Shown piece after piece: positions 1-64,000 of a DNA stretch of 64,000 nt. The stretch spans positions 2,078,501 through 2,142,500 of the forward strand of contig NZ_CP010978.1 in NCBI RefSeq assembly GCF_000271665.2. Direction: 5' to 3'. How positions within the stretch are numbered: position 1 is the stretch's first letter; every line of letters begins with the position of its first letter. The stretch is from Pelosinus fermentans JBW45 (lineage in GTDB: Bacteria > Bacillota > Negativicutes > DSM-13327). Below the pieces are notes generated by a model. That model worked only from the letters and a program-made list of their open reading frames with translations. It was not told the DNA's origin and did not search any database. The position numbers were made by a program, and so were the translations under genes.

Positions 1-589
1 TCTTGCGAATGAGGAACAAAAGAATAAACTTTGTAAGGTTATGTGGGATGAAGAAGGGCATCGATTAGCCAGTACAGTAGCCATCGCTCCTCAGCAATTA
101 ACTGAAATTGCCGGGTTTAGTATTCCAGCCGATCGGAAATTCATTATCATTATAGGTGATGGTATCGGCAAGGAATATCCGTTCTCTGGTGAAAAACTGA
201 CAACACTGCTTACGATTCATAAATACAAAACTGGTTTTGAGAATGCAATCCATATGATGCATGCCATTTATGCAGTAGGAGGCAAGGGACATTCGGTTGG
301 AATTTATTCCTTCAATGATGACCATATTCACCGTCTTGCATTAGAGGCCCCTGTAAGTCGGATTATGGTTCGCCAGCCTCAGTCGAAGGCCAATGCCGGA
401 GCATTTAATAATGGTATGCCGATGACGTCGAGTATGGGCTGCGGAACTTGGGGAGGCAATATTGTTTCTGAGAATGTTTGTCTCAAGCACTATATGAATA
501 CAACGTGGGTATCAAGGCCAATTCCAGAGGATCGACCTTCTGACCAAGAGCTGTTCGGAAAATTTTATGACCCAGAGATGGAAATTTAA
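1..589 (+). CDS. CoA-acylating aldehyde dehydrogenase, C-terminal part (cut by window edge)
   Basis: The frame is open from base 2 to the TAA at 587-589 and gives about 195 C-terminal residues; the rest lies upstream of the window. It is almost identical to the C-terminal part of the complete gene at 14529-15947: bases 1-568 match 15359-15926 with about 10 mismatches, most of them silent, and similarity stops at the last few codons. The catalytic cysteine region is outside the window. The family oxidises an aldehyde to an acyl-CoA with NAD(P)+ (SucD/SauS/AdhE-N-terminal type). Whether the upstream part is intact cannot be seen. Confidence 0.85.
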   Translation, partial: LANEEQKNKLCKVMWDEEGHRLASTVAIAPQQLTEIAGFSIPADRKFIIIIGDGIGKEYPFSGEKLTTLLTIHKYKTGFENAIHMMHAIYAVGGKGHSVGIYSFNDDHIHRLALEAPVSRIMVRQPQSKANAGAFNNGMPMTSSMGCGTWGGNIVSENVCLKHYMNTTWVSRPIPEDRPSDQELFGKFYDPEMEI

Positions 590-694
590 GTTTACATGTA
601 GTGATATAACAAGAATTATAAAAACATCTTCATTATTATGTAGGTGCTTATGTACTTATACATAAATAGCTAAACAGAAAGAAGGAGGATTTAT

Positions 695-3034
695 ATGATT
701 GAGTTATTGGATAAAGGGGTTTATCTTTTACAAGGGCAGGTTATTTTGGAAGATGCCGATAAGCTGAGTTTAGAAGAGGTTAATAATCGTTTAAAGCATG
801 AGGGACTAGGGCCGCTGCCAGCAGGTCGTATTGAAAGGGAACAGGCTCGTGCTGGTACCATCGCCTATACAATTCTTACGGATCATAATACAATAAATGA
901 CAAACAAAATCTGAAAATCAAATTTGATGCCATGGCTTCCCATGATATCACCTATGTGGGTATTACCCAGACAGCTTCTGCGAGTGGTATGAAAGAATTC
1001 CCTGTGCCTTATATTCTGACCAATTGCCACAATAGTCTATGTGCTGTTGGTGGAACAATCAATGAAGATGATCACGTTTTTGGTTTGTCAGCGGCTAGAA
1101 AATACGGGGGAATTTTTGTTCCTGCCCATCAAGCGGTAATTCATCAATATGTGAGAGAAATGATGGCCGGCTGCGGTAAAATGATCCTCGGCTCTGACAG
1201 TCACACCCGCTATGGTGCATTAGGAACAATAGCAATTGGTGAAGGTGGTGGAGAGCTTGCCAAGCAATTGGTGAAGCGCACTTATGATATTGCCTATCCT
1301 GATGTAGTGGCGGTATATCTTGAAGGTTCTCCAGTGCCAGGCGTGGGACCACAAGATGTTGCCATTGCGATTATTAAGGCTGTCTTTAAAAATGGTTTTG
1401 TAAAAAATAAAGTCATGGAATTTGTAGGACCTGGTGTTAGCAATCTTACAGTAGATTATCGTAATGGAATTGATGTTATGACCACTGAAACGACCTGTTT
1501 AACATCAATTTGGCGCACAGATGAACAGGTGGAAGAATATTTTAAAATTCATGGTCGGTCTGAAGCATATCGCAGATTAGATCCTAAAGCAGTGACTTAC
1601 TACGATGGCTTGATTAAGTTAGATCTAAGTCGTATTCTGCCGATGATTGCACTGCCTTTCCATCCGAGCAACGCATGGACAATAGCTGAATTTAATGAAA
1701 ATTCTCTTGCGATTTTACAACAAGTAGAAGAAGAAGGTCGCAAGCAAATTAGTAACCCGAATCTTAAATTCAAATTGACAGATAAGTTAGTGAATGGTCG
1801 ACTTAAAGTAGATCAAGCTGTAGTTGCTGGTTGTGCTGGCGGAACCTATGAAAATATTGTGGCTGTAGCTCAAATTCTTGGAGAAAAAGCCCTTGGAGAT
1901 TTCTCTTTGAGTGTGTATCCATCGAGCCAACCTGTATTCTTTGAACTCATGAATAATCGTTCTATTGAAAAATTAACAATTGCAGGGGCTAGCATTCGAT
2001 CTGCCTTCTGCGGACCTTGTTTTGGTGCTGGTGATGTTCCGGCCAATAATGCTCTTAGCATTCGTCACGCCACACGCAATTTCGTAAATCGTGAGGGGTC
2101 TAAGCCAGATAATGGTCAATTGTCCTCTGTGGCACTAATGGATGCTCGTTCCATTGCCGCTACGGCCTTGCATGATGGTGTATTAACTGCAGCTACTGAT
2201 GTTGAAAAATTATTATCACCAACACCAGCATATAAATTCAACCAAGAAATATACAAAAACCGAGTATATCAAGGATTTGGTACTCCCCATCCTGAAGAAG
2301 AGTTAGTTTTTGGACCTGGCATTATCCCATGGCCTAAAATGCGTGAATTGACAGAAAACTTGTTGCTTAAAGTAGCCACAGTCATTCATGATCCAGTTAC
2401 GACGACTGATGAATTGATACCTTCTGGTGAAACTTCATCGTATCGTTCCAATCCAATGCGACTTGCGGAGTTTACCTTATCTCGTAAAGACCCTTGTTAT
2501 GTAGGCAGAGCGAAGGAAATTCAGGAAATTGAGTTAAAACGCCAAGCATTTCTAGCTGTGGGTAAAAATGTAAAAGGGATGGATGAACTATTCTTACCTT
2601 TAGTAGAAAAAGGGCAGAGAACTCCAGAAGACATACAACAGTTAATCAGCAAAACAGGGCTTGGAAGCGTTGTCTTTGCAATCAAGCCTGGTGATGGTTC
2701 GGCTCGGGAGCAAGCAGCTTCTTGCCAGAAGGTTTTGGGTGGGGATGCGAATGTTGCTATTGAATATGCGACTAAAAGATATCGTAGTAATTTGATTAAT
2801 TGGGGACTCGTGCCATTTACCATTAATGAAAGCGACAAGTCGAAGTTTGCTATTGATGATTACCTATACATTCCTGGAATTCGTGAGGCAGTGAAGAATG
2901 GTGCTGACAGAGTACAAGCCTATATTATTAACTCTGGTGGTAAGGCACCTATTGAATTGAAACTCGAAGGCCTCTCCCAAGATGAAAGAGATATCATTTT
3001 GGCTGGCTGCCTAATTAATTACTACGCTGAATAA
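695..3034 (+). CDS. aconitase-superfamily hydratase
   Basis: This 779-residue protein has the aconitase core. The GSDSHTRYG motif lies near residue 168. Three candidate [4Fe-4S] ligands are visible: Cys380 in [11 protein letters not shown], and Cys439 and Cys442 in [11 protein letters not shown]. The C-terminal swivel domain follows. It resembles the YbhJ-like 'putative hydratase' branch more than classical AcnA or AcnB. The likely reaction is reversible hydration/dehydration of a tricarboxylate such as citrate/isocitrate. The isocitrate dehydrogenase 79 bp downstream supports aconitase function, but the substrate is not proven by sequence. An AAGGAGG site precedes the ATG. Confidence 0.85.
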
Positions 3035-3113
3035 TGAATTAGAGATTACATATCAACACGTTCATTTTTATCTGACGGAGTTTTACTATCAAAAATATGA
3101 AGGAGAATTAACT

Positions 3114-4325
3114 ATGACTAAAAAAATCAAAATGATTACCCCCTTAGTAGAAATGGATGGGGATGAAATGACTAGGATTATCTGGAAAATGATAAAAGAC
3201 ATTCTGTTGACTCCATATATTGATTTGAAAACAGAATATTATGATCTGGGTCTTGAGTACAGAGATAAAACGAACGATAAGGTAACCGAAGAATCAGCAA
3301 TAGCTATAAAAAAATATGGAGTTGGCGTTAAGTGCGCAACCATTACTCCAAATGCAGACCGCGTGAAAGAATATAAATTGAAACAGATGTGGAAAAGTCC
3401 AAATGGTACAATTCGTTCGATTCTAGATGGAACCGTTTTTAGAACTCCTCTCATTGTTGATAGTATTAAACCTTTTGTGAAACCATGGACTAAACCGATT
3501 ACGATTGCCAGACATGCTTATGGTGATATCTATAAAAATGTTGAACATCGGGTTACTGGCAAGGGAAAAGCGGAACTTGTCTTCACTAGTGAATCTGGTG
3601 AAGTTACCTCAAAAGTGATCCATGAGTTTAAAGGGGCTGGTGTACTTATGGGGATTCACAATCTTGATGCCTCAATAGAAAACTTTGCAAGAGCTTGCTT
3701 CAATTATGCTTTAGATCAAAAACAAGATCTGTGGTTTTCAGCCAAAGATACAATTTCCAAAACATATGATCATACCTTCAAAGATATTTTTCAAGAAATT
3801 TTTGATAAAGACTTTAAAGAAAAATTTGCAGCAGCAAAAATTGAGTATTTTTATACACTGATTGATGATGTTGTTGCTAGAATTATGCGTTCTGAAGGTG
3901 GAATTATTTGGGCATGCAAAAATTATGATGGTGATGTAATGTCAGATATGGTTGCAAGTGCATTTGGCAGCTTGGCAATGATGACTTCTGTTCTTGTATC
4001 TCCAGATGGTGATTACGAATATGAAGCGGCTCACGGTACAGTACAAAGACATTACTACAAACATCTCAAAGGGGAAGAAACATCCACCAACTCAATGGCT
4101 ACACTCTTTGCATGGACAGGAGCCTTGAAAAAACGCGGAGAACTTGATGGAATCAATGAGTTAGTTGATTTTGCTGCTAAACTGGAAAAAGCTGCAATTC
4201 AAACAATCGAAGAAGGCGTAATCACAAAAGATTTAGCAGAGCTTTCTGAAGTCAAGGAGAAAAAAGTTGTTAATACCGAAAATTTCTTGAAAGAAGTAAA
4301 TATACGTCTTGCAGCAATATTATAG
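3114..4325 (+). CDS. icd: NADP-dependent isocitrate dehydrogenase
   Basis: This 403-residue protein is of the homodimeric eukaryote-like (type II) IDH class rather than the E. coli Icd class. The substrate-loop motif SPNGTIR sits at residues 95-101, matching the usual position, and the metal/substrate region [13 protein letters not shown] and the AAHGTVQRH cofactor motif are present. It converts isocitrate to 2-oxoglutarate and CO2 with NADP+ in the cytosol. It follows the hydratase and precedes malic enzyme, each with its own SD (AAGGAG here). The trio could run citrate to 2-oxoglutarate and malate to pyruvate, giving NAD(P)H and glutamate precursor. Confidence 0.93.
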
Positions 4326-4385
4326 GAGAGAAAATGTAGCTTAATGGTTAACAAATATAAAAAATGATGGTGTGGGGGGGAGACT

Positions 4386-5618
4386 ATGAGTTTACGTGAT
4401 GAGGCATTGCATTACCATCGAAAACATACAGGTAAATTAGGTATGGTTGCCAAGGTGGAATTAAAAGATGGTTATGATCTTAGTTTGGCATATACACCAG
4501 GGGTAGCAGAACCATGTATGGAAATTCACAGAGATAAGGATTTATCATTTAAATATACATGCAGGGGTAATATGGTCGCAGTCATTACTGATGGAACTAG
4601 GGTGCTGGGGTTGGGGGATATTGGTCCAGAGGCGGCTATACCAGTAATGGAAGGGAAAGCTGTGCTATATAAAACCTTTGGTGATGTAGATGCAATACCC
4701 ATTTCCCTTGATACTAAAGATGCAGGTGAATTTATTAAAGCAGTTCGGATGTTGCAGCCTAATTTTGCAGGAATCAATCTAGAAGATATTTCTTCGCCTA
4801 AGTGCTATGATATTGAAGATGCCCTCAAGGCACAAATGGATATACCTGTGTTTCATGATGATCAACATGGTACAGCCATTATTGCTGTAGCTGCTACAAT
4901 TGGCGGACTTCGGCTTGTAAAAAAACGAATAGCTGAAGTGAAGATTGTGGTGAATGGTGCTGGTGCTGCTGGTACAGCCATTGTACAACTTTTACTTTAT
5001 GCTGGTGCGAAGCATGTTACTATGATGAATTCCAAAGGTGCGATGTATGAAGGTATGGAAATGTCCCGCATTAACCGTGTTCAGGCTGCGCTTCTATCTA
5101 GAACTAATTTGGAAAAGAAGCAGGGCGGCTTAGCTGAGATAGCCGAAAGGGCAGATGTGTTGATTGGCGTATCCCAGCCAGGTGCATTTACAACAGAGAT
5201 TATTAAGAGTATGAATGCAGATTCTATCGTTTTTTCCCTGTGTAATCCTGATCCCGAAATCAATTATAACGACGCCAAGGTTATTGGGGTAAGAGTAGCT
5301 GGTACAGGACGTTCAGATTCTCCTAATCAAGTTAATAATGTGAGCGTTTTTCCCGGACTCTTTCGTGGAGCTATTGATGTTGCGGCTCGTCAAATTAATG
5401 AAGAAATGAAGTTGGCAGCTGTTTATGCAATTTCCGGAATCATTACAAATGAAGAATTAAGAGAAGATTATGTTGTGCCCAATGTCTTTGATAAAAGGGT
5501 TGCTCCAGCCGTAGCAGCCGCTGTAGCCCGAGCAGCGATAAAAACAGGAGTTGCCAGAACAATTATTGATCCTGAAGAAGTAAAGAACAACTCGATTTCA
5601 AGAATTAATATAGCTTAA
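4386..5618 (+). CDS. NAD(P)-dependent malic enzyme
   Basis: This 410-residue protein of the short prokaryotic malic enzyme class decarboxylates malate to pyruvate. The YTPGVAEPC motif carries the putative catalytic Tyr36, and EGKAVLYK carries the catalytic Lys91. The metal site FHDDQHGTA and the nucleotide fold VVNGAGAAGTA follow. A G-rich SD (GGGGGGAGA) sits just before the ATG. It is the last gene of the hydratase-icd-malic set and is followed by an intrinsic terminator. NAD versus NADP preference cannot be decided here. Confidence 0.92.
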   Translation: MSLRDEALHYHRKHTGKLGMVAKVELKDGYDLSLAYTPGVAEPCMEIHRDKDLSFKYTCRGNMVAVITDGTRVLGLGDIGPEAAIPVMEGKAVLYKTFGDVDAIPISLDTKDAGEFIKAVRMLQPNFAGINLEDISSPKCYDIEDALKAQMDIPVFHDDQHGTAIIAVAATIGGLRLVKKRIAEVKIVVNGAGAAGTAIVQLLLYAGAKHVTMMNSKGAMYEGMEMSRINRVQAALLSRTNLEKKQGGLAEIAERADVLIGVSQPGAFTTEIIKSMNADSIVFSLCNPDPEINYNDAKVIGVRVAGTGRSDSPNQVNNVSVFPGLFRGAIDVAARQINEEMKLAAVYAISGIITNEELREDYVVPNVFDKRVAPAVAAAVARAAIKTGVARTIIDPEEVKNNSISRINIA

Positions 5619-5624
5619 AGTTGT

Positions 5625-5662
5625 GCCTCCTCTGTTAATGATTAGCAAAGGAGGCCTTTTAT
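5625..5662 (+). terminator. intrinsic terminator after malic enzyme
   Basis: GCCTCCT (5625-5631) pairs with AGGAGGC (5649-5655). The stem extends inward with TGTTAAT/ATTAGCA and is followed by CTTTTATT. Confidence 0.8.
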
Positions 5663-5842
5663 TAATTAAGAAAAAACTGATTTATAAAAATTCAAATAAA
5701 ATACACCCCTTGTTCAGAAATGGTAAAAGGAAGGTTACGAAACCAATCACCATAATGAAAGGGATGCACTTTTAGGAAAATTATTTTTAAAACAGTCATC
5801 TGGAATATATTGATATTGCTTCAGCGGCAGGTGGTAAAAGGC

Positions 5843-6847
5843 TTATGTTTCGCGGACAATGAGCTTGGGTTGTAGAATAATACGTTGTGGTTCTATGCTA
5901 AGACCTTCTATACGTTCATGCAAGAGGGTGGCAGCCCGCGCACCCATGAGCCGGGCAAAAGACGAAACGGTTGTTAGTTTAGGCGATAGCATGACCGCCT
6001 CTGGAATATCATCGAAGCCAACTATTCCTATATCACGGCCGGGGACAAGCCCCAGCTCTTTTAGCTTCATCATAACCCCTAATGCAATTATATCATTATA
6101 ACAGAAAATAGCGGTGGGAGGATCTGGAATACGCAGAATTTGTTGAATCAGTTCTACACCTGATTCTCTTGTTACAGGACCCTCTATTGCTAATGAGGCA
6201 TCAATGTTGATGCCCGTTTTGTGATGGGCATTGTCATACCCTTGTTTTCGTTCCTGGCAAGAGGTAATTTGGGAGGGACCACCTAAAAAAGCAATCCGGC
6301 GATGTCCTTTTTGTATCAGATGATCTACAGCCAATTGTCCGCCCATCACATTATCCATACCTACATAATCGCAGTTGGCGCCTGGGACTTTTCGACCTAA
6401 TAAAACTACCGGGATGCCCCAAGATAGTATTTGCTCGATGACTTCACTTTTACTTCCCGGAACAGCGAATAAAATAATTCCACCAACTCTGTGTTCTAGC
6501 ATGGTTGAAAGAAGGCGGCTTTGTGTATCATAAGAATTAAAAGTAGTGCCTAAAATGACAGTCTGACCACATTTAGTCAATTCTTGGTGAATGCCTATTA
6601 GCAATTCCGAATAAAATGGATTAGCTAAATCCATAATAATTAGACCAACTGTTGAGGATGATTTTGAACGAAGATTAGCGGCAACACGGTCATAAATATA
6701 ACCCAAATCCTGGATGGATTTCAAAACTTTTTCGCGTGTTGCCTCAGAAATGTTTTTACTGCCGCGTACAACTAAAGAGGCAGTCGCTCGGGATACACCC
6801 GCATGTTTTGCGACTTGTAGTAAGGTAACGTGTTTATGTTGAGTCAT
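5843..6847 (-). CDS. LacI/GalR-family transcriptional regulator
   Basis: This 334-residue protein has an N-terminal LacI helix-turn-helix (LLQVAKHAGVSRATASLVV, about residues 9-27), a hinge helix and a periplasmic-binding-like effector domain (NPFYSELLIGI, then GFDDIPEAVML near the C-terminus). It lies downstream of, and on the same strand as, the MFS permease at 7095-8417. It probably represses the local organic- or sugar-acid genes. A palindrome with a central CpG at the permease promoter (8465-8478) is a fitting LacI-type operator, but this pairing is inferred. Confidence 0.9.
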   Translation of the reverse strand: MTQHKHVTLLQVAKHAGVSRATASLVVRGSKNISEATREKVLKSIQDLGYIYDRVAANLRSKSSSTVGLIIMDLANPFYSELLIGIHQELTKCGQTVILGTTFNSYDTQSRLLSTMLEHRVGGIILFAVPGSKSEVIEQILSWGIPVVLLGRKVPGANCDYVGMDNVMGGQLAVDHLIQKGHRRIAFLGGPSQITSCQERKQGYDNAHHKTGINIDASLAIEGPVTRESGVELIQQILRIPDPPTAIFCYNDIIALGVMMKLKELGLVPGRDIGIVGFDDIPEAVMLSPKLTTVSSFARLMGARAATLLHERIEGLSIEPQRIILQPKLIVRET

Positions 6848-6956
6848 ATTTGATCACCACCAGTACTAATTTGATATTAACGTAGCTAGCTAATTTAATT
6901 GCATTCGAGGTGGGGACTTTACCCAAAAATCATTATTGCATAAGCAATTATATTGT

Positions 6957-7009
6957 ATGGTAAGACTTAGTAGATGTCAATGAAGAGTAAATCTACTAAG
7001 TCTTACCAT
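6957..7009. repeat. 18-bp perfect inverted repeat between the LacI gene and the permease
   Basis: Arms 6957-6974 and 6992-7009 are exact reverse complements, with a 17-nt loop. No T-run follows on either side. It could be an RNA hairpin in read-through transcripts from the permease or a protein-binding site upstream of the LacI gene. Confidence 0.6.
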
Positions 7010-7039
7010 GTAATAATCATTATGATAAACATTAACCAA

Positions 7040-7086
7040 AGGAAAGAAGAGGTCAACTAGCAATTGCTAACTGATCTCCTCTTTTA
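7040..7086 (-). terminator. probable terminator of the MFS permease gene
   Basis: On the minus strand a long imperfect hairpin centred on TAGCAATTGCTA (7057-7068) is flanked by AAGAGGAGATCA and TGACCTCTTC. The U-tract is poor, so it may be inefficient. Confidence 0.45.
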
Positions 7087-7094
7087 AAAATTTG

Positions 7095-8417
7095 TTAATT
7101 TTCTATGCCTACCCGCTTAATTTCACCTACAATAAAGAGATAAGAAAAGGCTCCTAGTAAGGCAATAAAACTCATGAATACAAGAGCACCAGTAAATGAA
7201 CCCGTTGCCTGCACAATAAAACCAATTGCGATTGGTGTAATGATACCAGACATATTAGCGCAGAAGTTAAATACGCCACCCGCCAGTCCAACTAATTTAG
7301 GTGGTGCAACATCACCAACAACAACCCAGCCAATTGCGGCCATTCCTTGTGCAAAGAAAGCAACGGACATGATTGAAATGATAATATTAAAATCATTGGA
7401 GTAATTTGCAAGTACAATACAAGTACTCAGCAAGCCGCCAGTAACAATTGGAACTTTTCGTGCTGCTGATAATGAATACCCTTTCTTCAGCATAGTATCA
7501 GACCAATAGCCACCGATAAGAACACCAATAAATGCTGCAATGTAGGGAACAGACGCATAAAATCCTGCTTTTAACATCGGCATCTGTTTTTCTGTAACTA
7601 AGTATGTTGGGAACCAGGTTAAGAAGAAGTAAAGAGTAGAAGCAGTAGCGAATTGACCAATGTAAATACCCCATAATTGGCGATAGGAAGTGAGTGTGCG
7701 AAGATCAGACCACCGAAATTTTTCTGTTTTGCGGGCAGTTTCTCCGAGTCCACCGCCTTCACGGATTAAGTCTAATTCTGCTTGATTTACAGACTTACTA
7801 TCCTTTGGATCACGATAGTAGAAATACCATACAAAACTAAATGCGATGCCAATAACGCCAGTAATATAGAAAATACTTGGCCAGCCCCATGTAGCGAGCA
7901 GCCAAAAGAGTACAGGCGTTAGAAAAGCCAAACCAACATATTCACCTGCCGTATATACTGCAGTTGCCATAGCGCGTTCTTCTTTCGGAAACCATGAGGC
8001 AACAACACGACTATTTGTTGGGAAAGCTGGAGCCTCAGCAAATCCAATGGCCAAACGAAGACCAAATAAAGAGGTAAAGCTTTTGCCAAAGCCCATTAAA
8101 AGAGTAAAGAAAGACCATAAACCGCACGACCAAAGATATGCAACTCTAGGTCCGACACGATCCAAAAAGGCTCCTCCAGGTATTTGCATGAACGCATAAG
8201 TCCAACCAAATGCAGAAAAGAGAAGACCCATAGTAGCTGCATCAAATCCTAATTCTGCCCTCATTGCTGGTGCAGCTACTGCCATGTTCGTACGATCAAG
8301 GTAATTGATCGCAGTTACAACAAATAAAAGTAAGAGAACTACATGGCGAGCACGCGTTGGTTTACTTGCTAATGAATTTGTTTTAAGATTTACGTTTCTT
8401 GATTCTAAAGTATTCAT
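7095..8417 (-). CDS. MFS permease, anion:cation symporter (organic/sugar acid) type
   Basis: This 440-residue protein has about 12 hydrophobic segments. The first helix motif NYLDRTNMAVAAPAM is typical of the ACS family (phthalate, glucarate, galactonate and hexuronate permeases), followed by GMLFSAFGWTYAFMQIPGG-like helix 2. It sits in the inner membrane and likely imports an organic acid by proton symport. It is clearly paralogous to the permease at 19193-20509. A consensus promoter with an overlapping palindrome lies just upstream. The SD AGGAGG precedes the ATG. Confidence 0.88.
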   Translation of the reverse strand: MNTLESRNVNLKTNSLASKPTRARHVVLLLLFVVTAINYLDRTNMAVAAPAMRAELGFDAATMGLLFSAFGWTYAFMQIPGGAFLDRVGPRVAYLWSCGLWSFFTLLMGFGKSFTSLFGLRLAIGFAEAPAFPTNSRVVASWFPKEERAMATAVYTAGEYVGLAFLTPVLFWLLATWGWPSIFYITGVIGIAFSFVWYFYYRDPKDSKSVNQAELDLIREGGGLGETARKTEKFRWSDLRTLTSYRQLWGIYIGQFATASTLYFFLTWFPTYLVTEKQMPMLKAGFYASVPYIAAFIGVLIGGYWSDTMLKKGYSLSAARKVPIVTGGLLSTCIVLANYSNDFNIIISIMSVAFFAQGMAAIGWVVVGDVAPPKLVGLAGGVFNFCANMSGIITPIAIGFIVQATGSFTGALVFMSFIALLGAFSYLFIVGEIKRVGIEN

Positions 8418-8464
8418 AAGCGTTCCTCCTGTGTTTTTATTTTACACACGTGTATAAAGCTCAG

Positions 8465-8512
8465 TTAGATCGATCTAATAAAAAGTATATTAACTTATTT
8501 TGCAATTGTCAA
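8465..8512 (-). promoter_or_regulatory. MFS promoter with overlapping palindromic operator
   Basis: On the minus strand TTGACA (8507-8512) and TATACT (8484-8489) are separated by 17 nt. The 14-bp perfect palindrome TTAGATCGATCTAA (8465-8478) covers the expected start of transcription. Its central CpG suits a LacI-family repressor. The 12-bp core recurs at 9892-9903 and 21704-21715. Confidence 0.75.
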
Positions 8513-8645
8513 TCGTTTTAGACTATTTAGATAATTTTAAAAATAATATTTTTATTACAGGATTATTCTGTAATAAAAAGAGAATATTGTATAAATTGAA
8601 TTTTTATAGATAAATTGGAAATATGATAGCTAAATCAGGTGGTAT

Positions 8646-8679
8646 AAATAAAAAACCAGTCAGCTAATTGACTGGTTTT
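8646..8679 (-). terminator. terminator of the LysR gene
   Basis: Arms 8652-8662 and 8669-8679 are perfectly complementary (11 bp, loop GCTAAT). The minus strand continues into TTTTTTATTT. It lies in the 322-bp gap between the permease and the LysR gene. Confidence 0.85.
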
Positions 8680-8739
8680 AAGTAAAACTATAAAGATGCG
8701 AAGCTCATAGGGGTTCTGCTTATAATATAATGGGATATA

Positions 8740-9645
8740 TTATTTTAGCGTGCTTAACTTGTGAGAAGTCTGGCTAAGAACATAATTGATAAATGCTGTT
8801 ACTGCTGGTGGCTGATACGATCGCTTAAGTACGGCTAAAGCAACATGTTTAATTATGGGCTTAGAGAGTCGGACAATAGCAATATTTGGTTGCTTCCGAG
8901 AAAGGACCATATCTAATGGAAAAAGGGCGATGCCCATTCCTACACCAACAAGAGCAAGGCTTGTCTCGCAATGGCTGCTTTGGCATACAATGTTAGGAGT
9001 AAAACCAGCATCGCGGCAGGCACTTGAGTAGATATTATAGATGCTCTCGTGAGGACTAGGAAAAATAAAATTTTCGCTAACTGATTCCGCTAAATCAATA
9101 GTTCCTTTTTTCGCCAAAGCGTGGTCAGAAGATGTGATAAGGACAAATTCATCATTGGCCAATGGATAAAATTCAATATCATCAGGGATTGCACTTGCAG
9201 GCGGAGTAAGAAGTGCAACATTAATTTCAGAAGTGCGAAGGAGTTCAGCAAGGCGATGACTGCCGCTTGTAACAATATTTAGGTATAATCCTTGATGGCT
9301 ATTATGAAAAGAAGTAATAAGTGATACAAAATCGATACTTTCGAGAGTTGTAATGGCACCGATATTAATTGTGCCTTTTGTAAGTCCAACATGAGCCTGC
9401 ATACATTGTTGCGCTGTTTCAATTTTAGATAGTATTTCTTGAGCATGGACTATGAACTCCGCTCCAGCAGTGGTTGGATGGACGGTTCGCGTTGTTCGAT
9501 CAAATAATTTTACTCCTAGTTCAGTTTCGAGTTTAGTGATTTGCTGAGATAACGAGGATTGAGCTACACAAATTTCCTCTGCTGCGTGGGTGAAATGCCG
9601 ATGTTTTGCAACTTCAATAACATATTGTAATTGGTGTATCTCCAT
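8740..9645 (-). CDS. LysR-family transcriptional regulator
   Basis: This 301-residue protein has a winged HTH at residues 1-60 (FTHAAEEICVAQSSLSQQITKLE) followed by a type 2 periplasmic-binding-like effector domain. It is transcribed divergently from the lyase operon starting at 9792, the usual arrangement for a LysR regulator and its target. The intergenic region contains a TATC-N9-GATA box (9693-9709), repeated before citD and in half form before aroD, so this protein is the best candidate to control all three. The coinducer is unknown. SD AGGAGG precedes the ATG. Confidence 0.92.
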   Translation of the reverse strand: MEIHQLQYVIEVAKHRHFTHAAEEICVAQSSLSQQITKLETELGVKLFDRTTRTVHPTTAGAEFIVHAQEILSKIETAQQCMQAHVGLTKGTINIGAITTLESIDFVSLITSFHNSHQGLYLNIVTSGSHRLAELLRTSEINVALLTPPASAIPDDIEFYPLANDEFVLITSSDHALAKKGTIDLAESVSENFIFPSPHESIYNIYSSACRDAGFTPNIVCQSSHCETSLALVGVGMGIALFPLDMVLSRKQPNIAIVRLSKPIIKHVALAVLKRSYQPPAVTAFINYVLSQTSHKLSTLK

Positions 9646-9689
9646 AATTAAACCTCCTTTGATCGTTACTACCTATCAATCATATCATA

Positions 9690-9730
9690 ATTATCGATTG
9701 AAAAGATATTGAATTTGATATAAAATTTAG
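9690..9730 (+). promoter_or_regulatory. shared-type promoter and LysR box (copy 1, before lyase operon)
   Basis: TTGAAA (9698-9703) and TAAAAT (9721-9726) are spaced 17 nt. TATCGATTGAAAAGATA (9693-9709) overlaps the -35 and has ATC-N9-GAT symmetry, as in many LysR sites. The same block occurs at 21561-21600 and 24684-24724. Confidence 0.75.
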
Positions 9731-9791
9731 AAAATTAATAGAATTTAAATGTATTGTATTAAGAGTATGATTTTGGAAGGAAGGGTGAAAT

Positions 9792-10724
9792 ATGAAGTGG
9801 CCTACCCACGTTACTATTTGTGAAGTAGGACTTAGAGATGGCTTACAAAACGAGAAGATGCTCTTAACTGTGGATCAAAAGATCGATCTATTAGATCGAT
9901 CTATTAAAGCGGGAGCAAAAATTATTGAAGTCGGTTCTTTTGTTCGTCCTAAGGCAGTGCCTCAAATGGCGGACACCGATGAAGTTGTCAGGAGAATGAA
10001 ACGAGTTGATGGGGTTGAGTATCGAGTATTAGTCATGAATTTGCGCGGCTTAGAACGTGCAAAAGCCGCTGGGATCACCAAAGCCAAGCTTACGGCATCT
10101 GCCAGTCGCGCTCATTCTCTTGCCAATATTAACAAAACTCCAGAAGAAGTGGTAAGAGGTTTTTCTGAATGTGCAGAGTTTGCGGCAGCGAATGGCATCG
10201 AGCTTTCTGGAGCGATTTCTACTGCCTTTGGCTGTTCGATGGAAGGCAGAGTTTCTTTGGAGCAGGTTTTGTCCGTAATTTCATGTTTCCGTGAAATTGG
10301 TGTGAAAGAATTGTCCTTATCTGATACCACAGGTATGGCAAATCCCGATCAGGTTTATGAATATAGTATGAAGGTGAAAAAACAATTCCCAGATGTAAAC
10401 TGGTTTTTACACTTTCACAATACGAGAGGAATGGGACTTGCTAATGTTATTGCTGGGATGATGGCTGGTATCGATCGGTATGATGCATGTTTTGCAGGAT
10501 TAGGTGGTTGTCCCTTTGCTCCTGGTGCATCAGGAAATATTGCCACTGAAGATTTAATTCATATGTGCCATGAGATGGGTATTCAGACTGGATATGATTT
10601 GGATGCGGTTTTATCGATTGGACGCTCAATACAACAAATGATAGGTCATGACACGGCAAGCTTCATTCTTAAGGCTGGTAAATGTAGTGACATAGTACAT
10701 TCACCAAAAGAGAAAAAGAATTGA
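9792..10724 (+). CDS. HMG-CoA lyase-like enzyme (copy 1)
   Basis: This 310-residue TIM-barrel protein of the HMG-CoA lyase family has the N-terminal CEVGLRDGLQNE motif (metal-binding Asp), the metal-binding HFHNTRG pair of histidines, and the AGLGGCPFAPGASGN signature with catalytic Cys240. The family cleaves 3-hydroxy-3-methylglutaryl-CoA or related 3-hydroxyacyl-CoAs into acetyl-CoA plus a keto acid. It heads a five-gene plus-strand operon. The real substrate may not be HMG-CoA, because no leucine-degradation genes are nearby. A close paralogue lies at 20538-21503. SD GGAAGG precedes the ATG. Two copies of GATCGATCTA sit inside the gene at 9881-9903. Confidence 0.85.
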   Translation: MKWPTHVTICEVGLRDGLQNEKMLLTVDQKIDLLDRSIKAGAKIIEVGSFVRPKAVPQMADTDEVVRRMKRVDGVEYRVLVMNLRGLERAKAAGITKAKLTASASRAHSLANINKTPEEVVRGFSECAEFAAANGIELSGAISTAFGCSMEGRVSLEQVLSVISCFREIGVKELSLSDTTGMANPDQVYEYSMKVKKQFPDVNWFLHFHNTRGMGLANVIAGMMAGIDRYDACFAGLGGCPFAPGASGNIATEDLIHMCHEMGIQTGYDLDAVLSIGRSIQQMIGHDTASFILKAGKCSDIVHSPKEKKN

Positions 10725-10835
10725 GTAGGAAAGATATGAAGGATTATCCAAGACCGTTCAGTACTGAGCAAACGCCCAGTGAAGATTCAGACATAGTTTT
10801 TCCGTATTATATAAAAAAGGATAGGAGATGAGTGC

Positions 10836-11819
10836 ATGCTCGAATTATATTTGAATAATCCCAGTGATTTGGTGCTGCGTGAAGCGAAAGCCTTGCCGCC
10901 GGTTGCAGAGGATGAAGTGAAGCTTAAAATAGTTTATGGAGGGATTTGTGGATCAGATCTTAAGGTGTATAAAGGTTTGATTAGTTATGCTGCCTATCCT
11001 CTTCGTCCTGGTCATGAGGTCTTAGGGAAGATTATTGAAGCTGGAAAAAATGTGCCTCATAAAGTAGGAGCTCGAGTTGTGGTTTTCCCAAATACATTTT
11101 GCGGAACCTGTGAATACTGTGCCCAAGGAAAAACAAATATCTGCACATTGAAGCAACCGATTGGTGTATCTTCTGATGGTGTATTTGCCCAAGAGGTTAT
11201 TATTGAATCTAAATATATAGTTCCTGTACCTGACGGAATCGATGATGAAAGAGCTGTATTAATTGAACCCTTTGCTGTTACTGTTCATGCTCTCAAAAAG
11301 GCTAATATTCAAAAAGGAAATTCAGTGGCCATTGTTGGATGCGGAACAGAAGGTCTATTCTCAGTAGCCTTAGCAAATAAGTTTGGGGCCAATATTACTG
11401 TAATTGATATTAATCCTACAAAATTGGCTATCGCCCGGCGTTTGGGTGAAAATGTACGGACAGTGCATCCCAAGGATATTAAAGATGAATTATTTGATGT
11501 GGTTATCGAAGCCGCTGGAGTGCCAGAATCCATTGAACAATCTATGAATATTGTAAAACCTGGCGGCACTATTGTTGCAATTGGTATAACCTGTGATCCG
11601 GTTAATTATCCGGCACTGAAAATTGTGCGCAGTGAAGTTACCATTTATGGCAGCATAATTTACACACTTAAAGATTTTGCTGAAGCCATCGAATACCTTA
11701 AAGATTCTACCTTTGATCTATCGCCTGTGTTGTCAAAAATTGTTCCCTACACTAAGTTTCATCAAGCTTTTGAGGATGCCCTTAGTGGTAATTTTGCTAA
11801 AATAGCACTTAAATTTTGA
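10836..11819 (+). CDS. zinc-dependent alcohol dehydrogenase (MDR family)
   Basis: This 327-residue medium-chain dehydrogenase has catalytic zinc ligands Cys38 (GGICGSD) and His60-Glu61 (PGHEVLG), and four structural-zinc cysteines at 89, 92, 95 and 103. The Rossmann motif VGCGTEGL is present. It resembles the threonine/sorbitol/butanediol dehydrogenase group and oxidises or reduces a secondary alcohol or polyol with NAD(P). The next gene begins 11 bp after its stop, so the two are co-transcribed. The 111-bp gap before it shows no terminator. The specific substrate is unknown. Confidence 0.88.
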   Translation: MLELYLNNPSDLVLREAKALPPVAEDEVKLKIVYGGICGSDLKVYKGLISYAAYPLRPGHEVLGKIIEAGKNVPHKVGARVVVFPNTFCGTCEYCAQGKTNICTLKQPIGVSSDGVFAQEVIIESKYIVPVPDGIDDERAVLIEPFAVTVHALKKANIQKGNSVAIVGCGTEGLFSVALANKFGANITVIDINPTKLAIARRLGENVRTVHPKDIKDELFDVVIEAAGVPESIEQSMNIVKPGGTIVAIGITCDPVNYPALKIVRSEVTIYGSIIYTLKDFAEAIEYLKDSTFDLSPVLSKIVPYTKFHQAFEDALSGNFAKIALKF

Positions 11820-11830
11820 GGAGGATGGAC

Positions 11831-13594
11831 ATGAAAGAACTAATATCGAAACAACTAGTGACGTATTTAGAAAACAGAGGAGTAGAGCATATCTTTGGTC
11901 TTTGTGGTCATACTGTGATTGCCTTTTTAGCAGAACTAGAAAAAAGTAGGAAAATAAAATTTATTAATGTTCGTCATGAACAAATAGCCTCTCATGCGGC
12001 TGATGGTTATGCCCGCGTAAAAAAACAAGCTTCGGTTGTTCTCAGTCATCTAGGACCGGGTTTAACGAATGCAGCAACCGGCGTAGCCAATGCTGCTCTT
12101 GATTCGATTCCCATGGTAGTAATTGCCGGGGATGTTCCCAGCCATTACTATGGAAAACATCCTCACCAAGAAGTCAATTTACATGCGGATGCTGCCCAGA
12201 ATGAGATCTATCGCCCCTTTGTAAAACGAGCTTGGCGGGTAGATATTCCTGAACTGTTTCCGGAAATCATGGAAAAAGCATTTGCGTTAGCCGAATCCGG
12301 CAGGCCAGGACCCGTACTAGTATCCGTACCTATGGATATGTTCTCGAAAGAGATTGATACTGCACTGTTTGAAAAAACGTATCACAATACAAAAACGATT
12401 TCCAAGCCATCCATTGATGATGAAACAGCAGCCCAGATCATTGAAACCTTAGTGAAGGCTAAAAAACCTGTGATCTATGCTGGTGGCGGGATAATCTTAG
12501 CCAATGCATCAAAAGAATTGAGTGAATTTGCTGAATTCTTAAGTATTCCTGTGGCTCATTCTCTTATGGGGAAAGGTGTCTTATCGGATGAGCATCCATT
12601 AATACTAGGAATGACAGGATTCTGGGGCACAAAATTTATCAATGATACATGTAAGAACGCAGATTATATTTTAGGTTTAGGCACGAGCTTTAAAGAAGCC
12701 GATTGCAGCTCTTGGTATCCTGAATACACCTTTAGTTTCCCCCCGACCAAGTTGATTCAAATTGATATTGATCCTAGTGAAATCGGTCGGAATTACCCTG
12801 TGGAAATTGGTGCTGCTGCTGATTTGAAGCAGGCATTGAAGGTTCTGAATCGGGTTGCCAAAAAGCTGTATCCAAGTGGTAAGAAAAATGATGCGCTACG
12901 AAAAGAAATCATTGAGAACCGCAGGAAATTTAAAGCGAGTAACCAAGGGTTAGAGAAGAGTAATGCCTTCCCAATGAGTCCGCAACGTATCTTAGCTGAT
13001 GTTCGCGAGGTTCTGCCGCGGGATGCTTATATTACAACCGATGTTGGCTGGAATAAGAATGGTGTTGGTCAACAATTTCCCATTTATGAACCTGGTACGA
13101 TTTTAACTCCTGGAGGATTGGCTACGATGGGCTTTGGGGCGCCAGCGGCTTTAGGAGCAAAAGTGGCAGAGCCTAAGCGGGTTGTAGTTTCCTTAGTGGG
13201 TGATGGTGGTTTTGGTCAAAATCCGGCAGTATTGGCTACCGCTGCCATCGATAATATCGCTGTGATCTTCGTAATCATGAATAATGGTGCTTTTGGTACC
13301 ATTGCCGGCTTAGAGAAAGCACATTATGACACCACCTTTGGAACCATCTTTGAAAAAGATGGCAAACCATACTCACCAGATTATGCTGCGATCGCTCGTG
13401 CCTATGGAATAGAGGGAATCAAAATTACAGCAGCCGATGAATTCAAACCAGCTCTCAAACGGGCCATTGAATTAAACAAACCTGTTGTAATTGACGCAGC
13501 GATGATCAATAATCCGGTTCCAACTGCTGGACATTGGAACATCATGGATATCTATTCTCCAGGTAAAAAAGTGCATCATGTAAGTACGAATTAA
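11831..13594 (+). CDS. thiamine diphosphate-dependent enzyme, acetolactate synthase-like
   Basis: The ATG at 11831 is preferred because GAGGAGG lies 6 nt upstream, giving 587 residues; a TTG at 11816 would overlap the preceding stop. The three-domain ThDP fold is complete: the cofactor-activating Glu50 in RHEQIASHAADGYAR, and the ThDP/Mg motif GDG (457-459) ending in NN near residue 485. Family members make acetolactate-type carboligations or decarboxylate 2-oxo acids. Glyoxylate carboligase is unlikely because that enzyme lacks the activating Glu. Its place between an alcohol dehydrogenase and a TIM-barrel isomerase suggests C-C bond cleavage or formation in a catabolic route. Confidence 0.85.
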   Translation: MKELISKQLVTYLENRGVEHIFGLCGHTVIAFLAELEKSRKIKFINVRHEQIASHAADGYARVKKQASVVLSHLGPGLTNAATGVANAALDSIPMVVIAGDVPSHYYGKHPHQEVNLHADAAQNEIYRPFVKRAWRVDIPELFPEIMEKAFALAESGRPGPVLVSVPMDMFSKEIDTALFEKTYHNTKTISKPSIDDETAAQIIETLVKAKKPVIYAGGGIILANASKELSEFAEFLSIPVAHSLMGKGVLSDEHPLILGMTGFWGTKFINDTCKNADYILGLGTSFKEADCSSWYPEYTFSFPPTKLIQIDIDPSEIGRNYPVEIGAAADLKQALKVLNRVAKKLYPSGKKNDALRKEIIENRRKFKASNQGLEKSNAFPMSPQRILADVREVLPRDAYITTDVGWNKNGVGQQFPIYEPGTILTPGGLATMGFGAPAALGAKVAEPKRVVVSLVGDGGFGQNPAVLATAAIDNIAVIFVIMNNGAFGTIAGLEKAHYDTTFGTIFEKDGKPYSPDYAAIARAYGIEGIKITAADEFKPALKRAIELNKPVVIDAAMINNPVPTAGHWNIMDIYSPGKKVHHVSTN

Positions 13595-13656
13595 AGTACG
13601 AATTCATTTTAGAAAGTATTGATCGTAATTGCTAGAGAAAAAAGGAGAAATCGAAA

Positions 13657-14475
13657 ATGCCCAAACAATTTTCGTTAGCCTATCTTACGGTACTTGGCTG
13701 CCCACCTCCTGAAATGACGTATATCGCAGGGCGAGCCGGCTATGATTTTGTGAGTCTCAGACCTATTTATATGGGGCTTCCCGGTGAACCCAACTATGCA
13801 TTGGCTGAAAATAAAGAACTATATCGCCAAACGAAAAAAGCACTTTCAGATACAGGCGTGAAACTCCTTGACATTGAACTGGCCCGCATACACGATGATG
13901 TCGATGTAAAGCAATATTTGCCTGCTATGGAAGTAGCGGCTGAATTGGGGGGCAGTGCAGTTTTATCTAGTATCTGGACTTTGGACCGCAATTGTTACAT
14001 AGAACGCTTTGCCGAACTATGCGATTATGCCAAACCTCTTGGTCTTACCGTCAATCTTGAGTACGTTCCGATTGCCAGCGTATCGAACCTTGCTGGAGCA
14101 ATCGACGTTCTTCGTACTGTAAAGCGTGAGAATGCAGGTCTTATGATTGATACACATCATTTTCATCGTGCCGGAGACAAAGTTGAGGATTTAGATGAGG
14201 TACCGCGGGAGTGGTTTCACTTTGCACATCTTTGCGATGCACCAGCAGAAATTCCAACAGAGAAAGAAGAGATGACTCGTATCCTTCGTGAGGCACGCTT
14301 GTATTGCGGCGAAGGGGGCATTGATATTGCGAGCATCATGAATCGAATGCCCGAGGTTCCATGTTCGATTGAATTGCCACATGTTGCGCGAGTGAAGGAA
14401 ATTGGTTATATGGAACATGCATACCGCTGCTTAGAACATGCAAAAACATATTTTGCAACTCATGCGCGGGAATAG
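13657..14475 (+). CDS. TIM-barrel sugar-phosphate isomerase/epimerase-like protein
   Basis: This 272-residue protein belongs to the AP-endonuclease-2/xylose-isomerase-like TIM-barrel superfamily. Candidate metal ligands are Glu in TVNLEYVP, Asp/His in MIDTHHFHRAG and Glu in CSIELPHV. Members include hydroxypyruvate isomerase, inosose dehydratase and 3-dehydroshikimate dehydratase. That last option is worth testing because aroD lies further down the region. It has its own SD (AAGGAG) and sits 62 bp after the ThDP enzyme gene. Confidence 0.82.
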   Translation: MPKQFSLAYLTVLGCPPPEMTYIAGRAGYDFVSLRPIYMGLPGEPNYALAENKELYRQTKKALSDTGVKLLDIELARIHDDVDVKQYLPAMEVAAELGGSAVLSSIWTLDRNCYIERFAELCDYAKPLGLTVNLEYVPIASVSNLAGAIDVLRTVKRENAGLMIDTHHFHRAGDKVEDLDEVPREWFHFAHLCDAPAEIPTEKEEMTRILREARLYCGEGGIDIASIMNRMPEVPCSIELPHVARVKEIGYMEHAYRCLEHAKTYFATHARE

Positions 14476-14528
14476 AGCGTAAAGAAATGAATTAAAAATA
14501 TGGATAAATCTAAGGAGAATCATACATT

Positions 14529-15947
14529 ATGGGAAAAGAAAAAGAAATCACAACGGAACAACAAGAAGAATTAGACGCAGCCTTTGAGAGAGCGCAGAAA
14601 GCGCTTGCCATCATAGCAACCTATGACCAGGCTAAGGTAGATCGTCTTTGTCAGGCAGTAGCTTGGTCAGTAGCCAACAAGAAAACATTCCTTGAATTAG
14701 TAGACATGGGCATTAAAGAAAGCGGTCTTGGTGATTATGTGAGCCGTCAGAATAAACGCTTTAAAATCCGAGGAGTTTTACGAGACGCTCTTCGTCAAAA
14801 AAGTATTGGAATTATCGAAGAAATTCCTGAAAAGGGAATCGTAAAATATGCAAAGCCTGTTGGTGTTATCGCATCCATTGTGCCGACCACCAATCCCGAT
14901 CTTACCCCTGCAGGAACAGCGATTTACGCGATTAAGGCCCGGGATGTAGTCATTTTCTCCTCCCATCCCCGTTCGAAGAAGACGACAAATGAGACCATAC
15001 GACTGATGCGGGAAGCTTTAGAGCGGGAAGGTGCACCGGCAGATATCCTGCAATGTCTAACGACTGCTAGTATTCCTATGGCGAAAGCCCTGATGGCGAA
15101 AGCCGATCTGGTTCTTGCCACTGGAGGGCAGCCCATGGTTCGGGCGGCTTACAGTTCAGGAACACCGGCTTATGGCGTTGGTGCCGGTAATGCAACTATG
15201 GTGATTGATGAGACGGCCGATCTTGCAGAAGCGGCTCATAATACAATGCTCAGCAAGACATCCGACTTTGGATCAGGATGCTCTGCCGATGGTAATCTGA
15301 TCGTTGAAGAAGGGATTTTCGACAAGTTCTTGGATCGGCTTGTCATGGAAGGCGGGTATCTTGCGAATGAGGAACAAAAGAATAAACTTCGTAAGGTAAT
15401 GTGGGATGAAGAAGGGCATCGTTTAGCCAGTACAGTAGCCATCGCTCCTCAACAATTAGCTGAAATTGCCGGGTTTAGTATTCCAGCCGATCGGAAATTC
15501 ATTATCATTATAGGTGATGGTATCGGTAAGGAATATCCGTTCTCTGGTGAAAAACTGACGACACTGCTTACGATTCATAAATACAAAACTGGTTTTGAGA
15601 ATGCAATCCATATGATGCATGCCATTTATGCAGTAGGAGGCAAGGGACATTCGGTTGGAATTTATTCCTTCAATGACGACCATATTCACCGTCTTGCATT
15701 AGAGGCCCCTGTAAGTCGGATTATGGTTCGCCAGCCTCAGTCGAAGGCCAATGCTGGAGCATTTAATAATGGTATGCCGATGACGTCGAGTATGGGATGC
15801 GGAACTTGGGGAGGCAATATTGTTTCTGAGAATGTTTGTCTCAAGCACTATATGAATACAACGTGGGTATCAAGGCCAATTCCAGAGGATCGACCTTCTG
15901 ACCAAGAGCTGTTCGGAAAATTTTATAATTCAGAGTTTGAAAAGTAA
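14529..15947 (+). CDS. CoA-acylating aldehyde dehydrogenase (complete copy)
   Basis: This 472-residue protein of the acylating branch (SucD, SauS, AdhE N-terminus) has the catalytic Cys251 in DFGSGCSADGN and the cofactor region GVIASIVPTTNP. It would oxidise an aldehyde to acyl-CoA with NAD(P)+, releasing CoA-bound product for CoA-transferase or energy conservation. The length equals that of succinate-semialdehyde dehydrogenase SucD. It is the last gene of the operon begun at 9792. Its last ~570 bp are about 98% identical to the gene fragment at 1-568. A GC-rich hairpin follows. Confidence 0.88.
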   Translation: MGKEKEITTEQQEELDAAFERAQKALAIIATYDQAKVDRLCQAVAWSVANKKTFLELVDMGIKESGLGDYVSRQNKRFKIRGVLRDALRQKSIGIIEEIPEKGIVKYAKPVGVIASIVPTTNPDLTPAGTAIYAIKARDVVIFSSHPRSKKTTNETIRLMREALEREGAPADILQCLTTASIPMAKALMAKADLVLATGGQPMVRAAYSSGTPAYGVGAGNATMVIDETADLAEAAHNTMLSKTSDFGSGCSADGNLIVEEGIFDKFLDRLVMEGGYLANEEQKNKLRKVMWDEEGHRLASTVAIAPQQLAEIAGFSIPADRKFIIIIGDGIGKEYPFSGEKLTTLLTIHKYKTGFENAIHMMHAIYAVGGKGHSVGIYSFNDDHIHRLALEAPVSRIMVRQPQSKANAGAFNNGMPMTSSMGCGTWGGNIVSENVCLKHYMNTTWVSRPIPEDRPSDQELFGKFYNSEFEK

Positions 15948-15987
15948 AGACAATGTGGTGCACGTTCTTTTAAAATATTCAATAAAA

Positions 15988-16010
15988 GGGAGCCTTAGAA
16001 GGCTCCCTAT
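15988..16010 (+). terminator. hairpin after the lyase/dehydrogenase operon
   Basis: GGGAGCCT (15988-15995) pairs with AGGCTCCC (16000-16007) around a 4-nt loop. Only a short TATATT tail follows, so termination strength is uncertain. Confidence 0.65.
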
Positions 16011-16034
16011 ATTGACTGTGATAGGGGTGTCAAA

Positions 16035-17207
16035 TTGAATTGGCAAAGAAATCTCTGGTGCTTATGGAGCGGCTGTATTATCTCCAGCGCAAGCTACACT
16101 ATGCTTATACCATTTTTACCCTTATATCTTTTGGATCTAGGGGTAACCGGTACAGCTATCAATTTATGGTCAGCTATAGTGTTCTCAGTCACTTTTTTTA
16201 TTAGCGCCCTTATGTCACCCTATTGGGGACGGCAGGCTGATAAGTCAGGGAAGCGCCGAATGCTCATTCGCGCAGGTTTTAGTCTGGCAGCAGCCTATTT
16301 TCTAGGATCTCTTGTTAGGAACCCGATAGAATTGTTTATGGTTAGGATACTTCAAGGATTTGCTACTGGTTTCGTTCCTGCAGCATTGTCAATTGTTGCT
16401 TCTACCGCACCCAAAGAGAAAATAGGCTTTAGCCTGGGAATTATGCAGACAGCAACTCTCGTAGGGAGCATTATAGGACCGTTATTTGGTGGTACTTTGT
16501 CTCACTTATTTGGAATACGCATGTCGTTTACAGTAGCAGCTTGCATAATGTTCATTGGTACATTAGTTGTCAGCTTGTTCGTAACTGAGCCCACCCGTAA
16601 TGAAGTGCCACAAGCGAGTGGAGTAATCGATGATTTAAAAACTGCATTTAATAATTTTATTTTGTTAGAGATGCTAGTACTCTTATTTATTGCCCAAATG
16701 GCCGTTATGGTACTTCAACCGTTGATCACCTTGTATGTAGCTGAACTTCAGGGGCAATTGGAAGGTACAGTTTTAATAGCAGGCATCATCTTTAGTCTAG
16801 CAGGTATTGCTGGTGCCATTGCTGCACCTCTATGGGGGAAGGGCGGACAAAAGGCAGGGTTCTCTCAAGTTCTTATTAGTGGATTTCTTGGAGCTGGCCT
16901 ATTCAATAGTTTACAATTTTTTGTGGGAGATATCTGGAGTTTCGCTTTATTGCAATTTATCTTCGGTTTTTTTATTGCTGGCATTTATGTTGCTGTAAAT
17001 GCAATTGTGGTGGCTAATACCAATGAAGGTTTTCGAGGTCGCGCTTTTGGTCTTACCATGAGTGCCAATCAGTTAGGTTCGATGTTTGGTCCGCTAATCG
17101 GTGGAGTAGTTAGTGGGTGGATCGGTATTAAATTCATATTTATATATACGGGTATCTTTTTAATTATAGTTGGCTTTGTTATATGGAAGCAGCATGAAAA
17201 ATATTAA
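16035..17207 (+). CDS. MFS transporter, DHA1 drug-efflux type
   Basis: This 390-residue, 12-helix MFS protein carries the motif A-like GRQADKSGKRR after helix 2 and the efflux-type motif C (GSIIGPLFGG) in helix 5, matching MdtG/YttB-like exporters rather than the ACS uptake permeases nearby. The start is a TTG with an AGGGGTG site upstream; no in-frame ATG lies close. It may export a toxic intermediate or an unrelated drug. It stands alone between a hairpin and the CoA-transferase gene. Confidence 0.82.
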   Translation: MNWQRNLWCLWSGCIISSASYTMLIPFLPLYLLDLGVTGTAINLWSAIVFSVTFFISALMSPYWGRQADKSGKRRMLIRAGFSLAAAYFLGSLVRNPIELFMVRILQGFATGFVPAALSIVASTAPKEKIGFSLGIMQTATLVGSIIGPLFGGTLSHLFGIRMSFTVAACIMFIGTLVVSLFVTEPTRNEVPQASGVIDDLKTAFNNFILLEMLVLLFIAQMAVMVLQPLITLYVAELQGQLEGTVLIAGIIFSLAGIAGAIAAPLWGKGGQKAGFSQVLISGFLGAGLFNSLQFFVGDIWSFALLQFIFGFFIAGIYVAVNAIVVANTNEGFRGRAFGLTMSANQLGSMFGPLIGGVVSGWIGIKFIFIYTGIFLIIVGFVIWKQHEKY

Positions 17208-17277
17208 AAGGCATATTTCTACTTTTAGCTGGGGCTGTTTTTTTATAGCGCTGGATATTTCAGTTCGGAAAACTTAA
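17194..17277 (+). pseudogene. decayed aromatic leader-like ORF
   Basis: A 27-codon ORF begins inside the last codons of the MFS gene and encodes a FSWGCFF core. Bases 17224-17260 match the core of the aroK leader (about 26162-26196) at roughly 31 of 37 positions, including an exact ATAGCGCTGG, with a 2-nt insertion that destroys the Tyr-Ser-Ala-Gly-Tyr-Phe frame. No terminator follows. It looks like a remnant copy; translation is not supported. Confidence 0.4.
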
Positions 17278-17343
17278 TTTTCGCAAACGTTTTAGACGAA
17301 GAAGGTAATACAAATATACCAAATAATTGTCAGGAGTGATAGT

Positions 17344-18918
17344 ATGGTAAAACCTTTACGAAAAGGAAATTTGGTATCGATTCTCAGTGCTGAGGAAGCC
17401 GTTAAATTGATCCCTGATGGTGCGACGGTTGCATTCTGTGGTACAGGTAGTGGTTTGACAGAGGCAACAGTGGTTATTGAGGCACTAGCCCAACGATTTC
17501 AAAAGTCGCAGCAGCCACGGAATTTAACTTTCTTACATTCTACTGGTCTTGGTGATCGTGATGGTCGAGGAATGGTTCTTCTCGCTCAAGCAGGGTTATG
17601 CCGTAAGGTTATCGCTGGTCATTGGGGACAATCATCACGTTTAGCGGAAATGGCGGAAAGAAATGAGATTGAAGCCTATAATTTTCCTCAAGGGGTTATG
17701 TGTCAATTACTGCGTTCAGCCGCAGCCGGGCACCCAGGAATTCTTACCCATGTGGGATTGGGGACTTTTATTGATCCTCGGCAAAGGGGCGGAAAGCTTA
17801 ATGAACGCACCAAAGAAGATCTGATCCAACTCATGGAAGTGAATGGACAGGAATGGCTATTTTATCCAGCAATTCGCCCTGATGTAGCCATTATCCGAGG
17901 TACAGCAGCTGATACTGAAGGATATATCAGTATGGACGATGAGATTGCTTATTTGGATACATTGGCGATGGCCCAAGCTGCCCATAACAATGGAGGAAGC
18001 GTCATTGTCCAGGTACAACGGATAGTGAAAGAACGTACCCAGCATTCTAAGTCAGTAAAAATTCCTGGGTACCTGGTTGACGCTGTAGTCGTTGTTCCAG
18101 AACAAGCCCAACTGTGTTCTGGTTCAATGAATCGTTTTATCTCTGGAGATTTTATGTTAGAAACAAGAGAAGGTATATCCCTTCCTCTTAATGAGCGTAA
18201 GGTCATTGCTCGTCGTGCCCTTCTTGAAGTGGCTCCTGGCAACGTAAGTGTAGGTATTTCTGATGACATTGATATAGTGGCACGAGAAGAAGAGCTTAAT
18301 GAAGACTTTGCTCTAACGGTGGAACTTGGTTCTATTGATGGCCTTTGTGCTCAAGGAATTCTTTTTGAGACCAACGCTAAGATGCAGACGATGTTAGATA
18401 TGCCATCTCAGTTTGACTTCTATGATGGCGGCGGACTGGATATATGCTTTTTAAATTTTACTGAGGCTGACCAAGCAGGAAATGTTAATGTACACCGATT
18501 GAAAGGAAAAATAGCAGGGACGGGAGGGTTTATTGATATCTGCCAAAACAGCGATAAGGTTATTTTTTGCGGTACATTCACAGTAGGTGGCTTAAAAATA
18601 GCAATTGAAGATGGTGAAGTGAAGATTCATCAAGAGGGGAATTTTCAGACACTTGTGTTACAAGTATCTGAAATTACTTTCAATGGTAAAGATGCTCTGT
18701 GTCGCGGTCAAGAGGTGCTTTACATTACGGAACGAGCTGTCTTCCATCTCACACCGGAAGGTCTTGAACTGTGTGAAATTGCGCCTGGTATGGATTTAGA
18801 AAAAGATATTATAGAGCAAATGGGTTTTAGACCTAAAATTGCTGAGGATTTAAAAGAAATGGATCACCGTTTGTTCTCACCTGAGCCAATGGGCATTCAA
18901 AGTGAGTGGCATAAGTGA
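17344..18918 (+). CDS. family I CoA-transferase (acyl-CoA:acetate/3-ketoacid type)
   Basis: This 524-residue protein has the two CoA-transferase domains fused in one chain, like propionate CoA-transferase and YdiF. The putative catalytic Glu327 is in TVELGSIDG. It moves CoA between a short-chain acyl-CoA and a free organic acid in the cytosol. In context it could activate the substrate of the adjacent HMG-CoA-lyase-like enzymes or recover CoA from the acylating dehydrogenase product. SD AGGAG precedes the ATG. The 274 bp between it and the next gene show no clear terminator. Confidence 0.9.
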   Translation: MVKPLRKGNLVSILSAEEAVKLIPDGATVAFCGTGSGLTEATVVIEALAQRFQKSQQPRNLTFLHSTGLGDRDGRGMVLLAQAGLCRKVIAGHWGQSSRLAEMAERNEIEAYNFPQGVMCQLLRSAAAGHPGILTHVGLGTFIDPRQRGGKLNERTKEDLIQLMEVNGQEWLFYPAIRPDVAIIRGTAADTEGYISMDDEIAYLDTLAMAQAAHNNGGSVIVQVQRIVKERTQHSKSVKIPGYLVDAVVVVPEQAQLCSGSMNRFISGDFMLETREGISLPLNERKVIARRALLEVAPGNVSVGISDDIDIVAREEELNEDFALTVELGSIDGLCAQGILFETNAKMQTMLDMPSQFDFYDGGGLDICFLNFTEADQAGNVNVHRLKGKIAGTGGFIDICQNSDKVIFCGTFTVGGLKIAIEDGEVKIHQEGNFQTLVLQVSEITFNGKDALCRGQEVLYITERAVFHLTPEGLELCEIAPGMDLEKDIIEQMGFRPKIAEDLKEMDHRLFSPEPMGIQSEWHK

Positions 18919-19192
18919 CGACACCGTGCCAAGAGTATGAAAATATAGTATACATAATCATAGTAAGTACTAATGGATAGGTTTGCTCAGCTTTCCTTTC
19001 AAATAGAGCTTTTCTCTCTCAAATGAACGAATGGCAAGGTGAGAAATTCACGAAGAGGTATCCAAGAATGTTATAATATCCCATATAAGGAAGTGGAATC
19101 GAATACGTGATTAGAGGCATGGACTAGGAATGATTTGAGTGCCGGAAATTTATATTTTAATATATCCTAATATTGATAAAGGGGAGTTTGTC

Positions 19193-20509
19193 ATGCAAAA
19201 CAATTTAAAATCTGCGACTTTAACAGCTGTAAGACCTACGAAAGTACGTTGGTTCATGCTGTCACTCATCATGATGATAATGGTTATAAATTATCTTGAT
19301 AGAGGTAACCTTGCTGTAGCCGCTCCAGTTATGCAGAAAGAATTAGGGCTTGATCCTGCTACAATGGGCATCTTATTTTCTGCTTTTGCCTGGTCTTATG
19401 CTTTTTGTATTCCCTTTGCTGGTGCCCTTTTGGACAAGATTGGTCCACGACTCATGTTTACAATCGGAATTGTTGGCTGGTCTGTTGCTACCGTTGCTAT
19501 CGGTTTTACAAACACCTTAACAGCTTTACTCGGTGCTCGTACTATGGTTGGCATTTTTGAGGCACCAACTATCCCAACCAATGTTCGTTGTGTTGCTGCA
19601 TGGTTTCCAGATCGCGAAAGAGCCTTGGCCGTTGGTATGTATACTTCTATGCAATATGTTGCATTAGGATTTTTAACACCTGTTCTTGCTTGGATACTTG
19701 TCACTTATGGGTGGAAAATGATCTTTTTTATTACTGGTGCACTCGGTTTAGTGGTTGCGATTATTTGGCATTTAAACTATCGAGATCCAAAAGACTGTCA
19801 CATTATTAATAAAGCTGAGATGGATTATATCAAAGAAGGCGGCGCATTGGTTAACAGTGGCGTTGCTACAGGCAATGTTGTTTCTTGGAAAACAGTCGGC
19901 AAATTGTTCCGTCAGCGTAAATTAGTTGGAATGTTTATTGGTCATTTTTCTATTATGACTATTTTGTTCTTCTTCATGACTTGGTTTCCAACGTATTTGA
20001 TTAACGGCAAGGGACTTACGATTTTAAAAGGTGGCTACTATGCCATGATTCCTTTCTTGGTAGCTATTTGTGGTGCCTTGCTTGGTGGAAAATGGTCTGA
20101 TTGGATGACTGACAAAGGATATTCAAAAACAGTTTCACGCAAAGTTCCAATTATTACTGGATTCTTACTTGCAACCGTTATTCTAGGAGCTAATTATATG
20201 GATTCCATTCATGGTGTTATTATTTGTATGGCTATTGCATTTTTCGGTCAAGCAATGGCTTCTACCGTTACAGGCGCACTTTTATCCGATATAGCGCCGA
20301 AAGATCTTCTTGGACTCTCTGGCGGATTGCTCAACTTTATTGCCAATATTGGCAGTGCTACATCTCCTATGGTTGTTGGTTTTATTGTACAAGGCACAGG
20401 CGGCTTCAATATGGCACTTGTATATGTATCTTGCGTGTCTATAATGGGGATATTGGCGTATACTTTGGTTCTTACTAAGGTAGAGCGGATCGTGTTAGAC
20501 GAAGACTAA
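19193..20509 (+). CDS. MFS permease, anion:cation symporter type (paralogue)
   Basis: The ATG at 19193 follows AAAGGGGAG and gives 438 residues; an upstream GTG at 19139 lacks an SD. Helix 1 contains NYLDRGNLAVAAPVM, nearly the same as in the permease at 7095-8417, so the two are paralogues of the ACS family for organic or sugar acids. It lies directly before the second lyase gene (28 bp gap), as a transporter for that enzyme's substrate would. Confidence 0.88.
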   Translation: MQNNLKSATLTAVRPTKVRWFMLSLIMMIMVINYLDRGNLAVAAPVMQKELGLDPATMGILFSAFAWSYAFCIPFAGALLDKIGPRLMFTIGIVGWSVATVAIGFTNTLTALLGARTMVGIFEAPTIPTNVRCVAAWFPDRERALAVGMYTSMQYVALGFLTPVLAWILVTYGWKMIFFITGALGLVVAIIWHLNYRDPKDCHIINKAEMDYIKEGGALVNSGVATGNVVSWKTVGKLFRQRKLVGMFIGHFSIMTILFFFMTWFPTYLINGKGLTILKGGYYAMIPFLVAICGALLGGKWSDWMTDKGYSKTVSRKVPIITGFLLATVILGANYMDSIHGVIICMAIAFFGQAMASTVTGALLSDIAPKDLLGLSGGLLNFIANIGSATSPMVVGFIVQGTGGFNMALVYVSCVSIMGILAYTLVLTKVERIVLDED

Positions 20510-20537
20510 ATTAAAATATGATAAATTAGGAGAGGGG

Positions 20538-21503
20538 ATGATTCATATGAATCAATCAAATATGATATGGCCAGATAAAGTAACAATCTGCGAGGTGGGG
20601 CTGCGGGACGGACTGCAAAATGAAAAAAAAATATTGAGTGTAGAAGAAAAGCTTGAGCTTCTCGATATGGTAGTTGCATCTGGCATCAAAGTTATTGAAG
20701 TAGGATCTTTCGTGCATCCTAAGGCAATTCCTCAAATGGCCGATACAGAAAAAGTCGTACAGCGGATGAAAAGAGTTGATGGAGTAGAATATCGCGCTTT
20801 GGTGCCAAATTTAAAGGGTTTGGAACGTGCCCATGCAGCTGGCTTAACCAAAGCGAAGTTGACTGTATCTGTCAGTGAGTCTCATTGTATCAACAACTTC
20901 AATCAAACTCCTCTGGAAATGATGGAAGGATTTATTCCATGTGTTGAGTATGCCGCCAAACATAATATAAAGGTGTCAGGGGCATTATCTTCTGCCTGGG
21001 GATGTGCATTTGAAGGTAAAATACCAGTGCAACAAATCGAAAAAATAGTGCGAGCGTATCTAAAATTAGAGATTACTGAATTGTCCTTGTCAGATGCCAC
21101 TGGCATGGGCAATCCCAGGCAAGTATATGAGATTGGGAAGTATATGGTAGAGAATTTTCCACAGGTCAAATGGATATTGCACTTCCATAATACTCGCGAT
21201 ATGGCCTTGTCCAATATCGTGGCTGGCATTCAAGCAGGTATTACCACTTTTGATGGTGCTTTTGGCGGGCTAGGTGGCTGCCCATATATTCCTGGAGCAT
21301 CGGGGAATATTGCAACAGAAGATGTTGTTCATATGCTTCATGAGATGGGGATCGATACGCGTGTCGATTTGCTAAAAGCAATAGCCACAGCACGTACAGC
21401 CCAGCAAATGGTTGATCATCAAGCAGAAAGTCACGTTTTGAAAGCTGGACGCTGTGAAGATCTTACCAATGAAAGAGTGCGACATCAAAATAATAAATCA
21501 TGA
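20538..21503 (+). CDS. HMG-CoA lyase-like enzyme (copy 2)
   Basis: This 321-residue paralogue of the protein at 9792-10724 has the same CEVGLRDGLQNEKK, HFHNTRDM and GLGGCPYIPGASGN motifs, including the catalytic Cys and metal-binding His residues. An ATG at 20547 is an alternative start. It is co-directional with the permease upstream. Two lyases, each linked to an ACS permease, suggest two related substrates, or one pathway duplicated and specialised. Citramalyl-CoA or another 3-hydroxy-3-methyl acid thioester is possible. Confidence 0.85.
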   Translation: MIHMNQSNMIWPDKVTICEVGLRDGLQNEKKILSVEEKLELLDMVVASGIKVIEVGSFVHPKAIPQMADTEKVVQRMKRVDGVEYRALVPNLKGLERAHAAGLTKAKLTVSVSESHCINNFNQTPLEMMEGFIPCVEYAAKHNIKVSGALSSAWGCAFEGKIPVQQIEKIVRAYLKLEITELSLSDATGMGNPRQVYEIGKYMVENFPQVKWILHFHNTRDMALSNIVAGIQAGITTFDGAFGGLGGCPYIPGASGNIATEDVVHMLHEMGIDTRVDLLKAIATARTAQQMVDHQAESHVLKAGRCEDLTNERVRHQNNKS

Positions 21504-21560
21504 CAGAAGTTAGCTTTTGGAGGATTATATTAATAGTTTCTTAATATAAATCAAATCTTA

Positions 21561-21600
21561 TTTATCGATTGAATAGATAATGCAATTGATGTAAAATTTA
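21561..21600 (+). promoter_or_regulatory. shared-type promoter and LysR box (copy 2, before citD)
   Basis: TTGAAT (21569-21574) and TAAAAT (21592-21597) are spaced 17 nt. TATCGATTGAATAGATA keeps ATC-N9-GAT symmetry. It lies about 260 bp upstream of citD, so the citDEF mRNA has a long leader. Confidence 0.72.
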
Positions 21601-21703
21601 AATAATAAGAATAAAGTAATTAATCTGGAAATTTGAAATAGTAATTTCCCAGATGAGTAATACGAAGGGGAACGGATAAAATGAACTATTTCTATTGCTT
21701 TGA

Positions 21704-21807
21704 TAGATCGATCTAAAAAAAGAATCAATTAATGTTAGTTTCTTTAGTTCATAAGGTAGAATCGTGCCCGTAATAGTAAACGAAGATAGAGTTAGGCTTA
21801 AGCCTAA
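21704..21807 (+). promoter_or_regulatory. two palindromes in the citD leader
   Basis: TAGATCGATCTA (21704-21715) repeats the core of the palindrome at the MFS promoter (8466-8477). TTAGGCTTAAGCCTAA (21792-21807) is a separate 16-bp perfect palindrome. Both are candidate repressor sites or roadblocks inside the 340-bp gap before citD. Confidence 0.5.
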
Positions 21808-21861
21808 TCATTTTCTTAGAATCTACAATTTGACTATATTAAAAAGAAATGGGGGGTATTT

Positions 21862-22134
21862 ATGAGTAAATTACTTAAAGCAGCTCAAGCTGGAACGGTA
21901 GAATCATCGGATATTCTTATTCGGTTGATCCCTGGGGATGCAGGAAGCGGAATACAAGTGGAACTAGTCAGTCCTACAATGCAACAATATGGAAAGCATA
22001 TCAACAATCTTATAACTACGACACTTGTTAGCCTTGGAATTGATGATGTACAGGTGAATGCTACTGACAGAGGCGCATTAGATTGTACAATAAAAGCCCG
22101 CGTAATAACCGCATTACAAAGAGCAGGAGAGTGA
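21862..22134 (+). CDS. citD: citrate lyase acyl carrier protein (gamma subunit)
   Basis: This 90-residue protein has the CitD signature AGTVESSD near the N-terminus, where the prosthetic-group serine lies. It carries the 2'-(5''-triphosphoribosyl)-3'-dephospho-CoA arm that shuttles acetyl and citryl groups in citrate lyase. It is followed at 10 bp by citE in the usual D-E-F order. The SD GGGGGG precedes the ATG. Confidence 0.95.
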   Translation: MSKLLKAAQAGTVESSDILIRLIPGDAGSGIQVELVSPTMQQYGKHINNLITTTLVSLGIDDVQVNATDRGALDCTIKARVITALQRAGE

Positions 22135-22144
22135 GGAGGATACA

Positions 22145-23026
22145 ATGGAAAAGCTGAGAAGAAGCATGATGTTTGTTCCTGGTAACAATCCAGGAATGCT
22201 CCTAAACGCCGGCATTTATGGCGCTGATACAATCATTCTAGACTGTGAAGATGCCGTAGCAATTACTGAGAAAGATTCCGCAAGAAATCTTGTATTTCAA
22301 GCCATATCAGAAATCAATTATGGTACAGAAGTAGCTGTTAGAATTAATCACATCAGCACACCCTTTGGCTGGGATGATCTAAAACGAATCCTACCAGCAA
22401 AACCGGATCTCATTCGTTTACCGATGTGCCAAGGGCCAGATGAAATTCGCCAAATTGATGAATTCATTAGCGAAGCAGAACAAAAAAATAAATTTCCTGC
22501 GGGATCCATAAAAATGATGGCTGCTGTTGAAACTCCCAAAGGCTTACGATTAGCCTATGAAATCGCATCAGCGAGTCCAAGAATGGTGGCATTAGCCATT
22601 GGGGCAGAAGATTTTATTGCCAACTTAAAAACCACGCGCAGCAAATTGGGCCGGGAGTTACTGGCGGCCAGGGGACAATTGGTACTGGCGGCTCGGGAAG
22701 CGGGCATTCAGTGTATTGATACCGTTTTCTCTGATATTAATGATGAAGAAGGATTTAAAAAGGAACTCGAACTCATTAAAGAAATGGGCTTTGATGGTAA
22801 ATCCGTTGTAAACCCTCGCCAAGTCAGTGTTGTTCATGATTTCTTTGCACCTACGGCGAAAGAAATTGATCATGCCCAAAGAGTTCTTGCTGCTTACCAA
22901 GAAGCCCTTGAGAAAAAATCGGGAGTTATCTCACTAAACGGAAAAATGATTGATCTGCCGATTGTAGCACGGGCAGAACGTACCTTGGCTTATGCTAAAG
23001 CCACTGCTGGGAAAGGAGGCAAATAA
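22145..23026 (+). CDS. citE: citrate (pro-3S)-lyase beta subunit (citryl-ACP lyase)
   Basis: This 293-residue HpcH/HpaI-superfamily TIM barrel is typical CitE in length. Motifs MFVPGNNPGM, ILDCEDAV and AAVETPKGL carry the substrate Arg and Mg-binding acidic residues. It splits citryl-ACP into acetyl-ACP and oxaloacetate. It is 2 bp from citF and shares its operon. SD GAGGAGG precedes the ATG. Confidence 0.95.
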   Translation: MEKLRRSMMFVPGNNPGMLLNAGIYGADTIILDCEDAVAITEKDSARNLVFQAISEINYGTEVAVRINHISTPFGWDDLKRILPAKPDLIRLPMCQGPDEIRQIDEFISEAEQKNKFPAGSIKMMAAVETPKGLRLAYEIASASPRMVALAIGAEDFIANLKTTRSKLGRELLAARGQLVLAAREAGIQCIDTVFSDINDEEGFKKELELIKEMGFDGKSVVNPRQVSVVHDFFAPTAKEIDHAQRVLAAYQEALEKKSGVISLNGKMIDLPIVARAERTLAYAKATAGKGGK

Positions 23027-23028
23027 AA

Positions 23029-24570
23029 ATGAAAAATTCCATCGGAAGAGAAATACCTGAATTTATACCTGGGCTAGGGAAGGTGACTGGCTTTGGCGGT
23101 GCCTTTGCCCGTAAACCTGTAGGACGGACTGCCGGAGCAGCTTTAAGTACATGCTTACCACGTGCGGATAAACTCTTAGCTTCCATTGAAACTGCGATTG
23201 ATGCAGTAGGACTTAAAGACGGAATGACCATTTCTTTTCATCACCATTTTCGCAATGGAGATCGAATCTTAAACCGTGTTGTTGAAGCCATTGCGAAAAA
23301 GGGGATTCGTGATATTACCCTTTCCCCGAGTTCACTTAACACGGTCAATGATGCACTTATTCCTTATATCGAGCAGGGTGTAATTACAGCAATTGAAACA
23401 AGCGGCGCCAGAGGGAAAATGGGACGGTTCTTAACAGAAGGCCATTTGAAAAAACCATTGCATATCCGTTCCCATGGCGGTCGGGCGCAGGCCATTGAAA
23501 GTGGAGCCATTCACATTGATGTGGCTTTCCTAGGTGCTCCGGCCTGCGATCGCTACGGCAACATTAACGGAATTCAAGGTCAGTCTGCTTGTGGTTCTCT
23601 AGGATATGCCATACAAGATGCAGCCTATGCCGATCAAGTCGTAGCCATTACCGATAATCTAATGCCTCATCCCCTGTTTCCCATCAGTATCCCTCAAACC
23701 CAGGTCGATTATATTGTTGTAGTTGACAGTATTGGTGACCCAGCAGGGATCGCTTCAGGCGCCCTTCGTTATACGAAAGACCCAAAAGAATTGCTCATTG
23801 CCAAATATGCTGCCGATGTGATGGACTATTCAGGTTACTTGCAGCAAGATTTTTCCATGCAGCTTGGCAGCGGCGGTGCTTCCATGGCTGTCGGTCGGTT
23901 TATCAAGACAAAGATGCTCGAAAGAGGAATAACCGGCAGCTTTGGAGTTGGCGGCATGACAGGTGTTTTTGCTGAAATGATGGAAGAAGGCTTATTCAAA
24001 ATGATGTTTGATGTACAGAGTTTTGACATTCCCGCCATTGATTCCATCAAGAAAAACAGTAATCACTTAGAAATGTCAGCGTCTTATTATGCAAACCCTC
24101 ATAATAGCGGAGCGATTGTCAATAATCTTGACGCAGTGATATTAAGTGCGACAGAAGTTGACGTTGATTTTAATGTCAATGTGATTACCGATTCAAACGG
24201 AGTGATTATGGGTGCTTCCGGCGGTCACTGCGACACGGCTGCTGGTGCTAAACTAACCATTGTGGTAGCGCCACTGCTCCGTGGTCGTTTGCCCATGGTT
24301 AAAGATGCCGTTCAGACGGTAGTAACGCCAGGAGAAACAGTGGATGCCATTGTTACGGAACGAGGAATTGCTATCAATCCGAAAAGATTGGACATCATTG
24401 ATAATTTAAAAAATTCTGGTCTTCCCATCATGTCCATACATGAACTTAAGGATATTGCCTACAAACTGTGTGGTAAACCAGAGGCGATTCAGCTTAGCGA
24501 TGAGATTGTCGGAGTTGTAGAATATCGGGATGGAACCATTATTGATGTAATTAGACGACCAATATTCTGA
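23029..24570 (+). CDS. citF: citrate lyase alpha subunit (acetyl-ACP:citrate ACP-transferase)
   Basis: This 513-residue protein matches the CitF family in length and in the N-terminal GKVTGFGGAFARKP motif. It exchanges acetyl for citryl on CitD. The three structural genes are complete, but no citC, citX or citG (ligase and prosthetic-group synthesis) lies in the window, so activation must be encoded elsewhere. A strong terminator follows. Oxaloacetate from the complex could feed malate and pyruvate metabolism. Confidence 0.95.
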   Translation: MKNSIGREIPEFIPGLGKVTGFGGAFARKPVGRTAGAALSTCLPRADKLLASIETAIDAVGLKDGMTISFHHHFRNGDRILNRVVEAIAKKGIRDITLSPSSLNTVNDALIPYIEQGVITAIETSGARGKMGRFLTEGHLKKPLHIRSHGGRAQAIESGAIHIDVAFLGAPACDRYGNINGIQGQSACGSLGYAIQDAAYADQVVAITDNLMPHPLFPISIPQTQVDYIVVVDSIGDPAGIASGALRYTKDPKELLIAKYAADVMDYSGYLQQDFSMQLGSGGASMAVGRFIKTKMLERGITGSFGVGGMTGVFAEMMEEGLFKMMFDVQSFDIPAIDSIKKNSNHLEMSASYYANPHNSGAIVNNLDAVILSATEVDVDFNVNVITDSNGVIMGASGGHCDTAAGAKLTIVVAPLLRGRLPMVKDAVQTVVTPGETVDAIVTERGIAINPKRLDIIDNLKNSGLPIMSIHELKDIAYKLCGKPEAIQLSDEIVGVVEYRDGTIIDVIRRPIF

Positions 24571-24590
24571 TCAAGAGGGATGATTTAGAT

Positions 24591-24636
24591 ATTCACAGCT
24601 GGTCTCCAATTACAGTGGAGACCAGCTGTGAATTTT
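24591..24636 (+). terminator. strong terminator after citF
   Basis: Perfect 18-bp arms 24591-24608 and 24616-24633 with a 7-nt loop, followed by TTTTCC. Confidence 0.9.
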
Positions 24637-24683
24637 CCAGAATAGGTTATGTTAATCGTTGATTCTTATTATTTTGATTGTAA

Positions 24684-24766
24684 TTATCGATTGAAAAGAG
24701 GCTGCGTTTAATATAAAATTTAGGAAGATCATTTACATTGAAAGAATATCTTGAAATGTAAATGAT
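24684..24766 (+). promoter_or_regulatory. shared-type promoter (copy 3, before aroD) with hairpin at +1
   Basis: TTGAAA (24691-24696) and TAAAAT (24714-24719) are spaced 17 nt, with the same TTATCGATTGAAAAGA block as before 9792 and citD, although the right half of the LysR box is lost. A 12-bp inverted repeat (24728-24739 / 24755-24766) begins just downstream of the -10 and spans the likely transcript start. Confidence 0.65.
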
Positions 24767-24945
24767 GGATACTACTATATTGCAAATGCAGTGCATAAAC
24801 GTTATGATTATTTTTTGAAGGCAAGGATGCGATCATAGAAGGGAAGTAAGGTTTTAGAAAAGTAGTAATGCAGTAAAGTACTGATATGAATAAAGCTAGG
24901 TAGGAAATGTCGGGATAGTAACATATAAAGGGAGGCTAATTTAAA

Positions 24946-25698
24946 TTGGGTAAGGTAATTGGGGAAGGAACACAGCCATTGATATGTACTCCACTGGTGG
25001 GAAGAAATCAAGAAATTGTATTAGCTGAATTAGCAAATGTTTTAGAAAAAAAACCGGATATTATTGAATGGCGTGCCGATTTCTTTGAAGGTATTGCCAA
25101 TACTGATGAAGTAGTTACCTTAGCGAATAAAATCAAAGGGATTGCGGGCGATTTACCGATCATCTTCACGATTCGTTCTACTCGGGAAGGCGGTCAAACT
25201 ATTCCGCTGTCAGATAGTGAAGCTATTGAACTAAATGCAGCCATCTGCACGAATACAAGTGTAGAATATGTGGATTGTGAATTGAGCAATCTGCCAGAAC
25301 ACTTTCAGCAGTTATGCAAAGTAGCGCGAGAAAATAGCACGAAAGTAATTGCATCCTTTCATAATTTTAATTGCACGCCAAGTAAAGAAAGCTTAGAACA
25401 AAAGTTCAAACAAGCAGAACAATATGGTGCTGATGTTGCAAAAGTGGCAGTTATGCCAAAAACATTAGAAGATGTTCTTACGCTATTGAGTGTAACCTTA
25501 GAAGCAAAAAATAAGTTGAAAATTCCTGTAATTAGCATGTCAATGGGAGGGCTTGGTGCCGTAACTCGCATGTTTGGAGGAGTTTTTGGCTCGACCGTTA
25601 GTTTTGCAGTAGGTCAAAGTAGCTCTGCACCAGGGCAAGTGCCAATCGAAGATTTAAATACAGTGTTCTACATTGTAAAAAAATCCATGGGGATGTAG
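24946..25698 (+). CDS. aroD: 3-dehydroquinate dehydratase, type I
   Basis: This 250-residue protein matches class I AroD. The Schiff-base lysine is in ADVAKVAVMP and the catalytic histidine in IASFHNFN, and CSVEYVDCEL-like strand motifs are present. It converts 3-dehydroquinate to 3-dehydroshikimate. The start is TTG with GGGAGG 10 nt upstream. It is monocistronic, between the citF terminator and its own terminator. Its promoter is of the type found before the lyase and citrate lyase operons, so it may serve quinate/shikimate use as well as biosynthesis; that is inference. Confidence 0.92.
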   Translation: MGKVIGEGTQPLICTPLVGRNQEIVLAELANVLEKKPDIIEWRADFFEGIANTDEVVTLANKIKGIAGDLPIIFTIRSTREGGQTIPLSDSEAIELNAAICTNTSVEYVDCELSNLPEHFQQLCKVARENSTKVIASFHNFNCTPSKESLEQKFKQAEQYGADVAKVAVMPKTLEDVLTLLSVTLEAKNKLKIPVISMSMGGLGAVTRMFGGVFGSTVSFAVGQSSSAPGQVPIEDLNTVFYIVKKSMGM

Positions 25699-25837
25699 GT
25701 AAGATCATAACGATTCAAGACTAATGGGTGGTGTGATAGAGGAAGAATGACTAAAATAAAGAATCGTTAAAGGAATGGCTAACGCTTAGTAGAGATAATC
25801 GCTCAGTCCCAAGAACGCAATTAGCTTTAGGTGTAAT

Positions 25838-25897
25838 AACTTCTTAATAAACACAATGTATAGGTCAATGTACAATGTGCTTATTAAGAAGTTTTTT
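25838..25897 (+). terminator. terminator after aroD
   Basis: AACTTCTTAATAA (25838-25850) pairs with TTATTAAGAAGTT (25881-25893), with further inner pairing, then TTTTTT. It lies in the 415-bp gap between aroD and the aroK leader. Confidence 0.85.
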
Positions 25898-26053
25898 ATT
25901 TGTTGTAGTTTAATAAAAAGCAGCGATCTTTTAGATGAAAATTATTGTACATCTCTAGCCTTAGAATAAGTGCATTGCAAAAGGACGTTTATGTTTTTAT
26001 ATTAACACAATGATAACAATTTATTAATACCATCATTGTATTTTGATAGATAC

Positions 26054-26081
26054 TTGACAATTGTTGTTTATTTGGTATAAT
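26054..26081 (+). promoter_or_regulatory. promoter of the aroK leader
   Basis: TTGACA (26054-26059), 16-nt spacer, TATAAT (26076-26081) preceded by TGG (extended -10). It is near consensus, with the same spacing and extended -10 as the aroF leader promoter. Confidence 0.85.
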
Positions 26082-26113
26082 AAAAACAGTATTATGTTGA
26101 GCGGAGGCTTATA

Positions 26114-26251
26114 ATGATTACATTCTTAACTAAGAGATTTCAAAATCAATATTTTAGTTTTTTTAGTTGGGGTTATTTTTATAGCGCTGGCTATTTTGGG
26201 ATGTATCAAATGAATAGGCTGTTAAATGAGAACTTAAACACGAGCAGGTAA
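26114..26251 (+). CDS. aromatic-rich leader peptide of aroK (attenuator)
   Basis: A 45-codon ORF with SD GCGGAGG starts about 26 nt after the predicted transcript start. Eleven of residues 13-31 are Phe, Tyr or Trp (core FFSWGYFYSAGYF). A perfect terminator follows at 26273. AATGAG..CTTA (26225-26236) in the last codons can pair with TAAG.CTCATT (26278-26288) of the terminator's left arm. A ribosome stalled on aromatic codons would leave this pairing free and allow read-through into aroK; a ribosome at the stop codon would mask it and cause termination. This is the classic leader-peptide attenuation logic. Function is inferred from the layout. Confidence 0.8.
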   Translation: MITFLTKRFQNQYFSFFSWGYFYSAGYFGMYQMNRLLNENLNTSR

Positions 26252-26272
26252 ACAGATGACTGTTTTGTGATA

Positions 26273-26305
26273 AAAAATAAGACTCATTAGAGTCTTATTT
26301 TTTTT
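26273..26305 (+). terminator. attenuator terminator before aroK
   Basis: A 13-bp perfect stem (26273-26285 / 26290-26302) with loop ATTA, ending in a run of T. The left arm overlaps the antiterminator partner. Confidence 0.88.
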
Positions 26306-26429
26306 GTTTTATGGTATTGTGATTTACAAATTTTATAAGTGGAAAAACATAAGGAATTATGAACCCCAAAGACACAATCTGCTGCGGCACACAAGGGAGA
26401 ACATAAAAAATAGTAGGCGGTGTATTGTA

Positions 26430-26972
26430 ATGAAATTTCATAATAATATTGTGTTGATTGGTATGCCAGGTAGTGGTAAGACGTCTCTAGGTGCGATTAT
26501 TGCAGAACGATTAGAGCTTGATTTCTATGATATTGACCAGTATATACAGAAAAAAGAGAATAAGACTATTTCTGAGCTTTTTTTATTAGGAGAGTCACAT
26601 TTTCGTCAGATTGAAAGTAATGCAGTTCGTGAAGTTAGCAGCAAGAAACCAATTGTTATTGCTACTGGAGGTGGTGTAGTGACTCGTCCTGAGAATATAG
26701 CTGTATTACAGCAAAAAGGTACTATCTTTTATATTGACCGACCAATCGAAATGATAATAGAAACGATTGACGTTGCAGCTCGTCCGTTGCTAGCAGATAA
26801 TGTAAAGAGGATTTATAGCTTATACGAACAGAGAAAGCATTTATATGAGGGACATTGTCATTATCGAATTACCAACGGGCTGTCATTACATTCTGCAGCA
26901 GACCAGATTCTAAAAGTAATTATAAAAAGCCAGGATAGTGAGCAATTAGGCATTTCTGACAAATTTTTTTAA
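26430..26972 (+). CDS. aroK: shikimate kinase
   Basis: The ATG at 26430 has AGGCGGTG upstream and gives 180 residues, the usual length. A longer in-frame extension from a TTG at 26304 begins inside the attenuator terminator and is rejected. The P-loop GMPGSGKTS lies near residues 12-20, the shikimate-binding DIDQYI and FRQIES motifs and the GGGVVTRPEN loop follow, and RPLL marks the lid. It phosphorylates shikimate with ATP. It is controlled by the upstream aromatic leader and ends at a bidirectional terminator. Confidence 0.93.
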   Translation: MKFHNNIVLIGMPGSGKTSLGAIIAERLELDFYDIDQYIQKKENKTISELFLLGESHFRQIESNAVREVSSKKPIVIATGGGVVTRPENIAVLQQKGTIFYIDRPIEMIIETIDVAARPLLADNVKRIYSLYEQRKHLYEGHCHYRITNGLSLHSAADQILKVIIKSQDSEQLGISDKFF

Positions 26973-27007
26973 ATTATTAGATATGATGAAATCGCAAATT
27001 TAAAATT

Positions 27008-27048
27008 AAAAATCAGCGTCTAAGGTAAATACCTAGACGCTGATTTTT
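27008..27048. terminator. bidirectional terminator between aroK and aroC
   Basis: Perfect 15-bp arms 27008-27022 and 27034-27048, A-rich on one side and T-rich on the other, so it can serve both convergent genes. Confidence 0.88.
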
Positions 27049-27088
27049 GTGATTTCAAAAAATCCAAAGGATTTTAAATTTAAGTCGC

Positions 27089-28156
27089 CTATAATACATC
27101 CCAAATAGCCATTGCAGCTGCAGCTTCGATAACAGGTATCGCACGATGGACAATACAAGGATCATGACGACCTTCCACCGTAATAGAGACATTTTCACCC
27201 TTTGCATTCACAGTACTCTGTTCTAAAGAAATTGAGGGGGTTGGTTTTATGGCTACACGAAAAATAAGAGGCATGCCATTGGAGATTCCTCCTAAGATTC
27301 CTCCATTGTGATTGGTGGAGGTCACAACCACATTGTCTTTGCTATACATCGCATCATTGGCCTCGCTGCCGCGCATCTGGGCAAAAGCAAATCCAGCACC
27401 GAATTCTACACCTTTAACGGCAGGGATAGAAAATAACAGATGTGCCAGTGTGCTTTCTAGGGAATCAAAGAAAGGATCACCTAGGCCGGCCGGCAGATGT
27501 ATGACAGTTGCTTCAATGATACCGCCGACAGAGTCTCCCGCAGTCTTGGCTGAGAGAATGCATTGTTGCATTGATTCGCCCACAGCAGGGTCAAGTACAG
27601 GGAATGATTTTGTTTTTAATTGTTCTAGTATTGTCTGGTCAATTGTAACCGCATCAAATTGAGATTCTGAAATAGAAGCGATACGCTGGATATGAGAACC
27701 AATATGAATGTTTTGTTGCCTCAAAAGCTGCTTAACAATCGCACCGGCGAATACGAGAGGGGCCGTGAGGCGGCCGGAGAAGTGTCCACCGCCTCGTAAG
27801 TCATTAAAGTGATTGTATTTTATAGAGCCAGTATAATCCGCATGTCCAGGACGAAATTTCCATGCTAAGGATTCATAATCAGCAGATCTTTGATCTTTAT
27901 TTTCGATGATGGAACATAGTGGGCTTCCTGTTGTTTTGCCATTTAAAAAGCCACTCCAAATCGTAAATGCGTCTTTTTCATTGCGTGCTGTTGATAAGGG
28001 ACTTTTCCCAGGGGCGCGACGCTCTAGCTCCCGAGTTACTTCAGCTAAGTCAATTGCGAAACCGGGCGGTAATCCGTCAATGGTAATACCGATCCCCTTT
28101 CCGTGACTTTCGCCAAAAATAGTATACTGAACCTTTTTACCCCATGAGCCACTCAT
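27089..28156 (-). CDS. aroC: chorismate synthase
   Basis: This 355-residue protein has the AroC signatures GESHGKGIGITIDG at the N-terminus, FRPGHADYTGSIKY, the RGGGHFSGRLTAPLV region and GRHDPCIV..IPVIEAAAA at the C-terminus. It makes chorismate from EPSP with reduced FMN. It lies 24 bp downstream of aroF in one minus-strand operon, with an SD (GGAGG) before the ATG. Regulation is through the aroF leader attenuator. Confidence 0.96.
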   Translation of the reverse strand: MSGSWGKKVQYTIFGESHGKGIGITIDGLPPGFAIDLAEVTRELERRAPGKSPLSTARNEKDAFTIWSGFLNGKTTGSPLCSIIENKDQRSADYESLAWKFRPGHADYTGSIKYNHFNDLRGGGHFSGRLTAPLVFAGAIVKQLLRQQNIHIGSHIQRIASISESQFDAVTIDQTILEQLKTKSFPVLDPAVGESMQQCILSAKTAGDSVGGIIEATVIHLPAGLGDPFFDSLESTLAHLLFSIPAVKGVEFGAGFAFAQMRGSEANDAMYSKDNVVVTSTNHNGGILGGISNGMPLIFRVAIKPTPSISLEQSTVNAKGENVSITVEGRHDPCIVHRAIPVIEAAAAMAIWDVL

Positions 28157-28180
28157 TTGTTAACCTCCTGAAGTGTAAAA

Positions 28181-29194
28181 TTAGATCGTGCGATTTTCAA
28201 TTTTAGCAATCTGCGCTAAGGAACCCATCAATGAGGCGAAACGTTCAGGTGTAATGGATTGTGGTCCATCACAGCTTGCATTGGCAGGATCGTTGTGTAC
28301 TTCAATAATCAATCCATCAGCACCGACGGCAATGGATGCCTTTGAAAGGGCCTCGACCATCCACCATTTCCCCGCAGCATGACTAGGATCAATAATAACA
28401 GGAAGATGGCTTAATTTCTTTATAGCGAGTACAGCACTCAAGTCTAGAGTATTACGGGTATAGGTTTCAAAAGTGCGAATGCCTCTTTCGCATAAAATAA
28501 CATTGTCGTTACCTTCAGCCATAATATACTCTGCTGACATAAGTAATTCTTCAATGGTAGCACTTAATCCTCGTTTTAATAAAATTGGTTTATTAGTTTG
28601 TCCTACTGCTTTCAACAGGTCAAAGTTTTGCATATTTCTTGCACCAATTTGAATAATATCAACATCTTCAACGAATTTATCCAGTTTGCTTACGGACATA
28701 ATCTCAGAGACAATTGGCAGCCCTGTTTCTGCTCTGGCAATTTTCAATAATTCCAGTCCTTCTTCTTTTAAGCCCTGGAAACTATAAGGTGATGTTCTTG
28801 GTTTGTAAGCTCCGCCACGCAAGAAGCCGGCACCTGCTGCTTTGACTTGATTCGCTACAGACAAAATTTGACTCTCGCTTTCAACCGAGCAAGGACCAGC
28901 AATAATTGTTAATTTATTACCGCCGATGGTTTGATTTCCAATTGGAATGACTGTATCTTCTGGATGAAAGACTCGATTGGCCTTCTTATAAGGTTCCTGT
29001 ACAGATAATACTTTTTCTACATAGTTTTTACTTGCCAGCTTATCTTTATCAAGTTTATGAGTGCTGCCAACTACGCCTATAATCGTCTGAAATTCCCCAT
29101 ACGTAGGCCAAGCACTGCAGCCACCTTTTTCTAGTTCTGCCTTTAACTCTTCAATTTGCTTTTTTGTTACAGACGGATGTAATACGATAACCAT
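28181..29194 (-). CDS. aroF: 3-deoxy-7-phosphoheptulonate (DAHP) synthase
   Basis: This 337-residue enzyme is of the type I-beta class with an N-terminal ferredoxin-like regulatory domain (residues about 1-65) joined to the KDO8P/DAHP TIM barrel. Motifs IIAGPCSVES, GGAYKPRTSPYSFQG, LLKRGLSAT and IDPSHAAGK hold the PEP, E4P and metal residues. The N-terminal domain suggests allosteric inhibition by aromatic amino acids, as in related enzymes. It is first gene of the aroF-aroC operon. Transcription is gated by an aromatic leader and terminator 118 bp upstream. SD GGGGG precedes the ATG. Confidence 0.95.
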   Translation of the reverse strand: MVIVLHPSVTKKQIEELKAELEKGGCSAWPTYGEFQTIIGVVGSTHKLDKDKLASKNYVEKVLSVQEPYKKANRVFHPEDTVIPIGNQTIGGNKLTIIAGPCSVESESQILSVANQVKAAGAGFLRGGAYKPRTSPYSFQGLKEEGLELLKIARAETGLPIVSEIMSVSKLDKFVEDVDIIQIGARNMQNFDLLKAVGQTNKPILLKRGLSATIEELLMSAEYIMAEGNDNVILCERGIRTFETYTRNTLDLSAVLAIKKLSHLPVIIDPSHAAGKWWMVEALSKASIAVGADGLIIEVHNDPANASCDGPQSITPERFASLMGSLAQIAKIENRTI

Positions 29195-29311
29195 AATAAA
29201 TACCCCCTATTATTTTACTTTTATAACTTAAAATTGGATCTTTGGTGATGGATAAGCGCGACTAACTTCTGCTTGTAGAATGATGAGAGTTTTAGAGCGG
29301 TTAGCCATCGG

Positions 29312-29341
29312 GTAAAAAAAATAAGACTCAAATGAGTCTTG
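29312..29341 (-). terminator. attenuator terminator before aroF
   Basis: On the minus strand AAGACTC/GAGTCTT (29323-29329 / 29334-29340) is followed by ATTTTTTTT. The stem sequence nearly equals that of the aroK attenuator. Confidence 0.85.
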
Positions 29342-29366
29342 TAGAGATGGTGGAAATAAATTGTCC

Positions 29367-29528
29367 TTATCGGATTGCTGTTAGTTGACATTTCCATCTA
29401 TAATGCTCATTGAAAAACCATATATTCACTTTTTCCCATCCGAAAAAGTCGAAGCTAAAAAAGTAGCTCCAACCAAAAAAGTAAAAATATTGTTTTTGTT
29501 CGATGGCTTTATAGGTTAGATGTGTCAT
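29367..29528 (-). CDS. aromatic-rich leader peptide of aroF-aroC (attenuator)
   Basis: A 53-residue ORF begins at the ATG whose first base is 29528, 9 nt after CGGAGG; a longer ORF from 29576 would start inside the -10 box and is rejected. Eighteen of residues 14-45 are Phe, Tyr or Trp. In the RNA, AAUGAG and AGAUGG near the end of the ORF can pair with CUCAUU of the terminator left arm and CCAUCU just before it (plus-strand positions 29406-29411 with 29331-29336; 29394-29399 with 29345-29350). This would form an antiterminator when a ribosome stalls on the aromatic run. No protein function is expected. Confidence 0.8.
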   Translation of the reverse strand: MTHLTYKAIEQKQYFYFFGWSYFFSFDFFGWEKVNIWFFNEHYRWKCQLTAIR

Positions 29529-29574
29529 AAAAAACATCCTCCGATAATAATTGATTTTCCAGTAACTGTTTTCC

Positions 29575-29602
29575 ATTATATCAAAGTATTGAAAAGTGTC
29601 AA
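29575..29602 (-). promoter_or_regulatory. promoter of the aroF leader
   Basis: On the minus strand TTGACA (29597-29602), 16-nt spacer, TATAAT (29575-29580) preceded by TGA (extended -10). Confidence 0.85.
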
Positions 29603-29702
29603 GTAATAGTTTTAAATTAAAAATAAAATAGATAAATGTTACATATTAATTATAGAATAAAAACATTTGTATAGTAGAAAAAAACAAAAATAAAAAAAAC
29701 TC

Positions 29703-29731
29703 TTGACAGCATAGCAAAATTTGAATAAAAT
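29703..29731 (+). promoter_or_regulatory. promoter of the trp operon
   Basis: TTGACA (29703-29708), 17-nt spacer, TAAAAT (29726-29731). It is divergent from the aroF leader promoter, about 100 bp away. Confidence 0.8.
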
Positions 29732-29756
29732 GTGCCTTAATAGAATGTGTAATCCG

Positions 29757-30033
29757 CTATGAGCAGGAGAAGTACATATACGAACTTTGGATCAGCGAGT
29801 CGGTGACCAGGCAACTGGAGGTGTGATGACCGACCCAAAGAGTCTATGGAATGGGCCTGTGAGCTGCTCACTGAACGCAATACGTCAGTAGGATGAGTCG
29901 GTTGCCCCCGTTATTGGGCTAGGGTATCAGATGTAGTATCTCGTACCTGAGTAGAGGGAAAGCATTAGCTTTCTAAATTAGGGTGGTATCGCGAATCATT
30001 TCGCCCCTTTCAGGGGGTGGAATGGTTTTTTTT
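29757..30033 (+). ncRNA. T-box riboswitch, tryptophan specifier
   Basis: Stem I is closed by GAGCAG (29761-29766) and CTGCTC (29864-29869). Its distal helix pairs CTTTGG with CCAAAG and GTCGGT with ACCGAC. AGTA on the 5' side faces GAA-TGG-GCC on the 3' side, giving specifier TGG at 29852-29854. The T-box antiterminator sequence AGGGTGGTATCGCG lies at 29980-29993. The terminator stem 29994-30007/30014-30027 ends in a T-run. Uncharged tRNA-Trp would open expression of the trp operon. Confidence 0.93.
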
Positions 30034-30068
30034 ATTATATATAGGTTAATTGATAAGGAGGAATGGCT

Positions 30069-31106
30069 ATGTTCAAGGAGTTTTTGGCTCAGGTGGTAGC
30101 AGGGGTAAATTTATCGCGAGAAGATGCACAATTGTCCATGGATATCATTATGTCTGGGGGCGGGACTGAGGCACAAATTGGTGCTTTTATTACAGCTTTA
30201 CGGATAAAGGGTGAAACTATTGATGAAATTGCTGGTTTTGCTCAGACCATGCGCAATCATTCATTAAAGGTACAATTTAGCAGCAGGGAAATGATTGATA
30301 CCTGTGGTACGGGCGGGGATAAAACAGGTACCTTCAATGTATCTACAGCGGTAGCTTTTGTGGTAGCAGGTGCTGGGCTTGTTGTAGCTAAACATGGCAA
30401 TCATGGTTTATCGAGTTCTTGTGGCAGTGCAGACGTTCTTAACGCTCTGGGGGTTTCAATGAATCTGCCACCTCAAGGAGTAAGTAAATCCATTGAAATG
30501 ACGAAAGTTGGTTTTTTGTATGCTCCTGCTTTTCATAAAGCGATGAAATATGCTGCGAAACCACGCAAAGAATTAGGATTTCGAACTGTTTTTAATATGC
30601 TGGGACCATTAACCAATCCTGCAGAGGCTAATTATCAATTAATCGGTGTATATGAGCCGTCTTTAACTCGGAAATTGGCGGAGGCACTTGCCATGTTAGG
30701 CATAAAGCGGGCCATGGTAGTGCATGGTTTGGATGGTCTGGATGAAATATCCACTACTGCACTGACACAGATAACAGAAGTTAATGGTCAAGAAACTCGA
30801 ACCTATACGATGGATCCTGCTGTCTACGGATTTAGTGGTGGTGGTTTAGAGGGGTACCGTGGTGGTACACCGGAGGAAAATGGGAAATTTATATTGGATA
30901 TTTTCCAAGGGAAGCTGCTAGGTCCAAAACGTGATATCGTTTTGTTAAATGCTGCTGCTGCCCTGGTAGTCGCTGGTAAGGCAGAGAGCATAAAAGAGGG
31001 ATTGAATATTGCGGCAAAGAGCATTGACGATGGAGCTGCCTATTCTAAATTAGAAGAGGTAAGGCGCTTTAGCCAGGAATATAAGGAGGAATTGATATTA
31101 TCATAA
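30069..31106 (+). CDS. trpD: anthranilate phosphoribosyltransferase
   Basis: The ATG at 30069 has AAGGAGG 7 nt upstream; the ATG at 30063 is too close to that SD. The 345-residue protein carries the PRPP motif CGTGGDKTGTFNVS, KHGNHGLSSSCGSADVL and the anthranilate/Mg motif GLDGLDEIS. It joins anthranilate and PRPP in tryptophan synthesis. It is the first gene after the T-box, an unusual place for trpD. Its last 10 bases overlap the proposed trpF start. Confidence 0.96.
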   Translation: MFKEFLAQVVAGVNLSREDAQLSMDIIMSGGGTEAQIGAFITALRIKGETIDEIAGFAQTMRNHSLKVQFSSREMIDTCGTGGDKTGTFNVSTAVAFVVAGAGLVVAKHGNHGLSSSCGSADVLNALGVSMNLPPQGVSKSIEMTKVGFLYAPAFHKAMKYAAKPRKELGFRTVFNMLGPLTNPAEANYQLIGVYEPSLTRKLAEALAMLGIKRAMVVHGLDGLDEISTTALTQITEVNGQETRTYTMDPAVYGFSGGGLEGYRGGTPEENGKFILDIFQGKLLGPKRDIVLLNAAAALVVAGKAESIKEGLNIAAKSIDDGAAYSKLEEVRRFSQEYKEELILS

Positions 31107-31723
31107 AAATCTGTGGCATCACATCTGTAGAAATAGCGCAAGAGGCAAAAGATCTGGGAGCTGATTTGATTGGCTTTGTGTTTGCAGAAAGTAAGCGACG
31201 CATCGATGTAGAAAAGGCTCATCAAATTGGGCAAGAAGTGAAAGGAATCGGCAAGGTTGGTGTTTTTGTTAACGCGCCTCTTCAGGAAGTACAAAAGATT
31301 GCAGAGTATTGTCAGTTAGACTATGTTCAGCTGCATGGCGAAGAGACTTCAGAGTATTGCCAGCTTGTTGGTAGGCCCGTTATTAAAGCATTCCGGGTAG
31401 CTCCTGGTTTTAATCTAGAAAGGAGTAAGGAGTATCTTGCTGATTGGATTCTTTTAGATAGCTTTATCCCTGGGCAATATGGCGGAACGGGAATCACTTT
31501 TGATTGGCAGTCGCTGCAGGATTTTACTTCTCAGAGTCATACCCCAGTGATGGTAGCTGGCGGCCTTACTCCTGAAAATGTTGGAACAGCCATTTCTCTA
31601 TTATCTCCTAATGGGATAGATGTTTCAGGAGGTGTCGAAACCAATGGGAAGAAAGATATAAAAAAAATCCAAGAATTTATGATTGCCGCTCGCGAAGGCA
31701 GAAGGAGGCAAAGGGAATGCTAA
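31097..31723 (+). CDS. trpF: phosphoribosylanthranilate isomerase, AUU start
   Basis: The family N-terminus KICGIT is encoded from about 31106, but no ATG, GTG or TTG lies in frame before it after the frame's stop at 31082-31084. AAGGAGG (31083-31089) sits 7 nt before an in-frame ATT at 31097, giving a 208-residue protein of normal length. The catalytic Cys in KICGIT and Asp in PNGIDVSGGVE are present, with the LHGEE and FDW motifs. A first in-frame TTG at 31166 would delete the catalytic Cys. It overlaps trpD by 10 nt, so translational coupling is likely. Confidence 0.88.
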   Translation: MIIKICGITSVEIAQEAKDLGADLIGFVFAESKRRIDVEKAHQIGQEVKGIGKVGVFVNAPLQEVQKIAEYCQLDYVQLHGEETSEYCQLVGRPVIKAFRVAPGFNLERSKEYLADWILLDSFIPGQYGGTGITFDWQSLQDFTSQSHTPVMVAGGLTPENVGTAISLLSPNGIDVSGGVETNGKKDIKKIQEFMIAAREGRRRQREC

Positions 31724-32496
31724 ATGAAATTGTAACGAAAAAGCGCCGAGAGGTAGCGATACAAAAGAGGGAGAGACCTCTTAGCCAATTTGAGAAGGAT
31801 ATTATAAGAGGAGATTTTCGTTTCTGTAAAGGGATTAAAGAAAAGCCATGGGCACTTATCGCAGAATGTAAGTTGGCTTCCCCGGCTAAAGGAGAGCTGT
31901 GTACTGCATATACGGAATGTGAATTAGCTCAGATCTATACGGCAAATGGAGCAACAGCTCTTTCGGTACACACAGATAAACATTTTAAAGGGAAGCTGGA
32001 GAATATCAAAATGGTCAAGGCTGTTACTCCTTTGCCCATTTTACGCAAAGATTTTATTATTGATGCATACCAGATTTATGAATCCAGATGGGCAGGGGCA
32101 GATGCCATATTGCTGATTGCAGCAGTGTTAAGCGATGAAGAGATGAACGAGTATCTAGAGGTTGCAGCTATGCTTGGTTTGGATTGCTTGGTCGAGGTTC
32201 ATACATTGGAGGAACTCCTGCGGGTGCAAAAGACTTCAGCGGTGTTAGTGGGGATTAATAATCGCGATTTGAAGACCTTTACTACTGACATTAGTAATAC
32301 GTTTGCTTTAATGCCTTATTGCTCTTCGAAGATTGTACTAATTAGTGAAAGCGGCATCAAAAATCAAGAAGATGCTAAAAGACTGCAAGAGGCAGGAGTA
32401 AAAGGAATATTGGTAGGAGAAGGATTGGTTTGTGCTCATGATATTGGTACGATGACACAGGAAATGGCATTATGCCAAGGGCAGCGATGCAGCTGA
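31717..32496 (+). CDS. trpC: indole-3-glycerol phosphate synthase
   Basis: This 259-residue TIM barrel has the catalytic lysine in AECKLASPAKG and the LRKDFIID, GINNRDLKTF and ISESGI motifs. It closes the indole ring to make indole-3-glycerol phosphate. It overlaps trpF by 7 nt. It is followed at 21 bp by trpB. Confidence 0.96.
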   Translation: MLNEIVTKKRREVAIQKRERPLSQFEKDIIRGDFRFCKGIKEKPWALIAECKLASPAKGELCTAYTECELAQIYTANGATALSVHTDKHFKGKLENIKMVKAVTPLPILRKDFIIDAYQIYESRWAGADAILLIAAVLSDEEMNEYLEVAAMLGLDCLVEVHTLEELLRVQKTSAVLVGINNRDLKTFTTDISNTFALMPYCSSKIVLISESGIKNQEDAKRLQEAGVKGILVGEGLVCAHDIGTMTQEMALCQGQRCS

Positions 32497-32517
32497 AATA
32501 ATAAGGAGGAATAGAAT

Positions 32518-33699
32518 ATGCCTGATAAAAATGGGAAATTTGGAGGATTTGGTGGTCGATTTGTACCAGAGACGGTGATGCCAGCTTTGATTGAACTGGA
32601 AGAACGTTATGAATTATTAAAGAATGATACATCTTTTCAGGAGGAACTGCACTTTTATTTACAGGAGTATGCAGGTCGTCCCACTACCTTATATTTTGCA
32701 AAGAATTTGACAGCACATTATGGACGGGGGAAAATCTACTTAAAACGGGAAGATTTACTGCATACAGGAGCTCATAAAATCAATAACGCCATTGGGCAGG
32801 CACTGTTAGCTCGTCGTATGGGGAAAAAGAAAATTGTGGCTGAGACGGGTGCCGGACAGCATGGTGTAGCTTGCGCTACTGTTGCAGCTCTCTTTGGTCT
32901 AGAATGTCGCGTGTATATGGGAAAAGAAGATATAGAACGGCAGGCGTTGAATGTATTTCGTATGCGACTCTTGGGAACCGAGGTAATACCCGTGACGAGT
33001 GGTACTGGTACGTTAAAGGATGCCACAAGTGAAGCCATTCGTTACTGGGTTACGAATGTAGAGGATACTCATTACATTATTGGCTCCGTCGTAGGACCTC
33101 ATCCTTATCCTATGATTGTACGGGATTTCCAAAAGATCATTGGTGAAGAAGTAAAAGCACAAGTTATGAAATGTAATATAGAAAAATTAAAGTATATTGT
33201 TGCTTGCGTCGGTGGAGGCAGCAATGCTATGGGAATGTTTTTTTCCTTTCGCAATGACAAAGAGATTATCAAAATTGGTGTAGAGGCGGCGGGTAAGGGC
33301 ATCACTACCAATGAGCATGCGGCATCTTTAACGAAAGGGCGACCGGGTGTGTTGCACGGGGCATTTAGTTATTTATTGCAAGACGATGATGGGCAGATCA
33401 TTGAACCGTACTCCATATCTGCTGGTCTTGATTATCCTGGTGTTGGTCCTGAACATTCCTTTTTTAGGGATAATGGAATTGTTGAATATAAAGCAGTTAC
33501 GGATGAGGAGGCATTAGAAGCTTTCAAACGCCTGGCTCGTATAGAAGGGATTATTCCAGCTTTGGAAAGTTCTCATGCACTTGCATATTTAGAAGAAATT
33601 ATGCCGAAGACGCAAGTGGATGAAACGGTAATTGTTTGTCTTTCTGGTCGTGGTGACAAAGATGTAGATATGGCAATAAAAGTAATGGGGGGATTATAA
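32518..33699 (+). CDS. trpB: tryptophan synthase beta subunit
   Basis: This 393-residue TrpB1-type protein binds PLP at the lysine in [10 protein letters not shown], with the phosphate loop [10 protein letters not shown] and GVEAAGKG. N-terminal [10 protein letters not shown]-like residues mark the canonical TrpB1. It condenses indole with serine. Its stop and the trpA start share one base. SD AAGGAGG precedes the ATG. Confidence 0.97.
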
Positions 33700-34490
33700 T
33701 GTCAAATTTGTCAGCAAAATTGCAAGGATTAAAAGAGTCAGGACGCAAAGGGCTCATTGTCTATCTAACAGCTGGTTACCCTGATTATGCCACAACATTA
33801 GAAACTGTTTTGGCGATGGAAGCAGAAGGGGCAGATGTGATTGAAATTGGCATTCCTTTTTCTGATCCCATTGCCGATGGACCCGTGATTCAACATGCCG
33901 CTACCTTAGCCTTAAAAGCGGGTGCAACTACTGCAAAGTCCATAGAATTAGTTGCCCAAATACGTAAAACCTCTAGTATTCCATTAGTGGTAATGACCTA
34001 TGTCAATAGTATATTAGGGTATGGAAAAGAAAAGTTTATTGCTGATTTTGTTAAAGCGGGAATCGATGGGCTTATTGTACCTGATTTACCTCTTGAAGAG
34101 GCAGGTTTATTAGAAGATATTTGTACGAGGCAAGGTATTCCTCTTATTGGGCTTATTGCGCCAACATCGACAGTAGATAGGATCAAATGCATTGCACAAA
34201 AGGCCGAAGGTTTCTTATATTGTGTTTCCAATACTGGCGTAACAGGCGGTCAGCATAATAATTATGATCAGATTGGCGCCGTAATAGAGACCGCTCGTCA
34301 GGTCAGTCAAATACCTATGGCAATTGGCTTTGGAATTGGCAATTCTCAAGGAGCCTCTGCTGCAGCTCACTATGCTGATGCTGTTATTGTTGGTAGTGCC
34401 ATTCTTGAAAAACTTACGAATGAGGGAGTTGCTGGTGTTCGTAGTTTGGTCAGATCCATTCGTGAAACGTTAGATGGGGAGAGTGAATAG
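33699..34490 (+). CDS. trpA: tryptophan synthase alpha subunit
   Basis: This 263-residue TIM barrel has the catalytic Glu in VIEIGIPFSDP and Asp nearby, LIVPDLPLEE and YCVSNTGVTG. It releases indole from indole-3-glycerol phosphate for channelling to TrpB. It overlaps trpB by one base and is followed directly by trpE. Confidence 0.97.
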   Translation: MSNLSAKLQGLKESGRKGLIVYLTAGYPDYATTLETVLAMEAEGADVIEIGIPFSDPIADGPVIQHAATLALKAGATTAKSIELVAQIRKTSSIPLVVMTYVNSILGYGKEKFIADFVKAGIDGLIVPDLPLEEAGLLEDICTRQGIPLIGLIAPTSTVDRIKCIAQKAEGFLYCVSNTGVTGGQHNNYDQIGAVIETARQVSQIPMAIGFGIGNSQGASAAAHYADAVIVGSAILEKLTNEGVAGVRSLVRSIRETLDGESE

Positions 34491-34491
34491 G

Positions 34492-35985
34492 ATGAAAATC
34501 ATTCCCAGCTTAGCTGATTTTTCTGACCTAGCACAAGAATATAATCTGATTCCTATTTTTACTGATTTATCTGTTGATCTGGATACTCCTGTATCCATTT
34601 ATTCTAAAATTACAGGCGATAATCCTGGATTTATTTTAGAAAGTGCGGATACGAGTAAAGCTTTTGGGCGATATTCTTTTATTGGAGCAGATCCTTTTAT
34701 TACGGTATTGGGGAGGAGTAAAAAGACTGAGGTTAGAAAGGGACAGGATGTTACTACAATTGATGCTCCACCGCTTGTTGCACTGCAAAGGATATTAGGA
34801 CAGTTCTCTTTTCCTAATATCCCTGAATTACCTCCTTTTAGCGGCGGGGCAGTTGGATATTTTAATTATGAAACTGTAGGTACATGGGAAAAAATTAGAG
34901 GAATGAATAATCCTGAAGATGAAATTTTAGGCGAATTTATGTTCTGCCGCATCATTATCGTTATGGATCATCTCACCCATTCAGCAAAATTATTATACCT
35001 GGCTAGTATTGAGCCTGGTATCGACACTTGTGCAGAATATGAAAAAGCCGTTGGACATTTGCGTGGTTTAATAAATAAAATTCAGCAGCCAGTTGCAATA
35101 TCCCAAAATACAGATCGTAAGTTAGAAGTACAAGTAACTTCTGTAGGGCTGGATGATGAAAAAATTAAACAAAATTATTTAGGCATGGTAGAAAAAGCAA
35201 AGGAATACATTGCTGCAGGAGATATTTTTCAAGTTGTACTCTCTAAACCCTTTCACTTAAAAACGACTAAAACCCCTTTTAATTTGTATCGCCGCTTACG
35301 TCAAGTCAATCCTTCTCCCTATATGTTTTATATTAATGTTGGTAATAGACAAATTGTTGGCGCATCACCAGAGATGCTGGTAAAATTAGAAGGCGGCAAT
35401 GTATTTACTTGTCCCATTGCTGGTACTAGGCCGCGGGGGAAAAACCAAGAAGAGGACGAGAAATTAGCAGCGGAATTAATTGCTGATGAAAAGGAAAGAG
35501 CAGAGCATTATATGCTGGTTGATTTAGGGCGTAATGATGTTGGTCGTGTAACTATGCCAGGGACTGTAAAGGTGAAGCGCATGCTAGAAGTAGAAAAATT
35601 TTCTCATGTGATGCATTTGGTTTCTGAGGTATCTGGTGTTCTTAATCCTAAATATACTCCGATGGATGTATTGGCAGCTTGTTTTCCAGCGGGTACCTTA
35701 AGTGGTGCACCAAAAGTTCGGGCTATGGAAATTATTCATGAGTTGGAGCAATTACCACGCGGACCTTATGGGGGGGCAGTCGGTTACTTTGACTTTAGAA
35801 ATAATATGGATACTTGCATTACAATACGTACGATGGTCATTGATGGTGATCAGGTGGGAATCCAAACAGGAGCTGGCATCGTAGCAGACTCAGTGCCAGA
35901 AACAGAATATCAGGAAATCTTAAATAAAGCCAAAGTTTTGTTTAAAGTTATTATGGAGGATGAAAATTATGATTTTAATTATTGA
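34492..35985 (+). CDS. trpE: anthranilate synthase component I
   Basis: The ATG at 34492 has GGGGAGAG 8 nt upstream and gives 497 residues; the in-frame ATG at 34474 lies within trpA. Motifs LESADTSKAFGRYSFIG-type N-terminal Trp-binding region, AGDIFQVVLSKPF, PIAGTRPRGK and LVDLGRNDVGRV are complete. It makes anthranilate from chorismate with the TrpG amidotransferase. Here trpE follows trpA rather than leading the operon. It overlaps trpG by 17 nt. Confidence 0.95.
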   Translation: MKIIPSLADFSDLAQEYNLIPIFTDLSVDLDTPVSIYSKITGDNPGFILESADTSKAFGRYSFIGADPFITVLGRSKKTEVRKGQDVTTIDAPPLVALQRILGQFSFPNIPELPPFSGGAVGYFNYETVGTWEKIRGMNNPEDEILGEFMFCRIIIVMDHLTHSAKLLYLASIEPGIDTCAEYEKAVGHLRGLINKIQQPVAISQNTDRKLEVQVTSVGLDDEKIKQNYLGMVEKAKEYIAAGDIFQVVLSKPFHLKTTKTPFNLYRRLRQVNPSPYMFYINVGNRQIVGASPEMLVKLEGGNVFTCPIAGTRPRGKNQEEDEKLAAELIADEKERAEHYMLVDLGRNDVGRVTMPGTVKVKRMLEVEKFSHVMHLVSEVSGVLNPKYTPMDVLAACFPAGTLSGAPKVRAMEIIHELEQLPRGPYGGAVGYFDFRNNMDTCITIRTMVIDGDQVGIQTGAGIVADSVPETEYQEILNKAKVLFKVIMEDENYDFNY

Positions 35986-36532
35986 TAATTATGATTCCTT
36001 TACGTATAATGTTTATCAATACGTTGCTAGCTTAGGGTATGAAGTAGAAGTTGTCCGTAATGATGCTATTACTGTAGATGAAATTAGGGCAAAAAAATAC
36101 GATGCTATTATTATTTCACCAGGCCCAGGTACACCTAGTGACGCTGGAATTAGTAAAGAGGTCATTGCAGCCTTTGCTGGTCAATTGCCGATTTTGGGTA
36201 TCTGTCTTGGTCATCAGGCAATTGGTGAAGTTTTTGGCGGGAAGGTAGTGCGTGCTCCTAAGCCTATACATGGTAAGGTGTCAGATGTCTATCATAAAGA
36301 GGATGGGATTTACCAAGGATTGTCTCAGCCTTTTGTTGCAGGGCGCTATCATTCCTTGCTGGTGGAGGAGGAGAGCGTACCTGATTGCTTAGAAATAACA
36401 GCCAGAACAGCAGAGGGTTTGATAATGGGACTTAGACACAAAGAATACCCGATTGAAGGTGTGCAATTTCATCCCGAATCGGTGTTAACGCCAGAAGGAA
36501 TGAGGTTGTTTGAACATTTTTTAGTTAAGTAG
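35969..36532 (+). CDS. trpG: anthranilate synthase component II (glutamine amidotransferase)
   Basis: The ATG at 35969 is 9 nt from GGAGG and gives 187 residues. The class I amidotransferase triad is visible: Cys in LGICLGHQAIGE, and His/Glu in VQFHPESVL; the oxyanion motif SPGPGTP is present. It supplies ammonia to TrpE and may also serve PabB. It overlaps trpE. Confidence 0.94.
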   Translation: MILIIDNYDSFTYNVYQYVASLGYEVEVVRNDAITVDEIRAKKYDAIIISPGPGTPSDAGISKEVIAAFAGQLPILGICLGHQAIGEVFGGKVVRAPKPIHGKVSDVYHKEDGIYQGLSQPFVAGRYHSLLVEEESVPDCLEITARTAEGLIMGLRHKEYPIEGVQFHPESVLTPEGMRLFEHFLVK

Positions 36533-36555
36533 ATAAAAGGCACAGGAGGAGCAAC

Positions 36556-37416
36556 ATGGAGCTTAGCAGTTGGTGTGGGAAAGAGGCGATCATAGGTTAT
36601 CTTGGTCCCCATGGTACTTATAGTGAAGAAGTGGCATTTCGTCTATACAATAAGGATCAAGTGAGTTTTAAAACCTATTCCAGCATTGATATGGCCATCA
36701 AAGCGGTAGAGTTTGGCGAAGTATCCCAAGGGATTGTTCCTGTGGAAAACTCCCTTGAAGGTTCAGTAAATGTTACGTTGGATATCTTAGCTCACGAAGT
36801 CAATTTATATATTAGGAAAGAAGTGATCTGGCCAGTACGACATAATCTTTTAGTGAAAGAGTATTGGGATGATGTTAAGATCATCGTTTCTCATCCCCAG
36901 GCGCTGGCCCAGTGTCGTCATAATCTGAGGCGGCTTTATCCCGATGCTGAACTAAGAGCTATGAATAGTACGGCTGATGCTGCGACTCTTGTTGCTAGTG
37001 GCGTAGAAAACTATGCAGCTGTAGGGAGTCAAAGTGCCGGCGCTCTTTATAATTTACAAACCATGGCTGGTGATATTCAGGATAGTTCTACCAATTGTAC
37101 ACGTTTTATTGTCTTAGGCAATAGCCCGATAGATACTCATTCTTTGTCAGACCCATGTAAAACTTCTGTTGTTTGCAAAATGAATGGAGAACGTCCAGGT
37201 AGTTTATGTGAGATTCTACAGGAATTTTCCAGACGGAATGTTAATCTTACAAGAATCGAATCCAGACCGGCACGAACTGGCATGGGAAATTACATCTTTT
37301 TCTTTGATATGGATGGTAGTATGGAAAATAATAGTGTTCGCAGTGCAGTAGAGGCTGTAAAAGAAAAAAGCCTATGGTTTAAGAGTTTTGGCTCATATCC
37401 TATATGCACGTTGTAG
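36556..37416 (+). CDS. pheA: prephenate dehydratase
   Basis: This 286-residue protein has the catalytic TRF motif in STNCTRFIVLG, the NSLEGSV motif and a C-terminal ACT domain with GSLCEIL and ESRP, the Phe-binding feedback site. It makes phenylpyruvate. It lies 23 bp after trpG with its own SD (AGGAG) and no intervening terminator. A phenylalanine gene therefore seems to be transcribed from a tryptophan-sensing T-box. Confidence 0.95.
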   Translation: MELSSWCGKEAIIGYLGPHGTYSEEVAFRLYNKDQVSFKTYSSIDMAIKAVEFGEVSQGIVPVENSLEGSVNVTLDILAHEVNLYIRKEVIWPVRHNLLVKEYWDDVKIIVSHPQALAQCRHNLRRLYPDAELRAMNSTADAATLVASGVENYAAVGSQSAGALYNLQTMAGDIQDSSTNCTRFIVLGNSPIDTHSLSDPCKTSVVCKMNGERPGSLCEILQEFSRRNVNLTRIESRPARTGMGNYIFFFDMDGSMENNSVRSAVEAVKEKSLWFKSFGSYPICTL

Positions 37417-37438
37417 GAAGGGATTAGAGGGGATACAT

Positions 37439-37897
37439 ATGCAATATAGTATTGTAAATACAGATTATGAATTACAATTATGTTTAGCCTTACGTCGGAA
37501 AGTATTTGTGATCGAGCAAGGCATCCCAGTTGATCTTGAAATTGATCAATATGATGCCGCTCCTCATGAATGTGTACATGGACTGATTATCGCTGAGGAT
37601 GGCGAAGCGGCGGCTACAGGGCGGTTAATACCCTATGGAGAAAATAGCGGCAAACTGCAGCGTATTGCTGTACGTAAAGAGTTGCGTGGCAGTGGAGTAG
37701 GGCGAGAAATTGTGAAATTGTTAGAACAGCAAGCGGTTGCTGGTCATTTTTCCAATGTGCTTTTGGACGCCCAATGCAGTGCAGAAGCATTTTATGCTAA
37801 CTTGGGTTATGTGACCTTATCGGTGGAACCGTTTTTAGATGCTGGTATCTGGCATGTTAGAATGAAAAAGGATTTAATAGCACATTATATAAGATAA
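37439..37897 (+). CDS. GNAT-family N-acetyltransferase (ElaA/YjcF-like)
   Basis: The ATG at 37439 has AGAGGGG upstream and gives 152 residues; the longer frame from 37388 runs inside pheA. The acetyl-CoA loop is seen as RIAVRKELRGSGVGREIV. Early residues FVIEQGIPVDLEIDQYD resemble the ElaA/YjcF group. The acceptor is unknown. It may be the last gene of the trp-pheA transcript, 22 bp after pheA. Confidence 0.85.
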   Translation: MQYSIVNTDYELQLCLALRRKVFVIEQGIPVDLEIDQYDAAPHECVHGLIIAEDGEAAATGRLIPYGENSGKLQRIAVRKELRGSGVGREIVKLLEQQAVAGHFSNVLLDAQCSAEAFYANLGYVTLSVEPFLDAGIWHVRMKKDLIAHYIR

Positions 37898-37920
37898 TCT
37901 ATTTAATTTTAGAGGGAATT

Positions 37921-37977
37921 TATCGATAATCTTGAAATAATAATCATATATATAATAACCATTTAAGATTATCGATA
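37921..37977 (+). promoter_or_regulatory. 13-bp inverted repeat flanking a -10-like box
   Basis: TATCGATAATCTT (37921-37933) and AAGATTATCGATA (37965-37977) are exact reverse complements. TATAAT (37951-37956) lies between them and the SD of the next gene starts just after the right arm. It looks like a dimeric operator around a promoter, or an RNA hairpin next to the SD. Confidence 0.55.
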
Positions 37978-37987
37978 GGAGATAGAT

Positions 37988-38752
37988 ATGGTAGACATGG
38001 CGAAGCATTTAATTTTTGACTCTGCGATTGGGAGTTTTAAACCAGAGAATATTGTGAATACAGAAGTGAAATGTCCATTTTGCTGTAGGGAGAAGTTAGA
38101 GCATGTGTTAGCAGAAGATGGTACAATTATACTTTTAAAAAATAAATACCCTGTTTTGCGGGATACCTTACAAACAGTCATTATTGAAACTGATCAATGT
38201 CACTCAGAATTGTCTCTTTATCCGAAAGAACATTTGCATAAATTATTTCGCTTCAGTATGGAAAAATGGCAAGACATGATAGCAAGCAGAGAATTTGAAT
38301 CGGTACTCTTTTTTAAGAATCATGGTCCTTTTTCCGGAGGTACGATCCGGCATCCTCATATGCAGATTGTAGGTTTAAGAACGATTGATTATGCTCCGCG
38401 GATCCCAGTGGAAACGATGGATGGAACTGTGATCCATCAAAGCAGAGGGGCTGAGTTGAATCTTGCCAAAGAACCGAAAATTGGATTTTGTGAGTTCAAT
38501 GTGAAGCTAAAAGATGTATCGGCTTTAGACAAGATGGCGGATTATATACAAGTCATAGCGCATTATTTATTGAATCATTTTCATAAACGCTGTAATAGTT
38601 ATAATATATTTTTTTATCAGCTAGAAGGTAAAATTTCTGCTAAAATTATGCCTAGGCTTGTTACTTCTCCTATATTTATTGGTTATTCAATTCCTCAGGT
38701 GTCAAGTCGTGGGGAAGAGGTTATCAAAGAGATACAAAAGCTATATTTTTAA
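37988..38752 (+). CDS. GalT-like HIT-superfamily protein (DUF4931-like)
   Basis: This 254-residue protein has an N-terminal CPFC zinc-like motif and the HPHMQ triad (HxHxQ) near residue 120, the nucleotidyl-transfer histidine motif of galactose-1-phosphate uridylyltransferase-fold proteins. It is shorter than true GalT (about 340 residues or more), so GalT activity is not claimed. galK lies 24 kb away and does not help. A bidirectional terminator follows. Confidence 0.72.
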   Translation: MVDMAKHLIFDSAIGSFKPENIVNTEVKCPFCCREKLEHVLAEDGTIILLKNKYPVLRDTLQTVIIETDQCHSELSLYPKEHLHKLFRFSMEKWQDMIASREFESVLFFKNHGPFSGGTIRHPHMQIVGLRTIDYAPRIPVETMDGTVIHQSRGAELNLAKEPKIGFCEFNVKLKDVSALDKMADYIQVIAHYLLNHFHKRCNSYNIFFYQLEGKISAKIMPRLVTSPIFIGYSIPQVSSRGEEVIKEIQKLYF

Positions 38753-38770
38753 AGCTGAAAATAGTAGTTT

Positions 38771-38818
38771 ATAAATAAACGGCTTCTTCACCAATGGATG
38801 AAGAAGCCGTTTATTTAT
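38771..38818. terminator. bidirectional terminator
   Basis: A perfect 20-bp stem (38771-38790 / 38799-38818) lies between the convergent HIT-protein and LysR genes. Confidence 0.9.
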
Positions 38819-38834
38819 TTGATTAAGGTAGAGG

Positions 38835-39710
38835 TTAAGAAAGAGATTGTATTACAAAGTTTTTGAATCGTTGAGCGGCGGGAGATAAATAACGTTCTTT
38901 TGTCCAGGCGATTCCGATGACCCTCTGGCATTGAGGCTTGGAAACAGGTATAAAGGATATATTAGTTTTATCTAGACCAAAAACATGGGGAATGAGTGCC
39001 ACTCCTAATTTAGCTTCGACGAGACCGGCAACGGTCAGAATTTCCTCACCTTCAAAAGTGATAAATGGCTTTAGATTTACTTCTTTAAAGAAATGGTCAG
39101 TTAAAATACGTAAGCCATAATCTTTTTTAAACGTAACAATTGGATCAAGGGCAATTTCTTTAAGCTCGATGGATTTTCGCTGGGCAAGTCGGTGTCCAAA
39201 AGGAACTACAACAAATAACTCTTCGGTAAAGAGTGGTTCCCACTCCATATAGTCTTTTGTTGTTACAGGAGAACAAAGACATAAATCAACTTCTCCTGCT
39301 TCTAGTTGATCTAAGAGGAGAGTAGTAGCATTTTGATAAAGCTTAAATTGTATATTTGGGAATTTGGAGCGGAATTTACTTAAGAGACTTGGTACAAGAT
39401 TCGAACCAAGAGAGTGAAGAAAGGATAAGGACACGCTGCCATAGTCAGGATGTATTAAATCGTGAATAACTTGTTTTCCTGCATCAATTTCTTGTATCGA
39501 TCGTTCTACATACTGCAGAAAGATGACTCCATACCGATTGAGGACAATGTGTTTACCGCGACGTTCAAATAGTGGAAATCCTAGTTCCTCTTCAAGTTTT
39601 GCGATAGAACGGCTAAGAGCGGGCTGAGAAATCGATAATTGTTCTGCAGCATGAGTAACGTGCTGCAATTGGGCAACTAATCTAAAGTATTCCAGTTGAT
39701 GCCACTCCAT
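38835..39710 (-). CDS. LysR-family regulator (YybE-like)
   Basis: The ATG with first base 39710 (MEWHQLEYF) is 7 nt from GGTGG and gives 291 residues; an upstream ATG adds 7 residues. The winged HTH covers residues 1-60 (HVTHAAEQLSISQPALSRSI), followed by the substrate-binding domain. It is divergent from the MFS gene at 39886, the same pairing as yybE-yybF in Bacillus, and likely activates it. Confidence 0.9.
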   Translation of the reverse strand: MEWHQLEYFRLVAQLQHVTHAAEQLSISQPALSRSIAKLEEELGFPLFERRGKHIVLNRYGVIFLQYVERSIQEIDAGKQVIHDLIHPDYGSVSLSFLHSLGSNLVPSLLSKFRSKFPNIQFKLYQNATTLLLDQLEAGEVDLCLCSPVTTKDYMEWEPLFTEELFVVVPFGHRLAQRKSIELKEIALDPIVTFKKDYGLRILTDHFFKEVNLKPFITFEGEEILTVAGLVEAKLGVALIPHVFGLDKTNISFIPVSKPQCQRVIGIAWTKERYLSPAAQRFKNFVIQSLS

Positions 39711-39752
39711 ATCTTGACCACCTTTTGTCATGTTTATTTCAATATAAGTTAG

Positions 39753-39817
39753 ATGATGCGTTGGGAAATATCTTTATATAATTATAACACATTAATTATA
39801 TAAAAATGATGCATTGG
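39753..39817. promoter_or_regulatory. candidate LysR-site direct repeat
   Basis: ATGATGCGTTGG (39753-39764) and ATGATGCATTGG (39806-39817) lie 53 bp apart in the divergent LysR/MFS region. The match is local and short, so support is modest. Confidence 0.35.
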
Positions 39818-39885
39818 ACAGATGATACTCTGGAGGTTAATATGATAAAAAGAGAATGATTGTTGATTAGAAAGGACTGTGGGTT

Positions 39886-41100
39886 ATGGAGACCTATATA
39901 CAAAAGAATAGTACAGCATATTGGCGAGGGATATCAGCTATGTTTTTAGGAAGCTTTGTTACGTTTGCTTTGCTTTATTGCATGCAGCCCTTAATTCCGG
40001 TTTTTTCAGAAGAGTTTCATATAGCACCAGCTTATGCGAGTTTGTCAATATCTCTTACTACAGGAATTATGGCAGTTTTTATGTTGTTAGTTTCTTGGTT
40101 TTCCGATGCAAGGGGAAGGAAAATTGTGATGGCAATATCGTTATCAGTCTCTGCCATATTAGGGCTTATAATTGCTTTCTGCAATAACTTCTCCATCTTG
40201 CTCATATTACGGATATTGCAAGGAATCATGCTGGCCGGATTTCCTGCTATTGCTATGGCATACGTAAATGAGGAGTTTGACCCTAAAATAGTAGGTATGG
40301 TAATGGGGATTTATATTAGTGGCAATTCTGTTGGTGGTTTAGCTGGGCGTATTATGGTTAGTACATTGACAGATTTCTCTACATGGCATATTGCAGTGGC
40401 TGGCATTAGTGCAATTGGGCTATTATTGAGTATTTGGTTTTGGATTGCTTTACCCAAATCCCAGAATTTCTCCCCCAAGAAAAGGGATTTGAGAGAAATA
40501 CTTGCTGCTTTGACTAAAAAATTGCAGAATATAGAATTACTCATGCTATATAGTATTAGTTTTTTAATTATGGGGGGATTTGTAACCTTATATAATTATA
40601 TTGGTTACTCTTTAATGGCTCCACCTTACAATTTAAGTCAAACCCTGGTTGGCTGTATCTTTGTTGTTTATCTGATTGGAACCTTTAGCTCTACATTTAT
40701 GGGAAAACTAGCGGATAGTAAAGGCAGTTCAAAAGTGTTATGTTTGTCCATTGGTATTATGTTACTAGGTTGTTTGACTACCGTACATGAAAGTCTATCC
40801 ATTAAGATTATGGGCGTAGCCTTATTTACCTTTGGCTTTTTTGGCAGTCATTCTGTAGCAAGCAGTTGGGTAGGGAAATGTGCTCATTCTGACAAAGCGC
40901 AGGCTGCTTCTTTATATCTGCTTTTTTTCTACTTGGGTTCTAGTACAATTGGGACAATCGGAGGAAAATTCTTGCTTTGGTATGAGTGGGAGGGAGTCGT
41001 TATTGTTATTGCTCTTGCCCTAGTACTGGCCTTAATACTTTCAAGTGTCTTATTACTACGGGAAATTCGTTATAAGATATACTCGGTGACTCAAAGCTGA
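39886..41100 (+). CDS. MFS transporter (YybF/AraJ-like)
   Basis: This 404-residue, 12-helix protein carries the loop 2-3 motif WFSDARGRK and a GLAGRIM motif-C-like helix 5. It resembles the YybF group of putative efflux or aromatic/sugar transporters. It is paired with the divergent LysR gene. The substrate is unknown. Confidence 0.85.
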   Translation: METYIQKNSTAYWRGISAMFLGSFVTFALLYCMQPLIPVFSEEFHIAPAYASLSISLTTGIMAVFMLLVSWFSDARGRKIVMAISLSVSAILGLIIAFCNNFSILLILRILQGIMLAGFPAIAMAYVNEEFDPKIVGMVMGIYISGNSVGGLAGRIMVSTLTDFSTWHIAVAGISAIGLLLSIWFWIALPKSQNFSPKKRDLREILAALTKKLQNIELLMLYSISFLIMGGFVTLYNYIGYSLMAPPYNLSQTLVGCIFVVYLIGTFSSTFMGKLADSKGSSKVLCLSIGIMLLGCLTTVHESLSIKIMGVALFTFGFFGSHSVASSWVGKCAHSDKAQAASLYLLFFYLGSSTIGTIGGKFLLWYEWEGVVIVIALALVLALILSSVLLLREIRYKIYSVTQS

Positions 41101-41157
41101 CTTCTTTCTCATATAATGATATAATTAGAAAAAATCCCCTGGAAAGGAATTGTAATT

Positions 41158-41796
41158 ATGAGTGAGACTGTACAGTCTATTGACCAAGAGATCCTTTCAT
41201 TCTATCGGCAAGGTGATCATGATCAAGCACTAAAGCTGTTTATAAATCAATACCAAGCTAGATTATATGCTTTAGCATATAAAATGCTGGGAAATCATGA
41301 TGATGCGATGGATGCTTTGCAAGAGATTCTATACCAGGTAAATCGGTCTATGCAAAATTTTAAGGAAAAGTCCAGTTTATACACTTGGGTGTATCGCTTG
41401 GGTTCAAATGTCTGCTTTAACTTTCGTAAGAAAAGGAATCAAACTGCAAATCAGGTAGAATGGGATGAGAGTTTATATCACTCGATGATGTTGCCCATCG
41501 AGCAGCCAAATGAAGATCCGGATAGAATGTGTGAGGTTAAGTATAAGCAGTACTTGGTTCAGCAGGCTATTTTAAAATTGCCCGAAAACCAGAGGATTCT
41601 TCTTGTTTTACATGATATTGAAGGAATTTCAAGTTCAGAAATTGCACAAATCCTAAATATTAATATCAATGCGGTCAAGTCCCGCCTTCATCGCAGTAGA
41701 GTAGCCTTGCGTAATATTATCAGTAAAGGATTCTCCGTTAAAGGAATGGAAGGGGTAGGAACGTTTTCTGTTAATTCTTCTGGTCATTTACGATAA
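41158..41796 (+). CDS. ECF-type RNA polymerase sigma factor
   Basis: This 212-residue protein has sigma region 2 (AYKMLGNHDDAMDALQEI with SLYTWVYRLGSNVCFNFRKK) and region 4 (ISSSEIAQILNININAVKSRLHRSR). The C-terminal tail of about 25 residues is longer than usual. No anti-sigma gene follows; the next feature is a terminator. The trigger is therefore unknown. SD GGAAAGG lies upstream of the ATG. Confidence 0.9.
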   Translation: MSETVQSIDQEILSFYRQGDHDQALKLFINQYQARLYALAYKMLGNHDDAMDALQEILYQVNRSMQNFKEKSSLYTWVYRLGSNVCFNFRKKRNQTANQVEWDESLYHSMMLPIEQPNEDPDRMCEVKYKQYLVQQAILKLPENQRILLVLHDIEGISSSEIAQILNININAVKSRLHRSRVALRNIISKGFSVKGMEGVGTFSVNSSGHLR

Positions 41797-41889
41797 GTGT
41801 TATAGCAATTTGCAAATGATATCCAGGTATGGAAGACTATCCGTAGAAGAGGTTTTGCAATCATTGTGCTGTAGTTCATACATATAAAT

Positions 41890-41932
41890 AATAAGAAGGC
41901 TTTTACTAGTCTTTAGTAAAAGCCTTCTTATT
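41890..41932 (+). terminator. terminator after the sigma factor gene
   Basis: A perfect 19-bp stem (41890-41908 / 41914-41932) with loop GTCTT; it may also serve the minus-strand small gene. Confidence 0.9.
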
Positions 41933-41951
41933 CCTTTACACAAAAATATAA

Positions 41952-42092
41952 TTAATTCTTCGCTCCTAACTTCCGTAAACAATATACAAGATTTTCTTTT
42001 TTACGATGGAAATTGATACACTCACAGCATTTACCGTGGCGTTCGCAATCTGCCTTTGGACAGGTACAATTTTGTTCATTACAGCCAGCCAT
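41952..42092 (-). CDS. 46-residue cysteine-rich protein (DUF6485-like)
   Basis: A short ORF, easily missed, with GGAGG 6 nt before the ATG. It encodes eight cysteines in 46 residues: Cys4, 9, 11, 16, 22, 23, 25 and 38, with the segment RHGKCCECINFHRKK. The pattern suits one or two metal sites. It recalls the small uncharacterised DUF6485 family, matched from memory. It has its own gap and ends next to the sigma-factor terminator. Confidence 0.75.
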   Translation of the reverse strand: MAGCNEQNCTCPKADCERHGKCCECINFHRKKENLVYCLRKLGAKN

Positions 42093-42208
42093 AAAAAACC
42101 TCCCTACCATTCTTTTATTACTATTTTATTATAAAGGCAGGCGAGAGTAAAACATTTATTAAGAGTAACGAAATAATTTTACGAAGAGATACGATAAGGA
42201 GAATACGA

Positions 42209-43096
42209 ATGTCTGAAAATAAAGTTTGTCTACTAATGGTCTTTACAGCTCTTTTCTGGTCGGGTGCATTTATAACAGGGAAAATCGCAGTACTGCAATT
42301 TCCGCCCTTTGCTCTGACCTTTTTCCGTTTTTTGCTTGCATTGCCGTTTATATTCTTTTTGTTATACAGTAGGGAGAGGGAAAAGTGGTTACCGAAAAGA
42401 AATCAGTGGCTGCCTCTTACTATATTAGGGATTATAGGTACCTTTTTTTATCATGTCTTATTTTTTAGTGCATTACGATATACTACAGCAATTAATTCTT
42501 CCTTGATTGGTGCAACCAATCCAGTATTGACAACTCTTATGGCGGTTTTATTCTTCAAGGAGCATATGACACCAAAACGTTTGGTTGGCATTATTTTTTC
42601 TTTTTCAGGTGTCTTTCTGATTGTAACGAATGCAGATTGGCTGCTGATCTCTACGTTTAATTTTAATTTTGGGGATATACTCATGTTTAGTGCTGTTTTT
42701 AATTGGGCATTATATGCTCTTTTAAGTCGTTCTTTTATGCAGAAGTATTGTTTGTCACCATTAATGGTGACAGCCTACACATTTTTAGTTTGTGTAGTCA
42801 TATCCATACCCTTTGTAATAGCAGAAGATCCTGCATCTTATTTATCTAAAACCAGTGTAGCTGGCTGGTTGTCAATTGCATATATGAGTATATTTGCGTC
42901 TGTATTAGGATATTTAATTCAATTGTTTGCGATTGAAAAAATTGGTGCATCTCGTGCTGCAGTATTTGTTAATTTGGTACCTATTTTCACAATTGTCCAA
43001 TCGGTTTTCGTCTTAGGAGAATCTTTTACATTATTTAAGTGTATAGGGGCCTTGGGGATTATTACAGGCGTATACCTAGCGACAAGATCTAATTGA
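42209..43096 (+). CDS. EamA-family (DMT) transporter
   Basis: This 295-residue protein has ten hydrophobic segments in two EamA repeats (each about 140 residues); helix 1 is FWSGAFITGKIAV and the second repeat ends LGIITGVYLATRS. Such proteins export metabolites or amino acids; the substrate is not predictable. It is monocistronic with an SD (AAGGAG). Confidence 0.88.
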   Translation: MSENKVCLLMVFTALFWSGAFITGKIAVLQFPPFALTFFRFLLALPFIFFLLYSREREKWLPKRNQWLPLTILGIIGTFFYHVLFFSALRYTTAINSSLIGATNPVLTTLMAVLFFKEHMTPKRLVGIIFSFSGVFLIVTNADWLLISTFNFNFGDILMFSAVFNWALYALLSRSFMQKYCLSPLMVTAYTFLVCVVISIPFVIAEDPASYLSKTSVAGWLSIAYMSIFASVLGYLIQLFAIEKIGASRAAVFVNLVPIFTIVQSVFVLGESFTLFKCIGALGIITGVYLATRSN

Positions 43097-43133
43097 ATTT
43101 AAGCAAAGGCGTCAAATTCTAAGGAAATAAAAA

Positions 43134-43156
43134 AGTCCCTGTCATAGACAGGGACT
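43134..43156 (-). terminator. terminator of the zinc-ribbon gene
   Basis: A 10-bp stem AGTCCCTGTC/GACAGGGACT with loop ATA; the minus strand continues into TTTTTTATTT. It may also stop the convergent EamA transcript. Confidence 0.82.
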
Positions 43157-43164
43157 CTGACATC

Positions 43165-43461
43165 CTAGCGGTTCTGGCTAAAGCAATCTCTGCAATAAAC
43201 AGGACGATCACCACTTGGACGGAAAGGAACTTGTGTTTGAACGCCACATGCTGCACAAGTTGCATCATGCATTTCACGTTGTTGGAAGCTGCTGTTGCGA
43301 CCGCCACCGTTACCGTTTCTTTGTTTGTGAGCTGCTCTGCATGAAGGGCAACGTCCTGGCTCGTTAGTAAAGCCTTTTTCAGCAAAGAAATCTTGTTCTG
43401 AAGCTGAGAATACGAATTGGTCTGCGCAATCGCGGCAAGTTAAAGTTTTGTCTTGGTTCAT
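43165..43461 (-). CDS. zinc-ribbon protein
   Basis: This 98-residue protein has four CxxC knuckles: CRDC near residue 9, CPSC near 38, CAAC near 69 and CRDC near 89. The middle is Gly/Asn-rich. This matches the 'probable zinc-ribbon' CxxC proteins common in anaerobic Firmicutes; function is unknown, perhaps nucleic-acid binding. SD AGGAGG precedes the ATG. Confidence 0.85.
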   Translation of the reverse strand: MNQDKTLTCRDCADQFVFSASEQDFFAEKGFTNEPGRCPSCRAAHKQRNGNGGGRNSSFQQREMHDATCAACGVQTQVPFRPSGDRPVYCRDCFSQNR

Positions 43462-43519
43462 GTGTTGTATAGCCTCCTAAAATCTGTTACTAAAATAGGG
43501 AATGAGAATATTCATTGTC

Positions 43520-43544
43520 TCTTGTTAAAGTTACGTTAACAAGA
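43520..43544. promoter_or_regulatory. inverted repeat in the zinc-ribbon/hemerythrin gap
   Basis: TCTTGTTAA and TTAACAAGA flank a 7-nt centre in the 381-bp divergent gap (43462-43842). The rest of this gap is very A/T-rich, with TATAAT at about 43770 as a possible -10 for the hemerythrin gene. Nothing else was recognised. Confidence 0.4.
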
Positions 43545-43842
43545 AAGATGAGAAATCCAATCGATCTATTTAAGTGCTTCTAAATCATACGCTGAATTGA
43601 TATAAAAGTAAAGAGGATTTTTACTAAATTTTAAAAAAAATTATAAAAACTATAAAAATAGTCTCTATTTAACAATTAATTGATAAATTTTCTCATAAAA
43701 AAGAGAAAAATGGTATTGTTTGGATCTCTTTTCCAGAAAAAATGTTTATATTTTAGTGGATAAATTATATAATGAGCAGGTAGGAACTTTTCTCTTTTAG
43801 GTAAGTGACAAAGAGAATACAAGTAAAATGGAGGAACTAAAT

Positions 43843-44262
43843 ATGGAGTTTTTTGAATGGGATGAAAGCTTTTCAACAAAAGTTCAAAGATTTGATGATG
43901 ATCATAAAAAATTACTGACTTTATTCAATAATGTATATCATCGTGTGTTTGAATGTGAAAATTTGGAAGAAGAAAGAGAATTAACGCAACATACCTTAGT
44001 TGAATTATTAGACTATGTGAAGTATCATTTTTCCGCAGAAGAAGAATTAATGATACAGTTGGGTTATCCTCAATATTTAGAGCATAAAAAAGAACATGGA
44101 TCTTATATAGCCGAAGTGAATAAATTCTTAGATCAGCATAAAAAAGGGGCGGCGGCATTGTCTTTTCCGACCTTTATGTTTCTTAAAGAGTGGATTACTA
44201 AGCATATTTTAGTACGTGATAAGGAGTATGGACAATTTTTTAATGATAAAGGAATCAAATAA
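43843..44262 (+). CDS. bacteriohemerythrin
   Basis: The ATG at 43843 is 7 nt from GGAGGA and gives 139 residues. The hemerythrin iron ligands are visible in order: FDDDHKKLL, YVKYHFSAEEELM, HKKEHGSY and HILVRDKEYG. It binds O2 at a di-iron site in the cytosol and likely buffers oxygen for an anaerobe. It has an isolated position. Confidence 0.92.
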   Translation: MEFFEWDESFSTKVQRFDDDHKKLLTLFNNVYHRVFECENLEEERELTQHTLVELLDYVKYHFSAEEELMIQLGYPQYLEHKKEHGSYIAEVNKFLDQHKKGAAALSFPTFMFLKEWITKHILVRDKEYGQFFNDKGIK

Positions 44263-44337
44263 AAATCGTTCATTCTCTAACTTTTATAGCAATTTTGATA
44301 AATAGTTGGGGCTTTTCCACACTATGAATAGTAAATT

Positions 44338-45294
44338 TTAGTGTAAGTCACAAGGGATCTGGGTAGTGCTGCCGTAAGTATGAAGATAAGAAGTAGTGGG
44401 ATGGTTACTATTATGATCGAAAATAATAGTAGCCCGATGAAGAAATTGTTTATCTAAAACATAGCGAAGGTCATAAATTGTAACCGAGATGGAATGAGGA
44501 TTTTTCTGTTCTTCGAAATAAATAAAGGGCGTAAAGGTAGCAAAAAAGTCTCCTATTAGCGTTTTTTTTGCTTGCAAAGTAAGAATCGAAAGGTCCTTTT
44601 GCTTTACTAAATCAGCATGAAGTTTTAATGCCGGGGAAATGGTTCCTAATTGTCCGACCAAGTAAGCATTTTTGGTTTCTAAAACAAAATCCCAGAATAA
44701 TATGCGTTTCAATGATGGCATGACAGTGATTTGCAAAATATCTCGTTGGGAAAATAACCGATGAAGCTGTTTTGTTGCTTTTTTGCGCAAGACCATTCTA
44801 AAAAATATATATGCTGTAAGAATGATAAACGTAAGGCACGATAATGTGAACATTGTAAAATCGAAAGCGTATACACTGAGTAATAGCACGAAGAGTATAG
44901 GATCAAATACATTTAAAAGTTGTAAGCTTTTGCGTTCTTTTTGAATTGGCCATAAGATAGCAGCGCCATGGGTATTAAAATAATCCATAATGATATGAGA
45001 TAAACTACCAGAGAAAGCCCATCCCAATAAGGTAAGGAAATTAGCTTGTGGCATAATAATAGATAAAACTGCACTGATCAGGAACGACCATAGAACTAAG
45101 CCCGGGATGGAATGAGAAAAAGCACGATGTTGCCTAAGATAAGAGAATTTTCCTTTAATTTGTGCAATGATATCAAAATCCGGCGCTTGCGAGCCAAGAA
45201 TAGCAGCTAGATAAATCGGATCATAAATGGACAAAGGATGACCAGATAATCCTGCAATCGCGATGCCAACAAGTGCATGAGAGAAAGAATCCAT
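44338..45294 (-). CDS. membrane-bound metal-dependent hydrolase (YdjM/DUF457-like)
   Basis: This 318-residue protein begins MDSFSHALVG and has QAPDFD and HRAFSHS, the conserved His/Asp residues of the YdjM family, followed by GSLSHIIMDYFNTHG. It has about four hydrophobic segments and a long soluble C-terminus. The substrate is unknown. It ends 76 bp from the convergent hemerythrin gene. SD GGAGG precedes the ATG. Confidence 0.85.
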   Translation of the reverse strand: MDSFSHALVGIAIAGLSGHPLSIYDPIYLAAILGSQAPDFDIIAQIKGKFSYLRQHRAFSHSIPGLVLWSFLISAVLSIIMPQANFLTLLGWAFSGSLSHIIMDYFNTHGAAILWPIQKERKSLQLLNVFDPILFVLLLSVYAFDFTMFTLSCLTFIILTAYIFFRMVLRKKATKQLHRLFSQRDILQITVMPSLKRILFWDFVLETKNAYLVGQLGTISPALKLHADLVKQKDLSILTLQAKKTLIGDFFATFTPFIYFEEQKNPHSISVTIYDLRYVLDKQFLHRATIIFDHNSNHPTTSYLHTYGSTTQIPCDLH

Positions 45295-45411
45295 AATGAA
45301 TGTGCCTCCAACTTTCTATTTTGTTTACATAACATTATAACACAGAACTACGGGTGCACTTCCATAGTAAGTTTTGCCTTTCGATACACACTTATCTCAA
45401 GATATGTAATG

Positions 45412-45449
45412 AAAAAGTGGTGACCTCATAGCAGAGACCACCACTTTTT
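45412..45449 (-). terminator. terminator of the lysine permease gene
   Basis: AAAAAGTGGTG pairs with CACCACTTTTT, with a short inner mismatch and then a CTC/GAG pairing; the minus strand ends TTTTTCATT. Confidence 0.82.
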
Positions 45450-45485
45450 ACTATACTAAATTTTTAAAAAACGCGTCAAGGTTTT

Positions 45486-46913
45486 TTAGCCCATTTTTTC
45501 TTTAATTTTAGCTGCGCTAACTTTCTTGTCCAAGAATAAAATATAGTATAAATAGACACCTAATAATGCAGGAAGACCTGTATATAAAACAATTCGTTGG
45601 GATTCATCAAAATACAAGCTACATATGACCCCAAGGTTCAATACTAAAGCTAATATTGGAACCAGAGGATAAAAGGGAGTCCGAAATTTTAGCTGCTCTA
45701 TTTTGCCGCCTAGACGGAAAAATTCTCTACGGAAGTTGAGCTGACACCAGGCAATAATAACCCAGATCAGGCAGCCAGTCAGTCCTGTACTAGACATAAG
45801 CCACAGGTACACTGTATCGGCAGCATATTCACTAGTGAGTAAAGACATACACGCTAAGATAACAGTAATATAAACCCCATTGACAGGAACACCGCGAGAA
45901 TTTAATGTACCTAAACATTTTGGTGCTAAGCCTTCTTTAGACATAGACCAAAGAAGGCGAGAGCAGGCATATAAGGCTGAATTGCCTGCAGATAAAGCTG
46001 AAGTCATAACAACGAAACTCATAATATCCTTAGCTAAAGGGAAACCTAAGATGCCGAATACATGAGCAAAAGGACTTTCTAAAACACTGGCTTCTTGCCA
46101 AGGGATAATACCTGCCAGTACGATCATTGCCAACACATAGAAAAAAATAATCCGAAAGGTAATACCTTTAATAACACGAGGGACATTTTTACTGGCATCT
46201 TGGCATTCGCCGGCTGCGATACCGACAAGTTCAGCACCTTGGAAAGAATATACTACAGCAATCATAGTTAAAAATACAGCTTGAAATCCATTAGGAAATA
46301 AACCTGCTTCCGTATTAAAGTTGGATAAGCCAACAATAGGGACGGAATGACTGGAAAAGCCAAAGAGCAAACCTGCACCTGCGACAATAAATGCTAAAAT
46401 AGCAGTTACTTTAATACTGGCAAACCAAAATTCAGCTTCGCCATAAGCCCTTACAGAAATGATGTTTAGTAAAGCAAGCATAATAGCAAAAAAACCGCAC
46501 CATATCCAAATAGCAATTTGCGGAAACCAATTGTGCATGATAATACCCGCAGCAGTAAAGTCGGCAGCAATACAAATAGCCCAATTCAGCCAATACAGCC
46601 AGCCGGTAGTGAAGCCAGCACCAGGAGAAATAAAACGTGAAGCATAACTTTGGAAAGAACCAGAAACAGGCATGGCTGATGTGAGTTCTCCTAAGCAAAG
46701 CAGTACTAGATACATGATAAAACCGCCGGTTAGATATGCAAGAACAGCACCTAAGGGACCTGCTTGATTAAGAGTTTGACCCGATCCTAGAAAGAGCCCG
46801 GTACCAATTGTACCACCAATGGATATCATCATGAGATGCCGTGAGTTCATGCCGCGTTTGAGTCCTTCTTTTTCAGGACATAAATCTTTAAGGTTCACTG
46901 TAGAATTTGACAT
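45486..46913 (-). CDS. lysP: APC-family amino-acid permease, probably lysine (LysP-like)
   Basis: This 475-residue, 12-helix protein has the APC start motif SIGGTIGTGLFLGSG in helix 1 and SGSFQSYASRFISPGAGFTTGW in the usual helix 3 region (split across two motifs). Sequence alone gives the LysP/GABA permease group. The lysine riboswitch directly upstream makes lysine the likely substrate. SD AGGAGG precedes the ATG. Confidence 0.88.
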   Translation of the reverse strand: MSNSTVNLKDLCPEKEGLKRGMNSRHLMMISIGGTIGTGLFLGSGQTLNQAGPLGAVLAYLTGGFIMYLVLLCLGELTSAMPVSGSFQSYASRFISPGAGFTTGWLYWLNWAICIAADFTAAGIIMHNWFPQIAIWIWCGFFAIMLALLNIISVRAYGEAEFWFASIKVTAILAFIVAGAGLLFGFSSHSVPIVGLSNFNTEAGLFPNGFQAVFLTMIAVVYSFQGAELVGIAAGECQDASKNVPRVIKGITFRIIFFYVLAMIVLAGIIPWQEASVLESPFAHVFGILGFPLAKDIMSFVVMTSALSAGNSALYACSRLLWSMSKEGLAPKCLGTLNSRGVPVNGVYITVILACMSLLTSEYAADTVYLWLMSSTGLTGCLIWVIIAWCQLNFRREFFRLGGKIEQLKFRTPFYPLVPILALVLNLGVICSLYFDESQRIVLYTGLPALLGVYLYYILFLDKKVSAAKIKEKMG

Positions 46914-46945
46914 ATTTGACCTCCTATTCGATTTAAAATAAAAAT

Positions 46946-46967
46946 GGCTGTGATCTATCTCACAACC
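46946..46967 (-). terminator. riboswitch-controlled terminator of lysP
   Basis: On the minus strand GGTTGTGA pairs with TCACAGCC, followed by ATTTTTATTTT. The TGAGATAG inside this hairpin is complementary to CTATCTCA at the end of the aptamer, giving the alternative fold. Confidence 0.85.
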
Positions 46968-46999
46968 AAAAAATTTACTCCAAAGAATAAACTAACGCT

Positions 47000-47175
47000 T
47001 GCGTGAGATAGCACTTCATCTAAATGAATCTTTTAGATGACAGTCTTGTACTTATTTAATACAAGCCCAACAACAAGAAAAATGGCATTTCCTTTTGTTT
47101 CGGCAATTATTCCTTTCTATATAGTTCATTGCTGCCAGCTCACTATATATACTGATAATATTTGCGCCTCTATAA
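47000..47175 (-). ncRNA. lysine riboswitch (L-box)
   Basis: In minus orientation the conserved L-box blocks appear in order: AGAGGCGC, then GAGCTGGCAGCAA, TTGCCGAAAC, TTGTTGGGC, ACTGTCA and finally AAGTGCTATCTCA. The 3' end pairs with the 5' end (GTGA..ATAG) as helix P1 or with the terminator. High lysine should close P1 and permit termination, lowering uptake. Confidence 0.92.
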
Positions 47176-47200
47176 TCACAACATATTTAATTTCTTGCTT

Positions 47201-47229
47201 ATTTTAATCAATATCGGATTAGTTGTCAA
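47201..47229 (-). promoter_or_regulatory. promoter of the lysP riboswitch
   Basis: On the minus strand TTGACA (47224-47229), 17-nt spacer, TAAAAT (47201-47206). Confidence 0.82.
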
Positions 47230-47331
47230 TCATTAGATTCGTATTAGAAACCTTTACTATAGGAAAGTAACGAGTCTTTACAAAAGGGAATAAAAGAATG
47301 TATGTTAAAAGTCATTGCGGAGGATTAAATT

Positions 47332-48429
47332 ATGAACAATACATATGGACGGATGGATGCAGAATTTGCTCAATCCTTAGTTGATATCGTTGCTGCTGAA
47401 TTAAATAAAAATGTAAATATCCTTGATGATCAAGGTGTGATTATTGCATCTTTTAGTAGAGAGAGGATTGGGCAAGTACATGAATCAGGGGCTAGAATGC
47501 TTAGCGCTGGAGTTGTAAAAGAATTTTATGTCACAAAAGAAGAGGAATGCTATCTAAAGGGTATGCGGCAAGGCTATAATGTACCCATTATGTTTGAGAA
47601 CCGATGTATCGGGGTAATCGGTGTTACAGGGGATCAAAAAACTGCAGGACCTTATGCCCGATTAGCAGCACGCTTTGTAGAGGCCAATGTGCAGTCGAAT
47701 GCCCAGCAGGAAAAGTTAGTAAGAGCATTACAAGAAAAAGAAGAATTACGTTCTGTATTTTTAAATAAAATTATCACAGTACAAGAAGAAGAGCGTAAAA
47801 GAATTTCCCGCGAGCTGCATGATGAAACAAGTCAATCTCTTACCTCGATTATTGTAAGTTTGCGTATGTTGGCTGAGCAGGTACAAAGCAGTGAAGATAA
47901 AGAAAAAATATTAAACATACGTGACCTTGCTGTTATAACTCTAGAAGCGGTTCACCATATTGCAGTTGAACTGCGCCCTGTATTATTAGATGATTTAGGA
48001 CTAGTTGCTGCAGCTAAAAAGTATATAGAAAATTATGCTAAGCAATATGAAATTTCTTTACATATCGATTTTAGTAATTTGTCTAGAGAGCGATTTTCAC
48101 CAGAAGTTGAGATTACGTTATACCGAATTTTGCAAGAGGCGTTAACGAATATTGTGAAGCATTCGCAGGCAACGGAGGTTTGGGTATCATTAAATAAAAG
48201 ACAGGACAAACTTATGTTAATGATCCAGGATAATGGTGTAGGATTTGATACGAAAATGGTTAAAAATACTCATAGCCGTACTTGTTTAGGAATCTACGGC
48301 ATAGGTGAACGGGTAGCCTTAGTAGAAGGAACCTTTACGATTACGTCTGTTATTGGTCAAGGAACTAAACTTTCTGTAGAAATTCCTTTGGGAGAAAATT
48401 GGAGACACTCTAATTTGGCTCAATTATGA
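47332..48429 (+). CDS. sensor histidine kinase with sugar-diacid recognition domain
   Basis: This 365-residue protein has an N-terminal domain (about residues 5-130) resembling the putative sugar-diacid recognition domain of CdaR proteins, a HisKA_3 dimerisation helix with phospho-acceptor His163 in SRELHDETSQS, and a HATPase domain with DNGVGFD. It has no clear membrane helix, so it is probably cytosolic. NarL-type response regulators pair with such kinases; one lies at 55125-55784 beside glcDF, with no kinase of its own. That partnership is inferred. Confidence 0.85.
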   Translation: MNNTYGRMDAEFAQSLVDIVAAELNKNVNILDDQGVIIASFSRERIGQVHESGARMLSAGVVKEFYVTKEEECYLKGMRQGYNVPIMFENRCIGVIGVTGDQKTAGPYARLAARFVEANVQSNAQQEKLVRALQEKEELRSVFLNKIITVQEEERKRISRELHDETSQSLTSIIVSLRMLAEQVQSSEDKEKILNIRDLAVITLEAVHHIAVELRPVLLDDLGLVAAAKKYIENYAKQYEISLHIDFSNLSRERFSPEVEITLYRILQEALTNIVKHSQATEVWVSLNKRQDKLMLMIQDNGVGFDTKMVKNTHSRTCLGIYGIGERVALVEGTFTITSVIGQGTKLSVEIPLGENWRHSNLAQL

Positions 48430-48469
48430 GTAAATATTATCTGCTAAATGAGGGAATGCTTGTATATTG

Positions 48470-48498
48470 TAGAAAGATCAAGTACAATGTAGGTAATG
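48470..48498 (+). promoter_or_regulatory. possible promoter of the RNase J gene
   Basis: TTGTAT (48470-48475), 17-nt spacer, TACAAT (48493-48498), in the 207-bp gap before the gene. Confidence 0.5.
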
Positions 48499-48636
48499 GG
48501 TTGTGAGCGGATATTTTCATTTATGAACATTTGGATGAAGTCAGCCATTTTTTTATCTTGGTGGGGTGACTTACGGAACGTCTATTGGTGAAAACAAAGT
48601 TAAATATACAAACTCAAATAATGGAGGTATTTTTTT

Positions 48637-50310
48637 TTGGAAAAACAAAATAAGCTCGCTATTATTCCACTGGGTGGATTGGGCGAAATAGGGAAAAACA
48701 TGACGGTTATTCAATATGAGGATGATATTGTCATACTTGATTCTGGGCTGGCATTCCCAGAGGATGATATGTTAGGGATTGATTTAGTGATACCCGATAT
48801 ATCCTATCTTCTTGAAAACCAGGATAAGATAAGGGCAGTTGTCATTACTCATGGTCATGAAGATCACATTGGATCTTTATCTTATTTACTCAAACAGATT
48901 GATGTACCTGTCTATGGTACGCGCCTTGCAATGGGACTGGCTGAGTGTCGCTTGAAGGAAAATAATGTGGCAAATTATAAATTGATTTCCATAAAGCCAG
49001 GAGATCAGATAACATTTGGTAAAATTCAAGTGGGATTTATGCGGGTGAGCCATTCTATTCCTGATTCTGTAGGGATGTATTTTAAAACCCCAGTTGGTAC
49101 TATTGTCCATACTGGCGATTTTAAAATTGATTATACACCAGTTGATGGTAAGGTAATGGATCTTCATAAGTTTGCTGAACTGGGCGATGAAGGCGTAATG
49201 GTTTTAATGTCCGACAGCACGAATGCGGAAAGGCCTGGTTTTACGAAGTCAGAGCGTCAGGTGGGTCTTGCCCTTGATGAAGCTTTTAATGCAGCAAAAG
49301 GGCGAATTCTTCTGGCAACCTTTGCATCTAATGTTCTAAGGGTGCAGCAAGCGATTACTTCTGCTTGTAAATATGGCCGAAAAGTGGCAATTATTGGACG
49401 AAGTATGATCAATGTTGTAAATATTGCTACAGAGCTTGGATACTTAACAGTGCCTGAAGGTGTGTTAATTGATATTGATGAAATTAAAAATTACCCAGGC
49501 AATCAAATTTTAATTTTGTCAACAGGAAGTCAAGGAGAGCCTATGTCAGCCTTGACACGTATGGCAATGAATGATCATCGAAAAGTTGAAATATATCCTA
49601 GTGACACCGTTATTATTTCTGCTTCACCGATTCCAGGAAATGAAAAATCAGTATCAAAGACCATTGATGCTCTGCTGCGCTTAGGAGCGGAAGTTATTCA
49701 CGAACGTTCTGCTGGTATTCATGTTTCTGGACATGCTAGCCAAGAAGAATTGAAATTGATGCTGACTTTGGTGCGACCTCAATATTTCATTCCAGTCCAT
49801 GGGGAGTATCGAATGTTAATGAGCCATGGAAAGCTTGCTCAAGACTTGGGCGTTGCCAAAGAGAATATTTTTATTGGCAGTAATGGACAGGTATTTGAGT
49901 TTAGCAAAGATGCCAGCACTATAACAGGAAAATTGGCTGGTAAGGTAACCTCAGGTAAAGTATTTGTTGATGGTTTAGGTGTAGGTGATGTGGGTAATAT
50001 TGTTATGAGAGATCGAAGTAAATTATCTCAGGATGGTGTACTTATTGTTGTAATAACCATGGACAAAGAAAGTGGTTGTGTTGTGGCTGGACCGGATCTC
50101 GTTTCTCGGGGATTTGTTTATGTGCGAGAGTCGGGGCAATTAATGGTTGAAGCCAAACAAAAAGTCAAACAGGTTTTGGCTAATTGTGAAGCGAATAAAG
50201 TGATAGAATGGGCATCGATAAAAGGCGGCGTACGGGATGCTTTAAGTAAATTTGTGTATGAGAAGACTCGCCGCAGTCCTATGATTTTACCCATTATTAT
50301 GGAAGTATAA
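48637..50310 (+). CDS. rnj: ribonuclease J
   Basis: This 557-residue metallo-beta-lactamase/beta-CASP ribonuclease has the metal motif HGHEDH at residues 72-77, HTGDFKIDYTPVDG, the beta-CASP motif A region and the C-terminal PVHGEYRML. It acts in mRNA decay and rRNA maturation as a 5'-3' exo/endonuclease. The start is TTG, with GGAGG and a T-rich spacer. It is the last gene before the IS element, which lies outside it. Confidence 0.95.
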   Translation: MEKQNKLAIIPLGGLGEIGKNMTVIQYEDDIVILDSGLAFPEDDMLGIDLVIPDISYLLENQDKIRAVVITHGHEDHIGSLSYLLKQIDVPVYGTRLAMGLAECRLKENNVANYKLISIKPGDQITFGKIQVGFMRVSHSIPDSVGMYFKTPVGTIVHTGDFKIDYTPVDGKVMDLHKFAELGDEGVMVLMSDSTNAERPGFTKSERQVGLALDEAFNAAKGRILLATFASNVLRVQQAITSACKYGRKVAIIGRSMINVVNIATELGYLTVPEGVLIDIDEIKNYPGNQILILSTGSQGEPMSALTRMAMNDHRKVEIYPSDTVIISASPIPGNEKSVSKTIDALLRLGAEVIHERSAGIHVSGHASQEELKLMLTLVRPQYFIPVHGEYRMLMSHGKLAQDLGVAKENIFIGSNGQVFEFSKDASTITGKLAGKVTSGKVFVDGLGVGDVGNIVMRDRSKLSQDGVLIVVITMDKESGCVVAGPDLVSRGFVYVRESGQLMVEAKQKVKQVLANCEANKVIEWASIKGGVRDALSKFVYEKTRRSPMILPIIMEV

Positions 50311-50452
50311 CAAAATGTTGTTAAGGCATTGTAATTATCAATAAAGAAGGGGCTGTCGCACCAGTGGTGTGCTATGGTGTGCTACCCGTCAAGAGGACAA
50401 TAAAAAATAATAAATTTTTCTATCGCCAGCCTGATAACGGTTGGCGATATTT

Positions 50453-51382
50453 TTATGCTGCCAATCTATAATGATTATGGTATGCCATTGGTGTCATTAC
50501 ATTTAACTTGCGTTGCAGACGTCGATTATTGTAGTAATCTATGTAATCAGTTATAGCCTCCACTAGATTATCTCTATTAGTGAAACGATGACCATAATAC
50601 ATTTCTCGTTTCAAAATTCCCCAAAATCCTTCCATTGGTCCATTGTCAATGCAATGGGCTACTCTGGACATACTTTGCTTCATGTGATGATCTTTTAAAC
50701 GCATATGGAATTGAGCACTTGTATATTGATAACCACGGTCGCTGTGGAACAGCGGATGAGCCTCCGGTTCCAAACGAACAGCTTCATCAAAAGTATCCAT
50801 AACCAATGGATTATCGTTATGATTACTAATTTTAAAGGCTACAATTCTGCGGTCGTATAAATCCAGGATGGCACTCAGATATATCTTGTGAACTTCAATA
50901 CCGATATAATATTTGAATTCAGAAACATCCGTAAGCCATTTTTCATTAGGCATATCAGCGTGGAATTCACGGTTTAAATAGTTTTTTGCGATGTGGTCCG
51001 GATTTCGAGCAGATCTGGTACAACTTTTTGGTCTCCATTTAATGGTGGATTGAATTCCTTTGTTTCTGCAAATACGAAGAACGCGTTTATCGTTCACAAC
51101 AATTTTGTAATTTACATCCAGCTCATCACGAATACGGCGGTATCCCATATCTGGATGTTGTTTATGGATAGTATATATTTCTTCCGAAATACGTTCATTC
51201 TTAATTTCACTATCACTCTTTGGATGATTGAGCCAACGATAATAAGCAGAGCGCGTGATTTTAAGATATTTACATAATTTTTTTGTTGGATAGCCTTTGG
51301 TTGAAGATAATTCCTTGATAGCTATATAGGCTGTAAGGTACTGTACTAAAGATAGTGATCCCTCCTCTCCAGTTCCCTGACT
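50453..51382 (-). CDS. IS3-family transposase OrfB (DDE integrase)
   Basis: The frame is open from the slippery site (51382) to 50453; the first ATG is only at 51148, so the product is expected as an OrfAB fusion by -1 frameshifting. The DDE triad is visible: Asp in EKWLTDVSEFKY, Asp in LFHSDRGYQYT and Glu in GPMEGFWGILK. The N-terminal part carries the HTH_21-like RSAYYRWL segment. It catalyses strand transfer. Confidence 0.88.
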   Translation of the reverse strand, partial: SQGTGEEGSLSLVQYLTAYIAIKELSSTKGYPTKKLCKYLKITRSAYYRWLNHPKSDSEIKNERISEEIYTIHKQHPDMGYRRIRDELDVNYKIVVNDKRVLRICRNKGIQSTIKWRPKSCTRSARNPDHIAKNYLNREFHADMPNEKWLTDVSEFKYYIGIEVHKIYLSAILDLYDRRIVAFKISNHNDNPLVMDTFDEAVRLEPEAHPLFHSDRGYQYTSAQFHMRLKDHHMKQSMSRVAHCIDNGPMEGFWGILKREMYYGHRFTNRDNLVEAITDYIDYYNNRRLQRKLNVMTPMAYHNHYRLAA

Positions 51383-52032
51383 TTTTTTAACAGATCATTC
51401 TCCATTTGTAGATCGGTGTTCATTCGTTCCAACTCTGCAATCTTATCCCGTAGCTCTTCTTCTGGACTACGACTTGGCTGCGAACCAACACGGTGACCAC
51501 GTCTGTCTTCAAGTCCAGCCCTTCCCATATCTTCATACTTTTTGACCCAGTTTCGAATCTGTTGATAAGAACAATTGTATTTGCTTGCCATTGCTCCATA
51601 GTTTTTATCATTCATTAAACAATCCTTGACTACCTGTAATCGTTCTTCAGGAGTTGTTGTTCTTGCTTTTGTCATGTATGTACCTCCAGTGGATTCTTTA
51701 AGTATTCCACCAGAATTATACACCTTTATCCAATCACAAAGTTGCTTGTTAGAACGAATATCGTACTTTTGACAAATGTCACCAAGTGATCCTTTTCCAC
51801 TCAGATAGTCATTAACCGCATTCATCTTTAACGTTTTTGAATAACTTCGGTTCTTGGTTTGATTAAGCAATCCGATAGGACCTTCTGCTTTATATATTCG
51901 CACCCATCTCTGCACACTTTGGTAGGCTACGTTTGCAATTCTTCCCGCTTGTCTAATGCCAATTTTGCCATTCAGGTATCGTTCAACAATTTTTACTTTT
52001 TCTACTGGATCAATCTTACTTTTTCTAGACAT
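51346..52032 (-). CDS. IS3-family transposase OrfA
   Basis: This 228-residue protein has two helix-turn-helix units (KVKIVERYLNGKIGIRQAGR and RLQVVKDCLMNDKNYGAMA) and a C-terminal leucine-rich coiled coil (ELERMNTDLQMENDLLKK). In-frame codons TTA AAA AAA GTC (51379-51390) form the A AAA AAA slippery heptamer used for -1 frameshifting into orfB. The SD AGGGGG lies upstream of the ATG. Confidence 0.88.
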   Translation of the reverse strand: MSRKSKIDPVEKVKIVERYLNGKIGIRQAGRIANVAYQSVQRWVRIYKAEGPIGLLNQTKNRSYSKTLKMNAVNDYLSGKGSLGDICQKYDIRSNKQLCDWIKVYNSGGILKESTGGTYMTKARTTTPEERLQVVKDCLMNDKNYGAMASKYNCSYQQIRNWVKKYEDMGRAGLEDRRGHRVGSQPSRSPEEELRDKIAELERMNTDLQMENDLLKKVRELERRDHYL

Positions 52033-52137
52033 AGAAATACCCCCATATAGGACTTTTATATTTCAGTGTCCTATATAGGGGTAGCATATCACAGTGCGAC
52101 AGCCTCTTTTGCTTAAGTTTTTTTAATCAATAGGATG

Positions 52138-52201
52138 TGAACCACAAGGCATAATGCCGTTGTGCGGGTCCCATCTCTGCCCTTTGCGTCTTTGTGGTTC
52201 A
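52138..52201. repeat. REP-like hairpin element
   Basis: TGAACCACAA (52138-52147) and TTGTGGTTCA (52192-52201) enclose a GGC-ATAAT-GCC hairpin and a GC-rich centre unlike the flanks. It lies between the IS end and the glcF stop. The phrase around CCTTTGCGTCTTTGTGG resembles short intergenic repeats seen in many bacteria. Confidence 0.5.
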
Positions 52202-52223
52202 ATTCATTTTAAAGTTTTTCGTA

Positions 52224-53543
52224 TTACTTTTGATGACCCGCTTTGTAGGATCTGTCTAGGAGTTGGATGACATGAAGAGCATCCTGATTCATGTTGTTTT
52301 GGAATAGACCATCTGTCAAATGCATTCGGCAAGTTCCACAACTAGTTACTACTGTATCAGCATTAGTAGATGCAATGTCAGCAATTTTCTTATCATTAAT
52401 CTTACGAGAAAGTTCGTAGTTGCCCAAGCTAAAGGAACCTCCTGAACCGCAGCAGCGATCAGGTGCTTTCATTTCGACAAAGTGTAAGCCAGGAATAGAT
52501 TTTAGAACCTCCCGAGGCTGTTTAGTGACTTTAATGCCTCGTGCCATATGGCATGGATCATGCATTGTCACAGTAGCATTTACCGGACCTAGTTTTGTTT
52601 TATCAATTTTTACAATATCAATGAGAAATTCACTAATTTCATAGGTTTTCTTAGCAAGTTTTTCAGTCATAGCACTCATCTTTGGATCATCATGAAAAAG
52701 ATGAGGAAATTCAATGCGGAAAGCTTCTGTACAGGAACCGCAAGCGGAGACAATGTAGTCAAAGTTGTAGCTGTCAAAAGTTTCGATATTGTGTTTGGCT
52801 AGTATTTTAGCAGAATCTACGTCGCCTGACATATACACTGGTGTGCCGCAGCAATGCTGCATACTAGGCATGGTTACTTCTATATTATTTTCTTTTAAAA
52901 CATTGATGACGGATTGTCCAACATCAGTATAGATATAGTTGATTGTACAGCCAGTAAAAAATCCAACTCGCATTGTAGGTCGGTCAACTTTGATTACTTC
53001 AGGATATTGGCTTCTAAGGGGAGTGGAGGCAAAAGGAGCTGTTACCCTTTTATAGTCCATTCCTGGCATTGGAAAACGAGCTAAGGCTGCCATTTTACCA
53101 GGGATTTTCTTAAAAGATAATGGACCAAAGATACCTGCCATTCGTAGAGAAAAGTCAAATAGATGTCTATTTTTTAAGAGGGCAAAAACTTTTTTCTTAA
53201 TAGGGTGCAGACCACGTGCTTTTACAGCAGCTTGGCGTCCGCGTAAGATTAATTCATCAGCTGGTACGCCACAAGGGCATTTGGCAGTACAAGCTTTGCA
53301 CGAAACGCATTTGGACATAGCGGCATCAAAGGCAGCAGAAAGGGGAATTGAGCCTTTAAGGACTCCTTCCATTAATGATAATTTACCACGTGCTACCGCA
53401 GCTTCCTTACCAACTTCTTTATATACAGGGCAGACTTCCATGCAATTGCCGCATTTCATACAATTGGCAAGAGCATCTTGAAGGTCTGATAATAAAGCTT
53501 TATCTTGTTCATTTATATCCTTAGCTGTTATTTTTTCAGTCAT
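52224..53543 (-). CDS. glcF: glycolate/D-lactate oxidase iron-sulfur subunit
   Basis: This 439-residue protein has two [4Fe-4S] ferredoxin motifs (CMKCGNCMEVCP and CVSCKACTAKCP) and two CCG domains (CCGTPVY and CCGSGGSF). It passes electrons from the FAD subunit to quinone or another carrier. It starts 1 nt after the glcD stop, so the two are translationally coupled. The true substrate (glycolate, D-lactate or other 2-hydroxy acid) is not fixed by sequence. Confidence 0.92.
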   Translation of the reverse strand: MTEKITAKDINEQDKALLSDLQDALANCMKCGNCMEVCPVYKEVGKEAAVARGKLSLMEGVLKGSIPLSAAFDAAMSKCVSCKACTAKCPCGVPADELILRGRQAAVKARGLHPIKKKVFALLKNRHLFDFSLRMAGIFGPLSFKKIPGKMAALARFPMPGMDYKRVTAPFASTPLRSQYPEVIKVDRPTMRVGFFTGCTINYIYTDVGQSVINVLKENNIEVTMPSMQHCCGTPVYMSGDVDSAKILAKHNIETFDSYNFDYIVSACGSCTEAFRIEFPHLFHDDPKMSAMTEKLAKKTYEISEFLIDIVKIDKTKLGPVNATVTMHDPCHMARGIKVTKQPREVLKSIPGLHFVEMKAPDRCCGSGGSFSLGNYELSRKINDKKIADIASTNADTVVTSCGTCRMHLTDGLFQNNMNQDALHVIQLLDRSYKAGHQK

Positions 53544-53544
53544 A

Positions 53545-54933
53545 TTAACACTCTCCCACTAATTTTCCTGGGTTTAAAATCAAGTTAGGATCAAGTGCGC
53601 GCTTGATTGATCTCATCGCATTCATGGTTACTAGGCCATGTTGCTGTTCCATCCATGGTAGTTTGCCGAGACCAATGCCATGTTCGCCACTTAATGTACC
53701 GCCTAGAGCAATTGCCGCTTTAAACATTTCATCCATAGCTTGGTAAACTCGTTCCATTTCTTCTGGAATACGAATGTCACACACAATTGTAGGATGCATA
53801 TTACCATCGCCAGCATGACCGAAGGTACCGATTGTCACATTATGTCTTTTTGCAATGCTGCTTACTTCACGAAGGAAATCAGGTACTTTATTACGAGGTA
53901 CAGTTGCATCTTCTACATAGGTGGTAGGACGAAGTTTAGCCAAAGCTGGCAAAGCAGCACGACGAGCAGCCCATAACTTATCGCGTTCAGCATCATCTTT
54001 AGCGATTTGTACCAAATCAGCATGATTTGCTTTAAGAGCTTCCATAACTTTTTCAGCTTCTTTTTCTACAACAATGGGGTTGCCATCGACTTCAATTAAA
54101 AGTACGGCTTCTGCATCTAGTGGCAGACCTACTTTAGCATAATCTTCTACGGTACGAATTGTAGCGTTATCCATAATTTCTAGAGTGGCAGGGATGATTT
54201 TTGCTGCAATAATAGCGGAAACTGCTTTGCCAGCATTATCAAGATCTTTAAAAATTGCCATCATAGCTTTTTTGGCTTCAGGCGCAGGGACCAGTTTGGA
54301 AATAATTTTAGTGATGACACATAAGGTGCCTTCTGATCCAGTAAAGAGTTTGGTCATATCATAACCAGAAACATCTTTAACATTTTTTCCGCCTGTATTC
54401 ATAATATCCCCGTTTGCTAAGACAACTTCTAAACCCATAACATAATGTTTAGAAACGCCGTATTTTAGACCACGCAAACCGCCTGCATTTTCTGCTACCG
54501 TGCCGCCTAAGGTTGCAGTTGCCACAGTACCAGGATCAGGAGGATAAATAAGACCTAATGAAGCTATTTCTTTATTTAAGTCGGCCACAATAACACCGGG
54601 TTCTGCTACAGCTACTAGGTTTTCTAAATCAACTTCTAAAATTTTATTTAGGCGAGTCATTAATAATACAATGCCGCCTTTTGTAGGAACACAGCCTGCG
54701 CTAAGGTTAGTGCCTGATCCTCTGGTATATACTGGAATATGATTTTCGTTAGCCAGTTTTAAAATTTTAGAAGTTTCTGCAGTATTAGCTGGTGATACAA
54801 CTGCATCTGGCATGTGAGCATGACCAGGTGTTGCATCATAGGAGTAACAGTATAAGTCCTCGACGCTTGTCAATACATTTTCTTCTCCAACAATCTCTTT
54901 CAACGCATTGATGTGGTGTTTTTCCATTTTCAA
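53545..54933 (-). CDS. glcD: FAD-linked oxidase, glycolate/D-lactate dehydrogenase subunit
   Basis: This 462-residue protein of the VAO/PCMH flavoprotein fold has the FAD-binding PVYTRGSGTNLSAGC and VAENAGGLRGLKYG motifs and the C-terminal GTFGHAGDGNMHP and SGEHGIGLGK. It oxidises a 2-hydroxy acid. It lies immediately beyond the NarL-type regulator gene on the same strand, and a palindrome precedes it. SD AAAGGGG precedes the ATG. Confidence 0.92.
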   Translation of the reverse strand: MKMEKHHINALKEIVGEENVLTSVEDLYCYSYDATPGHAHMPDAVVSPANTAETSKILKLANENHIPVYTRGSGTNLSAGCVPTKGGIVLLMTRLNKILEVDLENLVAVAEPGVIVADLNKEIASLGLIYPPDPGTVATATLGGTVAENAGGLRGLKYGVSKHYVMGLEVVLANGDIMNTGGKNVKDVSGYDMTKLFTGSEGTLCVITKIISKLVPAPEAKKAMMAIFKDLDNAGKAVSAIIAAKIIPATLEIMDNATIRTVEDYAKVGLPLDAEAVLLIEVDGNPIVVEKEAEKVMEALKANHADLVQIAKDDAERDKLWAARRAALPALAKLRPTTYVEDATVPRNKVPDFLREVSSIAKRHNVTIGTFGHAGDGNMHPTIVCDIRIPEEMERVYQAMDEMFKAAIALGGTLSGEHGIGLGKLPWMEQQHGLVTMNAMRSIKRALDPNLILNPGKLVGEC

Positions 54934-55000
54934 TAACCCCTTTATCTTTTAATTGGAACCTTGATGATGAAATATAATACCTTCATTGTAACATGTTTGA

Positions 55001-55023
55001 AAAATACAAACTATTTGTATTTT
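55001..55023. promoter_or_regulatory. palindromic operator candidate upstream of glcD
   Basis: AAAATACAAA and TTTGTATTTT are exact inverted 10-bp arms around CTA, 68 bp upstream of glcD. A TTCAAA/TATTAT promoter-like pair lies just downstream on the minus strand. Confidence 0.45.
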
Positions 55024-55069
55024 CACTTAAATATGAAAAAAAGTAAATAAGGCATATACAGTAAAAACC

Positions 55070-55111
55070 TGTAGGGTTGCATCCTACAAAAGTGTAGGAT
55101 GCAACCCTACA
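55070..55111 (-). terminator. terminator of the response-regulator gene
   Basis: Perfect 19-bp arms (55070-55088 / 55093-55111); the minus strand continues GGTTTTTACTG. It separates the regulator from glcD. Confidence 0.88.
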
Positions 55112-55124
55112 TCATGATGACAGA

Positions 55125-55784
55125 CTAAATGGTTATTAATTTATATTGAATTGCATAATTCACTAAATCAGATTTTTTATGGATATTTAATTTATTCATG
55201 ATCCGTGAACGATAGGTGTCAATGGTTTTAGGACTAAGAGAAAGAGTATTGGCAATTTCGCTGTTCGTGTGTCCAAGAGCCAGAAAGCGAAGCACTTCAC
55301 GCTCACGTACACTGAGCACTTTATATGGATGCTGCAGATCATAGGTATCAGAGTCGGTATAAAGTAAATTATTCAATAAGGATTGGGAGAGTTTTTCACT
55401 TAAATAACGTTTACCTTTATGGATCTTAATAATACTTTCGATTAATTCTGTATCTGCTGACTTTTTTAAGACATAGCTATTGGCTCCGGAACGCATGACT
55501 TCCTTAATATATTCTTCATCATCGTACATACTTAAAACCAGAATCGGACATGTTAGTCCTCGGGAGCGAATTTCTTTAATACAATCAATACCATTCATAT
55601 CTGGCATTGACAAGTCAAGTATTAGAACATCAGGAACAAGAGATTTGACCAAGGAGATCGCTTCAATGCCATTTTCTGCTTCTCCTACTACTTCAAATTG
55701 AGGATCACTATTGAGCAGCGATTTTAATCCTGAACGTAAAACAGCGTGATCATCAGCTAAAATGATACGGATCTTATTTATAAT
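55125..55784 (-). CDS. NarL-family response regulator, probable AUU start
   Basis: The family start NKIRIILADDH is preceded in frame by no nearby ATG, GTG or TTG; an ATT with first base 55784 lies 4 nt after AGGGGG and yields 219 residues, the normal length. An upstream in-frame ATG would add a 19-residue tail without an SD. The REC domain has ADDH, LDLSMPDMNG (phospho-Asp) and Lys in YVLKKSADT. The LuxR-type HTH is LSVREREVLRFLALGHTNSEIA. It may control glcDF and pair with the kinase at 47332. Confidence 0.88.
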   Translation of the reverse strand: MINKIRIILADDHAVLRSGLKSLLNSDPQFEVVGEAENGIEAISLVKSLVPDVLILDLSMPDMNGIDCIKEIRSRGLTCPILVLSMYDDEEYIKEVMRSGANSYVLKKSADTELIESIIKIHKGKRYLSEKLSQSLLNNLLYTDSDTYDLQHPYKVLSVREREVLRFLALGHTNSEIANTLSLSPKTIDTYRSRIMNKLNIHKKSDLVNYAIQYKLITI

Positions 55785-55939
55785 GACACCCCCTATTTTA
55801 AAGTATAGAAGTTCTTGCTTATACTGTAACATATAAAAAAAAACACGTAAACCCAATTACATGTTTGATTGACCAAAGGGTAATTGGTTAAGGCGATTGC
55901 AAGGCAAAAGTATGTTGCTTAGAGGAAAGCGAATAGCAT

Positions 55940-55951
55940 ATTGTATACAAT
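55940..55951. promoter_or_regulatory. GntR-like palindrome upstream of sdaAB
   Basis: ATTGTATACAAT is a 12-bp perfect palindrome with the TTGTATACAA core seen in many GntR/FadR-family operators. No GntR gene is in the window. Confidence 0.35.
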
Positions 55952-56069
55952 CCAGTTATAAGTGTTATTGTCCGCGGAGATTAAACATGTTAATATGATA
56001 ATAGATGAACAGGTGAGTACATTCAGGAGTTTTTGAGTTACATGCATCTTGAAGGAGATGAAATTTTAA

Positions 56070-56732
56070 ATGAATATTTTTGATGTAATTGGTCCAGTCA
56101 TGATTGGTCCTTCCAGTTCTCATACAGCTGGTGCAGTGCGTTTAGGAAATTTAGCATTCGCTATTTTAGGAGAAGGCGTGAAAGAGGCTGTGATTGGCTT
56201 GCATGGTTCTTTTGCCCAAACGTATCGAGGACATGGTACCGATTTGGCTCTGGCAGCAGGTCTGCAGGGATGGGCAACGGATGATAGCCGTATTCCTAAA
56301 TCTTTCGATTCAGCAAAAGAGGCAGAAATTGAAATCTCTTTTACCACTATTAACCTAGGTGATCTGTCTCATCCTAATTCTGTTAGGTTCTGGATGACGG
56401 GTGTGAATGGAAATAAGTGCACAGTAACGGGGGCCTCGATTGGTGGGGGGCGTGTTGTAGTTACGAATATAGATGATTTTCCTGTAGAATTTAGTGGTGA
56501 CTTCCCCGCCATTTTGACAATGCACCGCGATCGTCCTGGTGCCATTGCTTTAGTTACAAGTATTTTATCTACACAAGGTGTGAATGTTGCGCAGATGAAG
56601 GTATTTCGTAAACAAAAAGGTGGTTTAGCGGCTATGATTGTTGAGACTGATCAACCAATTGACGATGCAGCATTTGAGGTCATTGGAAAGTTGCCTCATA
56701 TACAATCGGTGCGCCGTATTCAGTTAGTATAA
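56070..56732 (+). CDS. sdaAB: L-serine dehydratase, beta subunit
   Basis: This 220-residue protein of the iron-sulfur serine dehydratase beta family has MIGPSSSHTAGAVRLG at the N-terminus and a C-terminal ACT domain (DRPGAIALVTSIL). With SdaAA it deaminates serine to pyruvate. It is 28 bp before sdaAA; SD GAAGGAG precedes the ATG. Confidence 0.94.
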   Translation: MNIFDVIGPVMIGPSSSHTAGAVRLGNLAFAILGEGVKEAVIGLHGSFAQTYRGHGTDLALAAGLQGWATDDSRIPKSFDSAKEAEIEISFTTINLGDLSHPNSVRFWMTGVNGNKCTVTGASIGGGRVVVTNIDDFPVEFSGDFPAILTMHRDRPGAIALVTSILSTQGVNVAQMKVFRKQKGGLAAMIVETDQPIDDAAFEVIGKLPHIQSVRRIQLV

Positions 56733-56760
56733 GATGGTAAAGTGATGAGGTGAAAAAAGT

Positions 56761-57651
56761 ATGGAAGAAAAGTTATCTCTGCAAGAATGGATTGATCTAG
56801 CAGAAACAGAAAATAAAAGTTTTGGTGATTTTTGTATAGAATTCCAAGCAAAAGAGTTAGAGATGGACAAAAGAGTCTTATTAGAGCGTATGGAGGAAAT
56901 GCTACATGTAATGGAGCAGTCGGTTGTGATTGGCCTTACAGGTATTACTTCTATGGGAGGACTGGTTGGTGGCAATGGAAAAAAAGTAGAGACTTACAGG
57001 GCCGAGTCCGCTGATAAGAGTGTTGTAGGCAGTGTGATGTCTAAAGCCATAATGATTGCCTTGGCTGTAGGAGAAGCGAATGCGTCCATGGGGCGTATTG
57101 TGGCTGCTCCTACGGCAGGTGCGAGCGGTACTTTGCCGGCTGTTTTATTTTCCTTGTCTGAAGCTCGTGGTTCTTCTATGGACGAGCTTGGGAAAGCTTT
57201 GATAGTAGCAGGTGCTATTGGCATGGTGATTGCCTCCAGAGCTTCTTTGTCGGGCGCGGCTGGTGGCTGTCAAGCTGAGTGCGGCTCGGCTGCCGCTATG
57301 GCAGCTGGTGCAGCTGTAGAACTATACGGAGGCAGTCCTGAGCAAGTAGGGCAAGCAGTCGCGATTACCTTAAAAAATATGTTGGGATTAGTTTGTGATC
57401 CGGTAGCCGGATTAGTGGAGGTACCTTGTGTAAAACGTAATGCAGGGGCCGCTGCTCAAGCGATGGTAGCTGCTGAAATGGCATTAGCTGGAATTTGCAG
57501 TGTCATACCTGTTGATGAAGTAATTGATGCTATGGCTGCAGTTGGGAATGCAATGTCTTGTACCTTGAAAGAAACCGCTCAAGGCGGGCTGGCTGTATCA
57601 CCTACAGGAATTCTTCTAGCCAATAAGCTATTTGCCAAAGTGGAATCATAG
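56761..57651 (+). CDS. sdaAA: L-serine dehydratase, alpha subunit
   Basis: This 296-residue protein has APTAGASGTLPAV and the cysteines of the [4Fe-4S] site in GGCQAECGSA, LVCDPVAGLVEVPCVKRN. It forms the catalytic half of the enzyme with SdaAB. The cluster is oxygen-sensitive, fitting an anaerobe. The operon is followed by RidA, which clears the enamine/imine made by serine dehydration. Confidence 0.94.
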   Translation: MEEKLSLQEWIDLAETENKSFGDFCIEFQAKELEMDKRVLLERMEEMLHVMEQSVVIGLTGITSMGGLVGGNGKKVETYRAESADKSVVGSVMSKAIMIALAVGEANASMGRIVAAPTAGASGTLPAVLFSLSEARGSSMDELGKALIVAGAIGMVIASRASLSGAAGGCQAECGSAAAMAAGAAVELYGGSPEQVGQAVAITLKNMLGLVCDPVAGLVEVPCVKRNAGAAAQAMVAAEMALAGICSVIPVDEVIDAMAAVGNAMSCTLKETAQGGLAVSPTGILLANKLFAKVES

Positions 57652-57790
57652 TACATACAATCTATATATGCTGCGGATGTTGTAATTTTGAAATCTATTA
57701 AAAGTAATTTTTTAATCTGAATTTACAGGAGTTTTTTTCTTCACAACGAAAATAATAAGATATTAAAACCAAAATAAAAGGAGAATGAAT

Positions 57791-58174
57791 ATGAAGACTG
57801 TAGTTAATACTGATTTTGCTCCTCAAGCGATTGGACCTTATTCACAGGCAATTAAGGCCAATGGATTTTTATTTGTTTCAGGACAAATACCTTTAGATCC
57901 GATGACAGGACAGATTGTTTATGGTGGAATTGAATCACAAACCTATCAGGTACTAAATAATCTTAAGGCAATTTTAGAAAAAGAGGGACTGCTCTTTGAA
58001 CATGTTGTAAAAACGAGTGTATTTTTAAAAGACATGGAAGATTTTGCTGCCATGAATAAAGTTTACGCAGAGTATTTTAAAACGGAGCCACCAGCTCGAG
58101 CATGCGTACAAGTTGGCAGATTGCCTCGTGATGTAAGTGTGGAAATTGAAGTAATTGCCGTCTACGAAAAGTAA
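57791..58174 (+). CDS. ridA: RidA-family enamine/imine deaminase
   Basis: The ATG at 57791 is 7 nt from AAGGAG and gives 127 residues; the ATG at 57785 is too close to the SD. It has the family [22 protein letters not shown] and the arginine in [13 protein letters not shown] that binds substrate carboxylate. It hydrolyses 2-aminoacrylate, the product of serine dehydratase just upstream. Confidence 0.94.
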
Positions 58175-58217
58175 AAAATACAGTCTCAAACCTTTCGGTT
58201 TTGAGGCTGTATTTTTT
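58173..58217. terminator. bidirectional terminator between ridA and lgt
   Basis: AAATACAGTCTCAAACC pairs with GGTTTTGAGGCTGTATTT, with G-T pairs, A-run before and T-run after. Confidence 0.87.
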
Positions 58218-58275
58218 AAAAATTGTATATTTAATAGATTGATAAATGATCTAAATGTTATACTATAAATGATAA

Positions 58276-59079
58276 TTATTTTTTCCCTTTTTGTTTTTTA
58301 GGCTCCGGAGGTTGTGACTTTTGTTTTAAACCGCACCATACAAAAAAGATACTGCCGATAATGATTATGGTAAGGCTGGTTAACTGAGCAGATTTTAAGC
58401 CTAGAAACAGTGTGCCATAGTCACCTCGTAAAAATTCCAAGAAAAAACGAGCGATAGAGTATAAAATGGCATAGAGAATAAACACCTGACCTTTAGCATG
58501 GTTGGTAGTGCGAAAGAGTAGTAACAGAACGAAAATGATGATGTCAATTTGTCCTTCCCAAATTTCAGCAGGCCAAAGAGGTTTATCTCCGTACACTTGA
58601 TAAGCCAAGGTTGTTGCAGGATAGATAATACCAAAAGGACCACCTGTAGGATGTCCAAAAGCATCGCCATTTAATAAATTTGCCATGCGCCCAATGGATT
58701 GCCCCATGATGATTGCTGGAGCTACAATATCAGCAAAGGCCCAGGTATCAATGTGATGACGTTTCGTATAAATATATCCAGCAAGGAAACCGAAAAGGAT
58801 GCCGCCTTGTATCGCCATTCCACCTTGCCAAACGAAAGGGATTTCTAATAGATGATGCTGGTAATAATCCCAATCAAAGAAAAAGACATCCCATAAGCGA
58901 GCGCCGACAATTCCAGATAAGCCGCCATAAATTCCTATATCCACAACATGTTCATGCCAGCGGCCATCTTGTTTTGCTAAAAAATATGCTGTGCCTGTTG
59001 CAAGAATAATACTTAAGCTAAGTATTAAGCCATAGGCTCGAATTGGAAAGTCGCCGATAAAAAAAAGATATTGGTGCAT
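58276..59079 (-). CDS. lgt: prolipoprotein diacylglyceryl transferase
   Basis: This 267-residue inner-membrane protein has about seven helices. The Lgt signature GRMANLLNGDAFGHPTGGPFG and the early HGLSGIVGARLWDV-like region carry the essential residues. It adds diacylglycerol to the lipobox cysteine of prolipoproteins. The C-terminus is Lys/Pro/Gln-rich. SD AGGAGGG precedes the ATG. Confidence 0.94.
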   Translation of the reverse strand: MHQYLFFIGDFPIRAYGLILSLSIILATGTAYFLAKQDGRWHEHVVDIGIYGGLSGIVGARLWDVFFFDWDYYQHHLLEIPFVWQGGMAIQGGILFGFLAGYIYTKRHHIDTWAFADIVAPAIIMGQSIGRMANLLNGDAFGHPTGGPFGIIYPATTLAYQVYGDKPLWPAEIWEGQIDIIIFVLLLLFRTTNHAKGQVFILYAILYSIARFFLEFLRGDYGTLFLGLKSAQLTSLTIIIIGSIFFVWCGLKQKSQPPEPKKQKGKK

Positions 59080-59192
59080 AAAGCCCTCCTAGTGTGGTTC
59101 TATTTTTGTACGTTCAGTTTGTGTCTATAGTATAACAAAATTTGGTTATTAAACAAATCATAAGATAATATTAATGAGATGAGGCAGATGCG

Positions 59193-59720
59193 ATGAGAAA
59201 AAAACTGTTTATTACGTTGCTGGTACTTTTAGCCTTTGCAGGAGTTTGGTATGTTGGGTTCTTCGAGAAAGAGTCAACACCACAAACACAGCCACCAGAT
59301 GGAAAAATTGATGTAAAAGTGGGAAAGAATTCACCATCTTTTACTCTTGATAGCTTGGCAGGCAATCAAGTTACTGTTGGGAAAACCGGCAGGATTACTG
59401 TCATTAATTTCTGGGCTACCTGGTGTCCACCTTGTTTAGAAGAAATGCCTGAATTAGAGAAGTTTGCTAAGAAAAATCAGCAAAAGGTACAATTTTATGC
59501 TGTTAACTTGCAGGAATCTCAAGAAAATGTAAGGGGTTTTATGAATAAGCATAATTATACCATGCCCGTCCTATTAGATAAAGATGGCATAGTTGCTAAA
59601 CAATTTCAAATTACTGCAATCCCCACTACGATTATAGTGGATAAAAACGGTCTTATAAAGCATCGGCAATCTGGGGCGATGACCATGAATCAGCTAGATG
59701 GCATCATAAACAGTTTGTAG
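59193..59720 (+). CDS. TlpA-like membrane-anchored thioredoxin
   Basis: This 175-residue protein has an N-terminal signal/anchor helix (LFITLLVLLAFAGVWYVGF) and then a TlpA-type thioredoxin domain with the active site WCPPC in FWATWCPPCLEEMPE and cis-Pro in AIPTTIIVD. It reduces disulfides outside the membrane, receiving electrons from CcdA encoded 10 bp downstream. It likely serves cytochrome c maturation or oxidised proteins. Confidence 0.93.
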   Translation: MRKKLFITLLVLLAFAGVWYVGFFEKESTPQTQPPDGKIDVKVGKNSPSFTLDSLAGNQVTVGKTGRITVINFWATWCPPCLEEMPELEKFAKKNQQKVQFYAVNLQESQENVRGFMNKHNYTMPVLLDKDGIVAKQFQITAIPTTIIVDKNGLIKHRQSGAMTMNQLDGIINSL

Positions 59721-59730
59721 GGGAGATGAC

Positions 59731-60456
59731 ATGGATTATAATGAAGTTACTTTATTAACAGCTTTTATTGCCGGCATCATTTCGTTCTTATCTCCTTGCA
59801 TACTACCCTTACTGCCTACGTATATGGCATTTCTGACAGGAGCAGAATCTGAAAAAATACATGATAATAAGCCTGTTAGCACATGGCCGTTTTTGCTGCG
59901 CATAAGTTGTTTTCTAAGTGGACTTAGCCTAGTATTTATAATGATGGGAGCTACGGCTTCTTATTTTGGACAGCTTTTTCTGGATTACCAAGACGCGATT
60001 CGCCAAATTGGTGCAATCTTCATGGTGATTATGGGAATTCATTTATTAGGAATTGTAAAGTTAGAATGGTTAGAACGGGAATATCGCCCGTTATTACAAA
60101 ATACCTTCCAAGGACCGATTGGCGCATTTATTTTGGGGGTGGCTTTTACGGCAGGCTGGACTCCCTGCACGGGTCCAATTCTAGCTTCTATCTTAGTATA
60201 TGCAAGTACCACCATCACTCTTAGTCAGGGGGCTTTCTTGCTGTTCATCTATTCATTAGGATTTTCAGTACCTTTTTTATTAATGGCTTTGTTCTTTAAA
60301 AACTATTTGTTCCGGATCAAAATCGTTATGAAATGGCTGCCGTATCTACAGGGTTTATCAGGAGTAATGATCATTATCATCGGTATAATGCTATATTTCA
60401 ATCTAATTCAAAGGGTACTGGGCATCTTTTTAGGATTTGACGGATTTCAATTGTAG
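59731..60456 (+). CDS. ccdA: CcdA-type thiol-disulfide transporter
   Basis: This 241-residue, six-helix protein has the two redox cysteines in FLSPCILPLLPTY and GWTPCTGPILAS. It carries reducing power from cytosolic thioredoxin across the membrane to TlpA. It shares the operon with tlpA. SD AGGGGAG precedes the ATG. Confidence 0.94.
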   Translation: MDYNEVTLLTAFIAGIISFLSPCILPLLPTYMAFLTGAESEKIHDNKPVSTWPFLLRISCFLSGLSLVFIMMGATASYFGQLFLDYQDAIRQIGAIFMVIMGIHLLGIVKLEWLEREYRPLLQNTFQGPIGAFILGVAFTAGWTPCTGPILASILVYASTTITLSQGAFLLFIYSLGFSVPFLLMALFFKNYLFRIKIVMKWLPYLQGLSGVMIIIIGIMLYFNLIQRVLGIFLGFDGFQL

Positions 60457-60629
60457 ATGTAGAGTGATTGAATCCTGAATCTTAGCGCAGTTAGTCATCG
60501 GATAAAAGGAAAAAGCCATAGAGCATTTGCCCTAGTGGAAGGAATATTTACAAGAAGGTAGAAAAGATACACATAGATAGCGTGGGATTGAACAAAGGAA
60601 ACGGAGTTATTATTCTAGGAGGTGGTTTG

Positions 60630-61769
60630 ATGAAAAATAGTATTTTAATCGTTGATGATCTGACTTTTAATCGAAAGCAAATTAAAGCAGTATTAAAAGA
60701 TATGCAGCAGATTGAATTTTATGATGCGGAAGATGGATTTCAGGCGATTAAAGAAGTTGAAGATAATGATATTGATTTAATTATATTAGATTTAATGATG
60801 CCAGGCAAAGATGGATTTGATGTCCTTAGAGAACTAAAAGCTGATGCTAAATACAAAGATATTCCGATTATTGTCTATTCAGGAATGGATAATATTGATA
60901 GTGTAAATCAAGCATTAGAATTAGGTGCTTATGATTATTTTCCCAAACCCCTGACAATGGAGCAAATACAATTTGTCGTTCCTGTAAAAGTTAAAAATGC
61001 ATTGGACAGTTATGTTCAGCGCAAAGCGTTACTGCGTATGCATGAAAAGATGAAGTTAGAATTAATGCTGGCAAATGTTTTGCAGCAAACATTAATAGCA
61101 ACCTCAAAAAAAGGACCACTGGCTGATATGTATGGTAAATATCTTTCTTGCGATGAAATTGGTGGGAATTTTTATGAATGTGTACAGTTTGAAGACAATG
61201 TCTGGTTTATTATGGCAGATGTTTCAAGTCATGGAGTAGCGGCAGCTATGATTGCTTCGATGATTAAAGTGGATTTTACGAATTCGATTAAGTACTTGTC
61301 TTGTCCTGCAGAAGTTTTGCGTCATATGAATGATACTTTCTATTCTATGATGCAAGGGGATTATACTTTCACTGCTGTTGTGGGCAAAAAGCAAGGCAAT
61401 GTTCTTGCATTCGCTAATGCGGGTCATAGCCATCCTATGGTTTATACACATGAAACAGATCACGTACATGTTCTCTATTCAAAGGATAAGCCTGTCGGCC
61501 TTGTGGAGAAAGCAGAATATAGTTCCCATAAGATTATAGTTAGTACAGAAGATATTATTTTTCTTTATACAGATGGATTATTTAATACCCGGGAACAATA
61601 TGATATGGAAATGAATTATCAGGACTTAAGTGGTTGTTTTATGAACTATAAGCATATCATTCAAGAGAATCCGGAAGAGTTTTTTAATGTCGTGTTACGA
61701 TTATTTGCAGGAATTGCGGATGAAAAAGTAATTGATGATGTTTCCTTGATGTTGATTAAAATTCACTAG
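60630..61769 (+). CDS. response regulator with PP2C/SpoIIE phosphatase output
   Basis: The ATG at 60630 has AGGAGGTGG upstream and gives 379 residues; the ORF start at 60582 lacks an SD. An N-terminal REC domain (ILIVDD, phospho-Asp in LILDLMMPGKDG, Lys in YFPKPLT) is joined by a helical linker to a PP2C-like SpoIIE domain (GGNFYECVQ, MADVSSHGVAAAM, FANAGHSHPMV, LYTDGLFN). Such RsbU/RsbP-like proteins dephosphorylate anti-anti-sigma factors. No partner gene is adjacent. Confidence 0.9.
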   Translation: MKNSILIVDDLTFNRKQIKAVLKDMQQIEFYDAEDGFQAIKEVEDNDIDLIILDLMMPGKDGFDVLRELKADAKYKDIPIIVYSGMDNIDSVNQALELGAYDYFPKPLTMEQIQFVVPVKVKNALDSYVQRKALLRMHEKMKLELMLANVLQQTLIATSKKGPLADMYGKYLSCDEIGGNFYECVQFEDNVWFIMADVSSHGVAAAMIASMIKVDFTNSIKYLSCPAEVLRHMNDTFYSMMQGDYTFTAVVGKKQGNVLAFANAGHSHPMVYTHETDHVHVLYSKDKPVGLVEKAEYSSHKIIVSTEDIIFLYTDGLFNTREQYDMEMNYQDLSGCFMNYKHIIQENPEEFFNVVLRLFAGIADEKVIDDVSLMLIKIH

Positions 61770-61771
61770 CT

Positions 61772-62262
61772 GTAGATAAACCTGATCAGGCGAAAAAAGC
61801 CTTTGCCATTCTTACAGCTTTGGGAACGCCTTGCCTGATCCATCAGCCTAGGTACTCGATGCTGGATCGATGGATTGAGGATGGTTTATTTCTCTACTGG
61901 AGGATGCAGGGGTTGGTTGTATCGCTTTTTCCCCTTTAGGCAAGGGAGTGCTGACCAATCGGTATTTATATGGAGTACCTGAAGATTCTAGAGCTGCTAG
62001 TCAAAGTACCTTTCTAAAATCAGAAGACATTACAGAAAATCTGATTTTGAAAGTTGCCATGCTAAATAAGATTGCTGAACAAAGAAAGCAAAGTATGGCA
62101 CAGCTGGCTTTAGCTTGGGTTCTGCGCAATAAGCAGATGACTTCTGTTTTAATTGGTGCCAGTAAGGTTAGCCAAATTGATGATTGTGTAGGAGCATTAC
62201 AACGTCTTGATTTCACTGTAGAAGAGTTAGATGCGATTGATCGTATTTTAGAGAGTCACTAG
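61772..62262 (+). pseudogene. aldo/keto reductase remnant (YghZ-like)
   Basis: The C-terminal ~160 residues of an aldo/keto reductase are recognisable: IHQPRYSMLDRWIEDGL, then after a frameshift near 61890 LLEDAGVGCIAFSPLGKG and VTSVLIGAS-like QMTSVLIGASKVSQ. The N-terminal half with the catalytic Tyr is missing; the fragment begins a few bases after the phosphatase stop. An ORF from 61948 survives but lacks a catalytic domain. Deletion plus frameshift makes this a pseudogene. Confidence 0.85.
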
Positions 62263-62371
62263 TGAGGTAAGTATCATTTTATTATACATAGATGTTAATC
62301 CAGAGACTGAACCACTTCTGTTTTGAGGTTTGTATAAATTTAGTCATATACCTAAAATAGACACATATCGT

Positions 62372-62402
62372 AAAATAACTTAGCATTTTGTTAAGTTATT
62401 TT
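62372..62402 (+). terminator. intrinsic terminator in the gap before galK
   Basis: AAAATAACTTA (62372-62382) pairs with TAAGTTATTTT (62392-62402), followed by TATTTATA. The rest of the 341-bp gap (62263-62603) is A/T-rich with no further gene seen. Confidence 0.72.
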
Positions 62403-62603
62403 TATTTATAAAAAAGTTATCGGAAAAAACTGAAAAATGCAGCAATAAAAAAGGAATTTACCAAATAATAGCGAATACATTATTTTACTTAGTAAAACAT
62501 TTAAAAAAGTATTGTTATTTGATCATCGATAGAGAAATGGGCATACTGATTCACGCCATAGCAGATTGATTAGCAGAGGGTCTTATAATTAGGAGGGTTA
62601 GTC

Positions 62604-63776
62604 ATGAATGTTCTTCAATTTAAGGACAGATTTCACAAAGAATATGGAAGCAGTAACAATCAGCCAATACATTGCTTTTTCTCACCTGGTAGAGTTAACT
62701 TAATCGGTGAACACATTGATTATAATGGCGGTTATGTATTTCCAGCAGCCTTATCTTTAGGGATTTATGGTGCAATACGCTTTCGCTCAGACAACCTAAT
62801 TCAGTTGAAATCTGCCAATACAGAGCCGATTGTTTCTGTAGATCTAAAGCAGCCCATTGTATTTAACGAAAAAGATCGTTGGGCTAATTATCCCAAAGGC
62901 GTAATAAAACATTTGCTGGATGATGGATGTTTGCTAAAAGGCTGTGACATTTTGTTTTCAGGTAATCTTCCTGATGGAGCAGGTCTTTCCTCCTCGGCAG
63001 CTCTCTTAGTTTTAGTAACCTTCATGTTACGTTATGTTGGCGGAGAAACCAATATGGATAGGGTTGGATTGGCTAAGTTCTGCCAGCAGGTAGAAAATCA
63101 ATTCATGGGAGTTAATTGTGGAATTATGGATCAATTTTCAGTGGCGATGGGAAGGCAAGACCATGCCATATTATTGGATTGTGATACCTTACAATATAAA
63201 TATACTCCTTTTGTATTAGGAGAATATAGTTTAGTCATTATGAATACCAATAAGAAACGAGAATTAGCAGATTCGAAATATAATCAACGCCGAGGCGAAT
63301 GCGAAGCAGTATTAGGGATTATACGAGAGCAGCGTCAAGTGGCGAGTCTTTGCCAAGTATCTTTTGAGGATGTAGAAGAATATGTGAAAGATGATGTATT
63401 GCAGCGTAGAGCGCGTCATGTTATTTCGGAAAGCCGTCGAGTCTTATTAGCCGTTGAGCTTCTGGGCCAAGGGGATCTTACGGGTTTTGCTAATCTTATG
63501 ACTCAGTCTCATATATCTTTAAAGAATGATTATGAAGTAACAGGTTTAGAACTAGATACGATGGTTGAATGTGCCATTAAGAGGACTGAGTGTATTGGTG
63601 CACGTATGACAGGAGCTGGATTTGGCGGTTGTGCTATTGCGTTGGTTGCAACGGATCAATTAGAATTATTCACTGTGGCAGTAAGCCAGGAATATGAACA
63701 AAAGACAGGTTTGAAACCAGACTTTTATGTTGCAAGAATTTCAGATGGTGTAAAAGCCATTGACTGCTCCAGCTAA
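62604..63776 (+). CDS. galK: galactokinase
   Basis: This 390-residue GHMP kinase has the galactokinase signature GRVNLIGEHIDYNGG, the ATP loop GAGLSSSAALLV and the C-terminal GAGFGGCAIAL. It phosphorylates galactose at C1. No galT, galE or galM is visible up to the window end. SD GGAGGG precedes the ATG. The final 224 bp (63777-64000) show no recognisable gene. Confidence 0.95.
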   Translation: MNVLQFKDRFHKEYGSSNNQPIHCFFSPGRVNLIGEHIDYNGGYVFPAALSLGIYGAIRFRSDNLIQLKSANTEPIVSVDLKQPIVFNEKDRWANYPKGVIKHLLDDGCLLKGCDILFSGNLPDGAGLSSSAALLVLVTFMLRYVGGETNMDRVGLAKFCQQVENQFMGVNCGIMDQFSVAMGRQDHAILLDCDTLQYKYTPFVLGEYSLVIMNTNKKRELADSKYNQRRGECEAVLGIIREQRQVASLCQVSFEDVEEYVKDDVLQRRARHVISESRRVLLAVELLGQGDLTGFANLMTQSHISLKNDYEVTGLELDTMVECAIKRTECIGARMTGAGFGGCAIALVATDQLELFTVAVSQEYEQKTGLKPDFYVARISDGVKAIDCSS

Positions 63777-64000
63777 AAGATTGGATATTATAATGATTAC
63801 GCAAAGAATTTTGAATATTTCTAATTATGAAAAAATATTGCGGATGATAATAGCAGGAAGTTGTATAAATATTAAATCCAGGGAAGTGTTGGCATATAAT
63901 CTGAAATGATTTTTAGATATTGTGCTACATTCTTGGGTCCAGAAGAATTTTAATGGTGTGCGCCACTAAAGGGTAGGGGATAGAGTGGAAAATGTTATGG

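Follow-up and report, generated by a model that had tools for sequence, protein, structure and literature searches.

Aromatic leader peptides upstream of aroF and aroK in Pelosinus and other Bacillota: candidate ribosome-mediated attenuators with a hairpin in the sensor codons

How is the shikimate kinase gene aroK controlled in Pelosinus fermentans JBW45? In the 64,000-nucleotide stretch of DNA analysed here (the window), aroK is preceded by a small open reading frame (ORF) crowded with aromatic codons and by a terminator, and a preliminary description of the sequence had proposed attenuation by an aromatic leader peptide. The consensus promoter, the Shine-Dalgarno (SD) sequence with its 45-codon ORF and the perfect terminator on which that proposal was built were all confirmed, in the following layout of the aroK leader.

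26054..26081, + strand: promoter, sigma-70-type, TTGACA-16-TATAAT with a TG-extended -10 (12/12 consensus)
26103..26107, + strand: Shine-Dalgarno GGAGG of the leader ORF
26114..26251, + strand: leader ORF of 45 aa, MITFLTKRFQNQYFSFFSWGYFYSAGYFGMYQMNRLLNENLNTSR, ATG at 26114 (ORF list, homologues)
26150..26206, + strand: sensor codons 13-31, 11 Phe/Tyr/Trp per 19 codons (per-column conservation)
26164..26193, + strand: P1, RNA hairpin of the sensor codons, 26164-26175 with 26182-26193, one G-G mismatch
26225..26236, + strand: putative antiterminator 5' arm A (AATGAG..CTTA)
26245..26269, + strand: helper hairpin between A and B, AAACAG/CTGTTT core (predicted fold)
26272..26303, + strand: intrinsic terminator, 14 bp, loop of 4, then a T-run
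26430..26972, + strand: aroK, shikimate kinase, putative regulated gene (Pfam SKI 7e-39)

The promoter, whose -10 element is preceded by TG, is the sole 12/12 consensus match within 5 kb, and transcription would start near 26088. The 5' arm of the terminator, B (26272-26285), is common to terminator and antiterminator. In the minimum free energy (MFE) structure of an RNA that stops within the terminator loop, 26225-26230 pair with 26283-26288 and 26233-26236 with 26278-26281, which bears out the antiterminator proposed earlier between 26225-26236 and 26278-26288, overlapping the left arm of the terminator. The fold of the leader is beyond chance (z -3.3), and the single-sequence fold includes P1.

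A second leader, homologous to the first and absent from the preliminary description, precedes aroF, the gene of DAHP synthase, on the minus strand of the window.

29575..29602, - strand: aroF leader promoter, TTGACA-16-TATAAT
29367..29528, - strand: aroF leader ORF of 53 aa, MTHLTYKAIEQKQYFYFFGWSYFFSFDFFGWEKVNIWFFNEHYRWKCQLTAIR
29446..29475, - strand: P1 hairpin of the aroF leader (covariance model match 29498-29430, 74.6 bits)
29406..29411, - strand: putative antiterminator arm AATGAG
29323..29340, - strand: terminator AAGACTC-ATTT-GAGTCTT, then a T-run
28181..29194, - strand: aroF, DAHP synthase with a ferredoxin-like domain
27089-28156, - strand: aroC, next after aroF

The two leader peptides are 43% identical, and a six-frame search of the whole genome with the aroF leader as query returned the aroK leader at E 5.8e-4 and no other match. 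The aroF leader has additional aromatic codons immediately before A, and a ribosome stalled there would cover A. Other RNA elements seen in the window are a T-box at 29750-30011 (+), which lies before a trpDFCBAEG-pheA run adjoining aroF and has UGG in the specifier position (codon taken from the alignment), and a lysine riboswitch at 47001-47180 (-; 125 bits) before an amino-acid permease-like gene.

To place the two leaders in a family, we searched 380 Negativicutes genomes with a profile made from them and then with one made from 32 leaders. The second profile had a match at E<=0.02 in 115 of the 380 genomes, mostly far below that value; among the class-wide matches at E 0.01-1 in the search with the first profile, many arose by chance (e.g., L048, L059 and L064). 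The profile searches yielded 104 leader ORFs before shikimate-pathway genes, nearly always aroF, with a few before aroA, tyrA, aroB or aroK. Most are placed directly upstream of the target gene, and 96 of the 104 passed the SD score. Judged from gene context, the general target of the family is aroF. The earlier assignment of the leader to aroK is supported for this locus but does not extend to the family, since an aroK leader of its own occurs in only three of eight Pelosinus genomes, that of JBW45 included. Three further Pelosinus genomes have aroF, aroC and an aroK in one run after a single leader. Because the aroK leader is nearer to that of an aroA-aroC-aroK run in genome G318 (score 114) than to the aroF leader of its own genome (63), it probably derives from the leader of an operon of the aroA-aroC-aroK kind. 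Two tandem aroF genes follow one leader in several genomes of family f2 (L076, L078, L082, L084, L092 and L105). The JBW45 genome also encodes a second shikimate kinase, 39% identical and adjoining aroB (L123, G000:C1:2525692).

Such leaders extend beyond this lineage: with the same profile they were also detected upstream of aroF or aroB in further Bacillota. In a leader-independent check on 80 loci picked by AroF alone, the profile matched a leader at E<0.01 in 24, among them loci of Clostridium magnum, C. cuniculi, Oscillibacter and a Fusobacteria MAG. A BLAST search of a plasmid collection with the aroK leader returned one record, a 2.6-Mb replicon of Acetoanaerobium noterae. What matched there is an aromatic leader core upstream of aroF; this leader has P1 and AATGAG, its terminator includes CTCATT, and it is an independent case. 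The record itself (NZ_CP154629.1, L257) has 4 annotated features and, although filed as a plasmid, may be a mislabelled chromosome.

The family allowed comparative tests of the terminator and antiterminator. An intrinsic terminator within ~130 nt of the stop codon was present in 104 of 104 leaders, compared with 83 of 400 control windows. The aromatic run is followed by a segment A, often xTGAG, whose sequence is complementary to the terminator left arm B. Among the representatives, 61% have their best match to B at 26-33 nt behind the core, versus 8.6% after shuffling, and the distance of A to the stop codon varies widely over the family. The xTGAG motif occurs in 50 of 101 leaders (7.6% expected), mainly in two reading frames, which argues that it is kept as RNA and not as peptide. 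Arms that deviate from it change together (AGAACCTTT with AGAGGTTCTT in L037, CTGAG with CTCAG in L108). In a swap test with 70 representatives, the upstream region of a leader paired better with its own terminator arm than with those of others (z -6.5; 0 of 20,000 permutations). Aligned leader ORFs in Negativicutes with covariation of terminator and antiterminator, named by the preliminary description as a check on its proposal, were found, mostly before aroF. Homologues that retain the terminator without the aromatic codons, which it had named as contrary evidence, were not seen among the leaders found, most of which were recovered through their aromatic peptide. The comparison of coding constraint among close Pelosinus leaders gave 0-4 synonymous and 1-3 nonsynonymous codon differences per pair.

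At the level of single loci, a shuffle test of A:B showed that 5 or fewer of 100 shuffles did as well as the natural sequence in only 15 of 68 loci, and for aroK 22 of 100 shuffles of the upstream sequence were as good, its own match not being clearly better. The candidate aroK antiterminator is weak, with a duplex energy of -6.6 kcal/mol versus -14.4 kcal/mol for the terminator, and the case for it is one of family comparison. In the predicted folds, the aroK leader has a helper hairpin between arms A and B and the aroF leader a different one; both would bring A and B together, and that of aroK would shorten the loop of the antiterminator.

Codon use and mutual information revealed an RNA helix, P1, within the aromatic run. 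The Ser codons of the run are nearly always AGC, at one column in 68 of 70 cases compared with 29% AGC in aroF, and the Gly codons at the same column are GGC in 30 of 30. Mutual information computed over 49 aligned cores yielded nested pairs that share one constant position sum. Over the 12 pairs of P1, 83.5% of cells are paired versus 28-46% for slid versions of the helix, and the covariation score is 0.354 versus at most 0.181, comparisons that favour P1 because it was derived from the alignment on which it was scored. Both sides have changed in 7 of the 12 pairs, with compensatory codon swaps in register (Trp/Ala, Gln/Val and Tyr/Tyr codon pairs). A codon-permutation test provided a separate check: in all 70 representatives, P1 exceeded its codon-shuffled controls in stability (p<=0.05). 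RNAalifold, unaided, predicted 8 of the 12 pairs. A covariance model of P1 finds both window leaders (E 2e-12 and 1e-11), and over 398 genomes of the phylum it gave 18 matches, 16 of them adjoining aroF, aroB or aroK. Of 22 held-out cores outside Negativicutes, 11 have a hairpin that is more stable than codon-shuffled versions at p<=0.05, tested over a wider span than in the main set; support for the predicted P1 outside Negativicutes is moderate. P1 overlaps neither A nor B and hence cannot mask A. Pause hairpins are known from the trp and his leaders, and by analogy P1 is probably a pause hairpin for RNA polymerase.

A third match of the P1 model in the window, at 17205-17273 (+; 35.5 bits, E 1.6e-4 in the window and 0.014 genome-wide), has an MFS transporter gene on one side and a CoA-transferase-like gene on the other and resembles a frame-shifted relic of an aromatic leader. 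The relic was not found in nine related genomes.

We then modelled how the position of a ribosome bears on the A:B pairing, on the assumption that the first free base lies 15 nt downstream of where the A-site codon starts. The aroK scan covers codons 9 onward of an RNA ending in the terminator loop. The mean P(A:B) was 0.76-0.95 at codons 9-33, 0.58 at codon 34 and 0.03 at codon 35; the last aromatic codon is codon 31, and the switch follows 2 to 4 codons later. A modelled ribosome stalled at any aromatic codon from the ninth codon on leaves the antiterminator free, as the preliminary description had argued. Its further claim that a ribosome at the stop codon covers the antiterminator fits aroK poorly, for such a ribosome barely covers arm A and sits between A and its partner; in relatives, the stop codon mostly lies 9-63 nt beyond the start of arm A. 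Over 70 leaders, upstream pairing of the terminator left arm was 0.66 with the ribosome in the core versus 0.30 at the stop codon (Wilcoxon 2e-12), and 0.43 with shuffled upstream sequence. A:B is also predicted without any ribosome in the aroK leader (0.88) before the right arm of the terminator is made. In the full aroK transcript, the terminator wins at equilibrium for every ribosome position (P 0.95-0.96), and control would therefore have to be kinetic, decided during transcription.

Other explanations of these features were weighed. The interspersed Ser and Gly residues are strongly conserved across the class, as would be expected if a nascent peptide of the type [SG]xG[YF]F stalled the ribosome via the exit tunnel and sensed free aromatic amino acid in the manner of TnaC or SecM. 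As the leading explanation, such an arrest peptide is rejected in view of the RNA helix revealed by codon use and mutual information. P1 accounts for the Ser and Gly residues, given that their codons are constrained to AGC and GGC, and Phe and Tyr are interchangeable at most core positions. In addition, FGKA-type leaders of Clostridia (L141, L154, L189 and L192) have lost the motif, yet the hairpin is still predicted to fold in the same place. We consider an arrest-peptide sensor very unlikely.

That P1 is the best supported RNA element, with a model that by itself retrieves aro leaders from 398 genomes, raises the question of whether the hairpin is the main switch, bound by a protein or a small molecule as in TRAP-like or riboswitch-like systems, with the ORF secondary. 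It lies, however, entirely within a conserved reading frame that has a Shine-Dalgarno sequence and no stops, its loop holds little beyond Phe and Tyr codons and varies in length by one codon, it has no Rfam aptamer match, and it is separate from both A and B, which makes this role highly improbable. The strength of the terminator, always the most stable structure at equilibrium, would also suit a constitutive terminator after a small ORF without regulatory coupling, where the leader might, for example, aid translation by reinitiation. Such an arrangement leaves unexplained why A, though it occurs in different reading frames, stays at almost one offset and changes in concert with the terminator, and why the aromatic content is kept across the class, and we find it scarcely credible.

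The best reading of the family, and in our view a highly probable one, is ribosome-mediated transcription attenuation by an aromatic leader peptide that senses charged Phe/Tyr tRNA; homologues keep ORF, terminator and antiterminator, in support of the mechanism first proposed for aroK. The support is computational throughout and consists of the conservation of ORF, P1, terminator and A:B, together with the geometry. From it we infer leader translation in vivo, polymerase pausing, a response to starvation and kinetic rather than equilibrium control. The leader ORF would be translated behind RNA polymerase, and the aromatic codons would fold as P1, probably pausing the polymerase until the first ribosome melts the hairpin. 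When charged Phe- or Tyr-tRNA is low, the ribosome would stall in the aromatic run with its leading edge upstream of A, and A would pair with B once B emerges, allowing readthrough into aroK or aroF. With ample charging, the ribosome would be on A or between A and B as B emerges, A:B would not form, and B would pair with C to cause termination.

As to what is sensed, the mixed Phe/Tyr/Trp signal suggested earlier holds for two of its components. Tyr is present in 101 of 101 leaders and Phe in 100, while Trp is missing in 16, the median number of aromatic residues per leader being 11. By this conservation, Phe and Tyr are the putative sensor residues and Trp appears dispensable. A division of labour is likely, in which Trp would be sensed by the T-box for its branch and Phe/Tyr by the leader peptide for the common pathway. 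A broader proposal, for and against which we see equal grounds, is that the leaders form an old, widespread and so far undescribed family of Bacillota in which one stretch of RNA serves as both Phe/Tyr sensor and pause hairpin, the ribosome decides the fate of that hairpin, and leaders have been exchanged with T-boxes at the same gene. If the attenuation reading is true, entry into the shikimate pathway in Negativicutes and parts of Clostridia has a proposed control that common annotation libraries lack. Leader peptide and T-box alternate at the same gene, aroF, and codon choice would answer to amino-acid sensing and to an RNA hairpin at once, two constraints separable by synonymous recoding.

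The family is apparently uncatalogued. Neither window leader matches an Rfam family at or near the gathering score, the Phe and Trp leader families included, or the T-box covariance model RF00230; five leaders searched against Pfam and NCBIfam fell into no family of either, with one sub-threshold match put down to chance. A search of the open-access literature, with subscription journals mostly outside its range, found no paper describing this leader family. Several aroF genes of family f20 and of genome G064 (family f6) have a T-box in place of the leader peptide (L208-L210, L213, L214, L220 and L223), and no aromatic leader was seen in the nine f20 genomes inspected. The T-box at these aroF genes also senses tRNA charging, but with RNA as the sensor where the leaders described here would use the ribosome.

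The leaders resemble trpL, pheL and hisL of Proteobacteria in having an ORF with codons for the end product, a terminator and an antiterminator that share an arm, and a hairpin in the leader coding region. They differ in that both arms of the first hairpin lie within the sensor codons and exclude the antiterminator arm, and in that A keeps a fixed distance to the core within the ORF instead of lying around the stop codon. The four-segment topology of trp and his leaders, in which segment 2 is common to 1:2 and 2:3, is not seen, P1 (26164-26193) and A (26225-26236) being separate; in the trp leader 1:2 masks segment 2, whereas here A:B is predicted even without a ribosome.

In Firmicutes, leader-peptide attenuation has been described for his and branched-chain genes, in places replacing T-boxes; these leaders concern other amino acids, and the accessible parts of the reports mention no sensor-codon hairpin (PMC2965389, PMC9413887, PMC5794164). 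The nearest known analogues are two aroF leaders, compared here by their published descriptions. That of Corynebacterium glutamicum shares the target gene but is actinobacterial and short, with the minimal aromatic run Phe-Tyr-Phe (PMC4046766). Upstream of Acholeplasma aroF, uORFC-13-1 has a similar layout at the same gene: a uORF with Phe codons (at least one in each case), a further base-paired substructure and a terminator, for which attenuation was proposed on the basis of 24 representatives, all from Acholeplasma and environmental sequences (PMC8632094).
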